NCBI GenBank assembly: GCA_021324165.1
Contig: JAJPJR010000068.1
Span: 1 to 64,000 of the forward strand
Reading direction: 5' to 3'
DNA: 64,000 nucleotides
DNA from: Armatimonadota bacterium
GTDB taxonomy: Bacteria; Armatimonadota; Fimbriimonadia; Fimbriimonadales; ATM1
Shown: positions 1 to 64,000 of the stretch, one piece after another
How positions within the stretch are numbered: position 1 is the first letter of the stretch
Layout: the number at the start of each line of letters is the position of its first letter
The notes under the pieces: model-generated
Database searches by the model: none
What the model was told of the DNA's origin: nothing
What the model saw: only the letters and a program-made list of their open reading frames with translations
Translations under genes and position numbers: made by a program

Positions 1-15
1 CCGCTGGAGAGCGGT

Positions 16-795
16 TCATTTCCAGGCGTTTTTCCAACGCAAAATGGTGCGCAGAAACGCTTCGCGATACTGCTTCGCGCATTGAGGGTCTTTGTCATCC
101 CGCATCGCCGACGCACCGTGCGCGCCGGGATCAAACAGAACGAACACGTTGGATGCGCCAGGAATATCAGGTTCTCTTACGTTTTTGAACAGCGGCCGCA
201 CGTCGGCTTCTTCCGAAGCGGCGCATGCAACGAAAACCGGGCAGCGCACCGCGCTCATCCAGGCTCCCACAGAACCTTTCATTTCGCCATACTCTCCGGG
301 CGAAAACGCTGCCACCAACGAAATCTGCGTGAACTGATCGGCGAGGTGAAACACGAGCGAGGCGCTGTAACTGCTTCCCACAACCGCGATGCGGTCGAAA
401 CGCTGCCGCAGCGCCCAATTCATTGCGGCTTCCATGTCTTGATAAGCCGCCAAATAACCGGGATCGCGCCGGTACTGGTCGGCGGTTGGATTGTCGGCAT
501 CCCACATATCGCCGCCCGAGCGCAGGTTTACGGCAAGACATTTGAATCCGTTCTTCGTCCATTCAGACGTGAGCGGCGCATACTCTTTGGCGTTCGAGCC
601 TGCTTGGTGAAACAGCATCAAAAGGGGTGCGTTCTTTTCGGTGGTTGCGGAGTACAACTCGGCGAACACCGTTTTGCCGTCGGCTGTCGAGAACTGCACC
701 TGCTTGCTTGGAGGAAAACTGTCGCTGCCGGACGCAGCATGCCTGCCGCCGCATCCAAAAGTCAAAACTGCGGCAAACAGCAGTTCGGTTTTCAT
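16..795 (-). CDS. alpha/beta hydrolase (dienelactone hydrolase-like), exported
   Basis: The protein has the alpha/beta-hydrolase pattern: an oxyanion-hole segment LLMLFHQAGS, a nucleophile elbow GSSYSA (expected catalytic Ser) and a late His in GAHGAS. The start at 795 gives MKTELLFAAVLTFGCGG, a short hydrophobic leader ending in Cys with a weak lipobox, so a lipoprotein or secreted enzyme is likely. A longer reading to 867 would run into the upstream ArsR gene and lose the signal peptide. The start overlaps the ArsR stop as ATGA, so the two are probably translationally coupled. The substrate cannot be read from the sequence; esters or lactones are the family norm. Confidence 0.8.
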   Translation of the reverse strand: MKTELLFAAVLTFGCGGRHAASGSDSFPPSKQVQFSTADGKTVFAELYSATTEKNAPLLMLFHQAGSNAKEYAPLTSEWTKNGFKCLAVNLRSGGDMWDADNPTADQYRRDPGYLAAYQDMEAAMNWALRQRFDRIAVVGSSYSASLVFHLADQFTQISLVAAFSPGEYGEMKGSVGAWMSAVRCPVFVACAASEEADVRPLFKNVREPDIPGASNVFVLFDPGAHGASAMRDDKDPQCAKQYREAFLRTILRWKNAWK

Positions 796-1208
796 CCCAG
801 GCGCTCCGCAGCGATGTCTTCTTTGTGCGACTGCCAGAAAAGCTTGACCCGATCCAACAGATCGCAAATCGCGGGATCGCGCAGACGATAAACGCGCGAA
901 GCCCCGTTAGCCTCGCGCACCAGCACGCCGGCCCTAACCAGAATCTGCAGGTGCTGCGATGCGTTCGCCTGCGCGATTTCGAGTTCAGACTGAATTTGGC
1001 TGACCGTCAGGGCCTGGTTCCGCAGCAGCGAGACGATGCGGATGCGGGTGGGATGCGAAAGGGATCCGAGCACGTCAACCGCGAAATTCAAGAACGCGTT
1101 GGTGCGGACTCCATCGAACAGATCCTGCGCGGGCAGAATTTCGCGGAGGCTCCCAATCACCGTTGCCGAATCGAGCTCCGTCAGTCTCGCTTTCGCGTCT
1201 TTTGGCAT
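792..1208 (-). CDS. ArsR-family transcriptional regulator
   Basis: 138 residues with a winged helix-turn-helix of ArsR type. The core is LGSLSHPTRIRIVSLL followed by the recognition region ANASQHLQILVRAGVLV and a wing containing GASRVYRL. I see no Cys-rich ELCVCDL metal site, so it may sense something other than metal or act through protein contacts. It lies 12 bases downstream of the asparagine-synthetase-like gene and overlaps the hydrolase gene by ATGA. This suggests it regulates its own small operon, which is inference. Confidence 0.85.
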   Translation of the reverse strand: MPKDAKARLTELDSATVIGSLREILPAQDLFDGVRTNAFLNFAVDVLGSLSHPTRIRIVSLLRNQALTVSQIQSELEIAQANASQHLQILVRAGVLVREANGASRVYRLRDPAICDLLDRVKLFWQSHKEDIAAERLG

Positions 1209-1220
1209 GCAGTATCAACC

Positions 1221-2669
1221 TTACAGATGCGTCCGGCCCACGAGCGGAATGCAATCCTGCCTGAATTTGCTGCTCCAGATTTGGAAATAAAGGAGTTCGT
1301 CTTTTCCGCGCAGCTGGGCACCCGGAGTTGACGCATTTTGTGCTTGCACATCTTCGTCGGAAAACACCGTGTCGGCGTAGCTTTGGAGCGCTTCTTGAAT
1401 TCCCGTGAAATGAGCATCGTCGCTGTCGGGCCTGTCTACGATCCATGCCGGCAGCATCGTGTTGAACGCGCGCCGCAAGACCCATTTCGATCGGCCGTCT
1501 TCGTTGATTTTCATGTTCGTGGGAAGTTTGCTCACTGCCGAAACCACTTTTCGATCAGCGAACGGACATCGGCCTTCCACTTGAAACATGCTTGTGATCC
1601 GATCCCACCTGTGGAGCTGGGTTCGATGCAGGTCTTCGGTGATCTGCTTGATTTCAACCGTAAGTTTTTCTGGGAACATCGGCCGCAGATACGGATATCC
1701 TGCGAACAGTTCGTTAGCGGCGTCGCCGCTCATCAGAACGTCAACGCTTCGCGCCGCCTCTTGCACCACAAAGTAGTCGGCCACGGCGTGGCGCACAACC
1801 GGCGCATCGAAACTTTCGATCTGACCGATGATGTGCGGAAGGCAGTCCAAAATCTCCTGCTGGGTCACAACCCGGTGGGTGTGATCCGTTCCGAGCCACG
1901 ATGCAACCTTCTTAGCGGTGTTTCCATCGGTGGAATCTTCCAAACCGACCGAATAGGTTTTAGTTTTTCGGTTTCTGTTTGCGGCGATCGCGGCGATGAT
2001 GCAGCTTTCCACCGAACCGGTGATGTAAACGCCGGGTTCTCCTTCGTTGCGCAGCTGTTGGATGACGGCTTCGGTTACCACGGGGCGCACGATGTCCATC
2101 GCCTCTTGCAAGGTCACGCGCGCGGGCGGGCCGTCGGGAAGTTTGAAATATCGGCGCGCGCCGGCGGTTGAATCCAGATAGCAGCCCGCGGGAAACTCCA
2201 TGACCTGTTTGAACGATTTTGGAAACGCCTTAAGTTCGGTGGCGAAAACCCAGGCGTCGTCTGCCCTGGCATAATACAAAGGCTTCATTCCCATCGGATC
2301 GCGGGCCGCATAGAAGTTGTCGCCGTCTACGATCACAAACGCGAACGCCCCATCCAGATAGTGCACGGCCTTGCGGTCTTTCATCTTATAAAGCGAAAGC
2401 AGCACGGCGGCATCGGTATTGTCCTTCGGCCTGGGCTTCAGATGCGGGCGCAGGGTTGACGAGTTGAAAAACCTTCCCAGCATGGCGATGCTGATTTTTC
2501 CGTCGCTGAGTTCGGCGAACTCGCTGCCTGTGGATGCTGTAACCCCCACGATCATCGAACCGTGATGGTGCACTCGGTCTTCGCCCTTATGACCGTTGCG
2601 CATGGCGCTGAGCATTTTGCGAACGCCTTTTTCATCGAATCCTCGGATTGAACAAACCATTGCACTCAT
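1221..2669 (-). CDS. asparagine synthetase B-like protein with degenerate active sites
   Basis: 482 residues with the full AsnB layout: an N-terminal class II glutaminase domain (about 1-200; ARDPMGMKPLYY, FATELKAF) and a C-terminal synthetase domain (about 205-460; PFADRKVVSAVSKLP, RSKWVLRRAF). Key residues are altered. The glutaminase Cys normally follows the initiator Met but is residue 6 here (MSAMVC). The NGExYN loop reads LGRFFN. The ATP PP-loop SGGxDSS reads TGSVESC (about 217-223). SGEGADE reads SGDAANE. The start at 2669 is set by AAGGAG eight bases upstream; the longer reading overlaps the L25 gene. It may be an ammonia-dependent or non-catalytic relative. It lies 56 bases downstream of the L25/Ctc gene. 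Confidence 0.8.
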   Translation of the reverse strand: MSAMVCSIRGFDEKGVRKMLSAMRNGHKGEDRVHHHGSMIVGVTASTGSEFAELSDGKISIAMLGRFFNSSTLRPHLKPRPKDNTDAAVLLSLYKMKDRKAVHYLDGAFAFVIVDGDNFYAARDPMGMKPLYYARADDAWVFATELKAFPKSFKQVMEFPAGCYLDSTAGARRYFKLPDGPPARVTLQEAMDIVRPVVTEAVIQQLRNEGEPGVYITGSVESCIIAAIAANRNRKTKTYSVGLEDSTDGNTAKKVASWLGTDHTHRVVTQQEILDCLPHIIGQIESFDAPVVRHAVADYFVVQEAARSVDVLMSGDAANELFAGYPYLRPMFPEKLTVEIKQITEDLHRTQLHRWDRITSMFQVEGRCPFADRKVVSAVSKLPTNMKINEDGRSKWVLRRAFNTMLPAWIVDRPDSDDAHFTGIQEALQSYADTVFSDEDVQAQNASTPGAQLRGKDELLYFQIWSSKFRQDCIPLVGRTHL

Positions 2670-2725
2670 ATCGGAAACTCCTTGCCGCCCTGCGGCATCG
2701 CGCGATCCACCACACCTGCCAGCGG

Positions 2726-3367
2726 CTATTCGGCTTCGGCCTCGGCAGGCTTTTTGGTGATGAGTTCGGGTTCGGCAGATTCCTCTTCGACAGGCGCCGG
2801 CGCTTCGATCTGCTGTTCGAACGCGTGAGCAACCTGGAACAGAATCTCTGCAGGGTTCGAGGGCTCGCATCCAGCTGGCAGCACCACGTCGCCCGCGGTA
2901 ACCGTGTCGCCCACTTGCAGGTCGGAAATGTCAATCGCGACCGCCGCCGGAAGGTCGGTTACTTTGGCGTGGAGCCCAATGGTTTCGTGCTGCTTCAGAA
3001 GTTGGGCGGTTTTGCGCGTAACATCCTTCGGCTCGCCCTGGAGGATCACCGGAATGCGCGTCTCCACAACCTGTGACTGGTCAACCGCCTGGAAGGAAGC
3101 GTGAGTGATGTTCCGCTTCACCGGATGCCACTGAAGCTCTTTTAGGATTCCCAAATGCTCCTGGTTGGCAGCCTCATCCACTAGCCGCATCACACCCCCG
3201 ATGCCGGACTTTCGAACGGCCTGCGCAAGTTCATCCCGGTTTGCGGTTACTTCGAGCGCGGCTCCCCCGGCGCGGCTGATCACCGCCGGCATGAGGCCCT
3301 GGCGCCTGAGGTCTTTGGTTGACCCGCCTTTCTGTCGCTGTTGGACGTGAACCGTCTGGTATCGCAT
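2726..3367 (-). CDS. rplY: 50S ribosomal protein L25/general stress protein Ctc
   Basis: 213 residues of the long Ctc type of bL25, which binds 5S rRNA. The N-terminal L25 domain (about 1-90; RRQGLMPAVI, HASFQAVD) is followed by the TL5 C-terminal beta domain (about 95-185; VILQGEPKDV, DLQVGDTVTAGDV). An acidic, Glu/Ala-rich tail ends the protein. A strong AAGGAGG lies nine bases upstream of the ATG at 3367. The usual neighbour pth is absent; the next genes are folP upstream and the AsnB-like gene downstream. Confidence 0.95.
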   Translation of the reverse strand: MRYQTVHVQQRQKGGSTKDLRRQGLMPAVISRAGGAALEVTANRDELAQAVRKSGIGGVMRLVDEAANQEHLGILKELQWHPVKRNITHASFQAVDQSQVVETRIPVILQGEPKDVTRKTAQLLKQHETIGLHAKVTDLPAAVAIDISDLQVGDTVTAGDVVLPAGCEPSNPAEILFQVAHAFEQQIEAPAPVEEESAEPELITKKPAEAEAE

Positions 3368-3410
3368 GCCTGAAAACCTCCTTGATGTCGGCTTGTCGGC
3401 TCAGGATACC

Positions 3411-4247
3411 CTACCGAATAGCATTAGAATATTCGATTATTGATATATCCTGCAGCGCAGACCAGACATTTAGGGCGGCACGGGTTTCTTGAACATCGTG
3501 CACGCGCACCATTCCCACGCCCTGGTGTACTGCGAAAACCGCCGCAGCGAGCGAGGGGGCAAGCCGTTTTTCAGGATCGGGTTCACCCACGATCTTTCCC
3601 AGGAACGATTTTCGCGAAGCGCCGATCATCAGTTGGCCGATTTGTGCAAACCGTGGGATGCTTCTTAGAATCAAGAGGTTTCCTGCTACATCTTTGCCGA
3701 AGCCGATTCCGGGATCGAGCCAGATCCGTTCAGATGCGATGCCTGCATCGTTGAGTTCGCGGGTTTTGGCGACAAAGAACTGCACAAGTTCTTCGATCAA
3801 ATCGTCGTATCGCGTATCTGCCTGCATCGTACGCGGCGTTCCCCGCATGTGCATCGCGCAGACGCTGCAGTTAGTCGAGGCGGCGAGCCGGATCATCTCG
3901 CCGTTTTGGAATCCCGTTACATCGTTGATGAAACATGCGCCGGCTCTCACGGCTTCCTGCACGACTGTCGGTTTGGAACTGTCAATTGAAACCGGAATCT
4001 GTTCGGCGCAGAGCGCTTCGATGACGGGCATCACGCGGCGAAGTTCTTTGCGTTCGTCAACTTCGTCGGCGCCGGGCCGGGTTGATTCGCCGCCCACGTC
4101 AACGATGTCTGCGCCCTGTCTGCGCATCTCTCTTCCCCGCTCGACCGCCTTTTCAAAACTCTCAAACCTTCCGCCGTCGAAAAAACTGTCGGGAGTCACG
4201 TTCAAAACTCCCATGATCGAAACGCGTCCGGCTGGCGGCGTAAACAT
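3411..4247 (-). CDS. folP: dihydropteroate synthase
   Basis: The enzyme condenses hydroxymethyl-dihydropterin diphosphate with p-aminobenzoate in folate synthesis. The 278 residues have the TIM-barrel signature motifs: MGVLNVTPDSFFDGG near the N-terminus, VGGESTRPGA, SIDSSKP, INDVTGF, the loop CAMHMRGTP, DPGIGFGKD, GASRKSFLG and the C-terminal RVHDV. All expected motifs are present, so it should be active. No clear Shine-Dalgarno site precedes the ATG at 4247. It follows the DUF4097 gene by 19 bases on the same strand; I see no other folate gene beside it. Confidence 0.95.
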   Translation of the reverse strand: MFTPPAGRVSIMGVLNVTPDSFFDGGRFESFEKAVERGREMRRQGADIVDVGGESTRPGADEVDERKELRRVMPVIEALCAEQIPVSIDSSKPTVVQEAVRAGACFINDVTGFQNGEMIRLAASTNCSVCAMHMRGTPRTMQADTRYDDLIEELVQFFVAKTRELNDAGIASERIWLDPGIGFGKDVAGNLLILRSIPRFAQIGQLMIGASRKSFLGKIVGEPDPEKRLAPSLAAAVFAVHQGVGMVRVHDVQETRAALNVWSALQDISIIEYSNAIR

Positions 4248-4266
4248 TTAGGGAATTGTATCTGCC

Positions 4267-5460
4267 CTAAGACGAATCCCGCAGGTTGAAACTCACGTCT
4301 CCGCTCACGGCGCTGATGTCAATCGTGCCTTCGCCCGCTCCCAAACGGCCCGTAATGCGTTCTTCCGATCGGCGCATTTCATCCAGGGGCGCCGAACAGC
4401 TCACCGATCCGTTGATCGAATTGAGCGCAACGTTGCAGTTTGAACCGCCGGCGAGATCTACCAGCACGTCGCCGTGAACCGTTCGAATGTTCATGCTTCC
4501 ATCAAACGGCGCAGACACTTCCAGATCAATGTCGCCGTCAACCGTCTCCAACGAGAGCGTGTTGCCTTCCACATCTTTCGCCGCGATATCTCCGCTCGCC
4601 GCGCGAAGTTTCATTGGGCCTTTCGACCGTTCGATACGGATGTCGCCGTGCTGCACTTCGACTTGAATCTGGCTTGCCTGCGCATCGCGAAGTTTGACGT
4701 CACCCGCACTCGTTTTGATCTCGATCATTCCGCGCGCGCCTTCGCAAAACAGATCGCCGTGCTTAGAGGCCGCTCGAACTCCGCCCCCGGTTGCGCGGAT
4801 TTCCACATCGCCGGAACTCAGTTCGAGTTCGACCGAGACTCCCGAAGGAACTTCGATTTCATAGTTCTCGCAGCTCAGCTCGCCGTTCGTTCGTATCGTA
4901 ACGAGTCCTTCCTGAACGTCGAGAACGGGCGTCCATGTCCGCGCGCGCTCTTTGGCTTCTTCTTTGGTCTTTCCGCGAACGCGCACATCGGCGGTGAGTT
5001 TCGGATCGGAAGAGCCGCCTGTGATTTTGATGTCGCCTTTGCCGACCGACATTCTGAGCGTATCGCCCTGCGAGATTTTGAGCGGAAGCGTGACGTTTGC
5101 GGCTTCGTCATTTGTCCAAAACAGCCCGATCAGATCGCGTTTGGAAAGGTGCTCGACTTTTTCGCGAACGCTCTCTGCTCCTTTCCGCGCGGCATCGCGG
5201 ATGCTTTCTGCGATTTCGTTCCACTTGATGTTGGAAAGGCTCTCTTTGGTCAGGTTGTCAATGCTGTCAACGAACCGTCGAAACGGATCTTGCGGCTGCG
5301 ATTTGGGTTCTGGTTCCTGCTGAGCCTTCGGCTGCTCGGCGGGTTGTTCGGTTCGGGAACTTTCGAAGTCCACGAATGCATCCATCAGGTCGAGCGCATC
5401 ATCGGGCGACAGCCTGCCTTCCTGCACCATCCTCAGAATTCTCAAAACCTGATCTTTCAA
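4267..5460 (-). CDS. DUF4097 beta-repeat protein with SHOCT-like N-terminal motif (YvlB/LiaX-like)
   Basis: 397 residues. The N-terminal helical motif (about 5-28, LRILRMVQEGRLSPDDALDLMD) is of the short SHOCT-like kind. A low-complexity Glu/Gln/Pro linker follows (about 38-60). The rest is a long array of short beta repeats with recurring SGDVxI, HGDLxxE and DGDIDLE units, as in DUF4097 putative adhesins. There is no signal peptide or membrane segment. The start is a TTG sharing TTGA with the stop of the upstream DUF2089 gene. The order resembles Firmicutes YvlB/LiaX envelope-stress proteins (family knowledge); the role here is inference. Confidence 0.8.
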   Translation of the reverse strand: MKDQVLRILRMVQEGRLSPDDALDLMDAFVDFESSRTEQPAEQPKAQQEPEPKSQPQDPFRRFVDSIDNLTKESLSNIKWNEIAESIRDAARKGAESVREKVEHLSKRDLIGLFWTNDEAANVTLPLKISQGDTLRMSVGKGDIKITGGSSDPKLTADVRVRGKTKEEAKERARTWTPVLDVQEGLVTIRTNGELSCENYEIEVPSGVSVELELSSGDVEIRATGGGVRAASKHGDLFCEGARGMIEIKTSAGDVKLRDAQASQIQVEVQHGDIRIERSKGPMKLRAASGDIAAKDVEGNTLSLETVDGDIDLEVSAPFDGSMNIRTVHGDVLVDLAGGSNCNVALNSINGSVSCSAPLDEMRRSEERITGRLGAGEGTIDISAVSGDVSFNLRDSS

Positions 5461-5870
5461 CTCGCGGCCTCCTTCATCGCTTCTTTGGCTTCGGCGGGAG
5501 TCAGCTCTCCCCGCTCCAGCCGTTCCAAAATCTTTGCTTGGTTTTCGGAAATCTGTTTTCGGCGCTCCTCGGAATCGCCGTCGGCGGTTGGCGCGAGGCC
5601 CAGCGCCTTAAGCAGCGCATCGAGCCGAGCCCTCACGGTTGGATAACTGAGACCCAACTCGCGTTCGACGCTGCTCAGTACGCCCCGGCAGCGAAGAAAC
5701 GTGATAAGAAAGTTCGTCTGCTCTTCATCCAGCCGCTGAAACGGCGAAAGGGCGAATCTGCCTCGTACCGATATGCCGGCTTCCTCGCTCTCGACCTCGG
5801 TAACCACCCAATCGTTGAACTGGCTTAGGTTGTCGGGCAATCGCTCGCGGAGCCGTGGATCGCCTGTCAT
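5457..5870 (-). CDS. DUF2089-type HTH protein with C-terminal SHOCT-like motif
   Basis: 137 residues. The central region (about 40-92; LDEEQTNFLITFLRCRG, ELGLSYPTVRARLDALL) is the DUF2089 helix-turn-helix. The C-terminal segment (about 111-133) reads NQAKILERLERGELTPAEAK and closely resembles the N-terminal motif of the next protein. The N-terminal zinc-ribbon Cys residues seen in some DUF2089 proteins are missing. It is the first gene of the unit and lies divergent to trmFO. A TATTCC hexamer sits seven bases upstream of the ATG. Probable DNA-binding regulator of the DUF4097 partner. Confidence 0.78.
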   Translation of the reverse strand: MTGDPRLRERLPDNLSQFNDWVVTEVESEEAGISVRGRFALSPFQRLDEEQTNFLITFLRCRGVLSSVERELGLSYPTVRARLDALLKALGLAPTADGDSEERRKQISENQAKILERLERGELTPAEAKEAMKEAAS

Positions 5871-5924
5871 GAGAGTGGAATACGATGCGCGGCAGGTTCT
5901 GGTTGCGGTATGACTGCACTCTCA
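5870..5924. repeat. short inverted repeat in the divergent DUF2089/trmFO promoter
   Basis: TGAGAGTG at 5870-5877 is matched by its reverse complement CACTCTCA at 5917-5924. The two arms flank the whole 55-base intergenic region and abut both start codons. It could be an operator for the DUF2089 regulator. An 8-base match in such a small interval could also be chance. Confidence 0.35.
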
Positions 5925-5925
5925 C

Positions 5926-7218
5926 ATGATTGACGTGATCGGCGGAGGATTTGCCGGATGCGAGGCCGCTTGGATTGCCGCGCGGCTTGGAGCGCAGGTT
6001 CGGCTGTGGGAGATGCGCCCCGCAAAACCCACACCAGCACACAAAACCGGGCTTTTGGCCGAGCTGGTCTGCTCCAACAGTTTCAAATCTTCCAACCGGC
6101 ACTCACCCGCAGGACAGTTGAAGTGGGAGATGGAGCAGCTGGGAAGCCTGATGATTCCAACCGCTCTGAAACATCAGGTTCCAGGAGGAGAGGCGCTTTG
6201 CGTTGACCGCGAGGCTTTCGCTTCCGAAATGACCGCAGCAATCGCATCGCACCCGCGCATCGAGCTGATCCGAAAGGAGTGGACCGGAGCCGACACCGAT
6301 CACCCGGTGGTCGTTGCGACCGGCCCTTTGAGTTCCGACGCGATCTCCAGATGGATCGAAACCCGGACGGGCTCGGGCAGGCTGTTTTTCTTTGATGCGG
6401 TGAGCCCGACGGTGACCGCCGAATCCGTTGACTTCTGTTTGGCATGGGAGCAGGATCGGTACGACAAAGGAGACGGGTCTTATGTGAACTGCCCGATGAA
6501 CCGCGAGGAGTACGATGCATTCGTTTCGGCGTTAGTCTCGGCAGAACGCTCAACGCCGCATCTGGAATCCGAAACCCGATATTTTGAGGGATGCATGCCG
6601 ATCGAAGTGATTGCGCAGCGCGGGCGCGATTCTCTGAGGTTTGGAAATTTCAAACCGGTGGGCCTGACCAATCCCCACACCGGCGGACGCGCTTATGCGG
6701 TGCTCCAGCTTCGGCAGGAGAACGCACAAAAGAGTTTGTACTCGATGGTTGCATGCCAAACCACCTTGAAATGGTCCGAACAGAAGCGCGTGTTTCGCAT
6801 GGTGCCTGGGCTTCAAAACGCCGAGTTTGTTCGTTATGGTGTGATGCACAGAAACACCTATCTCGATTCGCCCCGGCTCCTCGATGCGCGGCTGCGCCTC
6901 CGCGATTCGCAAACGTTTTTTGCCGGACAGATTACGGGCGTCGAAGGATATGTTGAGAGCGGCGCAACTGGAATTCTTGCCGGCCTGTTCGCATGCGTTT
7001 CGGATGAGATTCCGCCCCCGCCGAGGGAATGCGCTCTCGGTTCGCTGATCGCGCACGTAACAAACACCGATTCGCCGGATTATGCTCCGATGAACATCAA
7101 TTGGGGACTGTTTCCCGATCCGGGAACTCTTGGCGATAAATCGGTCCGCCGCGAAGCCAAGCTGAGGGCAGCAACCGAAGCGTTCCTCAAATGGCGAGAA
7201 ACTCTTCCCTTGCCCTGA
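5926..7218 (+). CDS. trmFO: methylenetetrahydrofolate-tRNA-(uracil-54-C5)-methyltransferase
   Basis: TrmFO makes ribothymidine at tRNA position 54 using methylenetetrahydrofolate and FAD. The 430 residues include the FAD-binding GGGFAGCEAAW near the N-terminus, VRLWEMRP, KTGLLAELVCSNSFKS (with the conserved Cys), FFDAVSP, GCMPIEVIAQRG, FKPVGLTNPHTG, the late GQITGVEGYVES and GILAG. Length and motifs match the family. It lies divergent to the DUF2089 gene. A GGTATGAC box 11 bases upstream may be its -10; there is no Shine-Dalgarno site. Confidence 0.95.
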   Translation: MIDVIGGGFAGCEAAWIAARLGAQVRLWEMRPAKPTPAHKTGLLAELVCSNSFKSSNRHSPAGQLKWEMEQLGSLMIPTALKHQVPGGEALCVDREAFASEMTAAIASHPRIELIRKEWTGADTDHPVVVATGPLSSDAISRWIETRTGSGRLFFFDAVSPTVTAESVDFCLAWEQDRYDKGDGSYVNCPMNREEYDAFVSALVSAERSTPHLESETRYFEGCMPIEVIAQRGRDSLRFGNFKPVGLTNPHTGGRAYAVLQLRQENAQKSLYSMVACQTTLKWSEQKRVFRMVPGLQNAEFVRYGVMHRNTYLDSPRLLDARLRLRDSQTFFAGQITGVEGYVESGATGILAGLFACVSDEIPPPPRECALGSLIAHVTNTDSPDYAPMNINWGLFPDPGTLGDKSVRREAKLRAATEAFLKWRETLPLP

Positions 7219-7248
7219 TCCGTTTGCTGCGCGCACGGCAATGCGAAG

Positions 7249-8382
7249 TTAAATCACCATCCGTTCCACGATCAGATCGTCTTCTTGAAATCGTGTTGGA
7301 CGGAGCGGATGCAGATCGAACGTTTCGCATCGGCCGCGAAGAACGATTTCGGCAGACGCACGTCCCGCAGCAGGCGAATGCATGATGCCGTGGCCTCCGA
7401 ATCCTGATGCAGTAACCACGCCGTTCAAACTGCCGATTACGGCGTGATGATCGGGAGTCTGCGCATAAAATCCCGCCCAGCATTTCCGCGCATCGAAACG
7501 CGCTTCCGAAAGCAGCGGCAGACGATGAAGCGACGGCTCGGCGAGGCGTTCAAGAAACTTCGGATCGAACGCCGGCGGATGCGACGACTCGTTTTGGGGA
7601 TGCGCTAAGGAGTGGTCATCGAATCCGATGAGCAGTCCGTTTCCCTCGCGTCGAAAGTGAAACGACGTGTCGAGGTCCACAACCATCGGCAGATCGTTCG
7701 GCAATCCGGCGATCGGTTCGGTGAGCGCAAGTTGATGCACCTCGGGCTTGATCGGCAGATCGAGCAGTGCGGACGTTTGGTGCCCTGCCGCTACAATCAC
7801 GCAGTCCCATCCGGATGAGTCGTCGGCGGTTTGAATTGTGTGCGCATCAATCGCAACGACCTCGACGCCGTTTCGTGCGCGCGCTCCGCCGCTGCGCGCG
7901 GATTTTTCGAACCAGGTGCACACGGCGAACGGATCGAGAAAACCGTCTTTCTTTGCGAACGCTCCTGCCAACAGGTCATCGCTGAAAAGATAAGGCGCGA
8001 ACGCGCTGATTTCGGTTCGATCGAGCAGCTCGACCTCGACTCCGTGCTGTTTTTGCAGGTCCGCAATGGAACGCAGAGACTCGGCGCGTGCTTCGCTCGC
8101 GGTTACGAAAAGATAACCCAATTGACGAAACCCGATCTCCGGCATCGTTTCGAACTTTTGAATCGAATACTGAGATAGGGCGATGTTGATGGGAGTCGAG
8201 AACTGCGCCCGCACTCCTCCTGCCGCTCGGCCGGTGGAACCTTGGCCCGCCGACGGCAGCCTCTCGAACACCGTTACATCTGCGCGGGGTTCGAGTTCCA
8301 GCAGGTGGTGAGCGCACGACCAGCCGATGACTCCGCCGCCCACGATCCCGATCCGCGGCATACCAGGATTCTGCCCTGCCAT
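7249..8382 (-). CDS. FAD-dependent oxidoreductase, DAO (glycine/D-amino acid oxidase) family
   Basis: The N-terminal Rossmann motif is GIVGGGVIGWSCAHHL, followed by FERLPSAGQGSTGRAAGGVR, typical of the DAO/sarcosine oxidase beta family. A C-terminal GLNGVVTASGFGGHGIMHSPAAG closes the FAD site. About 377 residues from the ATG at 8382; an ATG at 8361 starting right at the Rossmann fold is possible. The reading to 8433 would overlap the divergent pilin gene. The substrate is probably an amine or amino acid and is not determinable. It is convergent with trmFO (30 bases between stops). Confidence 0.8.
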   Translation of the reverse strand: MAGQNPGMPRIGIVGGGVIGWSCAHHLLELEPRADVTVFERLPSAGQGSTGRAAGGVRAQFSTPINIALSQYSIQKFETMPEIGFRQLGYLFVTASEARAESLRSIADLQKQHGVEVELLDRTEISAFAPYLFSDDLLAGAFAKKDGFLDPFAVCTWFEKSARSGGARARNGVEVVAIDAHTIQTADDSSGWDCVIVAAGHQTSALLDLPIKPEVHQLALTEPIAGLPNDLPMVVDLDTSFHFRREGNGLLIGFDDHSLAHPQNESSHPPAFDPKFLERLAEPSLHRLPLLSEARFDARKCWAGFYAQTPDHHAVIGSLNGVVTASGFGGHGIMHSPAAGRASAEIVLRGRCETFDLHPLRPTRFQEDDLIVERMVI

Positions 8383-8405
8383 ATTCACGGCGATTGTATT
8401 CGAGA

Positions 8406-8411
8406 TAAACT
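8406..8411 (+). promoter_or_regulatory. candidate -10 box (TAAACT) of the pseudopilin gene
   Basis: GATAAACT ends six bases before the GTG at 8418. Transcription would start at or next to the start codon, which fits a leaderless mRNA; no Shine-Dalgarno site is present. Confidence 0.45.
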
Positions 8412-8417
8412 GTCGGT

Positions 8418-9092
8418 GTGCGCCGGTTGGCATTCACGCTGATAGAACTGCTGGTGGTGATCGCGATTATCGCCATCGTGGCCGCGATTCTGTTCCCGGT
8501 TGTGATGCGCGCCAAAGGCTCGGCCAAACAGTCGCAATGTTTGAGCAACCTGAAGCAGATCGGCGAAGCGATCGGGCTTTATATGGCCGACAGCGATGAC
8601 AAATGGCCGCGGGGCGTTGATCCCGCAGACAAATACACGCCGGAAATCTGGGACGCGTTTCCTGATTTTCAAAAGCAGATTCCCGATATTCCCCTGATGC
8701 ACGATCTGCTGATCGGTTACTGCCCTTCCAAAAAAGTTTGGCAATGCCCTGCCGACAAAGGGCAGCTGATTGACGATATTTCGTTTCATCTGCTTGACAC
8801 TCGGCCAAGCAGTTACGAAAAATACGGCACCAGCTACTACTATCGCACCGAACTCACGGTTCGAAGCTTAACCGGCACCAGCCTGCGCGACATTGCGAGT
8901 GTGAATGTTTACTTCGACGGCTCGGGAGCATGGCACACGAACGGCCAGCTGCTGTACCCGACCGATGATTTCGATCAGGTTGAACAAAAACTTCGAGGCT
9001 ATCGCTACAACGTTTTGTTCGGCGACTTGCACGCAAAAAACGTAACGCGCGCAGATTATATGGCCGCCTGGAGCGAGCCCGTTGATCATTAG
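8418..9092 (+). CDS. type II secretion/type IV pilus pseudopilin (prepilin N-methylation domain)
   Basis: 224 residues beginning [20 protein letters not shown], a class III signal: a short basic leader, then FTLIELL with Glu at +5 and a hydrophobic helix. The body has the layout of the H-x9-DG pseudopilins common in Planctomycetes and Armatimonadota: [18 protein letters not shown], a CPSKK...CPADKG cysteine pair, and a late [12 protein letters not shown] in place of the DG motif. The start codon is GTG. Its 3' end overlaps the amidohydrolase start by 11 bases. Processing would need a prepilin peptidase encoded outside this window. Confidence 0.9.
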
Positions 9093-10245
9093 GCCCGATG
9101 CGGTTGTGCTCCCCGGCGGCAAAATGCAGTCCGGACTTGAAATCTGCATCGAAGATTCCCGCATCGCCGAAATCAGACCGTGGCGTTCCGCCGAGCGAAA
9201 CGAAATCGGACTGCTTTTGACTCCGGCGTTCGTGAATGCGCACTCTCACTTTGAGTATTACGATCTTATGGGCCGCATTCCCGATCTGGATTATTGGAGG
9301 TGGATTCGTGAACTCACGCGAATCAAGCCTTCGCGTGAAATGGAAACTGTGCAGCAAGGCGCGCTCGACTGTGCGTTTGCGAACGCAGCCACAGGCATCG
9401 CCGCAGTCGGCGAATGGAGCGATTGGCCGGTGAGCGCCGTCGCCATGACCGCCGCCCGTCTCGATGGACGGATATTTCAAGAGATCATCACGCTCAACGA
9501 ATCAGACAGTGAAGAGGAGAAAGTTGCAGCGTGCGTAGTGAAAGCGATGCAGGCATCCCGCACCACAAATCTGCCCGTTCACCCTACTCCGCACGCAACC
9601 TACACAACGTCCTTTTCGGTTCTGCAGGAAAGCGGATGCTCGTCGCAGCCGCAATCCATTCACGCGTGTGAAACCGAGCACGAGAACCAGTTTTTTTTGC
9701 ACGGAGAAGGAGTGATCGCCGACCTCTATCATGAGATGGGAATCGAGTTCGAACTTCTGGGAGTCAGAGCGTTGGAGTTTCTGGACTTGGCTGGAGTCGT
9801 GCGCAAAGGCACGCAGTTGGTGCATTGCTGCGCGGTAGATGCCGATGACATCGAGATCATCGCGACGCGCGGCGCGGCTGTCGCGCACTGTCCGCGTTCG
9901 AATCGCGCGCTGGGCTGTCCGCCCGCGCCGATCGCACAGATGATCCGCGCCGGCATTACGGTCGGTTTGGGAACGGACAGCGCAGCGAGTTCCGGCGCGG
10001 TGGATATGTTTGCCGAAATGCGCGCGGCATTGGCAACTTCGGCACTGGTTGATGACCCGCTGTCTGCCGAGGATGTTTGGATGATGGCGACCGAAGATGC
10101 CGCTGCTTCGATTTTTCTGGATCGGGAATGGCGCATCGAGGTGGGCGAATCGCCCGATCTTCTGCTGCTGCGCCACCACGGCGGATTGGGTGAACAGATC
10201 GCCCGCGGCTCGCCGAACGACGTCGTGGACCTGATCCGTTTGTAA
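9082..10245 (+). CDS. amidohydrolase of the ATZ/TRZ-SAH deaminase family (possible aminofutalosine deaminase)
   Basis: 387 residues with the metal-dependent deaminase pattern: NAHSHFE (HxH), a middle [29 protein letters not shown] and the late [11 protein letters not shown] carrying the metal Asp. The start is a TTG at 9082 inside the pilin 3' end. Relatives deaminate guanine, S-adenosylhomocysteine, methylthioadenosine or aminodeoxyfutalosine. Because mqnC is in the same window (23432-24508), an aminodeoxyfutalosine deaminase role (MqnX) in menaquinone synthesis is reasonable, but it is inference. Confidence 0.75.
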
Positions 10246-10318
10246 GCGGGCTTCGCTTCCCCCCGTTCGAGGATGAGGCTGAAAAACTTGAGCGAGATGG
10301 CGCGGCAATCGAAAAGAG

Positions 10319-10324
10319 TAACCT
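10319..10324 (+). promoter_or_regulatory. candidate -10 box (TAACCT) upstream of the gene at 10332
   Basis: GAGTAACCT ends seven bases before the GTG at 10332, at the spacing seen at several other first genes here. No Shine-Dalgarno site is visible. Confidence 0.35.
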
Positions 10325-10331
10325 TCGCTGC

Positions 10332-11054
10332 GTGTCTGAATCGGTGATCGTTTCGCTCGTCGGCCTTGCGGGATCGGTTTTGCTTGCGATCGTCGCGCTT
10401 CTCAGCCTATCCACTTCTCGGCAGCTGTTGCAGTTGGTGAGCAGGCAGCTCGAGATCGCAGAAAACCAGGCCGAAATGAAACTGATCCGCAACGCGTTCA
10501 TCGAAATGTCGCAGTTTATGCAGATCTTTGTTGATAAGCCGCATCTGCGTCCATATTTTTATGACTGCGCCGAGACCCCAACCGGAGATGAACGGTTGGA
10601 TAACGAGGTGGCATCACTATCGGAATGGATTCTTACGAACTTCGCAACCGCCATCAGCCAAGCCGTTATGGTTCCTGAATATCCGATCGGTGCGCTCAAA
10701 GAGACGATTCAGTTTCACCTTCGCAACAGCCCCCAAATGCAGCGGCACTTGGAAGAAAGGTTTGAGAGTTTCCCGGTAACGGGACTCACGCTGCTCCGCT
10801 GGAGGTCGAATTCGAAGGCCGATCTTCTTGCGCGCCTTGATCGGCTTTTGGATGCCGCCCAAGCCAAGGGACGGAGCGACGAGGCCGCCCGCATCCGAAG
10901 TCTCAAACTTCTGGTGGAGGCGTCTCCCGAAGATGCCGATCTGATTTACACGGCGCAAGGTTTGGCCGCCTCGAGGGCCGGGGCGATCAGCCCGCGGGAT
11001 AACGGCGCGGTAAAATCAGCCAAGGCAGCTAACCACAACAGCCGCCGTCGTTAG
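10332..11054 (+). CDS. hypothetical protein with one N-terminal membrane helix
   Basis: I do not recognise the family. The 240 residues start with a membrane helix (about 5-26, VSLVGLAGSVLLAIVALLSL). An amphipathic, coiled-coil-prone stretch (about 28-50) and a soluble helical domain follow (about 50-210; FVDKPHLRPYFYD, LSEWILTNFATA). This resembles bacterial DUF-type proteins with a small N-terminal anchor and a cytoplasmic helical domain. The tail (210-240) is basic and disordered. GTG start. It is followed by nuoB after nine bases, but a shared function is not evident. Confidence 0.65.
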   Translation: MSESVIVSLVGLAGSVLLAIVALLSLSTSRQLLQLVSRQLEIAENQAEMKLIRNAFIEMSQFMQIFVDKPHLRPYFYDCAETPTGDERLDNEVASLSEWILTNFATAISQAVMVPEYPIGALKETIQFHLRNSPQMQRHLEERFESFPVTGLTLLRWRSNSKADLLARLDRLLDAAQAKGRSDEAARIRSLKLLVEASPEDADLIYTAQGLAASRAGAISPRDNGAVKSAKAANHNSRRR

Positions 11055-11063
11055 GAATCCTAA

Positions 11064-11627
11064 ATGCCAAAGCAGGTTCACAAAATCGTTCTGCACGACA
11101 GCGCCACTCCGCCCATCGGCGGAATCGAGAAAGGCGGAAACGTGGTGCTGGCTTCGCTCGACATTTTGCTCAACCAAGCCAGAGCGAACGCGTTGTGGCC
11201 GCTGACGTTCGGATTGGCGTGCTGCGCGATCGAAATGATGAGCACGGTTGCAAGCCGGTTCGACATCGCCAGATTCGGAAGCGAGGCGTTCCGGGCAACA
11301 CCCAGACAGGCCGACGTGATGATCGTCGCGGGGCGGGTGAGCAAAAAGATGGCGCCCGTGCTCAGGCAGATTTATGACCAGATGCCCGAACCGAAATGGG
11401 TGATCAGCATGGGCGCGTGTGCGTCTTCCGGCGGCGTTTACAACAATTACGCCATCGTGCAGGGCGTTGATCAGGTGGTTCCGGTTGATGTGTACGTTCC
11501 CGGATGTCCTCCTTCGCCCGACGCTCTGCTTTATGGGCTCCTGAAATTAAGAGAAAAGGTGCTCGCAACTCGCGGCAACAAAATCATCGAACTGAAGCCC
11601 CGCGAACTGGAACAGGTGAAAGTGTAA
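11064..11627 (+). CDS. nuoB: NADH-quinone oxidoreductase subunit B
   Basis: NuoB carries the N2 [4Fe-4S] cluster of complex I. The 187 residues contain the full ligand set: GLACCAIEM (tandem Cys 53/54), [10 protein letters not shown] (Cys 119) and [11 protein letters not shown] (Cys 148). The protein should be functional. nuoI follows with a 1-base TAATG overlap. The other nuo genes are not next to it, which is unusual because nuoA-N are normally together. A TAAAAT sequence at 11011-11016, in the end of the preceding gene, could be its promoter. Confidence 0.95.
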
Positions 11628-12082
11628 TGATCGGCGAGATCGCCCGCGACGTCGTCCGCCCGATTCTCACCGGGCTGAAACTCACGGCCAAGCGGCTGCG
11701 CCGCTCAAAAATCACGGTGGGATATCCCGAAGTCAAGCGCGAACTGCCGCCCCGCACACGCTGGCGGCATGTGCTCGCGCGGTATGAAAACGGTTTGGAA
11801 AAGTGCATCGGTTGCTCGCTGTGCGCCGGCGCGTGCCCGGCCAAGTGCATCTATGTGGAGTCGGCTGAAAACACCGACGAGGCGAGGTTCTCTCCCGGCG
11901 AGCGTTATGCCGTTCGGTACGAAATCAACATGCTCCGGTGCATCTTTTGCGGCTACTGTCAGGAGGCCTGCCCCACGGGAGCGATCGTGCTTCGAAAAGA
12001 TTTCGAACTGGCCGATTACGACCGCCCCGATTTCATCTACACGAAAGAGATGCTGCTGGAACCTCTGCCGATTCGGCAGTGA
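11627..12082 (+). CDS. nuoI: NADH-quinone oxidoreductase subunit I (2x[4Fe-4S] ferredoxin domain)
   Basis: 151 residues with two classical ferredoxin motifs: [15 protein letters not shown] and [15 protein letters not shown], which bind clusters N6a and N6b. The ATG at 11627 sits in a TAATG overlap with nuoB; the longer open frame from 11504 lies inside nuoB and is not the gene. The N-terminal arm [20 protein letters not shown] is typical of NuoI. It pairs with NuoB in the connecting arm of complex I, so co-synthesis of the two makes sense even without the rest of the operon. Confidence 0.95.
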
Positions 12083-12101
12083 TGGCCGTCTAACCTGTCG
12101 G

Positions 12102-12107
12102 TATGAT
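12102..12107 (+). promoter_or_regulatory. candidate -10 box (TATGAT), leaderless lipoprotein gene
   Basis: CGGTATGAT ends seven bases before the ATG at 12115. Transcription would then begin at or next to that ATG. The nominal ATG at 12103 would lie inside the promoter, which argues for the 12115 start. Confidence 0.45.
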
Positions 12108-12114
12108 GTTCAGC

Positions 12115-12798
12115 ATGAGGTGGGCGGCCGCGGCAGTTGGACTGGTGCTCGCATGCGGCTGCGCCAAACTGCCGAACGGCGGCGGAGGCACCTCGTCGCG
12201 ACGAATCCATTTTGTGATCACCTTAGACGGGCCGGTGAACCCGAACTTCGTGTATATCGTGGCGATTCGGGACGCGAACGACGACACCGGAGGCGGCGGA
12301 GGGCCGATTCCGGTCATTCAGCAGCCGTGGGGGAACGGATTCGTCGCGGGCAAGGCGACCCACTTTGTCCGCTATGACGGCACCCAGCCGAGCGGCGGTT
12401 ATCTGCTCAACAAGTTCACCGATCTCGATCTCCTTTTGACTTGGATTCCGATCGGCGTGCCGTTCGATTTCGTAACGCCGAACCCCGGCGACAATCGTTT
12501 GGAATTCACCATAACCCTTTCGCAGCTTCGCCCATCCGATCCCAACGGGATTACATCCCTTCAGGTGAACATCTTGACGATGGACGTGGTGCCGAATGAC
12601 CCGCATTACAACGGCCCGAAGTATTGGGATGCGTTCGGCGATTCCACCGACTTCAATTCGATCAACGATTATCTGACGATCAACGTGCAGCAGGATCGCG
12701 TTTATCGCAATTCGGTGATTCAGAACGAACCCCGAGGCGATGTGAGCGATCCATCCCTCGACATCGTTGATTGGGAAATTGATATCACCTCGCCGTAA
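12115..12798 (+). CDS. putative lipoprotein of unknown function
   Basis: The start at 12115 gives MRWAAAAVGLVLACGC, a lipoprotein signal with lipobox VLAC. A Gly-rich linker and a roughly 200-residue beta-rich domain follow, with repeated asparagine/aspartate-rich turns (IRDANDDTGGGG, TPNPGDNRLEF, VPNDPHYNGPKYWDAFGDS). I do not recognise the family. It may be an envelope protein with an Ig-like or carbohydrate-binding fold. The glycosyltransferase gene starts directly at its stop codon (TAAATG), so the two are cotranscribed. Confidence 0.65.
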   Translation: MRWAAAAVGLVLACGCAKLPNGGGGTSSRRIHFVITLDGPVNPNFVYIVAIRDANDDTGGGGGPIPVIQQPWGNGFVAGKATHFVRYDGTQPSGGYLLNKFTDLDLLLTWIPIGVPFDFVTPNPGDNRLEFTITLSQLRPSDPNGITSLQVNILTMDVVPNDPHYNGPKYWDAFGDSTDFNSINDYLTINVQQDRVYRNSVIQNEPRGDVSDPSLDIVDWEIDITSP

Positions 12799-13707
12799 AT
12801 GCCGCGCGTCAGCGTTCTTCTTCCCAGTTACAATCACGAACGGTTTCTGCGCGAGTGCGTCGAATCCATCCTTTCTCAAACCTATCAAGATTTCGAAGTC
12901 ATTGCGATTGACGACGGGAGCCAAGACGGCTCGGTTGAGATTCTGCGCACGTATGGCGATCGGCTTAAAGTGTATGTGAATGAACCGAACCTCGGCACGT
13001 ATGCAACCCTGAATCGCGCCCTGAGCATGGCCGAGAGCGAATACTCCGCCGTGATGAACAGCGACGACGTGTGGAAGCCAGCCAAATTGATGAAGCAGGT
13101 AGAAGCGATGGATGCCGACCCAATGGCAGCGATTTGTCATACTTTCGGGCAGTTTATAGATCAAAACGGGGCGCCGCTGACCGGCAGGCCGATGGGGTTC
13201 GAGTTCCCCAGAACCCCCGCGGGCCGCGCTCTTCCCCGCTTTCTGCTTTCAAACTGCGCAATTGCGAGTTCCATTCTTATGCGCACCTCGATCGCAAAAT
13301 CAATAGGAGGGTTCGATGAAACGTTTCGCACTTTGGGCGATTGGGACATGTGGCTTCGCATGCTCGAAAACGGAACGCTCGCATTTGTTGATGAACCGTT
13401 GACTTTGTACCGCGTTCACAGGGCGAACACGATTTACGCGACCGACATCGCGCGCCAAGAGGAGATTCGCATTCGAGAAGGGATCTCCGAGCGTGCTCCC
13501 GAACTTTTGAAGCATCCGGGCTCGATGCGCGAGGCGCTCGCTCATAACAGCGCATGCTTGGGATCACTTTATTCGATCACGGGAAGGCCGCGCGATGCAA
13601 GAAAACAATTTATCGAATCGCTGCGGCTGAATCCGAAAAGAATGAAGTCGGTGATCCGCTTTTTTATGACGTTCCTGCCGCTTGCCGTTAGAAAAAAGAC
13701 GCTGTGA
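12799..13707 (+). CDS. family 2 glycosyltransferase (GT-A)
   Basis: 302 residues starting with the GT2 fold: VSVLLPSYNHERFL, then VIAIDDGSQDGS (Asp 38/39 for the nucleotide-sugar), NLGTYATLNRAL, and the NSDD metal motif at about 87-90. The acceptor-side GGFDETFRTLGDWDMWLRM has the ED/GDWD element of many GT2 enzymes. There is no membrane segment, so it is cytosolic or peripheral. It likely adds a sugar to a cell-surface glycan. Its stop abuts the stop of the convergent LolA-like gene. Confidence 0.9.
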   Translation: MPRVSVLLPSYNHERFLRECVESILSQTYQDFEVIAIDDGSQDGSVEILRTYGDRLKVYVNEPNLGTYATLNRALSMAESEYSAVMNSDDVWKPAKLMKQVEAMDADPMAAICHTFGQFIDQNGAPLTGRPMGFEFPRTPAGRALPRFLLSNCAIASSILMRTSIAKSIGGFDETFRTLGDWDMWLRMLENGTLAFVDEPLTLYRVHRANTIYATDIARQEEIRIREGISERAPELLKHPGSMREALAHNSACLGSLYSITGRPRDARKQFIESLRLNPKRMKSVIRFFMTFLPLAVRKKTL

Positions 13708-14430
13708 TCAGCCGCCGCGCGATGGCATGTCCATCGCGGGCTTTGCGCCTTGGGGAATGCTGAACGTGTACGGCTGAGGGAGCGGGCCGGGCTGGTAGTC
13801 AACGCTCACATCCATCTGCACCACGCGCAAACCGACTTTTGGAATATCGAGCCGTTCGTCAATGCTCATGGTGTTCAGCCGCCCATTGCCGGTATCAATC
13901 ATAAACGTTGCCAAAGTTCCGCGCCAGTTGTTGCCGCCTGCCGTCAGCTGCTGCATATCGAGTTCTCCCGTTACGGCATCATAGGTGCACGTGGGCTTTG
14001 CCATCCACCTGATGCCGACCGCGAACAGCCGAACGAACCGTTGGTTTTCGTTCCGCGTCCACGCCGAAACGATTCCGAATGCGGTTTTCAGGTCGGCAGG
14101 CTGAGACAGATAAGCGAACTCGTTGCGAGCGGGGTCGTATCGCCAAACTTTCTTGGCATCTCCCACGCAGGTGAGCGCGAGGGAGCCGTCAATGAACGAA
14201 TCAAACTTGAACGTGTTCAACCCCACGTCGAGCGCCGATCGGTAAGCGACCGGCGATCTGCCCCCTTCGGTGATCGAGGCCTGCATATCGGCGGTGAACC
14301 GGCCCGTGAGAACCGACTTGTTGCACGCATCGCGGAGGAGGGTGTAAGCCTGGTCGGCGGTGATCGGCTGAGGGGCCGCCGCGAGGGCGCTGGCGGAAAA
14401 ACCTAAGATGGTCAGGACAAAAATGCGCAC
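13708..14430 (-). CDS. LolA-like periplasmic/outer-membrane lipoprotein carrier-type protein
   Basis: 240 residues with signal peptide MRIFVLTILGFSASALAAAP and an antiparallel beta body (SLALTCVGDAKKVWRYDPAR, FAYLSQPADLKTAFGIV, RVVQMDVSVDYQPGPLPQPY). This matches the LolA/LolB or DUF2092 beta-barrel superfamily. A GTG start at 14430 is preceded by GTCTAATAACCC with no Shine-Dalgarno site. No LolCDE genes are in view, so the exact role (lipoprotein carriage or general hydrophobic-ligand binding) is open. The fold supports an envelope with an outer membrane. Confidence 0.65.
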   Translation of the reverse strand: MRIFVLTILGFSASALAAAPQPITADQAYTLLRDACNKSVLTGRFTADMQASITEGGRSPVAYRSALDVGLNTFKFDSFIDGSLALTCVGDAKKVWRYDPARNEFAYLSQPADLKTAFGIVSAWTRNENQRFVRLFAVGIRWMAKPTCTYDAVTGELDMQQLTAGGNNWRGTLATFMIDTGNGRLNTMSIDERLDIPKVGLRVVQMDVSVDYQPGPLPQPYTFSIPQGAKPAMDMPSRGG

Positions 14431-14559
14431 GGGTTATTAGACTGCCTATCCTGCACGAATTGTTTCGGTTGAATTCTGGTCGGGCTGAAGGATCGAAGAG
14501 GTTGGCGTCTCAGCCGAGAATGTTAGCCACCGGACGGCGGCCGGAACCGCCCCGCCGGG

Positions 14560-14565
14560 TATAAT
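14560..14565 (+). promoter_or_regulatory. -10 box TATAAT of the 2-oxoacid dehydrogenase operon
   Basis: A perfect TATAAT lies in the largest intergenic gap of the window. No clear -35 is present at the usual spacing. The predicted start of RNA is near 14572, at the first base of a stable hairpin. The region 14431-14559 otherwise holds only the divergent upstream region of the LolA-like gene. Confidence 0.65.
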
Positions 14566-14571
14566 TTTCGC

Positions 14572-14590
14572 CCCCCGCAAGGTGCGGGGG
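14572..14590 (+). other. 5'-terminal mRNA hairpin before the E1alpha gene
   Basis: CCCCCGCA (14572-14579) pairs with TGCGGGGG (14583-14590) around a 3-base AGG loop. It begins where transcription is expected to start and ends just before AGGAG (14594-14598). There is no U-tract after it, so it is not a terminator. It may protect the 5' end or modulate ribosome access. Confidence 0.55.
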
Positions 14591-14603
14591 CTCAGGAGCC
14601 TCA

Positions 14604-15740
14604 TTGAAGACGGAACGATCTGCCACCGCCTCCCATGCGGAAAAAGAGTCAGGTGAACCTCACCAAACCCGGCCGAGAGACCTTTTGCAAAACGCCGATC
14701 TGCTGGAACTTTTGGATCAACTGTATTTGGCTCGGTATTTCGACGTCAGGCTGATCAAGGAAAAACGCCGCGGCCGGCTTCGGGGAACGCTTTACTCTTC
14801 TCATAACCAAGAGGCGATTTTGGTAGGAACGTTGTTCGGATTAAGGCCGGACGACTGGATCTCGCCCGTGCATCGCGACATGCCCGCGTTCTTTTTGAAG
14901 GACATTCGCGCCGGATGGGACAACCCTTCGCGCATGGGGATGTCAATCGGCGAGGTTTGTGCGCAGGTTTGGGGAAAGGCCACCGCTCCCGGCAGAGCAA
15001 GGGACAACTGGTCGCACATCGGCGACAGCAGCAAAGGGATCATCTGCAGCACTTCGATGCTCGCCGGAACGATTCCGGTGGCGGCAGGAATCGCTTACGA
15101 TTTCAAACTGCGCAATCAAGATTCGGTGGTTTTGACCTATAACGGAGAAGGCTCCACCGCGCAGGGGGTGTTTCACGAGGCGATCAACTTCGCGGCCATT
15201 CACAAACTGCCGGTGATCACGATCGTCGAGAACAACCAGTGGGCGTATGGCACGCCGGTAGAACTGGAATGTCCAACCAAAGATGTGGCGGATCGAGCGA
15301 AAGGCTACGACATTCCTGGACTCATCGCCGACGGGCAAGACGTGCTCGATGTGTACGATAACACGATGTGGGCGGTCGAGCGGGCGCGCGCCGGAAAAGG
15401 ACCCTCGATCATCGAATGCAAAACGTTTAGAGCCTATGGGCACGGAGACCACGACGACGACCGCGCGGCAAAATACCGGCCCGAAGATGAAGTGGGCGAG
15501 GGCCGCAGGCGCGATCCGCTCGCTGTGTTCAAACAGGAACTGGTGAAGCGCGGCGTTCTGTCGCAGGACGACGCCTCGAAATACTCTCCCGAGTTCAAGA
15601 ACGCGGCCGAAACGACCGACGAAGACTTTCCGGCGCGCGTGGTGGAGTACATGAAGCAGGGCGTGGAGTTTGCGATCAGTTCGCCGCTTCCCGATGCGAG
15701 CGAAGGCACGATGTGGGTGTTCGCGGAGGAGAACCGTTGA
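14604..15740 (+). CDS. 2-oxoacid dehydrogenase E1 component, alpha subunit
   Basis: 378 residues with the thiamine diphosphate fold of E1alpha: SSHNQEA, RDMPAFF, HIGDSSKGIICSTSMLAGTIPVA, the ThDP motif NGEGSTAQ...NN (about 180-211) and FRAYGHGDHDDD. The TTG at 14604 is chosen because AGGAG precedes it by five bases. With E1beta and E2 downstream it decarboxylates a 2-oxoacid and transfers the acyl group to the lipoyl domain. Pyruvate or branched-chain 2-oxoacids are both possible; separate alpha and beta chains are found for both. Confidence 0.9.
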   Translation: MKTERSATASHAEKESGEPHQTRPRDLLQNADLLELLDQLYLARYFDVRLIKEKRRGRLRGTLYSSHNQEAILVGTLFGLRPDDWISPVHRDMPAFFLKDIRAGWDNPSRMGMSIGEVCAQVWGKATAPGRARDNWSHIGDSSKGIICSTSMLAGTIPVAAGIAYDFKLRNQDSVVLTYNGEGSTAQGVFHEAINFAAIHKLPVITIVENNQWAYGTPVELECPTKDVADRAKGYDIPGLIADGQDVLDVYDNTMWAVERARAGKGPSIIECKTFRAYGHGDHDDDRAAKYRPEDEVGEGRRRDPLAVFKQELVKRGVLSQDDASKYSPEFKNAAETTDEDFPARVVEYMKQGVEFAISSPLPDASEGTMWVFAEENR

Positions 15741-16741
15741 CCGCTTCCGCAACTCAATCGCAGCCCGTGAATATGCTCACGGCGATTCGTCAGGCGATTG
15801 ACGAAGAGATGGAGCGCAACCCCGAAATGGTTTGCATCGGCGAAGATATCGGGTTGCTGGGCGGCGCGTTTGGAGCCACCGAAGGTTTGCAAGACGAATA
15901 CGGTTCGATGCGCGTTTTGGATGCGCCGATCAGCGAGGCGGGAATTGTGGGAGCGGCAATCGGTCTTGCGATGCGCGGGCGGCCAGTGATGGTCGAGATG
16001 CAGTTCATTGACTTTATTTCGTGCGGGTTCGACCAGATCGTGAACAACGCCGCCACGATGTTTTACCGCACCGGCGGAAAAGTGAATCTTCCGATGGTGA
16101 TCCGCGGGCCGAGCGGCGGCTATGGAGGCGGAGGTCCGTATCACAGCCAGCAGAACGAAGCGTGGTTTTTGCATTCGCCGGGACTGAAGGTGGTCTGCCC
16201 CAGCACTCCTTCGGATGCGTACGGCCTGATGAAAGCCGCGATTCGCGATCCGAACCCTGTGATTTTTTATGAAGTGAAAGAGCTGTATCGGAAACGGGAG
16301 ATCGAAGAGATCATTCCCGAAGGCCACACCGTTCCGTTGGGAAAGGCGAGCGTGAGGCGCGAAGGATCCGACTGCACAATCATCACTTATGGCAATCCCG
16401 TTTATTTCTGTTTGGAAGCCGCCGAGCGGCTTGCATCGGAAAACGTTCAGGCCGAAGTGATTGACCTTCGCTCGCTGCTCCCGCTCGATGAAGAAGCGGT
16501 CATCGGGTCAATCAAAAAAACCAACCGAGTTCTGGTGGTGAATGAAGCCAGCAGGACGTGCGGCTTCGCTGGAGAACTGATTGCCCGTGTTTGCGAAACA
16601 GCGTTCGAACATCTCGATGCGCCTCCGATGCGCGTAACGCGCGAAGACACTCCGGTTCCGTGGGTCAAACCGCTGGAACTCTCGGTGCTGCCCACGACCG
16701 ACAAAATCTATGATGCCGCCCTGCGGCTGGTGCGCTACTGA
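15737..16741 (+). CDS. 2-oxoacid dehydrogenase E1 component, beta subunit
   Basis: 334 residues from the TTG at 15737, which shares TTGA with the E1alpha stop and follows GGAGGAG. Family motifs are present: GEDIGLLGGAFGATEGL, DAPISEAGIVGAAIGLAMRG, GPSGGYGGGGPYHSQQNEAW, PSTPSDAYGLMKAAIR, EVIDLRSLLPLD and the late TREDTPVPWVKPLE. It completes the E1 alpha2beta2 tetramer. The open frame from 15713 is a longer reading that lacks support. Confidence 0.93.
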   Translation: MTASATQSQPVNMLTAIRQAIDEEMERNPEMVCIGEDIGLLGGAFGATEGLQDEYGSMRVLDAPISEAGIVGAAIGLAMRGRPVMVEMQFIDFISCGFDQIVNNAATMFYRTGGKVNLPMVIRGPSGGYGGGGPYHSQQNEAWFLHSPGLKVVCPSTPSDAYGLMKAAIRDPNPVIFYEVKELYRKREIEEIIPEGHTVPLGKASVRREGSDCTIITYGNPVYFCLEAAERLASENVQAEVIDLRSLLPLDEEAVIGSIKKTNRVLVVNEASRTCGFAGELIARVCETAFEHLDAPPMRVTREDTPVPWVKPLELSVLPTTDKIYDAALRLVRY

Positions 16742-17991
16742 TGGCTACAGAGATTTTGATGCCCGAACTCGGCGAAAGCGTTCACGAAGGCACCGTTACC
16801 CGGTGGCTGAAAGATATCGGCGACGCGGTGAAAGAGGATGAGCCGGTCGTCGAGATCATGACCGACAAAGTGAACACAGAACTCCAGGCGCCTGCATCAG
16901 GGATTCTTGTGAAGATTCTGGTTCCGGAAGGCGAGAACGTGCAGGTGTTTCAGCCGCTGGGACTCATCGGCTCGGAATCGGAAGCAGTTGACGGCGGCGC
17001 GCCTCCTGTCAGCCAAACCCCAAGCGCGCAGCCGAAAACTGCTCTTGAAACCCCAGCGCCTGCCGCGTCTCCGGCGCCCGCGATGAAGGCAGGAAACGGA
17101 AGGAAGTTTTATACGCCCGTTGTGCGATCCATCGCCAGCCGGCAAGGGATTTCGGAGGCCGAACTTTCCAACATTCAAGGCAGCGGCGAGGGCGGGCGCG
17201 TTACGAAGCGCGACGTTGAAGCGTTCATCGCGTCGCGTGGAAAAGTTCAGCATGTTGAGTCCAAACCTGCCGCGCAGCCGATTTCTGCAGGGCCCGATCA
17301 AGAGGTTTTCGTGCTGACAGGAATGCGAAAAGCGATCGCGGAAGCGATGGTCAAAGCGCACCAGATTCCTTCGGTTTCTACGATCTGCGAAGTGGACTGT
17401 TCGCGCATGGTGGCGTTCCGCACGGCCAACAAACAGAGTTTTCAAGAGATGTACGGCGTGAAAATGACGTACACGCCGTTCTTTGTGAAAGCGGCAACGG
17501 AGGCGCTTTTGGAAGTTCCGCAGGTGAACAGCGCAGTGATGGACGACGGGCGGGTCATTCAAAACCGAGGCGTGCACATGGGAATCGCCGTGGCTCTTGG
17601 CGACGGGAGTCAAGGATTGATCGTTCCGGTGCTGCGCGACTGCCACAAAAAAACCGTTATCGAAATCGCAAAAGCGTTGGACGAGCTGGTTTTGAAGGCG
17701 CGCGAAAGCCGGCTTGTGCTCGACGACCTGCAGGGAGCGACGTTTTCGATCACGAATCCCGGAACCTATGGCGCGCTGTTCGGAACTCCGATGATTCCGC
17801 CGCACCAAGGAGGGATTCTGGGAACCTATGCCATCAAAGATACGCCGGTGGCGATGGACGGAATGATCGCAATTCGGCCGATCATGCACCTTGTGCTGAG
17901 TTATGATCACCGGATCATTGACGGGATGGTAGCGGGCCGATTTCTGAAAAGCGTCCGCGAACGATTAGAATCGTTCGACTTTTTCAGGTAA
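16741..17991 (+). CDS. 2-oxoacid dehydrogenase E2 (dihydrolipoyl acyltransferase)
   Basis: 416 residues in three parts: one lipoyl domain (1-78) with the lipoylated Lys 43 in MTDKVN, a Pro/Ala-rich linker, an E3/E1-binding domain (about 120-160; [32 protein letters not shown]), and the catalytic domain with SYDHRIIDG near 387-395 (catalytic His 390). The start forms a 1-base TGATG overlap with E1beta. The E3 dihydrolipoyl dehydrogenase is not in the window and must be supplied from elsewhere. Confidence 0.95.
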
Positions 17992-18025
17992 TGGCGCGAA
18001 CCGATTGTGCCAGAATAACCGCTCG

Positions 18026-19522
18026 ATGAGCGACTTGGGAATTACTCCACGCAGCATAAACTACGCCGATTGGTACAACGACCTTGTTTTGAAGGCGAAG
18101 TTGGCGGACTATTCGCCTGTGCGCGGCTGCATGGTGATTCGGCCCCACGGATACGCCATTTGGGAACTGATGCAGCGCGCTTTGGACGATATGTTCAAAG
18201 CAACCGGCCATGTGAACGCCTGCTTTCCGCTGTTGATTCCAAAATCGTTTTTTTCGCGCGAGGCCGCCCACGTGGAAGGTTTCGCAAAAGAGTGCGCGAT
18301 CGTAACCCATTATCGTTTGATGAACGATCCGAACGGTGAAGGCGTTGTGGTGGACCCGGAGGCAAAGCTTGAAGAGGAGCTGATCATTCGTCCGACCAGC
18401 GAAACGATCATCTGGAACACCTATAAAGATTGGATTCAATCGTACCGCGATCTGCCGATCCTCATTAATCAGTGGGCAAATGTGATGCGGTGGGAACGCC
18501 GAACGCGGCTGTTTTTGCGCACCGCGGAGTTTTTGTGGCAGGAAGGGCACACGGCGCACGCCACCAACGAAGAAGCCGAACAGGAGGCGCTCACGATTCT
18601 TGAAATCTACCGTTCGTTTTGCGAAGAGTGGATGTGTGTGCCCGCAATCGCCGGCCTAAAAACTGAAAACGAAAAGTTCGCGGGTGCGCATCATTCCTAT
18701 TGCATCGAAGCGATGGTGCAGGATCTGCGGGCGATTCAGGCCGGAACGTCGCACCACCTTGGGCAGAATTTCGCCAAAGCGTTCGATGTGAAATTTCAAA
18801 ACGCAAACGGCGAACTGGAATATGTGTATGCCACCTCTTGGGGCGTAAGCACCCGGCTCATCGGAACGCTGGTGATGGCACATTCCGACGACAAAGGTCT
18901 GGTCCTCCCGCCAAAACTCGCGCCGATTCAGGTGGTGTTCGTTCCGATGGGTCGAGACGAGCAGACGCGGGAGAAAACGTTCGCGCTGAGCGATAAAATC
19001 GCCGCCGAGTTGAGCGAAGCCGGGTTGCGATGCAAAGTAGATAAGCGCGAAAAAGAGTCTCCCGGATTCAAGTTTAACGATTGGGAACTTCAAGGCGCAT
19101 GCGTGCGGGTGGAAATCGGCCCGCGCGATTTGGAGGCAGGTACGTGCGTTTTGGCAGTCCGCGATACGGGCGAAAAACAGACGGTGCAGATTGCGCACGC
19201 TTGCACCCAAATCCGCACCCTGCTCGAAGAAACCGGCCAAAGACTGTTCAAAAAAGCGCTCGAACTTCGCGAATCCAACACGCAGCGCATTGACGACTGG
19301 GATTCATTCGAAAAACAGTTTCAGGGTGAAGGCGGCTGCGGGTTTGTTCTGGCGCATTGGGACGGAACGACCGAAACCGAACAAACGATTGCCGAAAAAA
19401 CCAAAGCAACGATCCGCTGCATTCCTCTGAAGCCGCTCGAAGCCGGCGACAACCAACCTGGAAGATGCGTGCTCACCGGAAAGCCGAGCGAACAGCGCGT
19501 GGTGTTCGCGAAAGCGTACTAA
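18026..19522 (+). CDS. proS: prolyl-tRNA synthetase, archaeal/eukaryotic type
   Basis: The enzyme charges tRNA-Pro. The 498 residues carry the class II motifs: motif 2 around [24 protein letters not shown] and PTSETIIW. The anticodon-binding domain is about 290-400, with a C-terminal domain rich in Cys/Lys. There is no INS editing domain, which is the short archaeal-like ProS found in several bacterial phyla. The start at ATG 18026 ([19 protein letters not shown]) matches the family; an upstream in-frame start at 18005 is less likely. It is convergent with the ABC-2 permease. Confidence 0.95.
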
Positions 19523-19525
19523 ACG

Positions 19526-20317
19526 CTACATTCCAACCGCGGTGTACCGCTTCATTCCCTGAAGGAACAGCAGTTTGGCAAGCGCCAGGTTGAAGCAGAT
19601 CCACACCGCCTGAAGGGCCATCATCCGCGGTGCGTCCGAAGCCGGCAGGATTCCAAGTCCCAGCTCGACGGGAACATTCACTGTGTAATAAAAAGGCGTG
19701 AACTTTGCGAGCCGGACGGCCCATTCTGGAAGCAGCCTTACCGGAAAGAGCGAACCCGACAAAAACAGCATGGGAAAATAGTACAGTTCGAAAATGCTGC
19801 GCGTTTCCTGAAAGAACAAAGCGAGCATGCTCAAGGCAAGCACAAAGGTAAAACTCACCAAGTGCGAAAGAATGACGCACACAAAAAACTGCCAGCTCAG
19901 GTGCAGGCTCATTTCGGGAACATATCGCCAGTAAAACCCGATGAGCACCGCCAAGAACGGCAGAAACAGTGTGGTCCGCATCAGCCTCCACGACAGGTTG
20001 CGCAGAAAACAGATCGCAAAATATCCGACGGGACGAACGAGATGCACCGTAAACTGCCCCTCTTTGATCTCCAACGCCAAATCCCACAAAAAGTGACTCG
20101 TAACGAAGTTCGTTACCACCAGCATCATCAGATAGTAAGCGACGATCTCTCCGGCCGTGAACCCGCGGATCGAGTCGGAGTTTGACATGGACGCGATCAG
20201 CACAAGCGGCATGATCATCGCGGGAACGCAGTCCGTTAAAATCCAGATAAACCCGTTAACGCGATACGCAAACCCTTCCTGCAGGTAAATCGAAACGATC
20301 GCCTTCCATTTGCGCAT
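19526..20317 (-). CDS. ABC-2-type transporter permease (DUF990-like), orphan
   Basis: 263 residues with about six membrane helices. MRKWKAIVSIYLQEGFAYR and the cytosolic LALEIKEGQFTVHLVRP are typical of ABC-2 permeases that work in pairs with a second permease and an ATPase. Neither partner is next to it. The start at ATG 20317 has AGGTGG just upstream and matches family N-termini better than the TTG at 20341. The substrate is unknown; drugs or lipids are common for this group. The divergent neighbour is an ECF sigma gene. Confidence 0.8.
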   Translation of the reverse strand: MRKWKAIVSIYLQEGFAYRVNGFIWILTDCVPAMIMPLVLIASMSNSDSIRGFTAGEIVAYYLMMLVVTNFVTSHFLWDLALEIKEGQFTVHLVRPVGYFAICFLRNLSWRLMRTTLFLPFLAVLIGFYWRYVPEMSLHLSWQFFVCVILSHLVSFTFVLALSMLALFFQETRSIFELYYFPMLFLSGSLFPVRLLPEWAVRLAKFTPFYYTVNVPVELGLGILPASDAPRMMALQAVWICFNLALAKLLFLQGMKRYTAVGM

Positions 20318-20401
20318 GGCCACCTGCCAGTTTACGCCCAAAGGCCGTTACGTTTGAACCCCCGCGCGGCGTCTTTACACTAAAGGATCGGAAACGGACT
20401 C

Positions 20402-20914
20402 GTGGCCTGGTTCAGCAAACGCGAAGAGTGGGTTAACTCACGACAACTGGAGGACTCCGTCCGCCAGCACTATTCCGACGTGTTTCGGTTTTGTTCGCGC
20501 TTCGTGGGTGCCGATACCGCGGAAGACATGGTCCAAGAAACTTTTGTGACGGCACACCGAAGAATGAAGGAGTTTGCAGGCAGATCGAGCATGAAAACCT
20601 GGCTGTTTTCCATCGCGCTCAATCATTGCAGAAATGACAAGCGAAAAAAGAAGCCTCTGCCCCTTGAAGATTGGCACACAACGCAGACCGTTGATGGTTC
20701 GAATTCGCTGATCGAAGCCGAGGCGATTCGAACCGCGTTGGCGCAGCTGACGTCCGAGCATCGCGAAGTGGTCATTCTGCACGAATCTCAGGGACTCAAC
20801 TACGAAGAGTGCGCGCAGGTTTTGGGAATCCCTTCGGGAACCGTGAAAAGCCGGCTTTATTACGCATTCAAAAAACTGCGCGAACTCCTTGACACCGATG
20901 GGGAGATGAAATGA
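20402..20914 (+). CDS. ECF-type RNA polymerase sigma factor
   Basis: 170 residues with region 2 (about 20-85; FRFCSRFVGADTAEDMVQETFV, GRSSMKTWLFSIALNHCRND) and region 4 (about 110-160; LAQLTSEHREVVILHESQGL, CAQVLGIPSGTVKSRL). There is no region 3, which fits the ECF group. It overlaps the next gene as ATGA, and that gene encodes its probable anti-sigma factor. TACACT at 20376-20381 may be its -10 box; the GTG start at 20402 follows a short leader. Confidence 0.9.
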   Translation: MAWFSKREEWVNSRQLEDSVRQHYSDVFRFCSRFVGADTAEDMVQETFVTAHRRMKEFAGRSSMKTWLFSIALNHCRNDKRKKKPLPLEDWHTTQTVDGSNSLIEAEAIRTALAQLTSEHREVVILHESQGLNYEECAQVLGIPSGTVKSRLYYAFKKLRELLDTDGEMK

Positions 20915-22008
20915 ACACTCAGAATTTTGCTGAAGACATCAAAGCGTATCTGGATGGCGAACTTTCGCCCGAACGCGCGCAGCAGGTGCGCGACGCGATC
21001 ACTTCGGACGCCGATTTGGCAAAAGAAGCGGCGTTCATGCAAAAACTTTCAGCATCCATTCGCGCCGTTAACCAGGGGCCGGTTCCAAAAGTGTCGGCGC
21101 CGAAGCGTTCGCCTCTGAAACTGCTAAGGCTCTCGCCTGCATTCGCTTGGCTGGCGGCTTCTGCGGCGGTTGTTGCGGGAACTGTCGGCGTTGTGCGCCA
21201 CTTCACCATTCCAAACGCGCCGAAAGAGCCGCTGGCTTCAACCTATGCAGGCGAAGATATGAAATCGGCCGTCGTTCCCAGGGCGGGACGATCTCTCGAA
21301 ATCAAACAGGACAACGGTGCCGCACTGCTTCAAACGCCTCGCAGCGTCATTAGGAGTGCGAATGTCACCATCCGCGTTCAGAACATTCAAGCTGCCGAAG
21401 ACGCCATCACCAAATACGTGAAGTCCATCGGCGGGTTTATCGAATCGAGCGAGGCACGCGATTCGGAAGGTCAACCCAAAAGCGATCTGGTGCTGCGCGT
21501 ACCGTTCAAACGTTTCGACGAGGCGATTGATAAACTGCTCACTCTTGGCGTGCGCATTGCCAAATCCACCACCGGTGAAGATGTAACAAAACAGCTGATT
21601 GATTCGCAGGCCCGGCTGAAAAATCTCAAGGCGAAGGAAGAAACCTATCGAAAAATCCTTGGCCAAGCGCGTACCGTGGGGCAGGTTCTGCAAATCGAGG
21701 ATTATCTTTCCAGCGTTCGAAGCGAAATCGAATCGCTTGAAACCGAATTGAAAACTTTAAATGGCGAGGTCGCACTCTCGACGATTTCGGTTGCGCTCGT
21801 TCAAAGTTCACAATCAGCCGATGCCTCGGCGGGCAGAACCGATTGGGCATCGGAAGCGTGGGGCAATGCGGCGGCTGGATTGCAATCGGCGATGCGCGCC
21901 ATCGGCATCGCCGCGATTTACGCGTTCACTTATTCGCCGATCTGGCTGTGCGGTCTGTTCGTCGCATGGCTGCTGGTGCGCGCAGCCAAGCGTTCCGTTC
22001 AAACCTGA
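20911..22008 (+). CDS. anti-sigma-like membrane protein fused to a DUF4349 extracytoplasmic domain
   Basis: 365 residues. The first about 60 form a helical anti-sigma-like region (DIKAYLDGELSPERAQQVRDAI) without the His/Cys zinc ligands of classic ZAS domains. A membrane helix lies at about 70-95. Next comes a DUF4349 domain (about 140-310; SANVTIRVQNIQAAEDAITKYV, GGFIESSEARDSEGQ, LVLRVPFKRFDEAI, with a coiled coil LKNLKAKEETYRKIL and EIESLETELKTL). A C-terminal membrane helix runs from about 333 to 357. The gene overlaps the sigma gene by ATGA, so it likely restrains that sigma factor and senses an envelope signal. Confidence 0.85.
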   Translation: MNTQNFAEDIKAYLDGELSPERAQQVRDAITSDADLAKEAAFMQKLSASIRAVNQGPVPKVSAPKRSPLKLLRLSPAFAWLAASAAVVAGTVGVVRHFTIPNAPKEPLASTYAGEDMKSAVVPRAGRSLEIKQDNGAALLQTPRSVIRSANVTIRVQNIQAAEDAITKYVKSIGGFIESSEARDSEGQPKSDLVLRVPFKRFDEAIDKLLTLGVRIAKSTTGEDVTKQLIDSQARLKNLKAKEETYRKILGQARTVGQVLQIEDYLSSVRSEIESLETELKTLNGEVALSTISVALVQSSQSADASAGRTDWASEAWGNAAAGLQSAMRAIGIAAIYAFTYSPIWLCGLFVAWLLVRAAKRSVQT

Positions 22009-22025
22009 GATCAACCTTTGGCGGG

Positions 22026-22031
22026 TAATCT
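22026..22031 (+). promoter_or_regulatory. candidate -10 box (TAATCT) of mgtE
   Basis: GGGTAATCT ends 12 bases before the ATG at 22044 and is identical to the box found before miaB (GGTAATCT, 29151-29158). The implied leader is only about six bases. Confidence 0.5.
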
Positions 22032-22043
22032 GTTTGCGCCGCC

Positions 22044-23432
22044 ATGCCGACTCCCGATTCCCAATCCGCTCGAGTCGAAGTTCTGGAAGAGATGATCAAA
22101 AGCGGCCGATTGTCCGATGCCGCAGCCCTCATTCAAACGGTTCACGCTTCCGATGCGGCGAAAACGTTAACGCAACTCCCGTCATCCATCCGCGGAGGCA
22201 TTCTGCTCGCGCTTCCCACAACCGCAGCCGCCGACATCATGGAACTGCTTCCTGACGATGTGCGCGCACGCGCTCTGGAAGAGATGGATCCAAAGCAGGC
22301 CGCATCAATCCTGAGCGAAATGGATTGGGACGAAGAAGTGGACTTGCTGCAAGACGTTGATCCCGATCAGGCCGAAGCGATCATTCAACATCTGAAAGAA
22401 GAAGAGCCCGAACTGCGCACGCTCATGAGCTACGACGAAGATACGGCAGGCGGACTCATGACCAAAGAGTTCATCGCCATTTCGGACAAAATGACCGCGC
22501 GTGAAACAATCCGAGCCCTGCGAGAAAAGGCAGACGAATATGCTGAAATCCCGTACACCTATCTCTATGCAACCGATGAACACGGCAGGTTGACGGGAGT
22601 CATCAGTTACCGATCTTTGGTTCTCACAAGCCCGGATACACCGATTTTAAGCATCGCGGAAAACCATGCGATCTCGGTTTCCACTTCCACGAAGGCCGCC
22701 GAACTCACCGATCTTTTTAAAAAACACCACTTTTTTGCGCTGCCGGTTGTTGACGGCGAACGGAGATTGGTGGGAATCGTCGCGCATTCTGACGTTCTGG
22801 AATTCGAGCGCGAAGAGGCCGAAGAAGAACTGCTGCAAGTGAGCGGCATTCTGCGTGGAGAGGAACTGCGCGACATGCCGCTTCTTCTCCGCTCGTCGCG
22901 GCGTTTTGCTTGGCTCAGTTTCAAAATCGTTCTCAACTTGATCACCGCAAGCGTAATCGCACTTCATCAGCCGACGATCGCGGCGTTCGCGGCGCTCGCC
23001 GTGCTGCTTCCCGTGATTTCGGATTTGGGAGGATCGGCCGGAGGACAAGCAGCGGCCGTGAGCATTCGAGAACTCAGTCTCGACCGCGTTCGTCCACGCG
23101 ACGTTTGGAAAGTGTGGATGAAAGAACTTGGCGTGGGTCTCTTGAACGGGATCTGCTTAGGATTGATCCTTGGCGTGATGGGATGGCTTTATGGGCGGCA
23201 CATGGGCGGAACCGGCAACGCGCTCGGCTACGGCGCACTCGCCGCGTTTGCCGTGGCAGTGAACACATTAATTGCCGTAACCATCGGCGGGCTCGGCCCC
23301 TTGATTCTGAAACGATTCGGATTCGATCCGGCAATCGCCGCGATGCCGATTCTCACCACATTCACCGATTTTTGCGGATTCTTTTTGGTGCTCGGATTGG
23401 CGCCGATGTTCATCCGGTACAATGCCGCGTGA
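22044..23432 (+). CDS. mgtE: magnesium transporter MgtE
   Basis: Mg2+ channel/transporter of 462 residues. Domain order: the N-terminal superhelical MgtE_N domain (about 5-125; LLPDDVRARALEEMDPKQAASIL), two CBS domains (about 130-255; SYDEDTAGGLMTKEF, HHFFALPVVDGERRLVGIV) acting as a Mg2+ sensor, and five membrane helices (about 285-460) with the pore-side VLLPVISDLGGSAGGQAA. All landmarks fit a functional protein. It overlaps mqnC by one base (TGATG). Confidence 0.95.
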   Translation: MPTPDSQSARVEVLEEMIKSGRLSDAAALIQTVHASDAAKTLTQLPSSIRGGILLALPTTAAADIMELLPDDVRARALEEMDPKQAASILSEMDWDEEVDLLQDVDPDQAEAIIQHLKEEEPELRTLMSYDEDTAGGLMTKEFIAISDKMTARETIRALREKADEYAEIPYTYLYATDEHGRLTGVISYRSLVLTSPDTPILSIAENHAISVSTSTKAAELTDLFKKHHFFALPVVDGERRLVGIVAHSDVLEFEREEAEEELLQVSGILRGEELRDMPLLLRSSRRFAWLSFKIVLNLITASVIALHQPTIAAFAALAVLLPVISDLGGSAGGQAAAVSIRELSLDRVRPRDVWKVWMKELGVGLLNGICLGLILGVMGWLYGRHMGGTGNALGYGALAAFAVAVNTLIAVTIGGLGPLILKRFGFDPAIAAMPILTTFTDFCGFFLVLGLAPMFIRYNAA

Positions 23433-24508
23433 TGCCTGCCGCTGCAGTTGAACAGATCGCCGAAAAGGTTTTTTCCCATCAACGCATCAGCACCGATGAT
23501 GCCCTGCATCTGTTTCAGCACACCAACCTGAACGAGTTGGCATCGCTTGCGAATTTTCGCCGACAGCATCAGGCGCCTGGCGGCACGGTGGGTTATGTCA
23601 TCGGAAGGATTCTCAACTACACCAACGTGTGCTGGGTAAGGTGCAGGTTCTGCGCGTTTTATCGCGTTCCGGGGCACGAAGAAGGGTACACACTTTCCGA
23701 CGAAGAGATTCTGCACAAAGTCCGCGACACGGTCGAAAAAGGCGGAGTCGAGATTCTGTTTCAGGGCGGCTTGAATCCGAAACTCAAAATTGATTATTAC
23801 GAAAACATTTTTGGCAAAATCCTTGCCGCATATCCGACCGTGATTCTTCACGCGCTCAGCCCAGCCGAGATTATCTACATCGCGCACATCAGCAAACTGT
23901 CGCTTCGCGACTGCTTGGTCAGGCTAAAGAAGGCGGGCCTGCACAGCATTCCCGGCGCAGGCGGCGAGATTCTGGTTGATCGTGTGCGCAAAATCATCGC
24001 TCCGTACAAAGACACCACCGAAGAGTGGCTGAACTGCATGCGAACTGCGGCAGATTTGGGCATCCGCTCCACGGCAAGCATGATGTTCGGCCATGTCGAA
24101 ACGTTCGAAGATCGCGTGGAGCATCTTTCGCGCATCCGCGATTTGCAGGATGAATGTCAGCCGTTCCGCGCGTTCATCACGTGGAGTTTTCAGCCCGAAG
24201 ACACCAACCTGCCCATCCCGCACAAAGCCAGCGCATTCGATTATCTGCGCACGGTCGCCGTTTCAAGAATTTTTCTGGATAACATCGCGAATCTTCAAGT
24301 GTCGTTTCTCACTCAGGGCCCGAAGACGGCGCAGATCGCATTGGGTTACGGCGCCAACGATTTCGGAAGCGTGATGATCGAAGAGAACGTCGTTTCGGCG
24401 GCAGGCAGCAAGCACATCGTGAACGCCGAAGAATTCGAGCGGCTGATTCGAGATGCCGGATATCTCCCGGTGCGGCGCAACACGCGCTACGAGCCCGTTG
24501 CCGTTTAA
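23432..24508 (+). CDS. mqnC: cyclic dehypoxanthinyl futalosine synthase (menaquinone synthesis)
   Basis: Radical SAM enzyme that closes dehypoxanthinyl futalosine into the cyclic intermediate of the futalosine menaquinone pathway. The 358 residues have the CxxxCxxC cluster motif in NVCWVRCRFCAFYR, GGVEILFQGGLNP, IPGAGGEILVDRVR, MMFGHVET and the late GANDFGSVMIEENVVSAAG. The true start is the ATG at 23432 overlapping the mgtE stop; the upstream open frame is antisense-like shadow. Its stop and that of smc share the bases TTAA. No other mqn genes are adjacent. Confidence 0.93.
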   Translation: MPAAAVEQIAEKVFSHQRISTDDALHLFQHTNLNELASLANFRRQHQAPGGTVGYVIGRILNYTNVCWVRCRFCAFYRVPGHEEGYTLSDEEILHKVRDTVEKGGVEILFQGGLNPKLKIDYYENIFGKILAAYPTVILHALSPAEIIYIAHISKLSLRDCLVRLKKAGLHSIPGAGGEILVDRVRKIIAPYKDTTEEWLNCMRTAADLGIRSTASMMFGHVETFEDRVEHLSRIRDLQDECQPFRAFITWSFQPEDTNLPIPHKASAFDYLRTVAVSRIFLDNIANLQVSFLTQGPKTAQIALGYGANDFGSVMIEENVVSAAGSKHIVNAEEFERLIRDAGYLPVRRNTRYEPVAV

Positions 24509-27500
24509 ATCACGGTCGCTTTGTTCTCGGCTTGTGCGGCCGGCTTTCCGTTGCCGCCTTCCCGCGTGCGATACGGAATCACGATAGAAACCCCCGGCTC
24601 CTGCATCGTAATTCCAAACCAGATCGGCGCGGCCTCGATCGTCGTCGGGTTGTGCGTAATCACAATAAACTGCGAACTCTTTGCGAAATCCTTCAGCAGC
24701 TCCACGTATCTCTCCACATTGCGGCCGTCCAGCGGCGCGTCCAACTCGTCCAAAATGCACACCGGGCTCGGCTTCACCTTGAACAACGCGAACAGAAACG
24801 CGCACGCCGAAAGCGCTCTTTCTCCGCCCGAAAGCATCTCCAGCCGTTGAACTTTTTTGCCGGGAACCTGAACATGAATCTCCACCCCCGTGTCCAACAG
24901 CCTGTCGGGTTGTGTGAGTTCGAGATGTGCTTCCCCACCGCCGAAAAGTTTCGTAAAAATCTCCGAGAACGCGGCCCGCACTTTTTCGAATGTCTCTTTG
25001 AATGCGCCGCGAGTGATCTTATCGAGCTCTTCCACGCTCCGATCCAGTTCGGCTTTCGATTCCAAAATGTCGGCGCGCTGCGTTGAGAGAATCTCATACC
25101 GCTCGGTCAAACGCTCATACGCCTCGATCGCGCCCAAATTCACGTCGCCAAGCGCCCTCAGTTCACGCCGAAGTTGACCCACAAGCTTTTCCGCATCGGG
25201 CGGCACGCTGACGATTCCGGCCTGCTCCATCGCTTCCTCTTCGGTTGTGCCGTACTCTTCCAGCAGCCGCGCAAGCGAAGCCGCAAGCCGCGTCTCCTGC
25301 CTTGCGCGTTGTATGTCGTCTTGATATGCCGCATCGTCTACCGACACTGCCGTCGCACGAAGCTGGTTTGCCTCTTCGGCCATCCGCTGCGATTCCTGCA
25401 GGCTTGATCTTCGTTCCTGCTTCGCAGTTTCCAGCAATGTCTGTTCTTTTTCATGAACCTGCCGCGCCGAACTGATTTCGGCTTCGGCCTGTTCGATCTG
25501 CTCTTCTAAAGATTTGCGCTCGTCCGCCAGAGTGGTGGACCGCGTTTCGCGCGAGCTTTTGGCACGAACCGCTTCGGCGTGTTCGGCTTCTGCGTGCCGC
25601 AAACGCTCCCGTGCGGCTTCGAGTCGTTCCTCGGTCTCCTGCAGCGCCTTGCGCGATTGCTGAACATCGGCCGATTGCGACGCTGCGAACGCCAACAGTT
25701 CGTTCCTCTCCTTCTCGCGCTTCTGAACTTCGTCCGAAGCGTTATCGTCGCCTTTTGCCGCTTGTTTCGACGCGCTGTCAATCGCCGCGATCTCTTGCGA
25801 AAGGTGCCGGATCGTCTTCTCGGTTGCGATCAGTTCATGCTTAATCGAAGAGTGCCACTGCACTGTGTCGGCGAGCTCTTTTTCCGATTCGTTCAGTTCC
25901 GCAAGCAACGAAACGACGCGCGCGGCGTGTTCGGCTTCATCCGAGGCGATCTCTTTGGCTTGCGCTTCCAACTTCGCAAGATGCGCGCCAAGAGCAGCCC
26001 GCTCCTTTTCCGCCTTTTCGATCATCGCAGCGGTTTGAATCTGGCCTGGAGCCTGATTTGCGCTGTTGCCGCCCGATATCGCGCCGTGCGCATCTTGCAC
26101 ATCGCCTTGGACGGTTACGATCTTCTGGTATCCGGGTCTGCCGCTGAGTTTCGCGGCCGCCGCCGAACCTTTCACGATCAGAACGCCTCCCAAAAGCAGC
26201 TCGATCGCTTTGGCGTGTTCTGATCTGGTTTTCACCAGATCGCCCGCGATTCCTACAACGCCTTCTAACTTCGCCAACGCTTCGATCTCTTTTGAACGGG
26301 GGCGCGCCGCAATCAGATCGGATGCCAAAAACGTCGCGCGTCCGGCGCCCTCGCGCTTCAGGAATTCGATCGCGGCCTTCGCATCGCGCGAGTGAGAGCA
26401 CAGCAGATACGATGCCGCGCTGCCCAAAGCGGCTTCGATCGCAGCCGCGAATTCCGAAGGAACTTGAAGCGCCGAACCCACCGTTTGAAAATCGCCCTGC
26501 ACCGTTTTTTGTTGAACGGCTTCCAACACCGAGCGCACGCCGTACGGCAGTCCCGAGAACGATTCCAAGTTGCTTCTGAGCGCCTGAATCTGGCCCTCGA
26601 GTTTTGCGAGTTCTCCGAGCGCGGCGCGCCGCTTTTCATCCACCTGACTGAGTTTTCGGTGCGCTTCGGCGTGCGACGACTCCAGCGCGTCACGTTTCTT
26701 CCGTGCCGAGTCAATCGCGTGTTGAATCGTGCGCACCTGTTTTTCCGCCCGCTCCGACTCCGCTTTCAACGAAGGCAGCGCCTGTTTGGCGCCCTCGAGT
26801 TCACGCTCCAGATGTTTTCTTCGCTCTTCCAGGTGCGCTGCCTTTGCGATCATTTCGATCTGCCGAATCTGGCCCGTCCTCGCCTCCACCAGTTTCCTTT
26901 CAGCTTCTGCCAAACGTTTGTTCAGCGAGGCGGCCTCTTTTTCCGATCCTGCGATCACCTGAATCAGCATTTTGATCGCCTGTTCGGATTCGGCGAGTTC
27001 CCTGCGCGCGCCATCGAGCAGTTTTGCCGCGCGTTCGATGCGCGAATCCGCCGATTCCCGTTCCTTCTCACGGTTCTCGTCAAACTCTTCCAGACTCTTG
27101 ATGCGCTGCAATGCGATCGCCTTCTTGCTTTCCGCGCGTTCCAGATTGGTGATCGCCCGCTGCACCCGCTGTGCGATCTCCTCGATCTTCTCATCCAGCT
27201 CTTCGGCCTTTTTCCGCAGCGTTCGGCTTTGCGCGTCCAAACCGTCGGCCTCTGCGCGCATCTTCGCGGCGGACTGATGTTTTTCGGCGACCGAGGAAGT
27301 CAGCCGCGTGATCGCTTCGCGATACCGCGCCGCTTCCAAAATCAGCAGCCCCGATTCCACTTCTCTTAGGGCGCCCAGTTTCTCTTTGTACGCCTTCGCA
27401 GCAACCGCCTCTTTTTCCAGCGGCTCGCGCTGCGTTTCGATTTCGGCAATCACGTCGTTCACCCGCTGAAGGTGCTCGATCGCGCTTTCCAGCCGTTTCA

Positions 27501-28032
27501 GCGCCTCGATCTTTCGCGTTCTGTATCGCTGAACGCCCGCGGCCTCGTCCAGCCAGGTGCGGCGATCTTCTGGATTCGCGCTCAACGCAGCATCAATCTC
27601 GTTTTGCGAGACGATCGCGTAGCCGGTGCGGCCCAAGCCCGAATCCGCAAACAGTTCATAAATATCCCGAAGACGGCACGCTCTGCCGTTGATGTAAAAG
27701 TCGCTCCCGCCTTTCCGATCCACCCGCCGGCCTACCGTAACCTCGGAAGTTGCAACCGGAAGAATTCCCGACTCGTTGTCGAACGTGAGCGTCACCTCGG
27801 CGTATCCTAAGGCGCGCCTTTTTGCCGAGCCGCTGAAAATGATGTCTGCCGAAGTTTCTGCGCGGAGATTTCGAGGGCTCGCTTCGCCCAAAGCCCACAT
27901 CACCGCATCTACCAGGTTGCTTTTGCCGCAGCCGTTCGGGCCGACCACCGCCACCAAATTATCGTCCACATCCACTTCGATGCGGTCGGCAAAACTTTTG
28001 AATCCGAACAGTTTGATGCTTTTTAGGCGCAC
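24505..28032 (-). CDS. smc: chromosome segregation protein SMC
   Basis: SMC ATPase of about 1175 residues that condenses and organises chromosomes. Order: N-terminal ATPase head (GFKSFAD; Walker A GPNGCGKSN), long coiled coil, hinge (about 500-650; LPYGVRSVLEAV, GRATFLASDL), second coiled coil, and C-terminal head with signature LSGGERALSA and Walker B ILDELDAPLD. The GTG at 28032 (VRLKSIKLFGFKSF) matches family N-termini; the upstream reading to 28137 adds sequence with no family support. ScpA and ScpB are not in this window. It is convergent with mqnC. Confidence 0.96.
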   Translation of the reverse strand: MRLKSIKLFGFKSFADRIEVDVDDNLVAVVGPNGCGKSNLVDAVMWALGEASPRNLRAETSADIIFSGSAKRRALGYAEVTLTFDNESGILPVATSEVTVGRRVDRKGGSDFYINGRACRLRDIYELFADSGLGRTGYAIVSQNEIDAALSANPEDRRTWLDEAAGVQRYRTRKIEALKRLESAIEHLQRVNDVIAEIETQREPLEKEAVAAKAYKEKLGALREVESGLLILEAARYREAITRLTSSVAEKHQSAAKMRAEADGLDAQSRTLRKKAEELDEKIEEIAQRVQRAITNLERAESKKAIALQRIKSLEEFDENREKERESADSRIERAAKLLDGARRELAESEQAIKMLIQVIAGSEKEAASLNKRLAEAERKLVEARTGQIRQIEMIAKAAHLEERRKHLERELEGAKQALPSLKAESERAEKQVRTIQHAIDSARKKRDALESSHAEAHRKLSQVDEKRRAALGELAKLEGQIQALRSNLESFSGLPYGVRSVLEAVQQKTVQGDFQTVGSALQVPSEFAAAIEAALGSAASYLLCSHSRDAKAAIEFLKREGAGRATFLASDLIAARPRSKEIEALAKLEGVVGIAGDLVKTRSEHAKAIELLLGGVLIVKGSAAAAKLSGRPGYQKIVTVQGDVQDAHGAISGGNSANQAPGQIQTAAMIEKAEKERAALGAHLAKLEAQAKEIASDEAEHAARVVSLLAELNESEKELADTVQWHSSIKHELIATEKTIRHLSQEIAAIDSASKQAAKGDDNASDEVQKREKERNELLAFAASQSADVQQSRKALQETEERLEAARERLRHAEAEHAEAVRAKSSRETRSTTLADERKSLEEQIEQAEAEISSARQVHEKEQTLLETAKQERRSSLQESQRMAEEANQLRATAVSVDDAAYQDDIQRARQETRLAASLARLLEEYGTTEEEAMEQAGIVSVPPDAEKLVGQLRRELRALGDVNLGAIEAYERLTERYEILSTQRADILESKAELDRSVEELDKITRGAFKETFEKVRAAFSEIFTKLFGGGEAHLELTQPDRLLDTGVEIHVQVPGKKVQRLEMLSGGERALSACAFLFALFKVKPSPVCILDELDAPLDGRNVERYVELLKDFAKSSQFIVITHNPTTIEAAPIWFGITMQEPGVSIVIPYRTREGGNGKPAAQAENKATVI

Positions 28033-28072
28033 GGCTTGATTCCCGGAAACCGGTTGGCGGGCGGAACCTTCG

Positions 28073-28711
28073 TTAATGACGGCTCGGCGGTTCCGAACGA
28101 CGCGGCATGCGGAACACCTCGAGAGCCGCGGTGTCAATGTACCACTCGCCGCCCATTCTTCCCAACGTTCGCACGCTCTCCGGGTTCAGAACCCCGTCGT
28201 TTTGCAGGGCTTCCGAAACGTGGATTCTCACCACCTCGCCGATCACGTAGCGCGCCGCTCCGGGGCCGTTTCCGTGCTCCACAGTCTGAAACAGTCTGCA
28301 CTCGAAATGACACGGACTTTCGGCAACGCGCGCCGGAGCAACGACCTCGGAGGGCAGCGGTGTGAACCGCGAATCCGCCCACTCGCTCTCGTCAGCCGCC
28401 ATCGAAGCGCTGGTTCGCACCATTTCGTCCGCCATCTCCCGCGTAACAGTGCTGATCACATACTCTCTTCGAGCCCGGATGTTTTGAACGGTGTGCTTCT
28501 CGTTTCCGGCTTCATCGAGCGAAGCCGAAAACACCAGGCTGAGAGGCGACGTCCCGCCCGCCTGAAAAAACGAAAAAGGCGCGAGGTTTGACACCCCTTC
28601 GGCTGAGATCGTGCTGACCAGACCGATGGGCCGGGGCACCACAAGCCCGGCGAGCATCCGATACCGCTCTCTTTCCTTCAGCGCGCTCGGATCAATCGCC
28701 ACGAACCGCAT
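28073..28711 (-). CDS. flavin reductase family protein (FMN-binding split barrel)
   Basis: 212 residues resembling the DIM6/NTAB flavin reductase or FMN-binding split-barrel family: RYRMLAGLVVPRPIGLVSTI, GVSNLAPFSFF, SLVFSASL, KHTVQNIRARREYVIST and ARYVIGEVVRIHV. It likely binds FMN and reduces it with NAD(P)H, or acts as a small flavoprotein oxidoreductase; the partner is not visible. It lies between a lipoprotein gene and smc with short gaps, probably cotranscribed. Confidence 0.85.
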   Translation of the reverse strand: MRFVAIDPSALKERERYRMLAGLVVPRPIGLVSTISAEGVSNLAPFSFFQAGGTSPLSLVFSASLDEAGNEKHTVQNIRARREYVISTVTREMADEMVRTSASMAADESEWADSRFTPLPSEVVAPARVAESPCHFECRLFQTVEHGNGPGAARYVIGEVVRIHVSEALQNDGVLNPESVRTLGRMGGEWYIDTAALEVFRMPRRSEPPSRH

Positions 28712-28715
28712 AAGC

Positions 28716-29132
28716 CTAATGCTTGCGGAACATCGGCGGGCGGTCGGCTCCCAGCTCTTCCGGCTTTGGAGTCGTTACGGTAAGGCTCGTAACATCTTCG
28801 TTCTCTTCCAGCCTCCACTGCGCCAGCGCCGCCGAGATGTTCGAAGCCGGACTCTTGCCGCTCTCTTCCATCTCTTTAGTGCCCGAAGTCATCACTTTTT
28901 CAACCGACCTGCCGTTGATTTTTTTCGGATCGAGGGCGATCGCCTTGCCGACCTCCGACCACGACCCCTCGATGGTGTCGGCTCCCCAGGTCAGCGTATA
29001 GGTGCGGTCGTCGCGGAGTTCCAGTTTGGCGGTCGGCCCGCCGTCGTAAACCCCTGCAGCCGATGACTTGAACTTCACGTGCTGGCAGCCGCACAGCGCG
29101 CAAAAAAGCAGAAGCGCCAAGAAAGATTTCAT
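28716..29132 (-). CDS. small putative lipoprotein
   Basis: The ATG at 29132 gives MKSFLALLLFCALCGCQH, a lipoprotein signal with lipobox LCGC. The mature part (about 120 residues) begins SSAAGVYDGGPTAKLELRDDRTYTLTWG, a lipocalin-like or DUF-type opening strand pair often seen in bacterial lipoproteins. I do not recognise the family. The reading from 29204 would destroy the signal peptide. It ends five bases before the flavin reductase start. The interval to the divergent miaB start is 36 bases. Confidence 0.7.
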   Translation of the reverse strand: MKSFLALLLFCALCGCQHVKFKSSAAGVYDGGPTAKLELRDDRTYTLTWGADTIEGSWSEVGKAIALDPKKINGRSVEKVMTSGTKEMEESGKSPASNISAALAQWRLEENEDVTSLTVTTPKPEELGADRPPMFRKH

Positions 29133-29152
29133 CTGACGATTATTCCCGACGG

Positions 29153-29158
29153 TAATCT
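29153..29158 (+). promoter_or_regulatory. candidate -10 box (TAATCT) of miaB
   Basis: GGTAATCT ends 10 bases before the ATG at 29169. The same eight bases precede mgtE. No Shine-Dalgarno site lies between box and ATG. Confidence 0.5.
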
Positions 29159-29168
29159 TTGGCCGCCG

Positions 29169-30572
29169 ATGAGCCTGCCGATGCAGCCAGCAATCCAGCC
29201 GCAACCCGCCCGGACGAAAGCGGGGACCTACAAGGTCGTAACCTGGGGCTGCCAGATGAATGTCGAGGACTCGGAGCAGATCGGGCGGTTCCTATCGGAT
29301 GCAGGATTTCGCGAGGGCGGCTCAATTTACGATTCCGACGTGGTGCTGTTGAACACGTGCAGCGTTCGCAAAAAACCGGAAGACAAGGCGTTCAGCCTTC
29401 TGGGAGTGCTCGCCGAGGTGAAGGCCGCCAACCCGAAGTTGATTGTAGGCGTCTGCGGCTGCATGGCTCAACTTAGGGCGGAAGAGATCCGCCGCCGCGC
29501 ACCGCACGTGGATTTCGTGGTCGGCACTGCCAACATCGCTCAGATTCCCGCCCTGGTGCGCGAGACGAAGCAGCGCCGGGCGTTTCAAAAGCGGTTGGCT
29601 CTTCCCGAACGGAAAGGCGCCGTGGTCACCGACCTTCCAACGCGCCGGTTCGGGCGTTTTGCCGCACCGGCAAAGCTCAAGGCGTTCGTGCCGATTCAGT
29701 ACGGCTGCGACAAATTCTGCGCGTTCTGCATCGTCCCGACGACTCGCGGCCGAGAGAGGTCGCGAACAACGGACGACATTCTGAGGGAGATCAGCTGCCT
29801 TGCAGAGAACGGCACCAAAGAGGTGACGCTGTTGGGTCAGACCGTCAACTCTTATGGCAAAAACCTGCTCGAGGGCAAAGTTCCTTTCGCCCGGCTGGTG
29901 CGCCTGATCGCCGAGATTCCCGGCATCGAACGGATTCGATACACATCGCCTTATCCCCGCGACTTCGGCGGAGAACTGATCCGCGCGCACGCCGACTGTC
30001 CCAAACTGATGGAGCATTGTCATCTGCCGCTGCAAAGCGGGGACGACGAGGTTCTCCGCCAGATGAAACGGGTTTACACCGTGGACTCGTTCAAGGAGAT
30101 TTATGCGCAGCTAAGGCGCATCCCCGGCATGGCGGTCACCACCGATATCATCGTGGGCTTTCCCGGCGAAACGGAAGAGCAGTTCGAGAACACACTGCGC
30201 CTGGTTCAGCAGCTGCGGTTCGATGGGGCGTTCATGTTTGCGTACTCGCCCCGGCCGGGCACTCCGGCGGCGGAGAGAACAGATCAGATTCCAGCCGACG
30301 TGAAGCGCGACCGGTTGAACCGGCTGATCGAAGTGCAGAATGCGATCACGTGTCAGATTCACGCTGAGCTTTCTGGTTCGGTCATGGAACTGCTGATCGA
30401 GGGTCCGGCCGAAAAGCAGCCTTTGGGAGGCGGTCTGCCGCTGCTAAAAGGGCTCAGCCGCTCCCTCAAGACGGTGCACTTCCGCGCGCCGCTCGACCGT
30501 GTGGGGCGGATCGCCAACGTGCGCGTAACCGAACCCCACCTTTGGGGTTTTTATGGCGAACTTTGTGAGTGA
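29169..30572 (+). CDS. miaB: tRNA-2-methylthio-N6-dimethylallyladenosine synthase
   Basis: Radical SAM methylthiotransferase acting on i6A37 of tRNAs. The 467 residues have the N-terminal UPF0004 domain (TWGCQMNVEDSE, LLNTCSVRKKPEDKA, GVCGCMAQ, three cluster Cys), the radical SAM motif CDKFCAFCIVPTTRGRERSR and a C-terminal TRAM domain (about 395-467). NTCSVR and GRERSR are the MiaB-type rather than MtaB/RimO signatures. The ATG at 29169 is preferred over an upstream frame that continues into the divergent lipoprotein region. miaA is not in the window. Confidence 0.93.
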   Translation: MSLPMQPAIQPQPARTKAGTYKVVTWGCQMNVEDSEQIGRFLSDAGFREGGSIYDSDVVLLNTCSVRKKPEDKAFSLLGVLAEVKAANPKLIVGVCGCMAQLRAEEIRRRAPHVDFVVGTANIAQIPALVRETKQRRAFQKRLALPERKGAVVTDLPTRRFGRFAAPAKLKAFVPIQYGCDKFCAFCIVPTTRGRERSRTTDDILREISCLAENGTKEVTLLGQTVNSYGKNLLEGKVPFARLVRLIAEIPGIERIRYTSPYPRDFGGELIRAHADCPKLMEHCHLPLQSGDDEVLRQMKRVYTVDSFKEIYAQLRRIPGMAVTTDIIVGFPGETEEQFENTLRLVQQLRFDGAFMFAYSPRPGTPAAERTDQIPADVKRDRLNRLIEVQNAITCQIHAELSGSVMELLIEGPAEKQPLGGGLPLLKGLSRSLKTVHFRAPLDRVGRIANVRVTEPHLWGFYGELCE

Positions 30573-30583
30573 GATTTAGGAGT

Positions 30584-30603
30584 GCGCGATGGTTGCATCG
30601 CGC
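30584..30603. terminator. hairpin between convergent miaB and DinB-like gene
   Basis: GCGCGATG (30584-30591) pairs perfectly with CATCGCGC (30596-30603) around a GTTG loop. It lies between the two stop codons, as expected for a shared bidirectional terminator, but neither side has a U-tract, so termination is not certain. The last base overlaps the stop codon of the minus-strand gene. Confidence 0.5.
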
Positions 30604-31040
30604 TACGAACCAAACTGCCTTGCAAACCTGATAAAGTCTGTCTCTGGAAACTCAATCGCAAGGCTTTCGGCGTGTTCGCGCATCTGCCCGCGGTGATACG
30701 TGCCGTGGTTCGCCACGTGGATCGCGATGTCGCTTAGAACGCTCTCGAACGGTTCGCCCGCGAGGTTTTTGTAAGCGATGCGTTCGTCGGCGTTCGATTT
30801 TTTAAGCACCGTTTTCCAGGCGGCAGCGTTCGCCTCGGCCCGCTGCAAAAGCGGAAGGTTTCTTGCGTCAGGATCTTGGGGCATGCCGACCCGGTTCAGC
30901 CAGATCTCTTGGCTGGTGAGAATGTGATCCATGATCGCGTGCAGCCGCTCGTTGTGCGGGCTGCGAGCAACAACTTCGATCCACAGCCGATTCGCCCACA
31001 GGTCGTAATCGAACATCCGAAATAGCCGCGCGTTGTTCAT
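30603..31040 (-). CDS. DinB/YfiT-like four-helix metalloprotein
   Basis: 145 residues with the DinB pattern: LFRMFDYDLWANRLWIEV at the N-terminus, HILTSQEIWLNRV with the first metal His, and HVANHGTYHRGQM with two further His. Family members bind a divalent metal and often act as thiol-dependent transferases, but most are uncharacterised. The start overlaps the stop of the large TPR gene as ATGA, so the two are cotranscribed. Confidence 0.85.
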   Translation of the reverse strand: MNNARLFRMFDYDLWANRLWIEVVARSPHNERLHAIMDHILTSQEIWLNRVGMPQDPDARNLPLLQRAEANAAAWKTVLKKSNADERIAYKNLAGEPFESVLSDIAIHVANHGTYHRGQMREHAESLAIEFPETDFIRFARQFGS

Positions 31041-33475
31041 CGAGCGTCTCCGATTTTCTTCAGCATGTCCGCGATCTCTTGAACTCCTGGAAACCGCAAC
31101 ACGCCTTCCTGCAGCACCGATTTGGCTTCCGAATTTCTGCCCGCCTCCAGAAGATAAGCAGCATGTTTGATCAGCAGCCCCGGATCGTCTTTGATGAGGT
31201 TCGACAGATAGCCGAACGCCTTGGCCGCCCGCGCCGAGTCGCGCTCAGATTCGGCTGCGGCCGCAAAAGTGCGGAGCACGTTATGATCGGTGGAAAGACA
31301 GTCGGCGGCGCGCTCCAAACAGTCAAGAGCCTGCTTGGAATCGGTTCGAAGCGCGTAAGCGCGCGACAGCGCAAACCAGATCTCCCCCACACTCGGGTTT
31401 TCGTCCGCGAGGCTTCGCATTCGAGAGATCGCGTCGGACAGCGTCCCCGCGCCGTTTGAGAAATCCACATACGTCAGCAACAGCGCCTTGCCGAACTGCT
31501 TGGAATCGAGCGCGGAGTTCAGGAACGCGCCGAATCCAGGTTCATCGTTGAGTTTTTTCTGAACGTTCCACAACGTCTGCAACAAGTTTGTACTAACGCT
31601 GAGCAGTTTCGGCTCGGATTTCAGTTTCGCTGCCGCGTCTGTGAACTTCTCCTGCCGAACCATGCATTCGATGAGCCGTTCGAAAACGACCGGCTCTTTC
31701 TTGTCGAGCGACCACGCCGCAGCGAACTGAACCTCGGCGTCGGCATACAGTTTTTTGTCGAACAGATAACCGGCATACACGCTTGCAACTTCGTATTTGA
31801 GGTCGGAAGTTTTGAGCGCGGTTTCGAACAGCCGCTTGTATTCTTCGGGGCGGCCAGCCGCGCGATACTCTTCGGACGCGCCGATCAACGCTCCAACGAT
31901 TTTTGGAAACCGCGCGTACAACCGCTCCCACGCTTCGGCGGATTGCTGATGCTTGTTCATTTTTGCAAGAACCACCGCAACGCCCTGCCATCCGGCTGGC
32001 TCGGTTGGAAACTTTTCACATACGGCTTGGTAAACCCCGAGGGCTGACTCCAGACCGCCGAACCGTTCGCGCGTGTTGGCTTCCAAAAGCCACGCCCGCA
32101 TATCTTTTGGAAACTTCGCTTGCATCTGCTGAAGCGCTGCGATCGCTTTGGCGTTTTCTCCTGTTTGGCGATAAGCGAGCGCGAGATCGAGGTGGATCGA
32201 AGGAGATTCGACCCCCGAACTGATCGCTTTTTGCAAACGAGCCACCGCTTCTTCGGCCTGGCCGTCGGCAAGGAGGCTTGCAGCGAGATGTTCCACCGGC
32301 TCGGCGTTTTTGGGATCGAGCGCGGCCCATCGAGCGAACACGGCGGATGCTCCTTTGTGGTCTCTGCGGTCGGTGAGCATTTTGCCCAGGATCGGAAGCG
32401 GTTCGATTTCAGAAGGACAGTTTTGAATCCACGAGCGCAGGCACGCTTCAGCGCGGCCCGTAAAGCCGAGGGCCGTAAACGCGCGGCAGGCGGCGCGGTA
32501 ACCGTCGGAGGAATGGGGCGAAACGCCTGCGGCTTTGGATGCATCCACGGCTGCGGCTCTTGCCTCGCCCGCTTGCAAGAGGAGCCCCGAGCGGAGCACC
32601 AGCGCCCGAAAAGCGTTAGGATCGGCCGACAGGGCCTCATCCAGCGCGGCTTTGGCTTTCTGCGGCTCAGAAGCGGCGATCAGAAGCTCCGCTTGGCGGG
32701 TTTTGAGCGGCGCTTTGTCGCAGCCGCGCTCCAGGGCTCGAGTCACGGCATCCATCGCCTCTTTGGGGCGGGACAATCCTTCGAGCGCGTAACTTTCGAT
32801 CAGGGCTGCCGTGGCGTTCTTCGGCTGCTCGGATTCTATTTTCGCGGCGATGGCGAGCGCTTCGTCAAACGCCTTCAGTTCGATAAGGATTTCGGAAAGC
32901 TGAAGGGCGCGTTCGAGGTTGTTCGGCTCCATCGAAACGGCAGTTCGCATAGCCAGAAGGCCGCGCTGGAGCACGTTCAACCTGACCAGAAAGGTTCCAG
33001 CCGTGAACAGCATTCCGGGATTTTCGACCGCGAGGTCGGCAGCCTTGGTCGCTGCGGTTGCGGCCTCATTTCGCCGTCCGAGCATCAGGTCAACCTGAGC
33101 GCGCATCAGCCAATATTCGGGCGATCGGCGGCAGACGGCTTCGCCTTTTTCCAGCGCCTTGAGGGCGTTGTCGGGCCTGCCGAGATCGAGATGGGCGTTG
33201 GCACGCGCGACGTAAGGCTCGAAACGTGCGGGCTCGGCAAGGGCTGCAACGTTGAACCGCTCGAGCGCCTCGGCAGGCCGTTTGGTTTGAAGAAGAAACA
33301 GTCCGAAACTGTAGTTGACGTTGAACGCTTTTGGAGTTTGTTTGAGCGCCTGTTTGAACAGTCTTTCGGCGTCGGCCATCCGTCCTTGCTTTTGAGCATC
33401 GAGCGCCGCTTGATACGAGGTTTGCGAAAACACCGAAACGAACAGCAGGAAAAAGCAGATCGGCGTCGAACGCAT
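31037..33475 (-). CDS. exported tetratricopeptide-repeat protein
   Basis: 812 residues. A signal peptide (MRSTPICFFLLFVSVFSQTS) is followed by TPR helices through the whole length, for example YQAALDAQKQGRMADAERLF, ALERFNVAALAEPARFEPYV, AALDEALSADPNAFRALVL and AVARLQKAISSGVESPSIHL. It should act as a periplasmic scaffold; similar proteins serve in exopolysaccharide or envelope assembly, but no partner is visible. The reading to 33991 would overlap the divergent GH26-like gene by about 450 bases and is rejected. Confidence 0.85.
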   Translation of the reverse strand: MRSTPICFFLLFVSVFSQTSYQAALDAQKQGRMADAERLFKQALKQTPKAFNVNYSFGLFLLQTKRPAEALERFNVAALAEPARFEPYVARANAHLDLGRPDNALKALEKGEAVCRRSPEYWLMRAQVDLMLGRRNEAATAATKAADLAVENPGMLFTAGTFLVRLNVLQRGLLAMRTAVSMEPNNLERALQLSEILIELKAFDEALAIAAKIESEQPKNATAALIESYALEGLSRPKEAMDAVTRALERGCDKAPLKTRQAELLIAASEPQKAKAALDEALSADPNAFRALVLRSGLLLQAGEARAAAVDASKAAGVSPHSSDGYRAACRAFTALGFTGRAEACLRSWIQNCPSEIEPLPILGKMLTDRRDHKGASAVFARWAALDPKNAEPVEHLAASLLADGQAEEAVARLQKAISSGVESPSIHLDLALAYRQTGENAKAIAALQQMQAKFPKDMRAWLLEANTRERFGGLESALGVYQAVCEKFPTEPAGWQGVAVVLAKMNKHQQSAEAWERLYARFPKIVGALIGASEEYRAAGRPEEYKRLFETALKTSDLKYEVASVYAGYLFDKKLYADAEVQFAAAWSLDKKEPVVFERLIECMVRQEKFTDAAAKLKSEPKLLSVSTNLLQTLWNVQKKLNDEPGFGAFLNSALDSKQFGKALLLTYVDFSNGAGTLSDAISRMRSLADENPSVGEIWFALSRAYALRTDSKQALDCLERAADCLSTDHNVLRTFAAAAESERDSARAAKAFGYLSNLIKDDPGLLIKHAAYLLEAGRNSEAKSVLQEGVLRFPGVQEIADMLKKIGDAR

Positions 33476-33483
33476 ACGAGTTG

Positions 33484-33489
33484 AGGGTA
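33484..33489 (-). promoter_or_regulatory. candidate -10 box (TACCCT) of the TPR gene
   Basis: On the minus strand AAGGTACCCT ends eight bases before the ATG at 33475, again without a Shine-Dalgarno site. The whole divergent gap to the GH26-like gene is 69 bases. Confidence 0.4.
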
Positions 33490-33544
33490 CCTTAGCCCCC
33501 GTTCGAAGCCGCGTGAATCGGCATCGAGCGTTCAAACGTAAGCC

Positions 33545-34894
33545 ATGCGCAGAAGCCGAATCATTCCGAACACCGGTGCGATCACAGTTGCGGGCATGGC
33601 GTTGATTGCCGGGATTTCGGTGAAACGGGATGACCCGCGCAAGGCCCCACTTGCCGAGATCGGGCTTTCGGTGCAGAGTCTGGAGCCGCCAATGCGGGCG
33701 GGTTTGGCGAAGTTCGAGCCCGCAAAAGGGTGTTATCTTGGGGCTTACATTGACTTTGATCCGACGTTGAAGTTGAGCTACACGGACATCGGCGGGCGGA
33801 GGCATCATGAGCCGGGGCCTTTCGAAAAGATCGTCGGCAAACCTCACGCGACGTACTTTTTTTACATGGGCTACGGAAGCCGGCTTCCTGTGGATTGGAT
33901 TCGAAGGCTGGGTTCGGAAGGCAAATTCGTACACATCGCTTTGGAGCCGAATGACGGTTTGGATCGGGTGCGCGATGACAGTTATCTCCACTCGCTGGCC
34001 ACGGAGATGCGGCGGTCGGGCGCGAAAATCTTTTTACGGTTCGCTTCCGAGATGAACGGAAAGTGGACGAACTATCACAACGATCCGAAACAGTACATTC
34101 AGAAGTTCCGGCTTGTTCACGATGTGATGAAGAAAATTGCGCCGAACGTGGCGACGGTGTGGTGCCCTTTCCAAACGCCGGTGAAATACATTGACCGTTA
34201 CTATCCAGGCGATGCGGCGGTGGATTGGGTCGGCGTGAACGTTTACAACGTTACGTATCATGACAACAACATCCGCGATCCCGGGTTTCACGAGGACCCG
34301 GTTCAGCTGATGAGCCACGTTTACAAAACGTATTCGAAGCGGAAGCCGGTGATGATCGGCGAATTTGCGGCTACGCACTTTTCTGTGGTCGAGAAAACCG
34401 AACGTCCTGAGTTTGCGACCAGCAAAATCCTGAGGCTTTACCGTTCGCTCCCAAAATTCCCACGTGTGAAATGCATCAACTATTTCGACAGCAACAACAT
34501 TAAATTTGTGAAATCGCGCGAGAACAACGATTACAGCGTTACGAGCCACCCCGCGGTTTTGAAGGCTTACAAAACCGCAATCGCCAGCCCGTATTTTTTG
34601 GGCAGGCAGATTCTTTCTGACGTTGAAAGACCTTATGCGCGGTTGAGCGAAGGGAGTTCTCTGAAGGGCTGGATCGGGTTGAAGGCGGAGTTTGATCAAA
34701 ACCTTGGCATCACGCAGATCGCAATCAAATTGGACGGAAGGATCATTCGTTTGGCGCCTTCAAAGAGTTCGCAATTTGCCGAACTGAACGCTGCGGCTTT
34801 GCCCGAAGGCAGCCATCTGTTGGAAGCCGAAGCGCGGAACGAAGACGGCGAACTTGTGGGCTATTCGCGCGTCGAGTTTATTTCCGAAGGATAG
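33545..34894 (+). CDS. GH26-like glycoside hydrolase with C-terminal beta domain
   Basis: 449 residues. The catalytic TIM-barrel part (about 60-340) has the clan GH-A pair: Glu 169 in RFASEMNGKWTNY (acid/base) and Glu 273 in PVMIGEFAAT (nucleophile). This arrangement resembles GH26 endo-mannanases and related enzymes. The C-terminal about 90 residues (SEGSSLKGWIGLKAEF, AIKLDGRIIRLAP) look like an Ig-like accessory domain. The N-terminus has an uncleaved-looking hydrophobic stretch (about 10-25), so it may be membrane-anchored. The substrate is a polysaccharide; which one is unknown. Confidence 0.75.
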   Translation: MRRSRIIPNTGAITVAGMALIAGISVKRDDPRKAPLAEIGLSVQSLEPPMRAGLAKFEPAKGCYLGAYIDFDPTLKLSYTDIGGRRHHEPGPFEKIVGKPHATYFFYMGYGSRLPVDWIRRLGSEGKFVHIALEPNDGLDRVRDDSYLHSLATEMRRSGAKIFLRFASEMNGKWTNYHNDPKQYIQKFRLVHDVMKKIAPNVATVWCPFQTPVKYIDRYYPGDAAVDWVGVNVYNVTYHDNNIRDPGFHEDPVQLMSHVYKTYSKRKPVMIGEFAATHFSVVEKTERPEFATSKILRLYRSLPKFPRVKCINYFDSNNIKFVKSRENNDYSVTSHPAVLKAYKTAIASPYFLGRQILSDVERPYARLSEGSSLKGWIGLKAEFDQNLGITQIAIKLDGRIIRLAPSKSSQFAELNAAALPEGSHLLEAEARNEDGELVGYSRVEFISEG

Positions 34895-34905
34895 TTTCTT
34901 ACACT

Positions 34906-35778
34906 GTGTCTACACTGTTCGTTTCCACTTGGCAGGATGCCGGGGAGCCTTGTGTCCGCGCCGCGTGGGAGAACTATTGTCAAACCAAATCGCTTCTTTC
35001 GGCGTGCGAGGCGGGGCTGGTGCGGGTGGAACTCGATCCGGCGTTTCAGGCGATCGGCTTCGGTGGACTGCCCAACGCCGAAGGAGAGGTCGAGCTGGAC
35101 GCCGGGCTGATGGTCGGCAGCAGTTTGGATGTGGGTGCGGTTTGCGCCGTGCGCGGAATCGTGCCGGTGATTTCGCTGGCGCGGGCAGTGATGGAAAAAA
35201 CGCCTCATGTGATGCTGGCCGGGGATCAGGCGCGGAGATTTGCCGAACAGAACGGCTTCGAGGTGAGGAGCCTTCTTTCCGAAAACAGTTTGCGGAAATA
35301 TGAGGCTTGGCGGCGCGACCGGTCAGCGGCCGAGGTGGCGCACCTGGTGCACGATACGGTTACGATCGTTGGACGAGACGAGGGAGGGCGGCTCGTTTCG
35401 GCGTGTTCGACGAGCGGCCTTGCGTGGAAGCGGCCCGGAAGGGTGGGAGATTCGCCGATTGCCGGAGCTGGCTTTTATGCCGACGATGAGGCTGGGGCGG
35501 CAGGGGCGACCGGAGTGGGGGAGGACATCTGGCGGTTTATGCTCTCGCATTACGCCGTCGAGAGGATGCGGACGGGCGATCCGGCCCAGAAGGCGTGCGA
35601 AAAGGCGATCGAAAGAATGGTGCGTCGGAAACCTTCGACAGCGGGTCAAACCTCGGTGGTATTCGGCATATCGCGCGCCGGCGATTGGGGCGCGGCGGCT
35701 TCGGGGCCCGGGTTCACGGCCTGGGTTTGCGAGGATGGGAAGGTGGGGCGTCACCCCGTTCCGGCGTTGAGCGTGTAA
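34906..35778 (+). CDS. glycosylasparaginase/isoaspartyl peptidase family (Ntn hydrolase)
   Basis: 290 residues. The autocleavage site HDTVT (His 149, Asp 150, Thr 151) releases an N-terminal nucleophile Thr. Downstream RPGRVGDSPIAGAGFYAD and TGVGEDIWRF are the substrate loops of N4-(beta-N-acetylglucosaminyl)-L-asparaginase. The enzyme cleaves the GlcNAc-Asn bond of glycoasparagines; close relatives hydrolyse isoaspartyl dipeptides. There is no signal peptide, so it is probably cytosolic. GTG start, 11 bases after the GH26-like gene; a joint role in glycan or glycopeptide use is inferred. Confidence 0.85.
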   Translation: MSTLFVSTWQDAGEPCVRAAWENYCQTKSLLSACEAGLVRVELDPAFQAIGFGGLPNAEGEVELDAGLMVGSSLDVGAVCAVRGIVPVISLARAVMEKTPHVMLAGDQARRFAEQNGFEVRSLLSENSLRKYEAWRRDRSAAEVAHLVHDTVTIVGRDEGGRLVSACSTSGLAWKRPGRVGDSPIAGAGFYADDEAGAAGATGVGEDIWRFMLSHYAVERMRTGDPAQKACEKAIERMVRRKPSTAGQTSVVFGISRAGDWGAAASGPGFTAWVCEDGKVGRHPVPALSV

Positions 35779-35870
35779 GCCGCTCTTTTTGCCTGTTTTT
35801 GGGCGGTTCCGTTCGTGGAAAGAGGTACAGGACGGAGGTCCGCGGACTATGCCGTCTGGCGGACGCATAG

Positions 35871-37592
35871 ATGCTGACGGGTGAGATTTTTATTCACGAA
35901 GGGTTGATTACGTACGATCAACTCAACCAGGCGCTCGAGAAACAGCTCGAACTTGGCGGATCGGAACAGATTGGGAACGTTCTGGTTTCGATGGGCTTCG
36001 TTTCGGAGCGCGACCGGGTGCGGCTGCTGGGCAGGGCTTGGGGCATCGAGTTTATTGATCTTGCCGAGGTGACTCCGGAGCCGCAGGCGACCTCGTTGGT
36101 ATCGGCGACGCTCGCGCGCCGGCACAAGGTTCTTCCGATATCGCTCGACGGCGACCGTCTGCACGTGGCGATGGCCAATCCGCTCGATATTTTTGTAATT
36201 GACGAACTGCGGCTGTCAACGGGCAAAGAGGTTGAGGCGTTGATCGCGGTGGAGGAGGAGCTGGAAGCGAGCATCATCGCGACATATCACAAAGAGTCGA
36301 GCCTTTCGGATGCGCTCAAAGGCGTGATGAGCGATTTCGACAGCGAGATCGAGCTTTCAACGCATTCGGACGAAGATGAGGTGAGCGCGGAAGAACTTCG
36401 CGAGATGGGCGAAGAAGCGCCGATCATTCGTCTTGCGAATCTGATTTTGAATCAGGCGATCGGCGACCGTGCGAGCGACATTCATTTGGAGCCGCACAAG
36501 GATTCGATGAAAGTGCGGCTTCGCATTGACGGCGTTTTGCACGATTCGATGATCGTTCCGAAAAAGGCGCAAGCACCGCTGCTCAGCCGGTTCAAGATTA
36601 TGGCGAACATGGACATCGCCGAAAAGCGCGCACCGCAGGACAACCGAATTACCGCTTCGATCGGCGGTCGGGAGTTCGACTTTCGTGTTAGCACGCTGCC
36701 GGTTGTGCACGGCGAAAAGATCGTGATCCGCGTTTTGGATCGTGCGAGCGCGCGCATCGGCTTGAACAAACTGGGGTTTCTTACTGACACGCTGCAAAGT
36801 TTGGAAGACGTGTGTTCGCGTTCTTACGGGATCATTCTGGTTACGGGGCCGACAGGTTCGGGAAAATCCACCACGCTTTATTCTGTGTTGAACAAAATCA
36901 ACGACGGCGAGCGGAACATCATTACGATTGAAGACCCGGTTGAATATGAGATTGCCGGCGTGAACCAGTGCAACGTGAACGTGCGCGCTGGGATGACTTT
37001 CGCGGCCGGTTTGAAGGCGATGCTGCGACAAGACCCCGATGTGATTATGGTGGGTGAGATGCGCGATGAAGAGACGGCGACGATTGCGATGGAAGCCGCG
37101 CTGACGGGACACCTGGTTTTGAGCACGCTTCATACCAACGACGCAAGCGGCGCAGCGGCCCGCTTGATGGAAATGGGTGTGGAGCCATTTTTGATTTCGA
37201 GTTCGATTATCGCGGTGTGCGCGCAGCGGTTGGTAAGGGTGATCTGCGCGAAGTGCAGGGAGCCTTATTCGGTTCCGCGCGAAGCGCTGCTTCGATACGG
37301 TTTTCCGCTTCCTGATGAAGTGGGCGCAGAAACCGACGGCCGACTCAGCCTGTTCAAGGGCGTGGGATGCGACCACTGCATGAAGACCGGATACAAGGGC
37401 AGGACAGGCGTGCACGAGTTGATGCTGTTTACCGATGAATTGAGGGACAAGATATTGCGAAAAGAACCGGCGCACGTACTTCGGCAGACGGCGATTGAAC
37501 AAGGCATGCGCACTTTGCAGGCCGATTCGGTGCAAAAGATTCTGTTGGGGTCTACGACGGTTGACGAAGTTTTGAGGGTGATCTACGCATAG
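35871..37592 (+). CDS. pilB: type IV pilus assembly/type II secretion ATPase PilB (GspE family)
   Basis: 573 residues. The N-terminal MshEN/T2SSE_N region (about 1-140) shows a repeated GxxLxxxG-type pattern (GEIFIHEGLITYDQL, IGNVLVSMGFVS) as in cyclic-di-GMP-binding MshE proteins. The ATPase core has Walker A GPTGSGKSTT, Asp box IEDPVEY, Walker B PDVIMVGEMRD and the His box HLVLSTLHTND. Two Cys pairs (CAKC, CDHC) form the usual zinc knuckle. It powers pilus extension. An HDOD protein and PilT follow directly. Confidence 0.93.
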   Translation: MLTGEIFIHEGLITYDQLNQALEKQLELGGSEQIGNVLVSMGFVSERDRVRLLGRAWGIEFIDLAEVTPEPQATSLVSATLARRHKVLPISLDGDRLHVAMANPLDIFVIDELRLSTGKEVEALIAVEEELEASIIATYHKESSLSDALKGVMSDFDSEIELSTHSDEDEVSAEELREMGEEAPIIRLANLILNQAIGDRASDIHLEPHKDSMKVRLRIDGVLHDSMIVPKKAQAPLLSRFKIMANMDIAEKRAPQDNRITASIGGREFDFRVSTLPVVHGEKIVIRVLDRASARIGLNKLGFLTDTLQSLEDVCSRSYGIILVTGPTGSGKSTTLYSVLNKINDGERNIITIEDPVEYEIAGVNQCNVNVRAGMTFAAGLKAMLRQDPDVIMVGEMRDEETATIAMEAALTGHLVLSTLHTNDASGAAARLMEMGVEPFLISSSIIAVCAQRLVRVICAKCREPYSVPREALLRYGFPLPDEVGAETDGRLSLFKGVGCDHCMKTGYKGRTGVHELMLFTDELRDKILRKEPAHVLRQTAIEQGMRTLQADSVQKILLGSTTVDEVLRVIYA

Positions 37593-37602
37593 GGGAACGA
37601 CC

Positions 37603-38484
37603 ATGGCTGCATTTTCGAAGCAAGAACAGAACCTGGCTGTGTTGAAGATTTTGAACAACGTGAGCGACGTTGCCGCAATGCCGCAGGTTGTTTACAAGAT
37701 CATCGAACTGACCGGGACGACGGCGACGGCCGCCCAAGAGATCGAGCGCGCGATTTCGATTGACCCTGGGTTTTCGAGCAAAGTGTTGATGCTCGCAAAC
37801 AGCGCGTTTTATGCCCTTCCCCGCAAAGTGATTTCGATTCGCGAGGCCGCGACCTTCATCGGATTCAAAGCGATTCGAAGGCTTGCGATGACTGTGGGCT
37901 GCTTTGATATGTTCGTGGGCAAATCGGATTCGGGAAGTTTGCGAAGGCGCGCATGGTGGAGGCACAGCGTGGATTCGGCGCATTGCGCGCGCGCGATCGC
38001 ACCGTTGGCTTCGACCACCGATCCCGATGATGCGTACGCCTGCGCGCTTTTGCACGACGTGGGCAAATCGTTTATGGATCGTTTTGGTCAGTTGAGTTAT
38101 GCCGAAGTGGAATTCCGCATTCAGCAAGGAATCGAACCGTTGGAGGCGGAGCGGCAGGTGTATGGATGCACGCACGCCGATGTCGCCGCGGCGGCTGCGG
38201 CACGCTGGAGATTTCCGGAACTGTTGATCGAGGCGGTTGGAAACCATCACGGTCCCGCCGTTGGCGAATATAAAGAAAGCGTGGCGATCACTGCGCTGGC
38301 AAGCGACATCGCGCACGCGGTGGTGGAAGCAAGAAAATCCGATCCGGACGTTTTTGATGGAATCCCCATCAGGCCCTGCCTGCAGTGGGCTGTTGACGTT
38401 TTGAATCTGCCGAACGCGAAACTCGGCCAGATGTATGAAAAAGGCAAACAGGCGATCGCCGAAGGCGCGATGCTTGGATTTTGA
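37603..38484 (+). CDS. HDOD-domain protein between pilB and pilT
   Basis: 293 residues. The HDOD domain (about 10-210) shows VAAMPQVVYKIIELTGT, AISIDPGFSSKVLMLANSAFY, IREAATFIGFKAIRRLAM, the HD-like HSVDSAHCARAI and ALLHDVGKSFMD. HDOD domains are non-canonical HD-type modules usually linked to signalling and cyclic-di-GMP circuits rather than proven phosphodiesterases. Its position between two pilus motor ATPases suggests control of pilus activity; this is inference. Ends with GAMLGF; the pilT Shine-Dalgarno site overlaps its stop. Confidence 0.88.
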   Translation: MAAFSKQEQNLAVLKILNNVSDVAAMPQVVYKIIELTGTTATAAQEIERAISIDPGFSSKVLMLANSAFYALPRKVISIREAATFIGFKAIRRLAMTVGCFDMFVGKSDSGSLRRRAWWRHSVDSAHCARAIAPLASTTDPDDAYACALLHDVGKSFMDRFGQLSYAEVEFRIQQGIEPLEAERQVYGCTHADVAAAAAARWRFPELLIEAVGNHHGPAVGEYKESVAITALASDIAHAVVEARKSDPDVFDGIPIRPCLQWAVDVLNLPNAKLGQMYEKGKQAIAEGAMLGF

Positions 38485-38495
38485 GGAGGAATGAG

Positions 38496-39722
38496 ATGAA
38501 TAACGGATTTGATTGGGAAAAGGTGATTCAGGAAAACGGCGAGCCGACGCCGATGCCGCCGCCAAAAGAAGTTGTGGATATTGACCCGCGCAACGGAATG
38601 CCGATTGTGCACGAACAAAAGCCGGCAGCCACGCCTGGCCCGAACGAAGTTCTTTCGACCAAGGAGCTTCACTTGGATGACTTGCTGCGCATGTGCGTGG
38701 AAAAAGGCGGTTCGGACTTGCACCTGACGGCGAACCTCCCGCCGACCATCAGGCTCGACGGCGAGCTGCTGCAGCTGCCGTTTGAACCGCTCGATCAACG
38801 CGAATGCAGCCGGCTGGTGTATGAGATCATGCGCGATGAACAGGTTACGATTTTTGAGCAGACGCGCGAGATGGACTTTTCGTATGGAGTGAAAGATCTG
38901 AGCCGGTTTCGTGTGAACGTGTACATGCAGAAAGACAGCGTGGGAACCGCGATCCGCGTGATTCCGGCGCGGATTCCATCGTTTGAAGATTTGCGGCTGC
39001 CGATGATCATTCGCGAAATGGCGAGAAGAACTAGCGGCCTGATTCTGGTGACGGGCCCAACGGGTTCGGGAAAATCAACGACCATCGCTTCGATGATTGA
39101 CGACATCAACGCTTCGCGCAAATGTCATATCATGACGATCGAAGACCCGATCGAATATGTGCATTCGCACCGAACGGCGATGGTAAACCAGCGCGAAGTG
39201 CATCACGACACGATGAACTTTGCCAACGCGCTGAGGGCGGTTTTGCGCGAAGACCCCGACGTGATTCTTGTGGGCGAAATGCGAGACTTGGAAACGATTT
39301 CTGCCGCGCTGACCCTGGCCGAAACCGGTCACTTGGTTTTCGGAACGCTGCACACTCGGAACGCTCCGCAAACCGTTGACCGTGTGGTGGACGTGTTTCC
39401 GCCCGATCAGCAGGAGCAGATTCGCGTTTTGCTCGCGAACACTTTGGAAGGCGTCATTGCGCAGCAATTGCTGCCGAAACTTGGCGGGGGCCGCATGGCC
39501 GCGATCGAAGTGATGATCGCAACTCCTGCAATTCGAAACCTGATCCGCGAAGGCAAAACTCACCAGATGTATTCGGTGCTGGAAACCAGCGCTCAGTTGG
39601 GAATGCAGACGATGGATCGGACGCTGCTGGATATGTACAAGAACGGCTATGTGAGTTTCGACGAGGCTCTGGTAAGGGCGATTGACCAAGAGAACTTCGG
39701 CCGTATGGCGAAGGCCGCATAG
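38496..39722 (+). CDS. pilT: type IV pilus retraction ATPase PilT
   Basis: 408 residues. A 60-residue poorly conserved leader (PTPMPPPKEVVDIDP) precedes the PilT fold: LLRMCVEKGGSDLHLTAN, Walker A GPTGSGKSTT, IEDPIEY, Walker B PDVILVGEMRD, the AxTGHLVFGTLHT His box and the retraction motif in the C-terminal AIRNLIREGKTHQM. The start ATG 38496 has AGGAGG at 38484-38489. The leader is longer than in most PilT proteins. It depolymerises pili for twitching motility. Confidence 0.93.
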   Translation: MNNGFDWEKVIQENGEPTPMPPPKEVVDIDPRNGMPIVHEQKPAATPGPNEVLSTKELHLDDLLRMCVEKGGSDLHLTANLPPTIRLDGELLQLPFEPLDQRECSRLVYEIMRDEQVTIFEQTREMDFSYGVKDLSRFRVNVYMQKDSVGTAIRVIPARIPSFEDLRLPMIIREMARRTSGLILVTGPTGSGKSTTIASMIDDINASRKCHIMTIEDPIEYVHSHRTAMVNQREVHHDTMNFANALRAVLREDPDVILVGEMRDLETISAALTLAETGHLVFGTLHTRNAPQTVDRVVDVFPPDQQEQIRVLLANTLEGVIAQQLLPKLGGGRMAAIEVMIATPAIRNLIREGKTHQMYSVLETSAQLGMQTMDRTLLDMYKNGYVSFDEALVRAIDQENFGRMAKAA

Positions 39723-39794
39723 AAATTCCGAAGCGGTTTGCGCGGCGGGCGCGTCCCTTCATTCAAGGCCTTAGGGCCATCGAAGGAGGAAACG

Positions 39795-40244
39795 ATGAGC
39801 GAATCACCGCAAGGGCCGCCGCAGGGAGCGCCGCCCCCCTCGCCACCGAACCCCGATCCTTATGGGTTGGGCGCGACCAGTTCGGGCATGGCGCCGCATG
39901 TGGCAGCGGGTCTGTCCTACATCCTTACTTGGCTCACCGGGCTGATTTTCTTTTTGATGGAAAAACAGAATAAGTTCGTTCGGTTTCATGCCATGCAGGC
40001 GATCCTTCTTGGCGCGTTGTATATCGCCGTCTATGTTGTGTTTGGCGTGCTGATATTCGGGGCGATGGCTTCGTCGGCTGCGACGGGAACTGCCGGGGTT
40101 GCGAGCGGCGGGCTGCTGTGGATGCTGATGATGCTCCTGTACTTTGCGTTCTTTGTGTTGTGGGTTGTGTGCCTCATCATGGCGTTTACAGGAAAATGGT
40201 TCAAGATTCCCGTTCTTGGCGACTTGGCGATGAAATGGTCGTAG
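39795..40244 (+). CDS. DUF4870 small membrane protein
   Basis: 149 residues. A Pro/Gly-rich N-terminus (about 1-35) is followed by three or four hydrophobic helices: HVAAGLSYILTWLTGLIFFL, FHAMQAILLGALYIAVYVV, LLWMLMMLLYFAFFVLWVV. The HxMQA motif and topology match DUF4870 proteins. The function is unknown. The ATG at 39795 has AAGGAGG close upstream. It may be cotranscribed with pilT (73 bases upstream). Confidence 0.8.
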   Translation: MSESPQGPPQGAPPPSPPNPDPYGLGATSSGMAPHVAAGLSYILTWLTGLIFFLMEKQNKFVRFHAMQAILLGALYIAVYVVFGVLIFGAMASSAATGTAGVASGGLLWMLMMLLYFAFFVLWVVCLIMAFTGKWFKIPVLGDLAMKWS

Positions 40245-40257
40245 AAAGCGGGCGCTG

Positions 40258-40758
40258 CTAAAACGCCATCCGAGACAGATAAGCGGCTCTTACAAAAAAC
40301 GCTAACACAAACCATGCGATCGAAATGATCAGCAGGATGACCGAGGCTGTTCGGAGTCCAGACGCCGAAGGCGCACCCATCGCCATCGCTTTGTTAGCTT
40401 GGCCGATTGCGAGCGCGTACATGATGATCGCAAGCGGCGCGCAGCAGAACAGGCCTACGAGCCCGATCCAAAAATACGTCCACGCGGTTCGCAACGCCTG
40501 CTCGCCCAGAATGCCGGCTGGCGAATAAAACGTTTGCTGCGCTCGCGGATAAGGCGAAGCGGAAGGAGGTCGGCTCCAATCGTGCGAAACGGGATCGAAA
40601 AGGCTGGGCACCTGCTGCGCCCGGAGTTCGGTTCCGGTCGAGGAATCTATCAGAATTGTGTCGGGGAGGATTCTTCCCTCCTGCTTCCATCTGACAAGAG
40701 TGTCGAGATCGGCGGGACCATAAATGCGGCCGTCTGCTCCTCTGACGTTATAACTCAT
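40258..40758 (-). CDS. GYF_2-domain membrane protein (DUF4190-like)
   Basis: 166 residues. The N-terminus (about 3-50, NVRGADGRIYGPADLDTLVRW) is a GYF_2 domain, a small peptide-binding module. A Pro-rich linker and two membrane helices follow (about 95-125, 140-160; FWIGLVGLFCCAPLAIIMYA, SVILLIISIAWFVLAFF) as in DUF4190. It begins five bases after the infB stop, so it is read in the nusA-infB unit. The function is unknown. Confidence 0.75.
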   Translation of the reverse strand: MSYNVRGADGRIYGPADLDTLVRWKQEGRILPDTILIDSSTGTELRAQQVPSLFDPVSHDWSRPPSASPYPRAQQTFYSPAGILGEQALRTAWTYFWIGLVGLFCCAPLAIIMYALAIGQANKAMAMGAPSASGLRTASVILLIISIAWFVLAFFVRAAYLSRMAF

Positions 40759-40763
40759 CTCAG

Positions 40764-42683
40764 CTAAGCGTCAACCCGCACGGTCTCGAACGCCTCGATC
40801 TGATCGCCGACTTCGAAATCTTTCCAGCCGTCGAACTGCAGTCCACATTCGAAGCCCGCAGCCACTTCCCTCACGTCGTCTTTGAACCGTTTGAGCGATT
40901 CAAGTTTCCCTTCCCAAATAACCTCGCCTGCGCGCTTTACCCTAACTTGCGCGTTGCGGTTGATCAAACCGTCGGAAACGTAGCATCCCGCGACGGCGCC
41001 CGCCTTCGACAGTTTGAACGCCTGACGAATTTCAACCGTACCCAGATATTTCTCTTCGTACTTCGGCTCGAGCATGCCTTTCACCGCGCGCTCGATGTCT
41101 TCGATCAGTTCATAAATGATGCGATATTGGCGGATCTGAACGCGATGCCGTTCTGCTTCCGACGTGGCGGTGGGTTCGACTTTGGTGTTGAAACCCACAA
41201 CGATCGCGCTTGCGGCGCTTGCCAGCAGCACATCGTTTGCGGTGATTGATCCCACTCCGGCGTGAAGCACCTTGACGTCAACTTCGGGGTTCTCGATTTT
41301 TTCGATGAGCCCGCGCACGGCTTCGACCGATCCTTGCACATCGGCTTTGATCACAATGCGAAGTTCTTTCGATTCGCCTTCTTCCATCCGCTGTTTCAAA
41401 GTTTCGAGCGACACTTTGGCTGATTTTCCTGCGAGCTGGGACTCGCGTTCGGCATCGCGGATTTTTTCGGCGGTTTCGCGTGCTTCCCGCTCGTCGAGAT
41501 ATTGCCGGATGTGATCGCCCGCGTTGGGAACGGAATCCAAACCGAGGATTTCGACGGGGGTCGAGGGTCCGGCGTCTTTCACCGGGCTGCCTTGAAAATC
41601 GAACATCGCTTTGATGCGCCCCCACGCATTGCCGATGAGGGCGGTATCGCCGACCTTCAGGGTTCCGTTTTCGATGAGCACGGTTGCTACGGGGCCGCGG
41701 CCTTTGTCGAGCCGCGCTTCGATCACCACGCCTTCCACTTCGCCTCCGGGATCGGCTTTCAGATCCATCAGTTCGGATTGCAGCAGGATCAGTTCAAGAA
41801 GGTTGGCGATTCCTTCCCCGGTTTTGGCCGAAACCGGAACCACAGGGGTTGTTCCACCGAAATCTTCGGAAACCAGTTCGTGTTCGGTGAGCTGCTGTTT
41901 GACCTTGTTGACGTTGGCTTCGGGCTTATCAACCTTGGTTGCGGCGACGATGATCGGGACGTTCGCGGCTTTGGCGTGGTTGATTGCTTCCACGGTTTGG
42001 GGCATGATGCCGTCGTCTGCTGCGATCACGAGAATCGCGATGTCGGTAACTTGAGCTCCGCGAGCGCGCATTGCGGTGAACGCTTCGTGGCCGGGCGTAT
42101 CGAGGAAAGTGATTTTCTTTCCATCGTGCACGATCTGATACGCGCCGATATGTTGGGTGATTCCGCCGTGCTCTTTTTCGGCCACTTTGGTTTTTCGGAT
42201 GTAATCGAGCAGCGAGGTTTTGCCGTGATCAACGTGACCGAGGATTGTAACGACCGGCGGGCGGGGCTGCGTGCCGATGGCGCGTTTGCGAACGCGATCA
42301 TCTTCCTGCTTGATTTTCGGTTTTGGAGGCTCGGCCCATTTGACGGAGTAGCCGAACGATTCGACGATGCGTTCGGCGACTTCCGGCTGGAGCGCAGTGG
42401 TAAGCGCGACGAGCGTTCCTGCTTTGACTAAAGATTTTTGCACTTCGGCATGGCCGATGTTGAGTGCACTTGCGATGTCGCGCGGAGTGGATCCCGTAAG
42501 GAGCGCGATCTGTTTGTTTTGGACCATTTCGCCGACGGCTTCTTTAACGATTTCGAGAGTGTCGGCATCGAGTTCCAGTTTTCCGTTGTCGCCTTCGGCG
42601 CCGAGTTCTGCGAGCACGTGCTGAACCTGCGACGGCAAGGCGTGCAGGTCGGTGGCGAGGCTCTCGACGGTCGTTTTTGACAT
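40764..42683 (-). CDS. infB: translation initiation factor IF-2 (short form)
   Basis: GTPase that positions initiator tRNA on the 30S subunit. The 639 residues start with a short N-terminal IF2_N-like region rather than the long repetitive leader of enterobacterial IF-2. The G domain has GHVDHGKTSLLD, DTPGHEAF, AATKVDKPEAN and VPVSAKTGEG. Domains II to IV follow (RGPVATVLIENGTLK, KADVQGSVEAVRGLI, VEIRQAFKLSKAGAVAGCYV). It is 66 bases downstream of nusA. The usual ylxR/rplGA between nusA and infB, and rbfA after it, are absent. Confidence 0.95.
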   Translation of the reverse strand: MSKTTVESLATDLHALPSQVQHVLAELGAEGDNGKLELDADTLEIVKEAVGEMVQNKQIALLTGSTPRDIASALNIGHAEVQKSLVKAGTLVALTTALQPEVAERIVESFGYSVKWAEPPKPKIKQEDDRVRKRAIGTQPRPPVVTILGHVDHGKTSLLDYIRKTKVAEKEHGGITQHIGAYQIVHDGKKITFLDTPGHEAFTAMRARGAQVTDIAILVIAADDGIMPQTVEAINHAKAANVPIIVAATKVDKPEANVNKVKQQLTEHELVSEDFGGTTPVVPVSAKTGEGIANLLELILLQSELMDLKADPGGEVEGVVIEARLDKGRGPVATVLIENGTLKVGDTALIGNAWGRIKAMFDFQGSPVKDAGPSTPVEILGLDSVPNAGDHIRQYLDEREARETAEKIRDAERESQLAGKSAKVSLETLKQRMEEGESKELRIVIKADVQGSVEAVRGLIEKIENPEVDVKVLHAGVGSITANDVLLASAASAIVVGFNTKVEPTATSEAERHRVQIRQYRIIYELIEDIERAVKGMLEPKYEEKYLGTVEIRQAFKLSKAGAVAGCYVSDGLINRNAQVRVKRAGEVIWEGKLESLKRFKDDVREVAAGFECGLQFDGWKDFEVGDQIEAFETVRVDA

Positions 42684-42749
42684 CTTGATTTGGCGAAACG
42701 GCTCACGCGCAAGGAGCGAGTGAGTACGAGAGTTTACCTTGACGCGGAT

Positions 42750-43820
42750 TTACTGGGATTCGGCGGCTTTTGCGGCTGAGTGTTCGGCAACCTGCTCTTC
42801 GCTCTTGATTTCGATTCCCCACCCGGTGAGCGCCGAGGCAAGTTTTGCGTTGATTCCGGCTTTGCCGATTGCGAGGCTGAGCTGCGAATCGGGCACGACC
42901 ACGAACGCCTTTTTTTCTGCAAGATCGAGTTTTACGGAACTCACTTTGGCAGGACTGAGTGCGTTGGTAATGTACACGACTGGGTCGTCGCTGTAAGGAA
43001 TGATGTCCACTTTTTCGTCGTACAGTTCGTTGACGATGGCCTGCACGCGCGCTCCGCGCTGGCCGACGCACGCTCCGACCGGATCAATTCTTTCGTCGGA
43101 TGTTTTGACGGCGATTTTGCTGCGCACGCCCGGCTCGCGCGAGGAACTCACAATCTGAATCGTTCCCGCTTCGATTTCTGGAACTTCCAGTTCGAAAAGT
43201 TTTGCGACCAACTCTTTTGCTCGGCGGCTGACTTTCACACGGGGTCCGCGGCGCGACTCTTCGACGCCTTTTACCCAAACACGCAGGCGGTCGTTCACGC
43301 GATACGGTTCGTTGCGCACTTGGTCTTCTCTTTTCAGCACGCATTCGCTTCTGCCCGCGGTGAGGATCACATCTTGACCTTCTCTTCGGGAGACAGTTGC
43401 GGTGACGACGTCGCCTTCGCGTTCGGAGAACAGTTCCATGGTTCTGCGCCGCTCAGCCTCTTTCAGTTTCTGCTGCAGCACCTGTTTGAAAGTGACTGAA
43501 GCGATGCGCCCGAAACTTTCGGGCGAAATCTCGACGGGGATGAAGTCGCCGATTTCGGCATCGGGCTTGCGCTTGCGGGCGTCTTCGATGCTGATTTGGA
43601 AGAAATGGTTGGTGACCATTCCGACCACCTCTTTTTCGCACACGGTGTGAACCTGGCCTTTGCCCAGGTCAATTTTCACCGACACGTCGCCGGTGGCTCC
43701 CACGTGGCGGCGGTAGGCGGCAGCGAGGGCGATCTCCAGTTCCGCGATCAGCTCCTGTTCGGGAATGTCGCGTTCTCTGGCGATTCCGCGCATCGCTTCG
43801 AGCAGTTCACGTTGTTCCAT
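42750..43820 (-). CDS. nusA: transcription termination/antitermination factor NusA
   Basis: 356 residues: N-terminal RNA-polymerase-binding domain (about 1-125), S1 domain (about 130-200; EGDVVTATVSRREGQDVIL, EDQVRNEPYRVNDRLRVWV), then two KH domains (RTGSREPGVRSKIAVKTSD-like region and KLDLAEKKAFVVVPDSQLSL). It ends soon after KH2 without the acidic repeats of E. coli NusA, as in many bacteria. The ATG at 43820 is used; the open frame extends to a TTG at 43841 inside the leader hairpin. rimP is not upstream; the gene is first in its unit. Confidence 0.93.
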   Translation of the reverse strand: MEQRELLEAMRGIARERDIPEQELIAELEIALAAAYRRHVGATGDVSVKIDLGKGQVHTVCEKEVVGMVTNHFFQISIEDARKRKPDAEIGDFIPVEISPESFGRIASVTFKQVLQQKLKEAERRRTMELFSEREGDVVTATVSRREGQDVILTAGRSECVLKREDQVRNEPYRVNDRLRVWVKGVEESRRGPRVKVSRRAKELVAKLFELEVPEIEAGTIQIVSSSREPGVRSKIAVKTSDERIDPVGACVGQRGARVQAIVNELYDEKVDIIPYSDDPVVYITNALSPAKVSSVKLDLAEKKAFVVVPDSQLSLAIGKAGINAKLASALTGWGIEIKSEEQVAEHSAAKAAESQ

Positions 43821-43839
43821 CTGTTTGCCGCCAGCGAAC

Positions 43840-43864
43840 AAAAAAGGACGGCTTATGGCCGTCC
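43840..43864 (-). terminator. intrinsic terminator in the nusA leader (candidate attenuator)
   Basis: On the minus strand GGACGGC (43864-43858) and GCCGTCC (43852-43846) form a 7-base-pair GC-rich stem with a 5-base loop, followed by six U residues (43845-43840). It lies between the promoter at 43895-43903 and the nusA ATG at 43820. No minus-strand gene lies upstream, so it can only act on nusA leader RNA. Confidence 0.8.
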
Positions 43865-43894
43865 GCCCAGTTTCCGCCGTTCGCCTTACGCGCC

Positions 43895-43903
43895 ATTATA
43901 GCA
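43895..43903 (-). promoter_or_regulatory. extended -10 promoter (TGCTATAAT) of nusA
   Basis: On the minus strand the sequence reads TGC TATAAT, a perfect extended -10 element. No good -35 is needed or seen. Transcription is expected near 43888, giving a leader of about 68 bases with the terminator hairpin inside it. The core lies 12 bases from the -10 box of the divergent ANTAR gene. Confidence 0.7.
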
Positions 43904-43914
43904 TAGCGGGCTGG

Positions 43915-43920
43915 TAGAAT
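43915..43920 (+). promoter_or_regulatory. candidate -10 box (TAGAAT) of the ANTAR gene
   Basis: CTGGTAGAAT ends 11 bases before the ATG at 43932, giving a leader of only a few bases. No Shine-Dalgarno site is present. It drives the putative five-gene operon to 49642. Confidence 0.5.
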
Positions 43921-43931
43921 TCGGCCAACGC

Positions 43932-44507
43932 ATGCCGCCTCTTCGAGTGCTGATCGCCGACGACGACCCCCTGATTCGGCTCGATCTGAAGCAGATGCTG
44001 ATCAACCTTGGCTACGAGGTGGTCGCCGAGGCAGGCGACGGCCAGGAGGCCGTGGATTTTGCCAAAGCGATGCGGCCCGACGTGTGCGTTTTGGATGTGA
44101 AGATGCCGCAGCGCGACGGAATCAGCGCGCTTTCTGAGATCGTTTCCGAACAGATCGCTCCGGTGATTCTGCTTACGGCATACAGCGACCGAGAACTGAT
44201 TGACAGCGCGCGCGAGGCAGGCGCATTCGCTTATTTGGTGAAGCCTTTCAAGCCGAACGACCTACCTCCGGCGATCGAGGTTTCGGTGAGCCGGTATCGG
44301 CAGATGCACGATCTGCAAAAGCAGGTGCGCGGTTTGGAAGAGCGGATCGAGGCTCGCAAAGTCATTGAAAAAGCGAAGGGCCGGCTGATGCAGATCGAAG
44401 GCATCTCGGAGGCCGACGCGTATGCAAAGATTCAGCAGATAAGCATGCGGGAACGGATTTCGATGAAGACAGTTGCGGAACGGTTTTTGCAACAGGAGGC
44501 AGAATGA
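43932..44507 (+). CDS. response regulator with ANTAR RNA-binding output domain
   Basis: 191 residues. The receiver domain (about 3-118) has the acidic pair at 10-12 (IADDDP), phospho-acceptor Asp 55 in VLDVKMP, Thr 82 and Lys 104 in YLVKPF. A coiled-coil linker leads to the ANTAR domain (about 128-190; EARKVIEKAKGRLMQIEG, YAKIQQISMRERISMKTVAE). ANTAR proteins bind paired hairpins in RNA and prevent intrinsic termination (family knowledge). No sensor kinase gene is adjacent. It overlaps the BMP lipoprotein gene by ATGA and lies divergent to nusA. Confidence 0.93.
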   Translation: MPPLRVLIADDDPLIRLDLKQMLINLGYEVVAEAGDGQEAVDFAKAMRPDVCVLDVKMPQRDGISALSEIVSEQIAPVILLTAYSDRELIDSAREAGAFAYLVKPFKPNDLPPAIEVSVSRYRQMHDLQKQVRGLEERIEARKVIEKAKGRLMQIEGISEADAYAKIQQISMRERISMKTVAERFLQQEAE

Positions 44508-45484
44508 ACAGAGTTTTTATTGCGCTTTTGATTGCGGCTTCGATCGCCGGCTGCAGCAGCAACACACCGAGCACCCAAACACAGCCGAAGTTCAAAGTTG
44601 CGCTGCTGACGCCTTCATCCGTCAACGACAGCGGATGGAGCGCTCTTGCCTACGACGGGTTGATGGGAATCAAACAGGAACTGGGAGCAGAAGTGAACAA
44701 CGTGGTGGCCGCAACGCCCCAAGAGCGCCGCGATGCGATGCGCAGTTATGCGCAGCAAGGCTATAACCTGGTGATCGGCCACGGCTATGAATACAACCAA
44801 GACGGCATTGAAATCGGGCCCGATTTTCCGAAAACGGTGTTTGTGAGCTCGAGCGGAACCAAAACGGCGCCGAACGTGGGCACGTTTCGGTTCTACTTGG
44901 AACAGGGGATGTACCTGTTGGGAATGACGGCGGCGAAGATGTCAAAAACCGGGGTGATCGGGATGGTAGGCGGGCCTGAAGTTCCGAGCATCGAATCCAC
45001 TTTTGTTGGATTCGAAGCCGGCGCTAAATCGGTTCGACCCGACATAAAAGTTTTGAAGGCGTACACCGGTTCCAACGACGACGTGAACAAAGCCAAGCAG
45101 CAGACTTTGGCGTTGATTGATCAGGGCGCCGATTTTATTATTCATCAAACGAACGCTGCGGCAGGAGGTGTGTTCGAAGCGTGCAAAGAGCGGCAGATTT
45201 TTGCATTCGGCACCAACAGCGATCAGACCAGCGCCGCGCCTGACACCGTTTTGGCGAGCGCGGTGATCATCGCAAAGCCTGCATTCATTCAGTTGGCGAA
45301 GGAGGTTCGCGCCGGAACGTATAAGGGCGAAGTGCGGCTTGTGGGAATGGACGTTGGGGCGATCGGCATCGCGTGGAATCCAGCTCTGAAACCGCGGGTT
45401 CCGAAAGAGGTTTTAGACATGGTCGCCGATGCCGAGTCCAAAATGAAGAGCGGCGCTTTGGTTGCTCCGAAAAACGAGTTCTGA
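44504..45484 (+). CDS. BMP-family ABC transporter substrate-binding lipoprotein
   Basis: 326 residues. MNRVFIALLIAASIAGC17 is a lipoprotein signal with lipobox IAGC. The mature part matches the Bmp/PnrA family: VNDSGWSALAYDGLMGIKQEL, YNLVIGHGYEY, FVSSSG, GMYLLGMTAAKMSKTGVIGMVGG, AFEAGA-type repeats and ADFIIHQTNAAAGGVFEA. Characterised members bind purine nucleosides. The gene follows AGGAGG (44494-44499) and overlaps the ANTAR gene. It delivers substrate to the two permeases downstream. Confidence 0.92.
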   Translation: MNRVFIALLIAASIAGCSSNTPSTQTQPKFKVALLTPSSVNDSGWSALAYDGLMGIKQELGAEVNNVVAATPQERRDAMRSYAQQGYNLVIGHGYEYNQDGIEIGPDFPKTVFVSSSGTKTAPNVGTFRFYLEQGMYLLGMTAAKMSKTGVIGMVGGPEVPSIESTFVGFEAGAKSVRPDIKVLKAYTGSNDDVNKAKQQTLALIDQGADFIIHQTNAAAGGVFEACKERQIFAFGTNSDQTSAAPDTVLASAVIIAKPAFIQLAKEVRAGTYKGEVRLVGMDVGAIGIAWNPALKPRVPKEVLDMVADAESKMKSGALVAPKNEF

Positions 45485-45493
45485 ACGCTCGAC

Positions 45494-46939
45494 ATGCAGC
45501 CGGCCGATCTTGAAGCGAGGCAGGTGAGCAAACGCTTCGGCGGCACGACGGCGCTTCGATCGGTTTCGCTCCGCATCGCACCGGGAACGATTCACGCTTT
45601 AGCTGGGGAAAACGGCGCCGGAAAGTCCACTCTCGTTTCGGTTCTTTCGGGCAATCTTCGTCCCGATTCGGGCGGGCTGCTGCTGAACGGTCAGCCTCTG
45701 CGGCTGAAGAGCGCGGCAGATGGCGAGGATGCAGGCATCTCGGTTGTGCACCAGCATTTCGCTTTGATTCCGGCGTTTTCGGTGGCAGAAAACTTGGCGT
45801 TCGCGGCGCTTCGACGCGGCCCGTTTTTGTTGAACGCTGATGCGCTCGCAGCGGATGCGCTGCAATTTGCAGACAAATTAAAATGGAACGTAACGCCGAG
45901 CGCAAAAGTTGCCGACCTGAGCGTGGGCGAAAAGCAGCGCATCGAAATTCTCCGCGCGCTTGCAACTTCCCCGCGGTTCGTTCTGTTCGATGAACCTACT
46001 GCCACATTGACGGCAGGCGAAGCGGATCAGTTATTTCAGGTGATGCGTTCGCTCGCTTCGGAAGGTGTGGGAGTGCTGTTCATTACGCATCGGCTTCGCG
46101 AAGCGCTTTCGGTGGCCGATCGGGTTTCGGTATTGAGAAAAGGTTCGATGGTTCTGAGTGAGATTCCAGCTTCCGAGCTCGATGAATCGAGCCTTGCGCG
46201 CGCGATGGTCGGCGATTTTCAAAGCGCAGCGCGCGGGTCGCACACCGCTGCAGGCGGTGATCAGATATCGGCGCAGAACGTCGTCGTTCAAGATGCCGAC
46301 AGAAGAAACGTTGTTGACGGTGCGAACCTTGCGGCGCCTTTCGGCGCGATTACCGGAATCGCCGGAGTAGACGGCAACGGCCAAACAGAATTCGCCGAGG
46401 CTCTTGCGGGTGTCCGCGGAATCTTTGCCGGAAGCATCACGATTCCAAGCGGCGCGGAGGTCGCTTACATTCCGCAGGATCGGGCGGTGGACGGTCTGGC
46501 CCTCGATATGAGCATGCAGGACAACCTGATGATCCGCGGTCAGCGCAAGCCGAGCCTCGTTCGATTTGGATTTATCTCTTCGAGACGCAGACGGGAGTGG
46601 TGCAGCAGGTTGATCGAGGAGTATGACGTGCGGGCGGAATCCATCAATCAAAGCGCGGGGTCGCTCTCGGGCGGCAATCAGCAGAAACTGATCTTGGCGC
46701 GCGAGTTGGATTCGAACCCGGGTGTGATCGTCGCCGCCGACCCGACGCGGGGTCTCGATGTTCGGGCCGCAAACTTCGTTCGACAAAAACTGGTGGAGTG
46801 CGCCGCGGAAGGCCGATGTGTGATTCTGTTTTCTTCTGATTTGGACGAACTTTCCGAAATCGCAGACAAAGTTTTCGTGATGTCGCGCGGGCGGATTCTT
46901 GAAGGCGACGTCGCTTCTTTGATGGGTGGGGCAGTTTGA
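45494..46939 (+). CDS. ABC transporter ATP-binding protein with two nucleotide-binding domains
   Basis: 481 residues with tandem ABC domains as in YufO/RbsA-type importers. Domain 1 (about 5-235) has Walker A GENGAGKST, signature LSVGEKQRIE and Walker B VLFDEPTATLT. Domain 2 (about 255-480) has a degenerate Walker A GVDGNGQTE, a canonical LSGGNQQKL and VIVAADPTRGLD. The degenerate second Walker A is normal for the family. It starts 10 bases after the lipoprotein gene and overlaps the first permease by TTGA. Confidence 0.93.
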   Translation: MQPADLEARQVSKRFGGTTALRSVSLRIAPGTIHALAGENGAGKSTLVSVLSGNLRPDSGGLLLNGQPLRLKSAADGEDAGISVVHQHFALIPAFSVAENLAFAALRRGPFLLNADALAADALQFADKLKWNVTPSAKVADLSVGEKQRIEILRALATSPRFVLFDEPTATLTAGEADQLFQVMRSLASEGVGVLFITHRLREALSVADRVSVLRKGSMVLSEIPASELDESSLARAMVGDFQSAARGSHTAAGGDQISAQNVVVQDADRRNVVDGANLAAPFGAITGIAGVDGNGQTEFAEALAGVRGIFAGSITIPSGAEVAYIPQDRAVDGLALDMSMQDNLMIRGQRKPSLVRFGFISSRRRREWCSRLIEEYDVRAESINQSAGSLSGGNQQKLILARELDSNPGVIVAADPTRGLDVRAANFVRQKLVECAAEGRCVILFSSDLDELSEIADKVFVMSRGRILEGDVASLMGGAV

Positions 46940-47949
46940 AAAGGCAGTTGATTTTTTACGCATTGGCCGCGGCGATCGCTGCCGCTGCGTGCTTGATCTT
47001 TGGCGATTCCGTTTCGATCGCCGCGCGCGGAGCGTTTGCCGACAGTTTTGCCGTTCACCGCACGCTGGTTAAATCGGCGCCGCTTGCGCTGACGGCAATC
47101 GGGCTGATCGTCGCGTGGCGCGGGGGGATGTTCAACATTGGCGGAGAAGGTCAGCTGCTGATGGGGGCGTTGGCATGCGCGCTGATCTACCGCCTCGCCC
47201 CGAATCTTCCGTTCGAAAGAGCCGCGCTGTTGGCAGGCTCGGCGATTGCCGGCGGAACGTATGCGCTGATTGCGGCAATTCTTTACACCAAGCGCGGAGT
47301 GAACATCGTGATCGGCACGATTCTGCTCAACTTCATCGCGATGCAGATTGTGAGTTACGCCGTGCGGGGGCCGCTGCAAGAACCGACGCACTCGATTCCG
47401 CAGACCGCCTCTCTGCCCCGCGAACTGATGTTTGGAAGGCCGAACCCTCAGACCGATCTGCACTGGGGTGTGCTGTTCGCGCCGGTTTTGGCGGTTGCTT
47501 GTTCCATCTGGCTGTTTCGAACTGCGCAAGGTTTTCGAATACGGCTTGTTGGGTCGAACTTCCGCGCGGCGCGTGCGGCGCGGATTGATGCGGACAAGCA
47601 CCGAACGATCTGCATGGGAGTAAGCGGCGCAATCATCGGTTTGGCTGGTGGAATCGAGTTTCTTGGAACGACGGGTTATTTGTACGACGGCTTTTCTCCG
47701 GGCTGGGGGTTTTTGGGAATTCCGGTCGCGCTGCTTGGCGGGCTGCATCCTTTGGGGGCGTTAGCATCGGCGTTCGGTTTCGGCGCGATCATCGCCGGAA
47801 CGAAACAGTTGGAGGCCGCTGGCCGGGCGGACAGTTCGCTGGTGTTCGCAATCCAAGGCGCCGCATTGTTGTTGTTCATGCTGGCGCAGGCGGTGCGCAC
47901 ATCGTCTTTGCGGGCTTCGTCACGGATTGTCGAAGGATCGGATGCATGA
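46936..47949 (+). CDS. ABC transporter permease (nucleoside/BMP type), subunit 1
   Basis: 337 residues with about nine hydrophobic helices, of the BPD_transp_2 family: LTAIGLIVAWRGGMFNIGGEGQLLMGAL, VIGTILLNFIAMQIVSYAV, and the late GAIIGLAGGIEFLGTTGYLYDGFSPGWGFLGIPVALLGG. This matches YufP/NupB-like permeases. The TTG start shares TTGA with the ATPase stop. It forms the channel together with the next gene product. Confidence 0.9.
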   Translation: MKRQLIFYALAAAIAAAACLIFGDSVSIAARGAFADSFAVHRTLVKSAPLALTAIGLIVAWRGGMFNIGGEGQLLMGALACALIYRLAPNLPFERAALLAGSAIAGGTYALIAAILYTKRGVNIVIGTILLNFIAMQIVSYAVRGPLQEPTHSIPQTASLPRELMFGRPNPQTDLHWGVLFAPVLAVACSIWLFRTAQGFRIRLVGSNFRAARAARIDADKHRTICMGVSGAIIGLAGGIEFLGTTGYLYDGFSPGWGFLGIPVALLGGLHPLGALASAFGFGAIIAGTKQLEAAGRADSSLVFAIQGAALLLFMLAQAVRTSSLRASSRIVEGSDA

Positions 47950-48827
47950 ACGAGGTTTTGGGGATTCTGTCGGCGATGCTCTCGATCGGAACTCCGCTGA
48001 TGATCGCCGCGTCGGGCGAAACGGTGCTGGAGCGTGCTGGCGTGCTGAACATCGGGCTTGAAGGTGTGATGCTGTGCAGCGCTTTCTTTGCGTTTTTAAC
48101 GGATTCGGCAACGCACAGTCCGTGGCTCGGCTTGGCGGCAGGTGTGGTTTCGGCGGTTTTGTTGATGGCGGTCTCGTCGGCGTTCGTGATCAAGTTTGCG
48201 TGCGATCAAGTGGTGACCGGCACGGCGGTGAACCTCTTGTCTCTGGGAATCACGGGTTCGTTGTTTGCGTTCGCCTTTGGGAAGACCGGGAAACTTGTGG
48301 CTGTGGAATCCGTGCCGAAAAACGAGGCGTTTCTTTCATTGAACCCTCTGATGCTGCTTGCCGCAGCCGCGCCATTATTTGCTTGGATTTTGTTGACGAA
48401 GACCCGCTGGGGACTCGCTGCGCGGGGATGCGGAGAGAGCCCCGAATCGGTTTCGGCGCTCGGTTTTTCGGTGATCAAGACGCGGCTTCAGGCATCCGGT
48501 TTTGCGGCGGTTTGTGCCGGGATTGCTGGATCGTATCTGACGATTGCTCAAACCAACTCTTTTGCGCCGAACATGACAGCCGGGATAGGGTTTGTGGTGC
48601 TGGCGGCGGTGACGTTTGGAAGGTGGAGCATCGCCGGAACCGTGTTCGCTTCGCTGTTGATCGCTTTGGGATATGGCGCGCAGTTTTGGCTGAAAGCGAA
48701 GCAGACAGCAATTCCTTATCAACTGTTCGACGCTCTGCCATACTTATCAGCGTTGATCGCGCTGATCTGTGCGGGCCGGTCGTCGTCCGCTCCAGCCAGC
48801 CTGGCGCGGCCGTTCTCGCCAAAATGA
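47946..48827 (+). CDS. ABC transporter permease (nucleoside/BMP type), subunit 2
   Basis: 293 residues, BPD_transp_2 family: MLSIGTPLMIAASGETVLERAGVLNIGLEGVML, VVTGTAVNLLSLGITGSLF, and a C-terminal NMTAGIGFVVLAAVTFGRWS. It pairs with subunit 1 as in YufQ/NupC. ATGA overlaps join it to subunit 1 upstream and to the tandem PTPS gene downstream. Confidence 0.9.
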   Translation: MNEVLGILSAMLSIGTPLMIAASGETVLERAGVLNIGLEGVMLCSAFFAFLTDSATHSPWLGLAAGVVSAVLLMAVSSAFVIKFACDQVVTGTAVNLLSLGITGSLFAFAFGKTGKLVAVESVPKNEAFLSLNPLMLLAAAAPLFAWILLTKTRWGLAARGCGESPESVSALGFSVIKTRLQASGFAAVCAGIAGSYLTIAQTNSFAPNMTAGIGFVVLAAVTFGRWSIAGTVFASLLIALGYGAQFWLKAKQTAIPYQLFDALPYLSALIALICAGRSSSAPASLARPFSPK

Positions 48828-49642
48828 AACTTACACGAAAAGTGTCGTTCTCGAGCGGACATCGTTACTGGCTCGATGACCTGACCGAACAGCAGAACCG
48901 CGCTCTGTTTGGGAAGTGGGCATCTCCTCATTATCACGGACACAACTACGAACTGTGGGCAACCATTGCGGGACAGATTGACCCGAAATCAGGCATGGTG
49001 ATTAACATCAAGGTTCTGGATGGAATCTTGAAGGAGCGGATCGTTTCGAAGTTCGACCAGAAGAGCATCAATGATGAAGTACCGTTTTTTCGAAATGCGG
49101 CGCCGAGTTTGGAAAACCTGGTTAAGTTTTGCGCTGACGCGCTGGCCCAACTGCCGGAGGGAGTCAGGCTCACTCACCTTAGGCTGCAGGAAACACCGAG
49201 ACTGTGGGCCGAAAGAAACCTTGAAGGAGACAACGCCATGACAACCCTGACGCGGACGTATGAGTTTTGTGCATCGCATCGGCTGCACAATCCCGAGCTG
49301 AGCGACGAACAGAACGCTGCGCTGTTTGGCAAATGCAGCAACCCGAACGGCCACGGCCACAACTACATTTTGGAAGTTACAGTGACGGGCGATGTGAATC
49401 CGACATCGGGAATGATGGTGGATCTTGGAAGAATGGATGCAGTTGTGAACGAGCTGGTGGTTGATTACCTGGATCACAAACATCTGAACCTTGACATCGA
49501 GGAGTTCAAACAGAAAATTCCGACTTCGGAAGAGGTAACCCGATTTGTGTTTGAAAGGCTCAATGACCGACTGCCCGCGAAGTTAGTTCGCGTGAGGCTG
49601 CACGAAACCGGACGGAACTCTTTCGAGTATGCGGTCGAGTGA
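48824..49642 (+). CDS. tandem 6-pyruvoyl/6-carboxy-tetrahydropterin synthase-like protein (two PTPS domains)
   Basis: 272 residues made of two PTPS domains. The first (1-130) keeps zinc His 13, 38 and 40, but the catalytic Cys position is Trp 32 and the Asp-His pair reads Asp 78-Gln 79; Glu 123 remains. The second (140-272) has zinc His 152, 177, 179, Cys 171, Asp 217-His 218 and Glu 261, all as in active enzymes. FGKCSNPNGHGHNY resembles eukaryotic PTPS more than E. coli QueD. It could act in queuosine, biopterin or folate-related pterin chemistry. The start shares ATGA with the last permease gene. No queC, queE or queF is near. Confidence 0.88.
   Translation: MKLTRKVSFSSGHRYWLDDLTEQQNRALFGKWASPHYHGHNYELWATIAGQIDPKSGMVINIKVLDGILKERIVSKFDQKSINDEVPFFRNAAPSLENLVKFCADALAQLPEGVRLTHLRLQETPRLWAERNLEGDNAMTTLTRTYEFCASHRLHNPELSDEQNAALFGKCSNPNGHGHNYILEVTVTGDVNPTSGMMVDLGRMDAVVNELVVDYLDHKHLNLDIEEFKQKIPTSEEVTRFVFERLNDRLPAKLVRVRLHETGRNSFEYAVE
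49224..49240 (+). promoter_or_regulatory. internal Shine-Dalgarno site and ATG before the second PTPS domain
   Basis: AAGGAG (49224-49229) lies eight bases before an in-frame ATG at 49238 (codon 139), exactly at the domain boundary. It could start a separate intact C-terminal PTPS protein in addition to the full-length one. Confidence 0.55.
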
Positions 49643-50662
49643 GGGTTTTTGCACCACGCCCCGCCGGCCGTTTTTGTCAATCAACGAAGTTGGAAAGAAA
49701 TCGCGAGCCGTGATCTTCACTCGTCCAAGCGGTTGAACGGGAGTTTCTAAATAGGTTGGAACTCCTTCCAAAATCGTCCATCCGCACAGCAGCCCGCCAT
49801 CCTGCGAAAAACCTTTGCTCGAGACGATCTGCGCAAGAATCGCCATGCCCGACTTCACCTGTCCGATCAGGCTCACCGCATCGGGATTTGGAGCGCTTTC
49901 CAACGCCATGCAGTTTGCCGAGATTGTGTATGCACCGGATGCGACGGCCTGCACCGAAATCTCGCGCGGTTTTTCGGCGCGCAGTGCGGCGGTTGTTTCG
50001 CTGAGTTTGATCGCGGGGGAATTGGTGAATGCGCACGCGACAACGTCGGCATCGGCGCGCAGCCGAAATGTTTGCGTCGAACCTTTGTCGAGTTTGTCTT
50101 GACCTTCGAGGGTGAGCCGCACAATCCGGATCGGCTTGTTCCACGGCAGTGATTCACCGCCCTCGAGAATCAGTTTTAGCGTGTGCCCGCCGGGAGCAGC
50201 GTTTTCCGGCAGACGCCAATATCCGGCGAGGGATGATCCGAATTCGAACGTGAGCGGCGCGTTTGCATCGAGCAGGATTTTTTGGATGCGATTCAGGCCG
50301 GTTCCGATCACGCGGATTAGATCGTTTGCGCAGCCTGTTTCCGAGATCTTTTGAATCTGCGTCGGCGCCGAGCCTTCACAATTCAGAGCGGCGAGAGATG
50401 GAAATGCGAGCGTGCCGCTCCCAACCGCAATGGGGATGAGTCCTTGACGATCGGTGGGCGTCCAGTCAAAAGACCCGTCTGCCCGTGTTGTGATTCTTTG
50501 GCCGTTCAGTTCGATGCTGCGGGGCGAGTCAACGCGCACCCACCTGCACCGTTCGAGCACCATCACCCTGCCCGTTAACGTTCCGCCGCACCTGCCCGCT
50601 TCGGGAAGCAGAAGATAGGTCTGCCTTTGGAGAGCGGCGGTGAGCAGAAGCGAAGCAAGCAT
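49583..50662 (-). CDS. hypothetical exported protein, beta-rich
   Basis: About 359 residues. MLASLLLTAALQ is a hydrophobic leader (a longer start at 50692 would add a basic MPDRIRHSAA and give a more typical signal peptide). The body is beta-rich and Ig-like: VRVDSPRSIELNGQRITTRADG, VIGTGLNRIQKILLDANAPLTFE, GGHTLKLILEGGESLPW. Repeated paired strands suggest several Ig-type modules. I do not recognise a family. Its 3' end overlaps the tandem PTPS gene tail-to-tail by 60 bases. Confidence 0.6.
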   Translation of the reverse strand: MLASLLLTAALQRQTYLLLPEAGRCGGTLTGRVMVLERCRWVRVDSPRSIELNGQRITTRADGSFDWTPTDRQGLIPIAVGSGTLAFPSLAALNCEGSAPTQIQKISETGCANDLIRVIGTGLNRIQKILLDANAPLTFEFGSSLAGYWRLPENAAPGGHTLKLILEGGESLPWNKPIRIVRLTLEGQDKLDKGSTQTFRLRADADVVACAFTNSPAIKLSETTAALRAEKPREISVQAVASGAYTISANCMALESAPNPDAVSLIGQVKSGMAILAQIVSSKGFSQDGGLLCGWTILEGVPTYLETPVQPLGRVKITARDFFPTSLIDKNGRRGVVQKPSLDRILERVPSGFVQPHAN

Positions 50663-50678
50663 AGCTGCGGAATGTCGT

Positions 50679-50685
50679 ATTCTAT
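50679..50685. promoter_or_regulatory. shared bidirectional -10 element (TATTCTA)
   Basis: TATTCT reads rightward 12 bases before the ATG at 50697; the overlapping TAGAAT reads leftward 17 bases before the ATG at 50662. One 7-base element can serve both divergent genes, which are only 34 bases apart. Confidence 0.4.
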
Positions 50686-50696
50686 CCGGCATCGGA

Positions 50697-51662
50697 ATGA
50701 AAGTTGGGATTTTGGGCTGCGGCGGCATGGGGCGGGTGCATGCTCGGCATTACGCGAAGATGGACGTGCAGTTGGGCGCGTTCGACATCTCGGCTTCGGC
50801 GATGGAAGAGTTCGCCGCGAGCACGTCGGCAAAAACGTTCGGGAACGAATCCGAGCTTTTTGAATGGGCCGATGTGGTGGACATGTGCATCCCGACGCAC
50901 GTACATTTTGCGGCCGCGGTGAACTGCATTTCGGCGGGCAAGCCGATCCTTTTGGAAAAGCCGATGTGCAGGAACCTGCGGGAATGCGCTCAACTGATCG
51001 AGCAGTCGGAAAAGCGGAACGTGCCCGTGATGCCCGCGCAGGTTGTACGGTACTTTCCCGAATTCCGAAAGGCGCGGGACTTGGTGGTTCAAGGCGAAAT
51101 CGGATCTCCGGCGGCGATCAGAACGCGCCGCGGAGGAAAATATCCGCACGGCGGAACCACATGGTTCGGCGAGTTTTCGAAATCCGGCGGGATTCTCCTC
51201 GATCTGCTGATTCACGACTTTGATTGGCTCAGGTGGACGTTCGGCGAAGTCGAGCGGGTTTTCGCGCAATCGCTGACTTTGAGCGAACGAACCGGTATTG
51301 ATTACGCACTCGTAACGCTCACCATGCGCTCGGGCGCGGTTGCGCATTGCGAGGGCACATGGGCCGATCCCGGAGGGTTTCGAACGGCATTCGAAGTGTG
51401 CGGCAGCGGAGGAATGATCGAGTGGGACAGCAGAAACGTGGCGAGTTTGCGCACGCATTTGTACGGGTCTTCGGCGTCAGAAAGTCCGTTGGCGCAGGCC
51501 GACGATCCTTACTTCCGGCAGCTTTCTGATTTCTTGGGCGCCGTGAGAGACAGCCGCCCGATGCCGGTGAGCGCGCTCGACGGAGCGATGGCGGTTTCGG
51601 TTGCCGAAGCGGCGATTGAATCGAACCGGACGGGCCGCGCAGTTGCGCCTGCGGCTCCGTAG
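50697..51662 (+). CDS. Gfo/Idh/MocA-family NAD(P)-dependent oxidoreductase
   Basis: 321 residues. The N-terminal Rossmann motif is VGILGCGGMGRVHARHY. The catalytic EKP is in PILLEKPMCRN. A C-terminal alpha/beta domain follows (IGSPAAIRTRRGGKYPHGG, ILLDLLIHDFDWLRW, AHCEGTWADPGGF). Family members oxidise or reduce sugars and inositols. The ATG at 50697 begins the Rossmann fold directly; the upstream frame from 50640 has no support. The next gene is a secreted GH42-like protein, so a sugar-processing context is possible. Confidence 0.9.
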   Translation: MKVGILGCGGMGRVHARHYAKMDVQLGAFDISASAMEEFAASTSAKTFGNESELFEWADVVDMCIPTHVHFAAAVNCISAGKPILLEKPMCRNLRECAQLIEQSEKRNVPVMPAQVVRYFPEFRKARDLVVQGEIGSPAAIRTRRGGKYPHGGTTWFGEFSKSGGILLDLLIHDFDWLRWTFGEVERVFAQSLTLSERTGIDYALVTLTMRSGAVAHCEGTWADPGGFRTAFEVCGSGGMIEWDSRNVASLRTHLYGSSASESPLAQADDPYFRQLSDFLGAVRDSRPMPVSALDGAMAVSVAEAAIESNRTGRAVAPAAP

Positions 51663-51678
51663 CGCGGGATGCCGCTGG

Positions 51679-51684
51679 TAGTCT
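51679..51684 (+). promoter_or_regulatory. candidate -10 box (TAGTCT) of the GH42-like gene
   Basis: CTGGTAGTCT ends 10 bases before the GTG at 51695; an overlapping TAATAC is an alternative. No Shine-Dalgarno site is visible. Confidence 0.4.
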
Positions 51685-51694
51685 AATACTCGCA

Positions 51695-54040
51695 GTGCGT
51701 TGGATTTTGAACATCGGTTTGATTGTTTTGTGCGGCGGGGCTCTCGCGCAGCCATCCGGAAACTATGGGGGCGCTGCGTGGAAAGTGAACGAAGCGAGAT
51801 GCTTGATTTGGAACGGCCAGCCCTATCTTCCCTTGGGTTGGAGATTTTCCGCAACCGCTGCGAACATTGACGCCGTGAGCGCAAGCGGTTGCAAAGACGC
51901 CGTGTTGGAAATGCCCGATTCGGATTGGAACGTTTTGATTTCTCATGCAGATGCCAAAGGTTTGCGCTATCTGATTGCCCGTGACGTTCAGGCTCCGACG
52001 GCGCCGGGTTGGATCGTCCGGCCCGAAAGTTTTCGGCTGGATGGAATCTCAAAGAAAGGCACTTACACGATGGATGTGGGCACGGCCGGATCGGTTTATT
52101 ACATCGTGGCGACCGAACAGGGTCAGGGCATCAGCAAAAAAGGGTGGGCGCCGATCTCGAACGGTCAGATTTCGATTGCGGTGGATCAGGCGTTTCCATC
52201 AGATCGAAGGTCCATTCTGATTTTTCCGAACTATGCGAACACATCGCACAGCGACTATTGGGAGCGGTTCGATTCTGCGCGTGATGAACTTTTGAAGCGT
52301 TTGTCGCAAACCCGATTCGGCCCAGGGCTTCGAGGCTTTGTGAACCCGCTGGGCCGTGTGCGGGAGTGGACATGGCCGAGCGGCGGATTCGTTCCCGATT
52401 CTGCGCTTTTTCGCATCGAGTTTCAAAACTATCTGGAGACGAAGTATCGCGATGTGGACGCGTTGAACCGATCGTGGAGGCTGAGGTCGTTTGAACTGCG
52501 GGATTTTGCGCGCGCGGCTCGGCTGGTCCCGCTTTTTTCGAACAACCGAGGAGTGGAGAGCCTGCTCGATCCGATCGAAGAGAACCTTCTTGCGGTGGAT
52601 GCGCGGACGTCGGCTTATTGGTCGGACCTGCGAGACGCGATTGATCTGAGCGCCGCACGCCGGACCGAACGTCTCGCCACAGCGATTAGGAATATCGCGG
52701 ACGTGCCGGTTGTGTATGAATGGGCCGGATGGTCGCCGATTTTCGACACGCAAAATCCCAGCGGCGATGGCGTGGGCGTTCGATGGACGGATGAAGGGAC
52801 ATCGGGTTTGGAAAACGCCGCACGCGCCGCAAGTTCCACTTTCGCATGGCGCAACAAAGGATGGATGGTTGCGACGGAGATTTCGAACGGAAGCAAGCCG
52901 TTTGGGGATGCGCGCGCGGCCCAGATCGCGGCATCGTCGTGCGCGGATTTGGGAGCCAAAGGTTGGTTTTTGAGGCTGAGCTCGAACGCCGAACTCCCGT
53001 TTTTGGAAGCCGCGGCGGCTGATACGTCGCTCAATTCGAGGCTGGCGGCTGCCGTTCCTTCTTTTGTGTTTTATCCCGAAAACGCGCGCTTCCCTGCCGA
53101 CACGATGCAGCTTCCTGGCGGAACATGGTGGCTGCCCACTCCATCTGCTGGAAACAGAATTGATATCGGCGAGGGATATGAGGGATATCGTCATGACGCG
53201 GTTTACAACAAGTTCATTGCGATTTGGCGGACGAGCGCGCCAATCAAGACCAAACTGCGATATCTGGATCCCAGCCAGATCAGCATTGTAAACGCCGACG
53301 GAACTGTGCCCGAAATGAAAGTTTCGAAAGACGGCATCGAACTTGTGATCGGCACGACGCCGATGATTATCACGGGCTCTGAAAACCTTCCCGTGCCAAC
53401 TGATGCGTTGGAAGACGCACAAGCGAAATACAAAGCGTATTCGGCAAGAGCCAAGGCCGCGGGAATCAACATTTCGGACATGCAGTTTATGTTCGAGGAT
53501 TCGGCTCGCAGGATTGCGGCGAGCCCCGGTCAGGCTTTCGCTTCGATGATCGAGAACCTTAGAAAGATTGAGAAGGCGATCGGACGCTTTTCGTGGATCG
53601 AAGGCGAAAGGCCGGAAGAGTCGAACTTCAGTTTTACCGGAAGTTCGGCGGCAACTTCGAACGGAAAATATCTTGCCGTGGATACGCCGTATATGACGCT
53701 CGATGGAAACTTCTTCGTTTCGTACTCTTTCAAGGCTGCGCCCGGTACGGGCGCGTCGGAAGTTTGGATCGCCGCGCGCATACCGAAAGAAGTGAGGCCG
53801 TTTGTGCAGGTTGAAATGCGCGACCGTGAACCGATGAAACTTGGCGACAATCCGGTTTCAACTTACGGCGACGGGTTTTCGTGGTATCGGCTTGGCGATG
53901 TGAACTTAAAGCCCGGCTCGTATCGCGTTACGGTGCGGCTGCTGGCGGGAGCGCCCAGATACGAGGCCGCGCTCGACGTGATTTTGATCACGCCGCAAGG
54001 CTTCCGGCCCTCTGGATTGCGCCTGCCGAAAGTGGATTAG
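51695..54040 (+). CDS. secreted GH42-like (beta-galactosidase-type) protein
   Basis: 781 residues with signal peptide [19 protein letters not shown]. The N-terminal about 550 residues look like a TIM-barrel glycosidase: [38 protein letters not shown] (the GH42/GH35 helix pattern) and [14 protein letters not shown]-terminal beta domains (about 640-780; [33 protein letters not shown]) resemble carbohydrate-binding modules. I cannot assign the catalytic Glu pair with certainty, so activity is not proven. GTG start. Its stop overlaps the ftsZ stop (TTAG). Confidence 0.65.
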
Positions 54041-55302
54041 CTCGATCCGCGTTTTTTCTGATAGGCGCGGATGAATGCCGGAACGTCCTCCACTTCATCA
54101 ACTGCATCGGACGTGCGCGGTTCGCCCGTTCCGGAATTCACCGTTTGCGGAATTCCGGTTGCTGGAGCGGTGCCTGGCGGAAGTGTGGAATGGCTGTTGG
54201 GAACGGGTCCCGGCGGTTCGCTGCTGGGAACTTCCACCGCCGCCGTGCGCGACGTTTGAGGAGTGAATTGCGGCCGTGTTGTCGCCGCGGGGCGGGTGGC
54301 TCCCGCACCGATTGCAGCCTGCAATGCGCGCTTGCCTGCGCTTGTGGCGGCATCGAATCCGGAGGCCAAAACGGTGATGCGAACTTCGCTGTCAATGCTG
54401 TCGTCAATCACGGCTCCGAAAATGATGTTCGCATCGTCTCCGGCGGCCATATCTTGAATGAACATCATCGCTTCGTTCGCTTCGGCGAGCGTCAGGTCTT
54501 GCGAAGCTGAAACGTTGACCAGAAGTCGCGTGGCCCCTTCGAGCGTGGTTTCAAGAAGTTGATTGTTCAGCGCGTCTTGTGCGGCTTGCTGCGCGCGGTG
54601 CTCACCCGTTCCCGATCCGATTCCCATGAGAGCGGGGCCCGAGCCGGTCATGATCGCTTTGACGTCGGCGAAATCTACGTTGATGAGTCCCGGAACGGTG
54701 ATGATGTCGGAGATCGCCTGCACACCTTGGCGCAGCACGTCGTCGGCGACTCGAAACGATTCAATGAGTGTGGTGCGTTTGTCAACAACCGGCAGCAAAC
54801 GGTCGTTCGGGATGGTGATGATCGTGTCTACGAACGCACCGAGCGAGGCCATGCCTTCTTCGGCGATGCGCCGTCTTCGCGCACCTTCCCAAGTGAACGG
54901 CTTGGTAATGACGGCCACGGTGAGCGCGCCCAAATCTTTGGCGATTTCGGAAACGACGGGTGCGGCACCGGTGCCGGTTCCGCCGCCGAGTCCTGCGGTT
55001 ACGAAAACCATGTCGGCTCCTGTGAGCATTTCGCGAATGGCGGCGCGGGTTTCTTCCGCTGCGTTTTTGCCAACTTCGGGATCGCCTCCTGCTCCGAGTC
55101 CGCGCGTAAGATCGGCTCCAAGCTGCAGCTTCACGGGTGCGTTCGAAAGTGCGAGCACTTGAACGTCGGTGTTCATCGCCACGAATTCGACGCCTTTGAT
55201 TCCGGCTTCGATCATCCTGTTGACGGCGTTCGATCCGGAGCCTCCAACTCCCACGACTTTGATGTTGGCTTGCGGTGCCGATTGGTTTTTTGATGGGCTC
55301 AT
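54037..55302 (-). CDS. ftsZ: cell division protein FtsZ
   Basis: Tubulin-like GTPase forming the Z ring. The 421 residues have [15 protein letters not shown], the tubulin signature GGGTGTG (106-112), [13 protein letters not shown] and the T7 loop [12 protein letters not shown] variable Pro/Thr/Ser-rich linker (about 315-400) leads to the conserved C-terminal peptide [18 protein letters not shown] precedes the ATG at 55302. It follows ftsA by 16 bases and is the last gene of the division unit; its end overlaps the GH42-like gene. Confidence 0.97.
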
Positions 55303-55318
55303 GTCAGTTCCTCTCCAG

Positions 55319-56551
55319 TCAGATTTGCGCTCGTTCGCGCGGTCGAAGAATTGCGTCTAAGGCTTTTGTGATCCAGTTTCCGTTGCGGGTTTCGGCAGAA
55401 ACGGAGTCCTCTTCCCTGGTGTGAAGAGCGTAATTGACAAGTCCCACAACTGCCGCGTGCTGTTCTCCCTCCGCCACGTCGCTGAGGCCGCCGAGCGGAA
55501 TGGGCCGGCCGATTTGGACGGACGCATCGTCCATTTCGGTTTCAAAGAGTTTTGTGATGCCGGGCAGCTTGCTTCCTCCGCCCGTAATCACGATTCTTCC
55601 CGCATCGCGGAAGAAGCCGGCGCTTGAGACGTTCTGCTTGATCATCGTGATCAGTTCGCGAAGCCGGGCTTCGATGATTTCTGCAAACACGCGCTTGGAA
55701 AACGGCCGGGGCTTTTCGGCCCCAACTTGCTGCACCGGGATGGCGTCGGTTTCGGCGACCGAGTCGGGCAGGCATGTTCCGTACTCACGTTTCAGGCTTT
55801 CGGCATCTTCCTGAGTGGTTTTCAGAAGTTTGCTCAAATCGGAACTGATGTGGTTGGAACCGATCGGCACGATGCAGATGTGTGTGAGCGCGCCATCTGA
55901 ATAAACGGCAGCTTCGGTAACGTTGCCCCCGATGTCCACAACCAGCACTCCTTCATCCATCTGCTTTTGCGACAGCACACCGAGCGCGCTCGCGATCGGG
56001 CCGACGATCACCAACTCGATTTCGAGTTGTGCGCGGCCGAGGCACCGTTCCAAGGTCTGCAATTCGGTTGTGGGCCCGCTGATGAGAAAGGTGGAGACCT
56101 CGAGCCGTTCGGCGCTCATGCCGATCGGTTTTTTCACGCCGTCGTGCCCATCAACGCGGAATTTGCACGGAATTGCGTGAATCAGTTCGCGGTCGTGCGC
56201 AAACGGAATCTGCTTGCTGTGATTGATCACCCGGTTGACATCTTCGCGCGTGACGGCGCGGCCGGGCGGCACAATCGGAATGATCCCTTTTGCTGATTGA
56301 CCCGAAAGTTCGGTGCCCGAAAGCGACACAACCAGATTGTGCGCTTTGGCGCCGGCCATCGTTTCTGCCCTGCGGACTGCGGTTGCGACCGCATGAGCGG
56401 TTTCGGTTAGATCAACGATCGAGCCGCGCTTCAACCCTTTGCAGTCCGCGGAGCCGAAGCCGACAACACGCGCACCTGTCTCTTTTTGGCAATCCACCAT
56501 AAGGCAGGCGGCTTTGGTGCTTCCCAAGTCAATGGCCGTGATGAGATCCAT
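55319..56551 (-). CDS. ftsA: cell division protein FtsA
   Basis: Actin-like protein that tethers FtsZ to the membrane. The 410 residues include the ATPase phosphate 1 motif [29 protein letters not shown], the 1C domain, [17 protein letters not shown] (phosphate 2), [15 protein letters not shown] and a C-terminal amphipathic tail ([16 protein letters not shown]), its membrane anchor. GGAGG lies seven bases before the ATG, which directly follows the stop of the DUF1290 gene. Confidence 0.96.
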
Positions 56552-56929
56552 CTATTCGCTCGCCTCCATTTTTTTTCTTTGTGTGCTGTCTTGCAGCCTG
56601 GTTAGATACAGCCTTCGAATGATCGAAAGATTCACAAACATTCTTCCGCCGAACGTGATGACCGGCGCAAGATACAGCTGCGGTACGCCGATTTTGTCGC
56701 CCAAGTAAACCATTCCAACCGCCAACACGACGTTGCTGATGAAACCGGTAACGAACAGATCGTTTTTGTATCGGCCCTCGAGCCCCGCGCGGATTCCGCC
56801 GAGCACGGTGTCGGTTCCTGCAAGCGCGGCGATGCCGATGTATTCGCTCAGGTCGCCTGGAATCTGCTTCGTCGCAAACAGCGCGAACACGCCGCCGACC
56901 ACCAAGGCAAGAATCGGGATAAGAATCAT
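56552..56929 (-). CDS. DUF1290 small basic membrane protein
   Basis: 125 residues with three or four membrane helices: ILIPILALVVGGVFALFAT, GIAALAGTDTVLGGIRAGLEG, FVTGFISNVVLAVGMVYLG. The motif GTDTVxGGIRAxxEGxY is the signature of DUF1290 (small basic protein Sbp). In Gram-positive bacteria it accompanies DUF881 proteins near ftsZ. It starts in an ATGA overlap with DUF881 and abuts ftsA. Probable membrane component of the division or cell-wall machinery; function unproven. Confidence 0.9.
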   Translation of the reverse strand: MILIPILALVVGGVFALFATKQIPGDLSEYIGIAALAGTDTVLGGIRAGLEGRYKNDLFVTGFISNVVLAVGMVYLGDKIGVPQLYLAPVITFGGRMFVNLSIIRRLYLTRLQDSTQRKKMEASE

Positions 56930-57669
56930 TTCTGCGCCTCCACCGGCTTGGCAAACTGCTTCTGCGTGGAGCCGCTGAAGGCCGGCAAGGTCATTTTCGG
57001 CACCTCTTTCAGCTCGACCATGCTGGGGTCGGTGAGGCGGATTTTCGACAGATACCTGCCGTTCATGTTGAGCGCTCCGTACATGGTCTTCAGATCGCCG
57101 ATCGCACGGATCACAACGGGCGAGGAAACCGGCACGCGGCCGACGTACACCACCGGACCTTCACAATGAATTGAGGTTCCGGCGACGATGCGCTGATTGT
57201 TGATGGCGATCGCTTCGGCTCCGCTGAGCCAGCATTCGTTAATCACCTTAATGATGTCGTCATCATGAATCAGATACGGCTCGATGACTTGCGGATCGCC
57301 CTGCGGCGCGTGCTCGCTGTCTTTCAAAGTGATTTCCACGCCGGGGCCCACCACTTCGGTCAATCCGGCAAGAAGTTTGGCTTCGCGCAGGCTTTGGCTT
57401 ACGATATCGGACTGTTTGGTTCCTTCGACTTGCGCGGCGAGCAGTTTGGCGTTCTCTTCTCTTAACTTGGCGATCTCTTTTTCTTTGTCATCAATCACCG
57501 AAATCAGGTCGGAGGATGTGGAACGGAATCCATAGCGCGAGGGCTGGGTGTTGATTCGGCCGCTGGATTTCTGCTGCGTGCTGAACGCCGACACCAGCAG
57601 AAATCCGAGCAGAAATGCGACGAACGAAACGGGCGCCGACCATGCGGGGATTTTATGCGGTGCAGACAT
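56926..57669 (-). CDS. DUF881-family division-associated protein (YlxW-like)
   Basis: 247 residues. One N-terminal membrane helix (about 12-32, APVSFVAFLLGFLLVSAF) is followed by a coiled coil (about 58-85, IDDKEKEIAKLREENAKLLA) and the DUF881 domain (about 105-220; GPGVEITLKDSEHAP, LIHDDDIIKVINECWLSGAEAI, AGTSIHCEGPVVYV). It sits in the membrane with most of the protein outside. The start at ATG 57669 is chosen over TTG 57672. It lies between ftsQ and DUF1290, as in Gram-positive dcw clusters. Confidence 0.92.
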   Translation of the reverse strand: MSAPHKIPAWSAPVSFVAFLLGFLLVSAFSTQQKSSGRINTQPSRYGFRSTSSDLISVIDDKEKEIAKLREENAKLLAAQVEGTKQSDIVSQSLREAKLLAGLTEVVGPGVEITLKDSEHAPQGDPQVIEPYLIHDDDIIKVINECWLSGAEAIAINNQRIVAGTSIHCEGPVVYVGRVPVSSPVVIRAIGDLKTMYGALNMNGRYLSKIRLTDPSMVELKEVPKMTLPAFSGSTQKQFAKPVEAQK

Positions 57670-57675
57670 CAATTC

Positions 57676-58401
57676 TCATTCATAAACGACGTTATCCGGA
57701 TCCACGACATTCAATGTTTTCGCCTTTTGCCAAAGCGATGGATCGGTTTGAAAAGCGTTTTTTGCGGCTTCGACTTTGCGATCCAGGCCGGCGGCCGTGC
57801 CCAAAACCACGGTCGTTTGGCCGCCAATATTAAAGCACAATCGGCCCATCTGGTCGCAAGAGACTTGAATGTACCGCCCTGGGGCGAAATCCTGCACTTT
57901 TCCTGCGACCACCGCGAGCTCGCGGATCGCTGTCGGGTCGGCAATGCACAAGATTGGCGCCAAATCTTTCTCTTGGACGGCAATGGAAATGCGCAAGTTT
58001 GCCGCCGAATTTGAAGGAAAGATCTCGCCTGATCCGTCAACGCACAACGGCTCGCGGCCCGCAAGTTTTGCGATCGGTTTTCGATACTTAACTTCGACTC
58101 TGGCAAATCCAAAAACGTTTGCATAAAACCGCGAAGATTCCACTTGTCGAATCTGCTCCAGTTTTTTTTCAACTTCCCTTGCATCAATTTGCGCTTCCGG
58201 AATGTTTGCATAGGCGTTGATGATCGAAGCCACGCGATTTCGATCCGACAGCTCGGACGCTTCGATCCGGACGACGCGCAGATGTGTGAGATCGCTTGTG
58301 TATGCGCCTATGATCAGAATTGTGAGCAGACAGATTGTCCAGATGAATGCCCACACCGTGCGCGACAGCTTGTTACGCCTTCTTTTTCTTCGCGATCCCA
58401 T
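57676..58401 (-). CDS. ftsQ: cell division protein FtsQ/DivIB-like
   Basis: 241 residues. A basic cytoplasmic tail (MGSRRKRRRNKLSR) precedes one membrane helix (about 16-36, VWAFIWTICLLTILIIGAY) and a POTRA domain (about 42-110; LRVVRIEASELSDRNRV, VESSRFYANVFGFARVEVKYRKP). A beta domain follows to the end. This is the FtsQ/DivIB arrangement. The 5' end overlaps the murC-ddl 3' end by 29 bases. It links the Z-ring to septal wall synthesis enzymes. Confidence 0.88.
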   Translation of the reverse strand: MGSRRKRRRNKLSRTVWAFIWTICLLTILIIGAYTSDLTHLRVVRIEASELSDRNRVASIINAYANIPEAQIDAREVEKKLEQIRQVESSRFYANVFGFARVEVKYRKPIAKLAGREPLCVDGSGEIFPSNSAANLRISIAVQEKDLAPILCIADPTAIRELAVVAGKVQDFAPGRYIQVSCDQMGRLCFNIGGQTTVVLGTAAGLDRKVEAAKNAFQTDPSLWQKAKTLNVVDPDNVVYE

Positions 58402-60691
58402 GACGCTCCAATGCGATTGAGACGATCTTTTCGCACAACTGTTCGTAACTCATTCCTGCAGCGGCCGCCGACCGCGGCACCAACGAAGTTGGTGTCATGC
58501 CGGGCATGGTGTTCAGTTCGAGAACGATCACACTGTCGTCGCAAATCATCATGTCGGTTCGGCTGATATCTTCGCAGCCAAGAGTTTGGTGTGCGGCAAG
58601 CGCGATCTTTTGGCACCGTTCGGTGAGTGATTCCGAAATGCGCGCGGGGCAGATCTCATCGGTCGCGCCCGGTGTGTATTTGGCCTGAAAATCATAAAAG
58701 CCCGATTTGGGCACGATCTCCACCACCGGCAGCGCTTCCGTGCCGAGAACGGCAACCGTAACTTCGGTGCCTTGGATCAAAGGTTCGATCAACACCCGGT
58801 CGTCGTAACGGAACGCCTTGCGAACGGCGGCGTCCAGCTCCTGCTCGGTCCGGGCGATCCCCATGCCGATGGTCGAGCCCTGTGAATTGGGCTTCACCAC
58901 CACCGGCAGGCTGACCGCAGGAACCGGCTCGCCCGCTTTCAGCAACACTCCCTCGGCCACTTTCAGCCCGTGCGCCGCAAGTATCTGCTTTGATGCGTGC
59001 TTGTCGAGCGCGGTCACCGCTGCGTGCACACCGCTGCCCACAAACGGAATTCCTAAAAGATCGAGAACGGCCTGCGGGTGTCCGTCCTCGTCCATCGGCC
59101 CGTGCAAAAGAGGCACGACGAGATCGGGGCGGTTTCTTCCGATCAGGTCAGTGAGGCCGCCTCGGCCGAGCATCTGTTCCGTCAGATCGAGCTGGTTTGC
59201 ATTGAAGCCTGCATGCCTCAACGCAGTTGTAAACAGCCAGCCTCCGAGTTTTGATACTTCACGTTCGGCAGATTCTCCTCCGCACAGCACTGCGATGCGA
59301 ATCGGCTCGTCAGCGCGATCCATTTCTGCACGAAGTTTGGTGATAAAACCGCCAGTAGCGCCGGCTCCGGTATCCAGCAGCAGATCGCCCGGTTGAACGA
59401 TCTTCGCGACTTTTGTCGGCAGACGATGGATGGAAGGCACGTATTCCACTTCGATCCCCAGCGATTCCAGCCCTTCGACGATTCTTGCGCTCGACACACC
59501 CGGAGCGGGATGATCGCGCGAATCGAAAATGTCGGTCAGAATCGGCTTATCGAACTGCGCGAGTTCGTGCACGAACTCCGGCAACTGTTGTTGAACGCGT
59601 GCATAGGTCAACGGCTGATAAACCACCACAAGACGGCGGTCGGGATACGCTTCGCGCAAGGCGGTTCTTGATGCGGCGATTTCGCTGGGATGGTGCGCAT
59701 AATCTTCCACCATCAGCACGCCGTTCTGTTCGGCGATGATTTCCAATCTTCGGCGGCAGCCTTTAACCTGCGGAACGGCAGCGATCAACCGCTGTTCATC
59801 GGCGCCAAGCAGCATCGCCGCGGTCATCGCTCCCAGCATGTTCAGCGCGTTGTGCCTGCCGATCGTGTTCATTTGGATTGGCACGTTTTTGATGCGGAGC
59901 GAACCGTCGTATGCTGCATCGAGGCCTCCGATGCCGAATCCGTACTGAATGGAGGACGGCACGATTGCGGCGATCGCCGAGGAGCCTTTGTCTTCTGCGC
60001 AAGCGATCAGTTTTGTTTTGCCTGTGGTGTTGGAAATGAATTCGATCATGCTGCGCTGCAGTGCGGCGAAGTCTCCGTGAAATTCCAGATGGTCGGGTTC
60101 CAAATTCGTCAGCAAAACCGTTTCGGCTGAGATGTCCAGCATGCCGTTGAACGCTTCGCAGGCTTCCACCACAGCCCATTCGCCTTCACCGAATCGAACG
60201 CCGCAGTCGAAGCCTGGAACTTCGGCTCCGACGATGGTCAGAGGGTCGAAACCGGCGTGAGCGAGCAGCTGCCCCAAAAACGCGGTCGCGGTGCTTTTTC
60301 CGTGCGTGCCCGCAACCGCAACTACGCGCCTGTTTTCCAAAATGCGCGCAAGCAGTTGAGACCGCCGCGCCACAGGGATTCCGATCCGCTTTGCCTCTTG
60401 GAATTCAGGATTTTCGTTTGGGTCAATCGCATCGCTGACCACGACCAACGCGGCGTTTTTGATCCTGTCTTTCTGTTCGCCGATCCAAACATCAACTCCG
60501 ATCGCATCAAGCGCAGCGGTGGTTCTTGAATGCCGCAGGTCGGAGCCGCTGACCGAAAAACCTCGCTCGATCAGGATTCGCGCAAGCGGCGACATCCCTG
60601 CACCTCCGATTCCAACCAGATGAATGGTGCCGTGCGAGGGCAGTTGAATGGGCGACCGGAAATGCTTGCTGATGTCAGCCTTGGTGAGCAC
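58373..60691 (-). CDS. murC-ddl: bifunctional UDP-N-acetylmuramate-L-alanine ligase / D-Ala-D-Ala ligase (MurC-Ddl fusion)
   Basis: 772 residues joining two enzymes of the peptidoglycan precursor pathway. The MurC part (about 1-455) has GIGGAGMS (27-34), ATP site GTHGKST (128-134), LTNLEPDHLEFHG and DYAHHPSEI. The Ddl part (about 460-765) has GGESAEREVS, VVPLLHGPMDEDGHPQ, the ATP-grasp core VVVKPNSQGSTIGM and EIVPKSGFYDFQAKY, ELNTMPGMTPTSL. GTG start at 60691, within the murG end; AAGAGG precedes it. MurC-Ddl fusions are known from Chlamydia, so a fusion is precedented. No separate ddl is seen. Confidence 0.93.
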   Translation of the reverse strand: MLTKADISKHFRSPIQLPSHGTIHLVGIGGAGMSPLARILIERGFSVSGSDLRHSRTTAALDAIGVDVWIGEQKDRIKNAALVVVSDAIDPNENPEFQEAKRIGIPVARRSQLLARILENRRVVAVAGTHGKSTATAFLGQLLAHAGFDPLTIVGAEVPGFDCGVRFGEGEWAVVEACEAFNGMLDISAETVLLTNLEPDHLEFHGDFAALQRSMIEFISNTTGKTKLIACAEDKGSSAIAAIVPSSIQYGFGIGGLDAAYDGSLRIKNVPIQMNTIGRHNALNMLGAMTAAMLLGADEQRLIAAVPQVKGCRRRLEIIAEQNGVLMVEDYAHHPSEIAASRTALREAYPDRRLVVVYQPLTYARVQQQLPEFVHELAQFDKPILTDIFDSRDHPAPGVSSARIVEGLESLGIEVEYVPSIHRLPTKVAKIVQPGDLLLDTGAGATGGFITKLRAEMDRADEPIRIAVLCGGESAEREVSKLGGWLFTTALRHAGFNANQLDLTEQMLGRGGLTDLIGRNRPDLVVPLLHGPMDEDGHPQAVLDLLGIPFVGSGVHAAVTALDKHASKQILAAHGLKVAEGVLLKAGEPVPAVSLPVVVKPNSQGSTIGMGIARTEQELDAAVRKAFRYDDRVLIEPLIQGTEVTVAVLGTEALPVVEIVPKSGFYDFQAKYTPGATDEICPARISESLTERCQKIALAAHQTLGCEDISRTDMMICDDSVIVLELNTMPGMTPTSLVPRSAAAAGMSYEQLCEKIVSIALERHGIAKKKKA

Positions 60692-61763
60692 GATGCGCCT
60701 CTTCGATCTGTTGCAGAACCCGCTCTGCGGCGTCGGCAATCGCCCACTCTTTCAGCTTTTGCGATGCGGCGGCGCGGCGGTCTTCGTTCGCGTGCCATTC
60801 GCGCCACGCCGTTTCAAGTTTTTCCGGCGTTAGCAGCCGTTGTTCAATGATTTCTGCCGCACCCATGTTTTCAAACAGTTTGGCATTATGATACTGGTGA
60901 TTGGCGTAGGCGAACGGATAAGGGATCAGAATCGAGGGAATTCCAAAGAGCGCAAGTTCGGCAAGCACTCCCGCTCCCGACCGCGCGACAGCCAGATCAG
61001 CCGAGGCGAGCGCATCCGCCATCTCGCCAGCCTGAAGATACGGCCTGATGCGATACCCTGGGAAAGCGCCGAGGCGGTCGGCGGATTTCGCCATGGATTC
61101 GTACTGCTTTTCGCCGGAAACATGCAACCATCGGTTGGACTGACCGTTGATTCTGAGCGCGGCTGACATGACGACCTCATTCAACGCCGCCGCGCCTTGT
61201 GAACCTCCCAAGGCAAACGTTAGGAAACCCTCTTTCGAATCGGGCTTCGGTTGTTGGGCGGCTTTCACAATCTCTTTGCGAATCGGCATGCCTGTACGCA
61301 CGCAGCCCTCTCCCAACCGCAGCGCGGCTTCTTCAAACACGATGCATTTTTTTGCCGCATGTTTCGCGGCGATTTTGTGAGTGCGCCCCGGAACGGAGTT
61401 TTGTTCATGAATCACCACCGTGATTCCGAGCATTCGCGATGCGGTCAAGAACGGACTGGCGGAATAGCCGCCGGTTGAAAAAAGTACATCGGGGCGAATT
61501 TCATTGAGCAGGGTTCTTGCGGCGCCAACTGCCCGCAGAAGAACGATTGCAGACGAAAGTCCCTGAAACGTATAAAGCCTGCGGAGCGGACGAGATTCGA
61601 TTCCGCGAAAAGGCATCGCGGCGCGCGCGCATGCGCGTGACTCCTGACCTCGAACGCTTCCGAAATACTGTACGTCGTGTCCCGCTTCGCGCGCCAAAAG
61701 CGCGACTTCAAGTGCGGGTAAGACGTGTCCGCCCGTACCGCCGCCAGTTACGATCAGCCGCAC
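60675..61763 (-). CDS. murG: undecaprenyl-PP-MurNAc-pentapeptide N-acetylglucosaminyltransferase
   Basis: MurG adds GlcNAc to lipid I, forming lipid II at the inner membrane. The 362 residues have the G-loops GGGTGGHVLPAL and FALGGSQGAAALN, HEQNSVPGRTHK, ARSGAGVLAELALFGIPSI and PYPFAYANHQYHNAK. The GTG at 61763 has GGAGG seven bases upstream and matches the family start (LIVTGGGTGGH); the reading to 61850 is rejected. It overlaps ftsW by 56 bases and murC-ddl by 17. Confidence 0.95.
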   Translation of the reverse strand: MRLIVTGGGTGGHVLPALEVALLAREAGHDVQYFGSVRGQESRACARAAMPFRGIESRPLRRLYTFQGLSSAIVLLRAVGAARTLLNEIRPDVLFSTGGYSASPFLTASRMLGITVVIHEQNSVPGRTHKIAAKHAAKKCIVFEEAALRLGEGCVRTGMPIRKEIVKAAQQPKPDSKEGFLTFALGGSQGAAALNEVVMSAALRINGQSNRWLHVSGEKQYESMAKSADRLGAFPGYRIRPYLQAGEMADALASADLAVARSGAGVLAELALFGIPSILIPYPFAYANHQYHNAKLFENMGAAEIIEQRLLTPEKLETAWREWHANEDRRAAASQKLKEWAIADAAERVLQQIEEAHRAHQG

Positions 61764-62937
61764 CGCGATCCTCCAAACTTGAAAGCCTGTTGACGCACGT
61801 TTGCGCCGCTCCGAGGCCAATCGCCAGAGCCAGCAGGCTGCTTCCGCCATAACTGATAAACGGCAGCGGAATTCCCACGGAAGGCAGCAGCGCTCCCACC
61901 ATTAAAAGATTAATGACTGCCTGCGATCCGATCCACCACCCCACGCCGCCGATGACCATGCGGCACCATCGGTTTGGCGCGCGCGTAGAAAGCACGATCA
62001 ACCGCAGCGAAAGACCGGCGATCAGCGCGATCGCGATCAGCGAACCCATCAGCCCGAACTCCTCGGCGATCGTGGTGAACGCGTAATCGGTTGTTGCCGC
62101 CGGAAGAACGTGCTTGGCGTGTCCGCGTCCGATTCCAACTCCTGTGAGACCCCCCACTGCCTGGGCTTTTTCGGATTCAGCCGGCTGATAACCGAACGTC
62201 GCCACGCCTTCCTGCGACCATCGGTCGGCGTTGCGAAGCATTCTTTCTGCGCGATAGTCCTTGGAATGCGCCAACAGATAAAACATCAGGAGCCCGACAA
62301 TCGCGAGACCAATCAAAACTCTGGCCCTTACGCCGCCGAATAAGAGAACTCCATATGCGCACATCGCGACACACGACGCCGTTCCCATATCGGGCTGACG
62401 CTCGATGAGAAAAACCACCGTTCCTATAAGGACCCACGGAAAGATTGCGCGGACAAACGGAACGAACCTCGCATCCATCCACTCGGGCCAATCGCGCCAA
62501 ACTCTGCCAAATTGCACCGGTTTGCGCATCAGAACGGATGCTGCGAACAGAATCATCACGGGCTTCATCAGTTCGCCTGGCTGCAGATAGCCGACGCGAA
62601 AATCGAGCCAGCGCCATGCTTGGCGTTCTTGGTGTCCTAAGGGTGGAATAAACACCAAAATGCACATGATGAACAGAGCAGCGAACAGCCATTTTGAAAT
62701 CGCCTGCAGCCGCGTCCACGAACTTCTTACAATAACCAGATAAATGAACGCAGACAAAAGAAGGAGCGCGAACTGCTTCCTCACTTCGGTCGAAACGAGC
62801 GATCCGCCTTCGCGGATCGAATTCGCATAACCGGCATCGAACGTGCAGAACAGTCCGCCGATTGCAAGAATCGCTGCCAGCCAGAAAACCGTCTTGTCGC
62901 CGATGATCGCAAACGACCGGTCTCGCATTCTAAGCAT
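61708..62937 (-). CDS. ftsW: SEDS peptidoglycan polymerase FtsW
   Basis: 409 residues with about ten membrane helices. SEDS landmarks: WRWLDFRVGYLQPGELMKPVMI, RQPDMGTASC, YQPAESEKAQAVGGLTGVGIGRG, DYAFTTIAEEFGLMGSL and PFISYGGSSLLALAIGLG. Position between murD and murG favours FtsW over RodA. GGAG precedes the ATG at 62937, which overlaps the murD stop by eight bases. The C-terminal tail (EDRGAADRNWRRYGRTRL) is basic and overlaps murG. The partner transpeptidase FtsI is not in view. Confidence 0.94.
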   Translation of the reverse strand: MLRMRDRSFAIIGDKTVFWLAAILAIGGLFCTFDAGYANSIREGGSLVSTEVRKQFALLLLSAFIYLVIVRSSWTRLQAISKWLFAALFIMCILVFIPPLGHQERQAWRWLDFRVGYLQPGELMKPVMILFAASVLMRKPVQFGRVWRDWPEWMDARFVPFVRAIFPWVLIGTVVFLIERQPDMGTASCVAMCAYGVLLFGGVRARVLIGLAIVGLLMFYLLAHSKDYRAERMLRNADRWSQEGVATFGYQPAESEKAQAVGGLTGVGIGRGHAKHVLPAATTDYAFTTIAEEFGLMGSLIAIALIAGLSLRLIVLSTRAPNRWCRMVIGGVGWWIGSQAVINLLMVGALLPSVGIPLPFISYGGSSLLALAIGLGAAQTCVNRLSSLEDRGAADRNWRRYGRTRLTRT

Positions 62938-64000
62938 GGGCGCGCTCCAACACTAAGGATCGAAAACGATCGCCGCGTTCGATAAAACTGTCGAACTGAT
63001 CGAAACTTGCGCAGCCAGGAGCAAGAATCACCGTATCGCCGGAGACGGCTTCGTTTCGTGCGGCGTTCAGGGCTTCGTCCAACGTGTCGAACCGCTCGGC
63101 GTCGCATCCACCCGAGGCGATCGCATCGGCGAGTTTCGGCGCATCGCGGCCGAACAGATACGCCTTTTTTAGTTTTGATGCGATTCGAACAAGCGGAGAG
63201 AGGTCGCTCACTTTGCAAACGCCGCCGGCCAAAAGCAGCGTTGATCCTTCCAATGCCGATAGCGAAGATTCCACCGCCGCGGGATTCGTGCACATGCTGT
63301 TATTGATATAACGCACGCCCGCCTGTTCGCCGACAAACTCCATTCGGTTTCGCAGACCTTTGAAACTGGTTATGGCTTGCGAGCAGCCTTCCAACGTTGC
63401 ACCGAACGGCAGGCTGAGCAGCGATGCGAACGCGCAGTTTTCCAGATTATGCTGTCCAGGAAACCAAAGACTCCGCGATTCGATCACCACCGCGCTGTTC
63501 ACAAAACTAAGACGGCCTTGTTCGAGCAAAGCGTCGCAGCCGGTCGAGCCGATGCTCAAAAGATTCACGCCGGATTCAGTTGGCGGGAACGTTTCCGGCC
63601 TGTCGTGGTGAGCAACGACGGTATCGCCCGCCCCCATGTTTGAAAAAACCTTCCGCTTGGTCGCCGCGTACTGTTCGAAACTGGAGTATCGGTCGAGGTG
63701 ATCGGGCGCGATCTGAATGATGGCCGCGGCACGAGGACGAAACTCGGCGATCCATTCAAGTTGGAAGGAGCTCACTTCGGCCACCAAAATATCCGTGGGG
63801 CTCGCGTTCAGCGCCGCGGTGGTAACAACGGTTTCGTCATATCCGCTGCCGGCGATGTTTCCGCAAAGAACTGCGCTCTGCTTTTGCGTTTTCAACATGT
63901 GCCAAGTGAGCGCCGTAACCGTTGACTTTCCGTTCGTTCCCGTGACTGCGATGATAGGAGCGCGCGAAATGCGATACGCGATCTCCATTTCTGAATGAAT
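62930..64000 (-). CDS. murD: UDP-N-acetylmuramoylalanine-D-glutamate ligase (N-terminally truncated by window edge)
   Basis: About 356 codons are visible; the frame is open to the right edge, so roughly the first 100 residues of the usual 450 are outside. Visible landmarks: ATP site VTGTNGKSTVT, EVSSFQLEWI, IAPDHLDRYSSFEQYA, NLENCAFASLLSL, FKGLRNRMEFVGEQAGVRYINNSMCTNP and the late APGCASFDQFDSFIERG. It adds D-Glu to UDP-MurNAc-L-Ala. The catalytic Lys and substrate residues look intact. It is the most upstream visible gene of the division cluster. Confidence 0.95.
   Translation of the reverse strand: MHSEMEIAYRISRAPIIAVTGTNGKSTVTALTWHMLKTQKQSAVLCGNIAGSGYDETVVTTAALNASPTDILVAEVSSFQLEWIAEFRPRAAAIIQIAPDHLDRYSSFEQYAATKRKVFSNMGAGDTVVAHHDRPETFPPTESGVNLLSIGSTGCDALLEQGRLSFVNSAVVIESRSLWFPGQHNLENCAFASLLSLPFGATLEGCSQAITSFKGLRNRMEFVGEQAGVRYINNSMCTNPAAVESSLSALEGSTLLLAGGVCKVSDLSPLVRIASKLKKAYLFGRDAPKLADAIASGGCDAERFDTLDEALNAARNEAVSGDTVILAPGCASFDQFDSFIERGDRFRSLVLERAHA

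Follow-up and report, generated by a model that had tools for sequence, protein, structure and literature searches.

Described systems

The closest described relatives of the locus treated here are the DUF2089–Toastrack neighbourhoods of Ravi et al. 2024 (PMC11237479; this and the other papers given by PMC number are cited from portions of their text), in which SHOCT-like ends are reported both on DUF2089 and on Toastrack proteins, and for which membrane-stress signalling was proposed. The core of the motif discussed below is thus already known, from that work and from the Pfam family PF22746, whose name (SHOCT-like_DUF2089-C) records the DUF2089 end. The canonical SHOCT domain (PF09851) resembles it in its roughly 30 residues, its strongly conserved Gly and its two helices, but is mostly C-terminal (PMC3581485).

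In Bacillus subtilis, YvlB combines a SHOCT-like N-terminus with a DUF4097 domain and is under stress-sigma control as part of the sigma-W core regulon (PMC3498285). Its operon, yvlABCD, differs from the present locus in its PspC partner, YvlC, and in the absence of DUF2089, the latter because the cited portion of the description refers to the other three genes as putative membrane proteins (PMC9239133). Enterococcal LiaX also has a Toastrack-type C-terminus, and its N-terminal 47 residues and C-terminal half match the family model; it works, however, with LiaFSR and releases its N-terminal domain to the outside, according to the parts of the literature cited for it. The PadR–DUF1700–DUF4097 operons typified by Listeria lltR likewise place a repressor and a DUF4097 protein in one operon, but with a regulator of another family, with a membrane protein in between, and with no SHOCT-like hairpin mentioned in the cited portion of the text (PMC6624303).

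The locus and its two proteins

The window is the whole stretch of 64,000 nucleotides that was analysed, from an Armatimonadota bacterium (contig JAJPJR010000068.1). The two genes of the pair and their parts are as follows.

5457–5870, minus strand: DUF2089 regulator gene, 137 aa, ATG start; PF09862, 75.7 bits
5736–5807, minus strand: degenerate zinc-ribbon region without cysteines; PF22747, 14.1 bits
5595–5732, minus strand: HTH of DUF2089 (PucR/LuxR/sigma-4-like); PF09862, residues 47–92
5463–5585, minus strand: helical hairpin at the DUF2089 C-terminus, helices 96–119 and 125–136 in the model; motif at 5484–5537
5457–5460, minus strand: 4-nt gene overlap TTGA, from the sequence
4267–5460, minus strand: DUF4097 (Toastrack) gene, 397 aa, TTG start; PF13349, 98.6 bits
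5350–5457, minus strand: N-terminal helical hairpin of the partner, helices 2–13 and 19–37 (AlphaFold2); PF22746; motif at 5386–5445
5290–5346, minus strand: low-confidence linker, residues 39–57; pLDDT below 50 for residues 39–53 and 55–57
4291–5052, minus strand: Toastrack beta-helix, residues 137–390; PF13349; block pLDDT mostly 94–98, three blocks 80–89

The regulator has an HTH core well above the Pfam cut-off of 33.4 bits and is the single DUF2089 match in its genome at E <= 0.01. The same HTH is matched by PF13556 at 19 bits, under the cut-off of 27 for that family, and the top Foldseek matches of the protein are Rv2242 and other HTH proteins, which are weak (E >= 0.05). The full DUF2089 architecture is not present, as the zinc-ribbon score lies below the cut-off of 27.6 bits and no CxxC occurs, the Cys columns being lost in an alignment with relatives. 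The AlphaFold2 model has a mean pLDDT of 86, with block values of 89–98 for residues 101–137 and 74 for residues 91–100.

The partner is a Toastrack protein by its PF13349 score and by a Foldseek match to the solved structure 4qrk (E 1.8e-8); in its AlphaFold2 model, the linker is followed by two more helices and then by the beta-helix. Its scores lie below the family cut-offs of LiaX and LiaG, with 33.4 bits against 350 for NCBIfam dapto_LiaX NF038025 and 68.1 bits against 285 for NF049997. The TTGA overlap of the two genes, read earlier from the sequence, was confirmed. Because the best 19-residue hydropathy values of the two proteins are 0.68 and 0.79, the regulator and its partner need no membrane between them, and the DUF4097 protein is predicted to be cytoplasmic or membrane-peripheral, lacking any hydrophobic segment of membrane-spanning length. 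The neighbourhoods of Ravi et al. are alike in joining a DUF2089 protein made of an HTH and a SHOCT-like domain to Toastracks with SHOCT-like N-termini; they differ in comprising four genes, in retaining the zinc ribbon and in having variants beside membrane domains, whereas the present locus has two genes, a lost ribbon and no membrane gene (PMC11237479, cited in part).

A hairpin shared across the order

The sharing of one SHOCT-like motif, noticed in the sequence-only reading, is borne out by Pfam: PF22746 matches residues 4–28 of the DUF4097 protein at 30.6 bits, above the cut-off of 27, and residues 112–130 of the DUF2089 protein at 19.3 bits (E 8e-4), under it. The pattern written at that time has to be amended, since the DUF2089 protein has E-R-G in place of E-G and the form common to both proteins is I-L-x(5)-G-x-L-[ST]-P-x-[DE]-A; the positions first given for the motifs (5472–5540 and 5377–5448) were roughly right but are narrower in fact (5484–5537 and 5386–5445). 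Canonical SHOCT PF09851 was not among the matches up to E 1, a search in which the HMMER filters drop most weak matches.

When the two proteins are compared without gaps, the hairpins make up the top-scoring segment (score 39), a similarity that is not significant, as 27 of 300 shuffled pairs (about 1 in 11) score as high, so that the single pair of the window proves nothing. Across the order, by contrast with the lone pair, the sharing of the hairpin is far beyond chance. DUF2089 was found in 55 of 61 genomes of the order, that of the window included; each of the 55 has a DUF4097 gene next to it on the same strand, downstream, and both hairpins are present, with the Gly and an Ala seven residues on in all 110 proteins (own pair included). 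The gap is at most 20 nt in 55/55 and a 4-nt overlap occurs in 31/55, start codons having been picked by script for both counts. At E <= 0.05, PF22746 was found on 45 of the 52 DUF2089 proteins in the alignment (that of the window among them), on 26/26 Toastrack partners and on all 36 small partners scanned (see below), the last two figures confirming the family and not its frequency because the partners had been preselected with the hairpin model of this analysis. In divergent Toastracks the hairpin residues L9, G15 and L25 make up three of the six invariant columns.

Co-occurrence across phyla

To widen the survey, genomes were searched for DUF2089 with the HTH profile PF09862, the hairpin forming no part of the query. 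It was found in 153 of 237 genomes of the window's phylum, in 78 of 199 of the Geosporobacter phylum (69 above cut-off), in 118/299 and 56/149 of two samples overlapping the latter, and in 132 of the 201 genomes of the phylum of a Chloroflexi genome (127 above cut-off). A scan of named genomes contributed the best 80 of 593 loci, with a query that contains the hairpin and is hence biased. The loci analysed are a part of all matches and comprise 378 loci with 356 distinct DUF2089 proteins, grouped as A (the window's order), B (other loci of its phylum, including 14 from that order), C (the Geosporobacter-type phylum), D (the Chloroflexota-type phylum) and the scan set. The zinc-ribbon CxxC is missing from 33 of 52 loci in group A, two being present in the other 19, and is found twice in 71/75 of group C.

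Part of the training of the hairpin model came from matches that follow DUF2089 in the first 266 loci, where the model gave 574 matches of at least 10 bits; in shuffled ORFs of the same loci no match reached 10 bits (one reached 8), and on the opposite strand none reached 8 bits. With the model then kept fixed, the full set of 378 loci yielded 831 matches of at least 10 bits, all on the DUF2089 strand. With S for a hairpin on DUF2089, D or U for one downstream or upstream, and ? for an unscored side, the automatic calls were 52 S+D+ in group A; 47 S+D+, 1 S-D+, 11 S-D- and 1 S-D? in B; 64 S+D+, 3 S+D-, 7 S-D- and 1 S+D? in C; 74 S+D+, 4 S+U+, 7 S+D-, 2 S-D+, 1 S-D- and 1 S+D? in D; and 76 S+D+, 2 S-D+ and 2 S+D? 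in the scan set. Five degenerate tails (L101, L364, L138, L154, L343) were manually reassigned to the class with a hairpin, one locus with a masked tail (L403) was dropped, and downstream absence was left unscored where less than 2 kb was available. In the final tally of 356 DUF2089 proteins, 321 loci have the hairpin on both sides, 17 on neither, 1 on DUF2089 only (L408) and none on the neighbour only, with 16 not scored on both sides and 1 dropped. The survey of DUF2089–DUF4097 neighbours for paired motifs, suggested by the sequence-only reading, therefore did not find one partner lacking the motif in most pairs.

Both-or-neither holds in 338 of the 339 loci scorable on both sides. It was rejected as statistical proof, since the presence of the hairpin on DUF2089 changes at most 4 times on the HTH tree, with one independent pair on supported branches; it describes a tight habit and not many independent events.

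DUF2089 proteins with a divergent, helical-looking C-terminal tail were seen in L103, L111, L113, L117, L118, L120, L267, L271–L273 and L400, and no hairpin neighbour was found in these loci. The L267 protein has a long C-terminal extension, and a long frame lies upstream of the HTH in L062, L108, L110 and L263–L266. Among the loci read there was no DUF2089–Toastrack fusion, and a look at viral contigs gave no relative.

Changing partner bodies

The body attached to the partner hairpin is far from fixed. Scored as Toastrack or other, the first downstream hairpin gene changes 26 times on the tree, and the presence of any Toastrack in the operon 19 times, both counts hinging on gene order and on the Toastrack model, which was built from the order of the window; 59 of the 155 operons with at least 2.5 kb examined have no Toastrack. 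Up to four hairpins follow DUF2089 within 2.8 kb. One recurrent partner is a small protein of about 140 aa (L187:5409-5822 and 35 relatives; 36 scanned of 43 listed), which consists of a SHOCT-like hairpin and about 100 residues ('KFLRVRV..KVNVNIP') forming a body without a Pfam name; another partner, in L191, is a pentapeptide protein. In Chthonomonadaceae, a family of Armatimonadota, and their relatives (L092–L101, L124, L126 and L139, the last two being Chthonomonadaceae records), a third operon gene has a hairpin at each end (for instance L139:7153-7698) and could possibly serve as a bridge. By eye, hairpins accompanied by membrane-like stretches were also noted in the operon, one stretch in L139:5414-5647 and two in L165:6398-6991.

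These data bear on neutral inheritance, in which the two genes would be an old pair whose hairpins each serve the folding or turnover of their own protein without any link between them. The few tree changes in hairpin presence are what it expects, and hairpins of the type helix-Gly-x-[IL]-[ST]-x-x-E would be easy to make; what speaks against it is that the partner body has changed 19 to 26 times with the hairpin retained, and that the matches are restricted to the DUF2089 strand (831 vs 0), with shuffled ORFs of the first 266 loci giving none of at least 10 bits. It is regarded as the least probable of the explanations considered here, and the hairpin pair is taken to be real and functional-looking.

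A broader reading of the swapping is offered tentatively, as rather doubtful: PF22746 would be an interchangeable docking plug by which one HTH regulator serves many partners (Toastrack, the small unnamed protein, the pentapeptide protein, a membrane-anchored hairpin, a double-headed adaptor), with autoregulation via an upstream palindrome in many lineages and with a sigma-W-like stress promoter joining or replacing that palindrome in the window's order, where the two signals were counted separately.

Do the hairpins bind each other?

It had been stated in the sequence-only reading that such motifs mediate oligomerisation; the sole published test found, made on canonical SHOCT of the different family PF09851, was negative (PMC3581485, cited in part). 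Direct binding of one hairpin to the other is a plausible prediction. It need not be exclusive, by analogy with YvlB, which in the cited part of a two-hybrid study binds PspA, LiaH and Yvl proteins (PMC9239133).

The residues flanking the turn Gly are predominantly K/R then D/E in DUF2089 (53% and 78% over 223 pairs) and D/E then K/R in the partner (69% and 73% over the same number). The turn charges of the two proteins are opposite in 145 of 239 pairs and like in 39 outside the Chloroflexota-type group, against 21 and 26 of 74 within it. Phylogenetic contrasts for the position pair C-1/N-1 gave r -0.42, the strongest of 121 position pairs, a value that varies with the treatment of branch lengths from -0.17 to -0.42 and is strongest in 4 of 5 settings; covariation at position -1 ranges by setting from r -0.11 to -0.35 in four groups. 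A charge-swap code was nonetheless treated as not replicated, because the signal is lost in the held-out Chloroflexota-type phylum with both register methods: the first test there used a poor register finder, and its repetition with an HMM register gave r -0.03 to -0.14, none significant. As a separate observation, the Chloroflexota-type loci L303, L305, L306 and L308 have swapped turn charges, with EGK or EGR in DUF2089 and RGE or KGE in the neighbour.

The same charges have been considered for a reading in which each hairpin associates with itself and the opposite turns (KGE vs EGK) keep the two proteins apart. The excess of opposite charges outside the Chloroflexota-type group is compatible with it, and a self-pair with -1 facing +1 would also be favoured; the Chloroflexota-type counts and the failure of canonical SHOCT to self-oligomerise speak against it, and it leaves the joint retention of the hairpin by both genes unexplained, so that we consider it quite unlikely.

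A stronger competitor, although still held to be doubtful, is that both hairpins bind the same third party, such as the inner membrane leaflet or a partner of the PspA/LiaI/PspC type, without touching each other. Ravi et al., in the text cited, propose membrane anchoring of SHOCT-like domains (PMC11237479), and the binding of YvlB to PspA and LiaH and the fusions of the hairpin to one (L139) or two (L165) membrane-like stretches point the same way. Against it, the operon in the window has no membrane gene of its own, and the second helices differ in mean charge over four groups, the Chloroflexota-type being left out (-2.3 to -3.9 in the partner, -0.8 to +1.1 in DUF2089), and because of this difference a common anionic-lipid surface is not suggested.

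Upstream signals

Two elements lie before the DUF2089 gene in the window.

5870–5924, no strand assigned: 8-nt inverted repeat TGAGAGTG/CACTCTCA, arms 5870–5877 and 5917–5924, 39 nt apart
5881–5906, minus strand: promoter-like GCAACC-N17-GTA box, with its end 10 nt from the ATG of the DUF2089 gene, on the upstream side

The repeat, earlier put forward as a site for DNA binding, exists as one 8-nt inverted pair that overlaps the DUF2089 start codon; it was not seen by eye in five upstream regions of the same family and is probably due to chance, and the suggested DNA binding at this site found no support. Elsewhere, a palindrome of the type ATTGA-N5-TCAAT is frequent upstream of DUF2089, in 53/74 regions of group C (25.9 in refitted shuffles), 42/89 of D (23.6), 58/79 of the scan set (26.1), 37/55 of B (11.9) and 40/51 of A (10.8); a first count had reused a model fitted to the same data, and with the refitted control the excess is smaller but still there. 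Training on the scan set gave a model that recognises the palindrome in 24 of 89 regions of group D, with 0.4 expected. The window and five relatives of its family have no good copy, matching 7 or 8 of the 10 positions. On inspection of individual loci, the palindrome was seen as ATTGA-N5-TCAAT or CTTAA-N5-TTAAG over three phyla (many of L005–L414), in tandem in some. Judged from these sequences, it is a possible operator, to which DUF2089 itself may bind.

The promoter-like box is the sole match in the window. In the order, GCAAC-N18-GTA occurs in 16 of 53 upstream regions (0.08 expected in shuffles), with one case alone, at spacing 23, for all other spacings from 8 to 27; beyond the order it was found in 2 of 57 regions of group B and in none of 243 others. 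In the genome, GCAACC-N17-GTA was counted 15 times and its reversed control 12 times, for which reason most genomic copies may be chance; the variant with spacing 15 has 10, and its reversed control 22. Nine of the 15 boxes lie 8–34 nt before an ORF, all nine ORFs having Pfam matches: DUF2089, DUF2807 (Toastrack-type), LemA, M48 peptidase, NfeD-like (below cut-off), two ABC ATPases, DUF1579 and DUF6263. An ORF of at least 70 aa starts 4–45 nt downstream in 9/15 cases, against 3/10 at spacing 15 (Fisher p 0.23), and with Pfam support demanded the figures become 9/15 and 1/10 (p 0.018), where of the control ORFs L451 and L454 were Pfam-scanned, one matching and probably lying inside a ligase gene, and L456 was left unscanned. 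Eight of these nine boxes are crossed by a further open frame of at least 120 aa, which leaves their intergenic position a supposition. Over 61 genomes, the longer form TGCAACC-N17-GTAT gives summed counts of 60 against 18 for the reversed control; it precedes an ORF in 16 of 30 loci read (L461–L490), one of them a DUF2089 gene, and ten such ORFs, when Pfam-scanned, gave Band_7, NfeD-like (below cut-off), SdpI, ABC and DUF6263 together with unlikely members (CinA, prolyl oligopeptidase, DUF5117 and a weakly matched CBM_11), one ORF having no match. The 21 sigma-r4 loci of this genome all lack GCAAC-N18-GTA, and a literature search on a Fimbriimonas sigma factor and promoter found nothing.

For comparison with B. 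subtilis, the yuaF family is taken to be NfeD-like. The B. subtilis sigma-W list includes yvlABCD, yuaF-floT, yfhL and yknWXYZ (PMC3498285, cited in part), the families of the last three recurring in the box gene set here, and two promoters in the cited portion of a Streptomyces sigma-E table begin with TGCAACC (PMC6767563). On account of the box gene set and these two comparisons, a sigma-W-like membrane-stress regulon in this order is a good lead. A membrane- or envelope-stress context of the pair is supported, if indirectly, by the Toastrack homology, the box genes and the place of YvlB in the sigma-W regulon; as for the proposed envelope module analogous to YvlB and LiaX, the likeness to LiaX is one of domain only.

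Preferred reading and meaning

The reading preferred here, with a probability of roughly 45%, is a two-gene membrane-stress unit. DUF2089 would be a small HTH regulator with a C-terminal SHOCT-like hairpin, and the Toastrack protein would present its own N-terminal copy by way of a linker that is probably flexible. The one hairpin most likely docks on the other, the Toastrack would hold or free DUF2089 as the condition of the membrane dictates, and the operon would be expressed within a sigma-W-like stress regulon. The hairpins, their joint conservation, the promoter-like box and the Toastrack fold are observed; docking, control of the regulator, the signal and the acting sigma factor are inferred. 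That the two genes keep the tag together over several phyla suggests that it may couple a membrane-stress protein to the regulator of its genes.

The quantified pairing, the swapping of partners and the two upstream signals are apparently new in print, not having been seen in the literature searched. SHOCT-like hairpins occur widely and little is understood of them, and DUF2089 still counts among the domains of unknown function; a hairpin kept by a regulator and its neighbour over at least three phyla, while the body of the neighbour changes, turns the role of SHOCT into a simple binding test. If the hairpins do dock, they would define for Armatimonadota, Chloroflexota and many Bacillota a path by which membrane damage reaches transcription without a two-component system.

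Follow-up and report, generated by a model that had tools for sequence, protein, structure and literature searches.

The window analyzed here is a 64,000-nucleotide stretch of an Armatimonadota contig. It was found to carry an operon of six genes read in one direction, which encode a response regulator, an ABC importer, and a PTPS protein of two domains. The features of the locus were as follows.

43932-44507, plus strand: ANTAR response regulator (Pfam Response_reg, 3e-29; ANTAR, 1e-16), a family-specific neighbor outside the conserved core
44504-45484, plus strand: BMP/PnrA-type substrate-binding lipoprotein (Pfam Bmp, 4e-53)
45494-46939, plus strand: double ATP-binding protein of the importer (Pfam ABC_tran, two stretches)
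46936-47949, plus strand: importer permease 1, with a TTG start (Pfam BPD_transp_2, 5e-33)
47946-48827, plus strand: importer permease 2 (Pfam BPD_transp_2, 2e-33)
48824-49642, plus strand: two-domain PTPS (Pfam PTPS, 1.6e-59, two stretches; N-terminal domain at about residues 1-134, C-terminal domain at about 139-272)
49643-50650, no strand assigned: site of FolE and an SDR in relatives, occupied here by a convergent ORF (49583-50728, minus strand) without a Pfam match

The first-pass annotation had counted five genes, which the open reading frames and Pfam families corrected to six. Its description of the junctions was borne out by the sequence: four overlaps were read as ATGA at 44504-44507, TTGA at 46936-46939, ATGA at 47946-47949, and ATGA at 48824-48827, and the only non-overlapping junction was a 9-bp gap (45485-45493) between the lipoprotein and the double ATPase. 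Terminator-like sites within the operon were not more common than in shuffled sequences, and no remnants of FolE or the SDR were found 3' of the PTPS gene in the window. The complete BMP-type importer proposed earlier was also recovered, with Pfam matches for the Bmp-domain lipoprotein, the double ATPase, and both BPD_transp_2 permeases. The lipobox of the lipoprotein (Gly16-Cys17) was invariant in alignment A2. The regulator contained both a receiver and an ANTAR domain.

The search for the tandem PTPS covered 291 genomes of the phylum; for the BMP and ANTAR proteins it covered the 113 genomes of the order. When the coordinates were joined, 61 genomes of the order had the BMP gene 3.2-5.3 kb upstream of the PTPS gene and on its strand, at an interval that leaves room for the ATPase and two permeases, and permease 2 directly adjoined PTPS in 25 of the first 29 relatives inspected. 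Fifteen further genomes contained both BMP and PTPS, of which several had the two genes split across contigs and some were truly rearranged (G079, G106, G111, G113, G114, and G137). In G079, G106, and G111, the ATPase and permease genes were still upstream of PTPS while the lipoprotein gene had been relocated. The association was also observed beyond the order in other Armatimonadota (G003, G045, and G217; L123, L147, and L157), and a partial form composed of the ATPase, the permeases, and PTPS, with no BMP found, was present on a contig of Planctomycetota (L130). The importer-PTPS unit is conserved to a degree that exceeds chance. The earlier view of importer and PTPS as one module was thus upheld by the linkage in the 61 genomes, and the proposed check for a PTPS gene unlinked from the importer in relatives, once run, did not refute it.

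The ANTAR gene followed a different pattern. Nearly every genome of the order has a close homologue, yet only in the window's family (f1) does it adjoin the operon. It was located upstream of BMP in G068, G069, and G070 and directly upstream of PTPS in G071, while it was separated from the operon by 1.6 kb in G066 and 23 kb in G072, and G067 had no ANTAR gene. This synteny ruled out the regulator as a conserved part of the operon; with linkage restricted to family f1, it is a local, lineage-specific addition. The first-pass suggestion of control at the RNA level was weakened accordingly, as the regulator lies outside the conserved unit and no riboswitch or other known RNA element was identified by Rfam in the leader or the window, leaving the ANTAR domain itself as its basis.

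Members of the PTPS family are distinguished by diagnostic motifs, namely CxxxxxHGH for PTPS-II (biopterin), CxxxHGH for QueD, and ExxHGH for PTPS-III (PMC5041015). The C-terminal domain of the protein encoded here carried the PTPS-II motif as C171-x5-H177-G-H179, which was invariant in two alignments of 29 and 39 sequences. This domain retained a full set of functional residues, including the catalytic C171, D217, and H218, the zinc-binding histidines H152, H177, and H179, and the pterin-anchoring E261. Asp217-His218 was kept in all but one of the 29 and all but two of the 39 sequences, and E261 in all sequences of both alignments. In the N-terminal domain, the zinc-binding H13, H38, and H40 and the pterin-anchoring E123 were kept in nearly all aligned sequences, but here Trp takes the place of the catalytic Cys, as in most Armatimonadota, and Gln that of the catalytic His. 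The loss of the N-terminal Cys appears to be secondary, since the residue was still present in the aligned Bacillota, several Chloroflexota, and most cyanobacterial members. The AF model of the protein had a pLDDT of 96.7, and its best solved matches in Foldseek were the nematode, rat, and human PTPS, each covering one domain; all PTPS structures matched were single-domain. The broader "PTPS/QueD" label of the first-pass annotation was narrowed by the CxxxxxHGH motif to a biopterin-type PTPS-II (PMC5041015).

A two-domain PTPS has been reported as responsible for bacterial BH4 synthesis (Kong 2006, as cited in PMC5041015). The protein encoded here shares with the two-domain PTPS-II of Kong et al. 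(2006) the fusion of two PTPS domains and the PTPS-II motif. In contrast to the known form, most Armatimonadota N-terminal domains lack the catalytic Cys (mostly replaced by Trp), and the gene stands in one unit with an ABC importer. What is new is this coupling, the type of enzyme being known already.

The BH4 pathway consists of a GTP cyclohydrolase, PTPS, and sepiapterin reductase (PMC5041015), and genes of this kind surrounded PTPS in the relatives of the window. In G066 and G072, the importer, PTPS, FolE, and an SDR formed one run, which includes the gene set of the known FolE-PTPS-SDR clusters for BH4 synthesis. Unlike those clusters, the run is preceded by a BMP-type importer, and in the window's own genome FolE and the SDR are gone and FolE2 is found elsewhere. 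The importer was missing while PTPS was kept in G067 (PTPS-FolE-SDR) and G071 (ANTAR-PTPS-FolE), so the importer is dispensable for the pathway. The FolE (GTP cyclohydrolase I) of the relatives' operon scored over its family cut-off. The operon SDR showed no closer match to the sepiapterin reductase 2bd0 than to many other SDRs, and sequence alone does not prove such a role for it.

A scan beyond the phylum, with one genome per species, placed the two-domain PTPS in Chloroflexota, Bacillota, Poribacteria, cyanobacteria, Acidobacteria, Gemmatimonadota, and Planctomycetota among the best 80 of at least 584 loci. Of these 80 loci, which come from many phyla, 43 had FolE within about 2 kb of PTPS, and many had an SDR.

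The distribution of partner genes was then compared across the order. FolE was restricted to the window's relatives and to G176 and G177, while FolE2 was found in 94 of the 113 genomes. Family members with FolE had no FolE2; the window's genome, which lacks FolE and encodes FolE2 at G000:C74:55087-55833, and nearly all of family f2 had FolE2 only. The two genes are complementary across the order and represent a clean FolE/FolE2 replacement. Phenylalanine hydroxylase was present in 98 of the 113 genomes, versus one of 14 control genomes, and the window's genome encodes its own copy (G000:C1), which scored over the phenylalanine 4-monooxygenase cut-off. In G176, the phenylalanine hydroxylase gene was located beside PTPS-FolE in divergent orientation. 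Pterin carbinolamine dehydratase (PCD) was found in 100 of the 113 genomes, including a copy on G000:C21. Among high-quality genomes, all three without PTPS (G132, G133, and G177) also lacked phenylalanine hydroxylase, versus three of the 85 with PTPS; this co-absence is suggestive only, as G132 and G133 share a genus. Several observations count against a BH4 role: PTPS was kept without phenylalanine hydroxylase in three high-quality genomes (G082, G148, and G149), neither FolE nor FolE2 was matched in G137, which is called 100% complete, and no strong orthologue of the operon SDR was found in the window's genome. The literature search returned no work linking Armatimonadetes with phenylalanine hydroxylase.

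Taken together, the PTPS-II motif and the relatives' neighbors, which are FolE, the SDR, and once phenylalanine hydroxylase, make it probable that the operon serves pterin synthesis of the BH4 type, with an attached importer, and not of the folate or queuosine type. The cofactor would most likely be used by the genome's phenylalanine hydroxylase. In the proposed route, a GTP cyclohydrolase (FolE in the relatives and FolE2 here) would open GTP to give 7,8-dihydroneopterin triphosphate, from which the C-terminal PTPS domain would form 6-pyruvoyl-tetrahydropterin. The N-terminal domain, without the catalytic Cys and His, may act as a structural or pterin-holding partner. The SDR is predicted to reduce the PTPS product, and the resulting tetrahydropterin would be passed to phenylalanine hydroxylase and recycled with PCD.

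Whether the importer feeds this pathway is close to an even call. If it does, it would most likely supply a free bicyclic base, either guanine or a guanine-like purine as a source of GTP, or a pterin for salvage. A somewhat less probable but still substantial alternative is that the importer is a long-standing neighbor with no functional relation to PTPS, serving general uptake of nucleobases or nucleosides. Such a role would fit the common nucleosides and bases bound by BMP relatives, as well as the occurrence of PTPS without the importer in G067, G071, and the many other phyla with PTPS-FolE-SDR. It is at odds with the tight linkage over many genera and outside the order, and with the retention of ATPase, permease, and PTPS genes together in G079, G106, and G111 despite the relocated lipoprotein gene.

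A second alternative concerns the enzyme, which could mainly act as QueD and yield 6-carboxy-tetrahydropterin for queuosine. QueC and QueE are encoded adjacent to each other on G000:C74, unlinked to PTPS, and TGT is also present in the genome, which has no PTPS-family gene besides the two-domain one and no separate QueD. Most QueC-bearing relatives likewise had a single PTPS match, and the NCBIfam QueD model scored the protein over its cut-off. Nevertheless, a main role as QueD is improbable: the spacing between Cys and HGH in the C-terminal domain is five residues as in PTPS-II, not the three of CxxxHGH (PMC5041015), and the N-terminal domain has no Cys; the neighbors of PTPS are FolE and the SDR, not QueC or QueE; and genus g41 kept the two-domain PTPS and phenylalanine hydroxylase without QueC. 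Because QueC, QueE, and TGT are present and no other PTPS-family gene is, it is possible that the enzyme does double duty and also supplies the queuosine branch. The deazapurine role raised by the first-pass annotation hence survives in part, through QueC and QueE without a separate QueD, while the motif and the FolE/SDR neighbors favor BH4.

The same annotation had envisioned an uptake-and-conversion module. In one version of it, PTPS would act directly on a pterin or deazapurine brought in by the importer. The conserved linkage would agree with such a module, as would G137, G105, and G116, which had the importer and PTPS without a match to GTP cyclohydrolase IA or IB. However, PTPS acts on dihydroneopterin triphosphate, and a triphosphate is not a plausible form for import. 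Since the window's genome also has its own FolE2, and the relatives encode FolE in the same operon, it is very unlikely that PTPS itself converts what is imported. Finally, a folate enzyme of the PTPS-III type acting as a FolB bypass belongs to the same superfamily but can be dismissed, as its motif ExxHGH is absent from both domains (PMC5041015).

The ligand of the importer was considered from the lipoprotein, whose AF model had a pLDDT of 90.8. Fold matches and profile searches identified the guanosine-bound Lbp and the guanine-bound AtzT as its best solved relatives, the latter with a Kd of about 0.11 uM for guanine. Nucleoside binders such as PnrA, BmpA, and BmpD hold their ligand between two Phe residues and contact its ribose through an Asp and a Lys. 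The corresponding positions of BmpA were replaced here, with Phe27 by Trp45, Phe176 by Asn191, Asp225 by Asn238, and Lys242 by Ile255 (BmpA numbering from PMC13325309), such that Trp45 is the single aromatic residue kept. With these positions replaced, a plain ribonucleoside is a doubtful ligand. The AtzT contacts Ser97, Glu165, Asn218, Asn220, Tyr45, and Trp194 (PMC6834077) aligned with Gly94, Ser162, Gln215, Asn217, Trp45, and Asn191, respectively. Naming a ligand from the pocket was therefore rejected, as its residues are close to neither the nucleoside binders nor AtzT. The system shares its lipoprotein, double ATPase, two permeases, and fold with the PnrA, BmpD, Lbp, AtzT, and RfuA importers, but differs in that the residues by which nucleoside binders contact ribose and base are replaced, and in its physical tie to genes of pterin synthesis. 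The candidate ligands are a guanine-like base and a pterin. A pteridine is structurally conceivable because the BMP family already includes the riboflavin binder RfuA (4iil), which was among the fold matches. The combined proposal that the BMP system is a dedicated importer of unconjugated pterins tied to BH4-type synthesis, and that the single PTPS feeds both BH4 and queuosine, is unlikely as a whole.

How pterins cross bacterial membranes is unknown according to a 2026 review (PMC13259868), and neither a bacterial ABC transporter for pterins nor one for unconjugated pterins was found in the literature searched. As a protein that is easily expressed, the lipoprotein is a candidate for the binding component of a bacterial importer of pterins or guanine, and the genome offers a direct test case for a PTPS-II as a substitute for QueD. 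For a poorly studied phylum, the operon outlines a plausible pathway by which a BH4-type pterin may be made for phenylalanine hydroxylase.

Three other Armatimonadota genomes of high completeness, G137 as well as G105 and G116, encoded the importer, the two-domain PTPS, phenylalanine hydroxylase, and PCD, while searches of them for both GTP cyclohydrolase I families gave no match. A gap, an unknown enzyme, or salvage may account for this result. In the window's own genome, a 5 kb span of contig C74 (55051-60019) holds FolE2, QueC, and QueE; despite this grouping, no separate QueD was found in the genome.

The PTPS 3' end shares about 60 bp with an ORF on the opposite strand, which occupies the position held by FolE and the SDR in relatives:

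49583-50728, minus strand, 381-aa ORF without a Pfam match

A terminator-like hairpin was located directly upstream of nusA:

43846-43864, minus strand, GGACGGC-CATAA-GCCGTCC followed by T6

A similar hairpin and T-run likewise precede nusA in four relatives (loci L053, L054, L055, and L057), and the element is possibly a conserved nusA attenuator.

The Cys of the N-terminal domain was retained in the two-domain PTPS of two Armatimonadota loci, L040 (genome G210) and L123; hence, loss of the first PTPS active site is not shared by the whole phylum.
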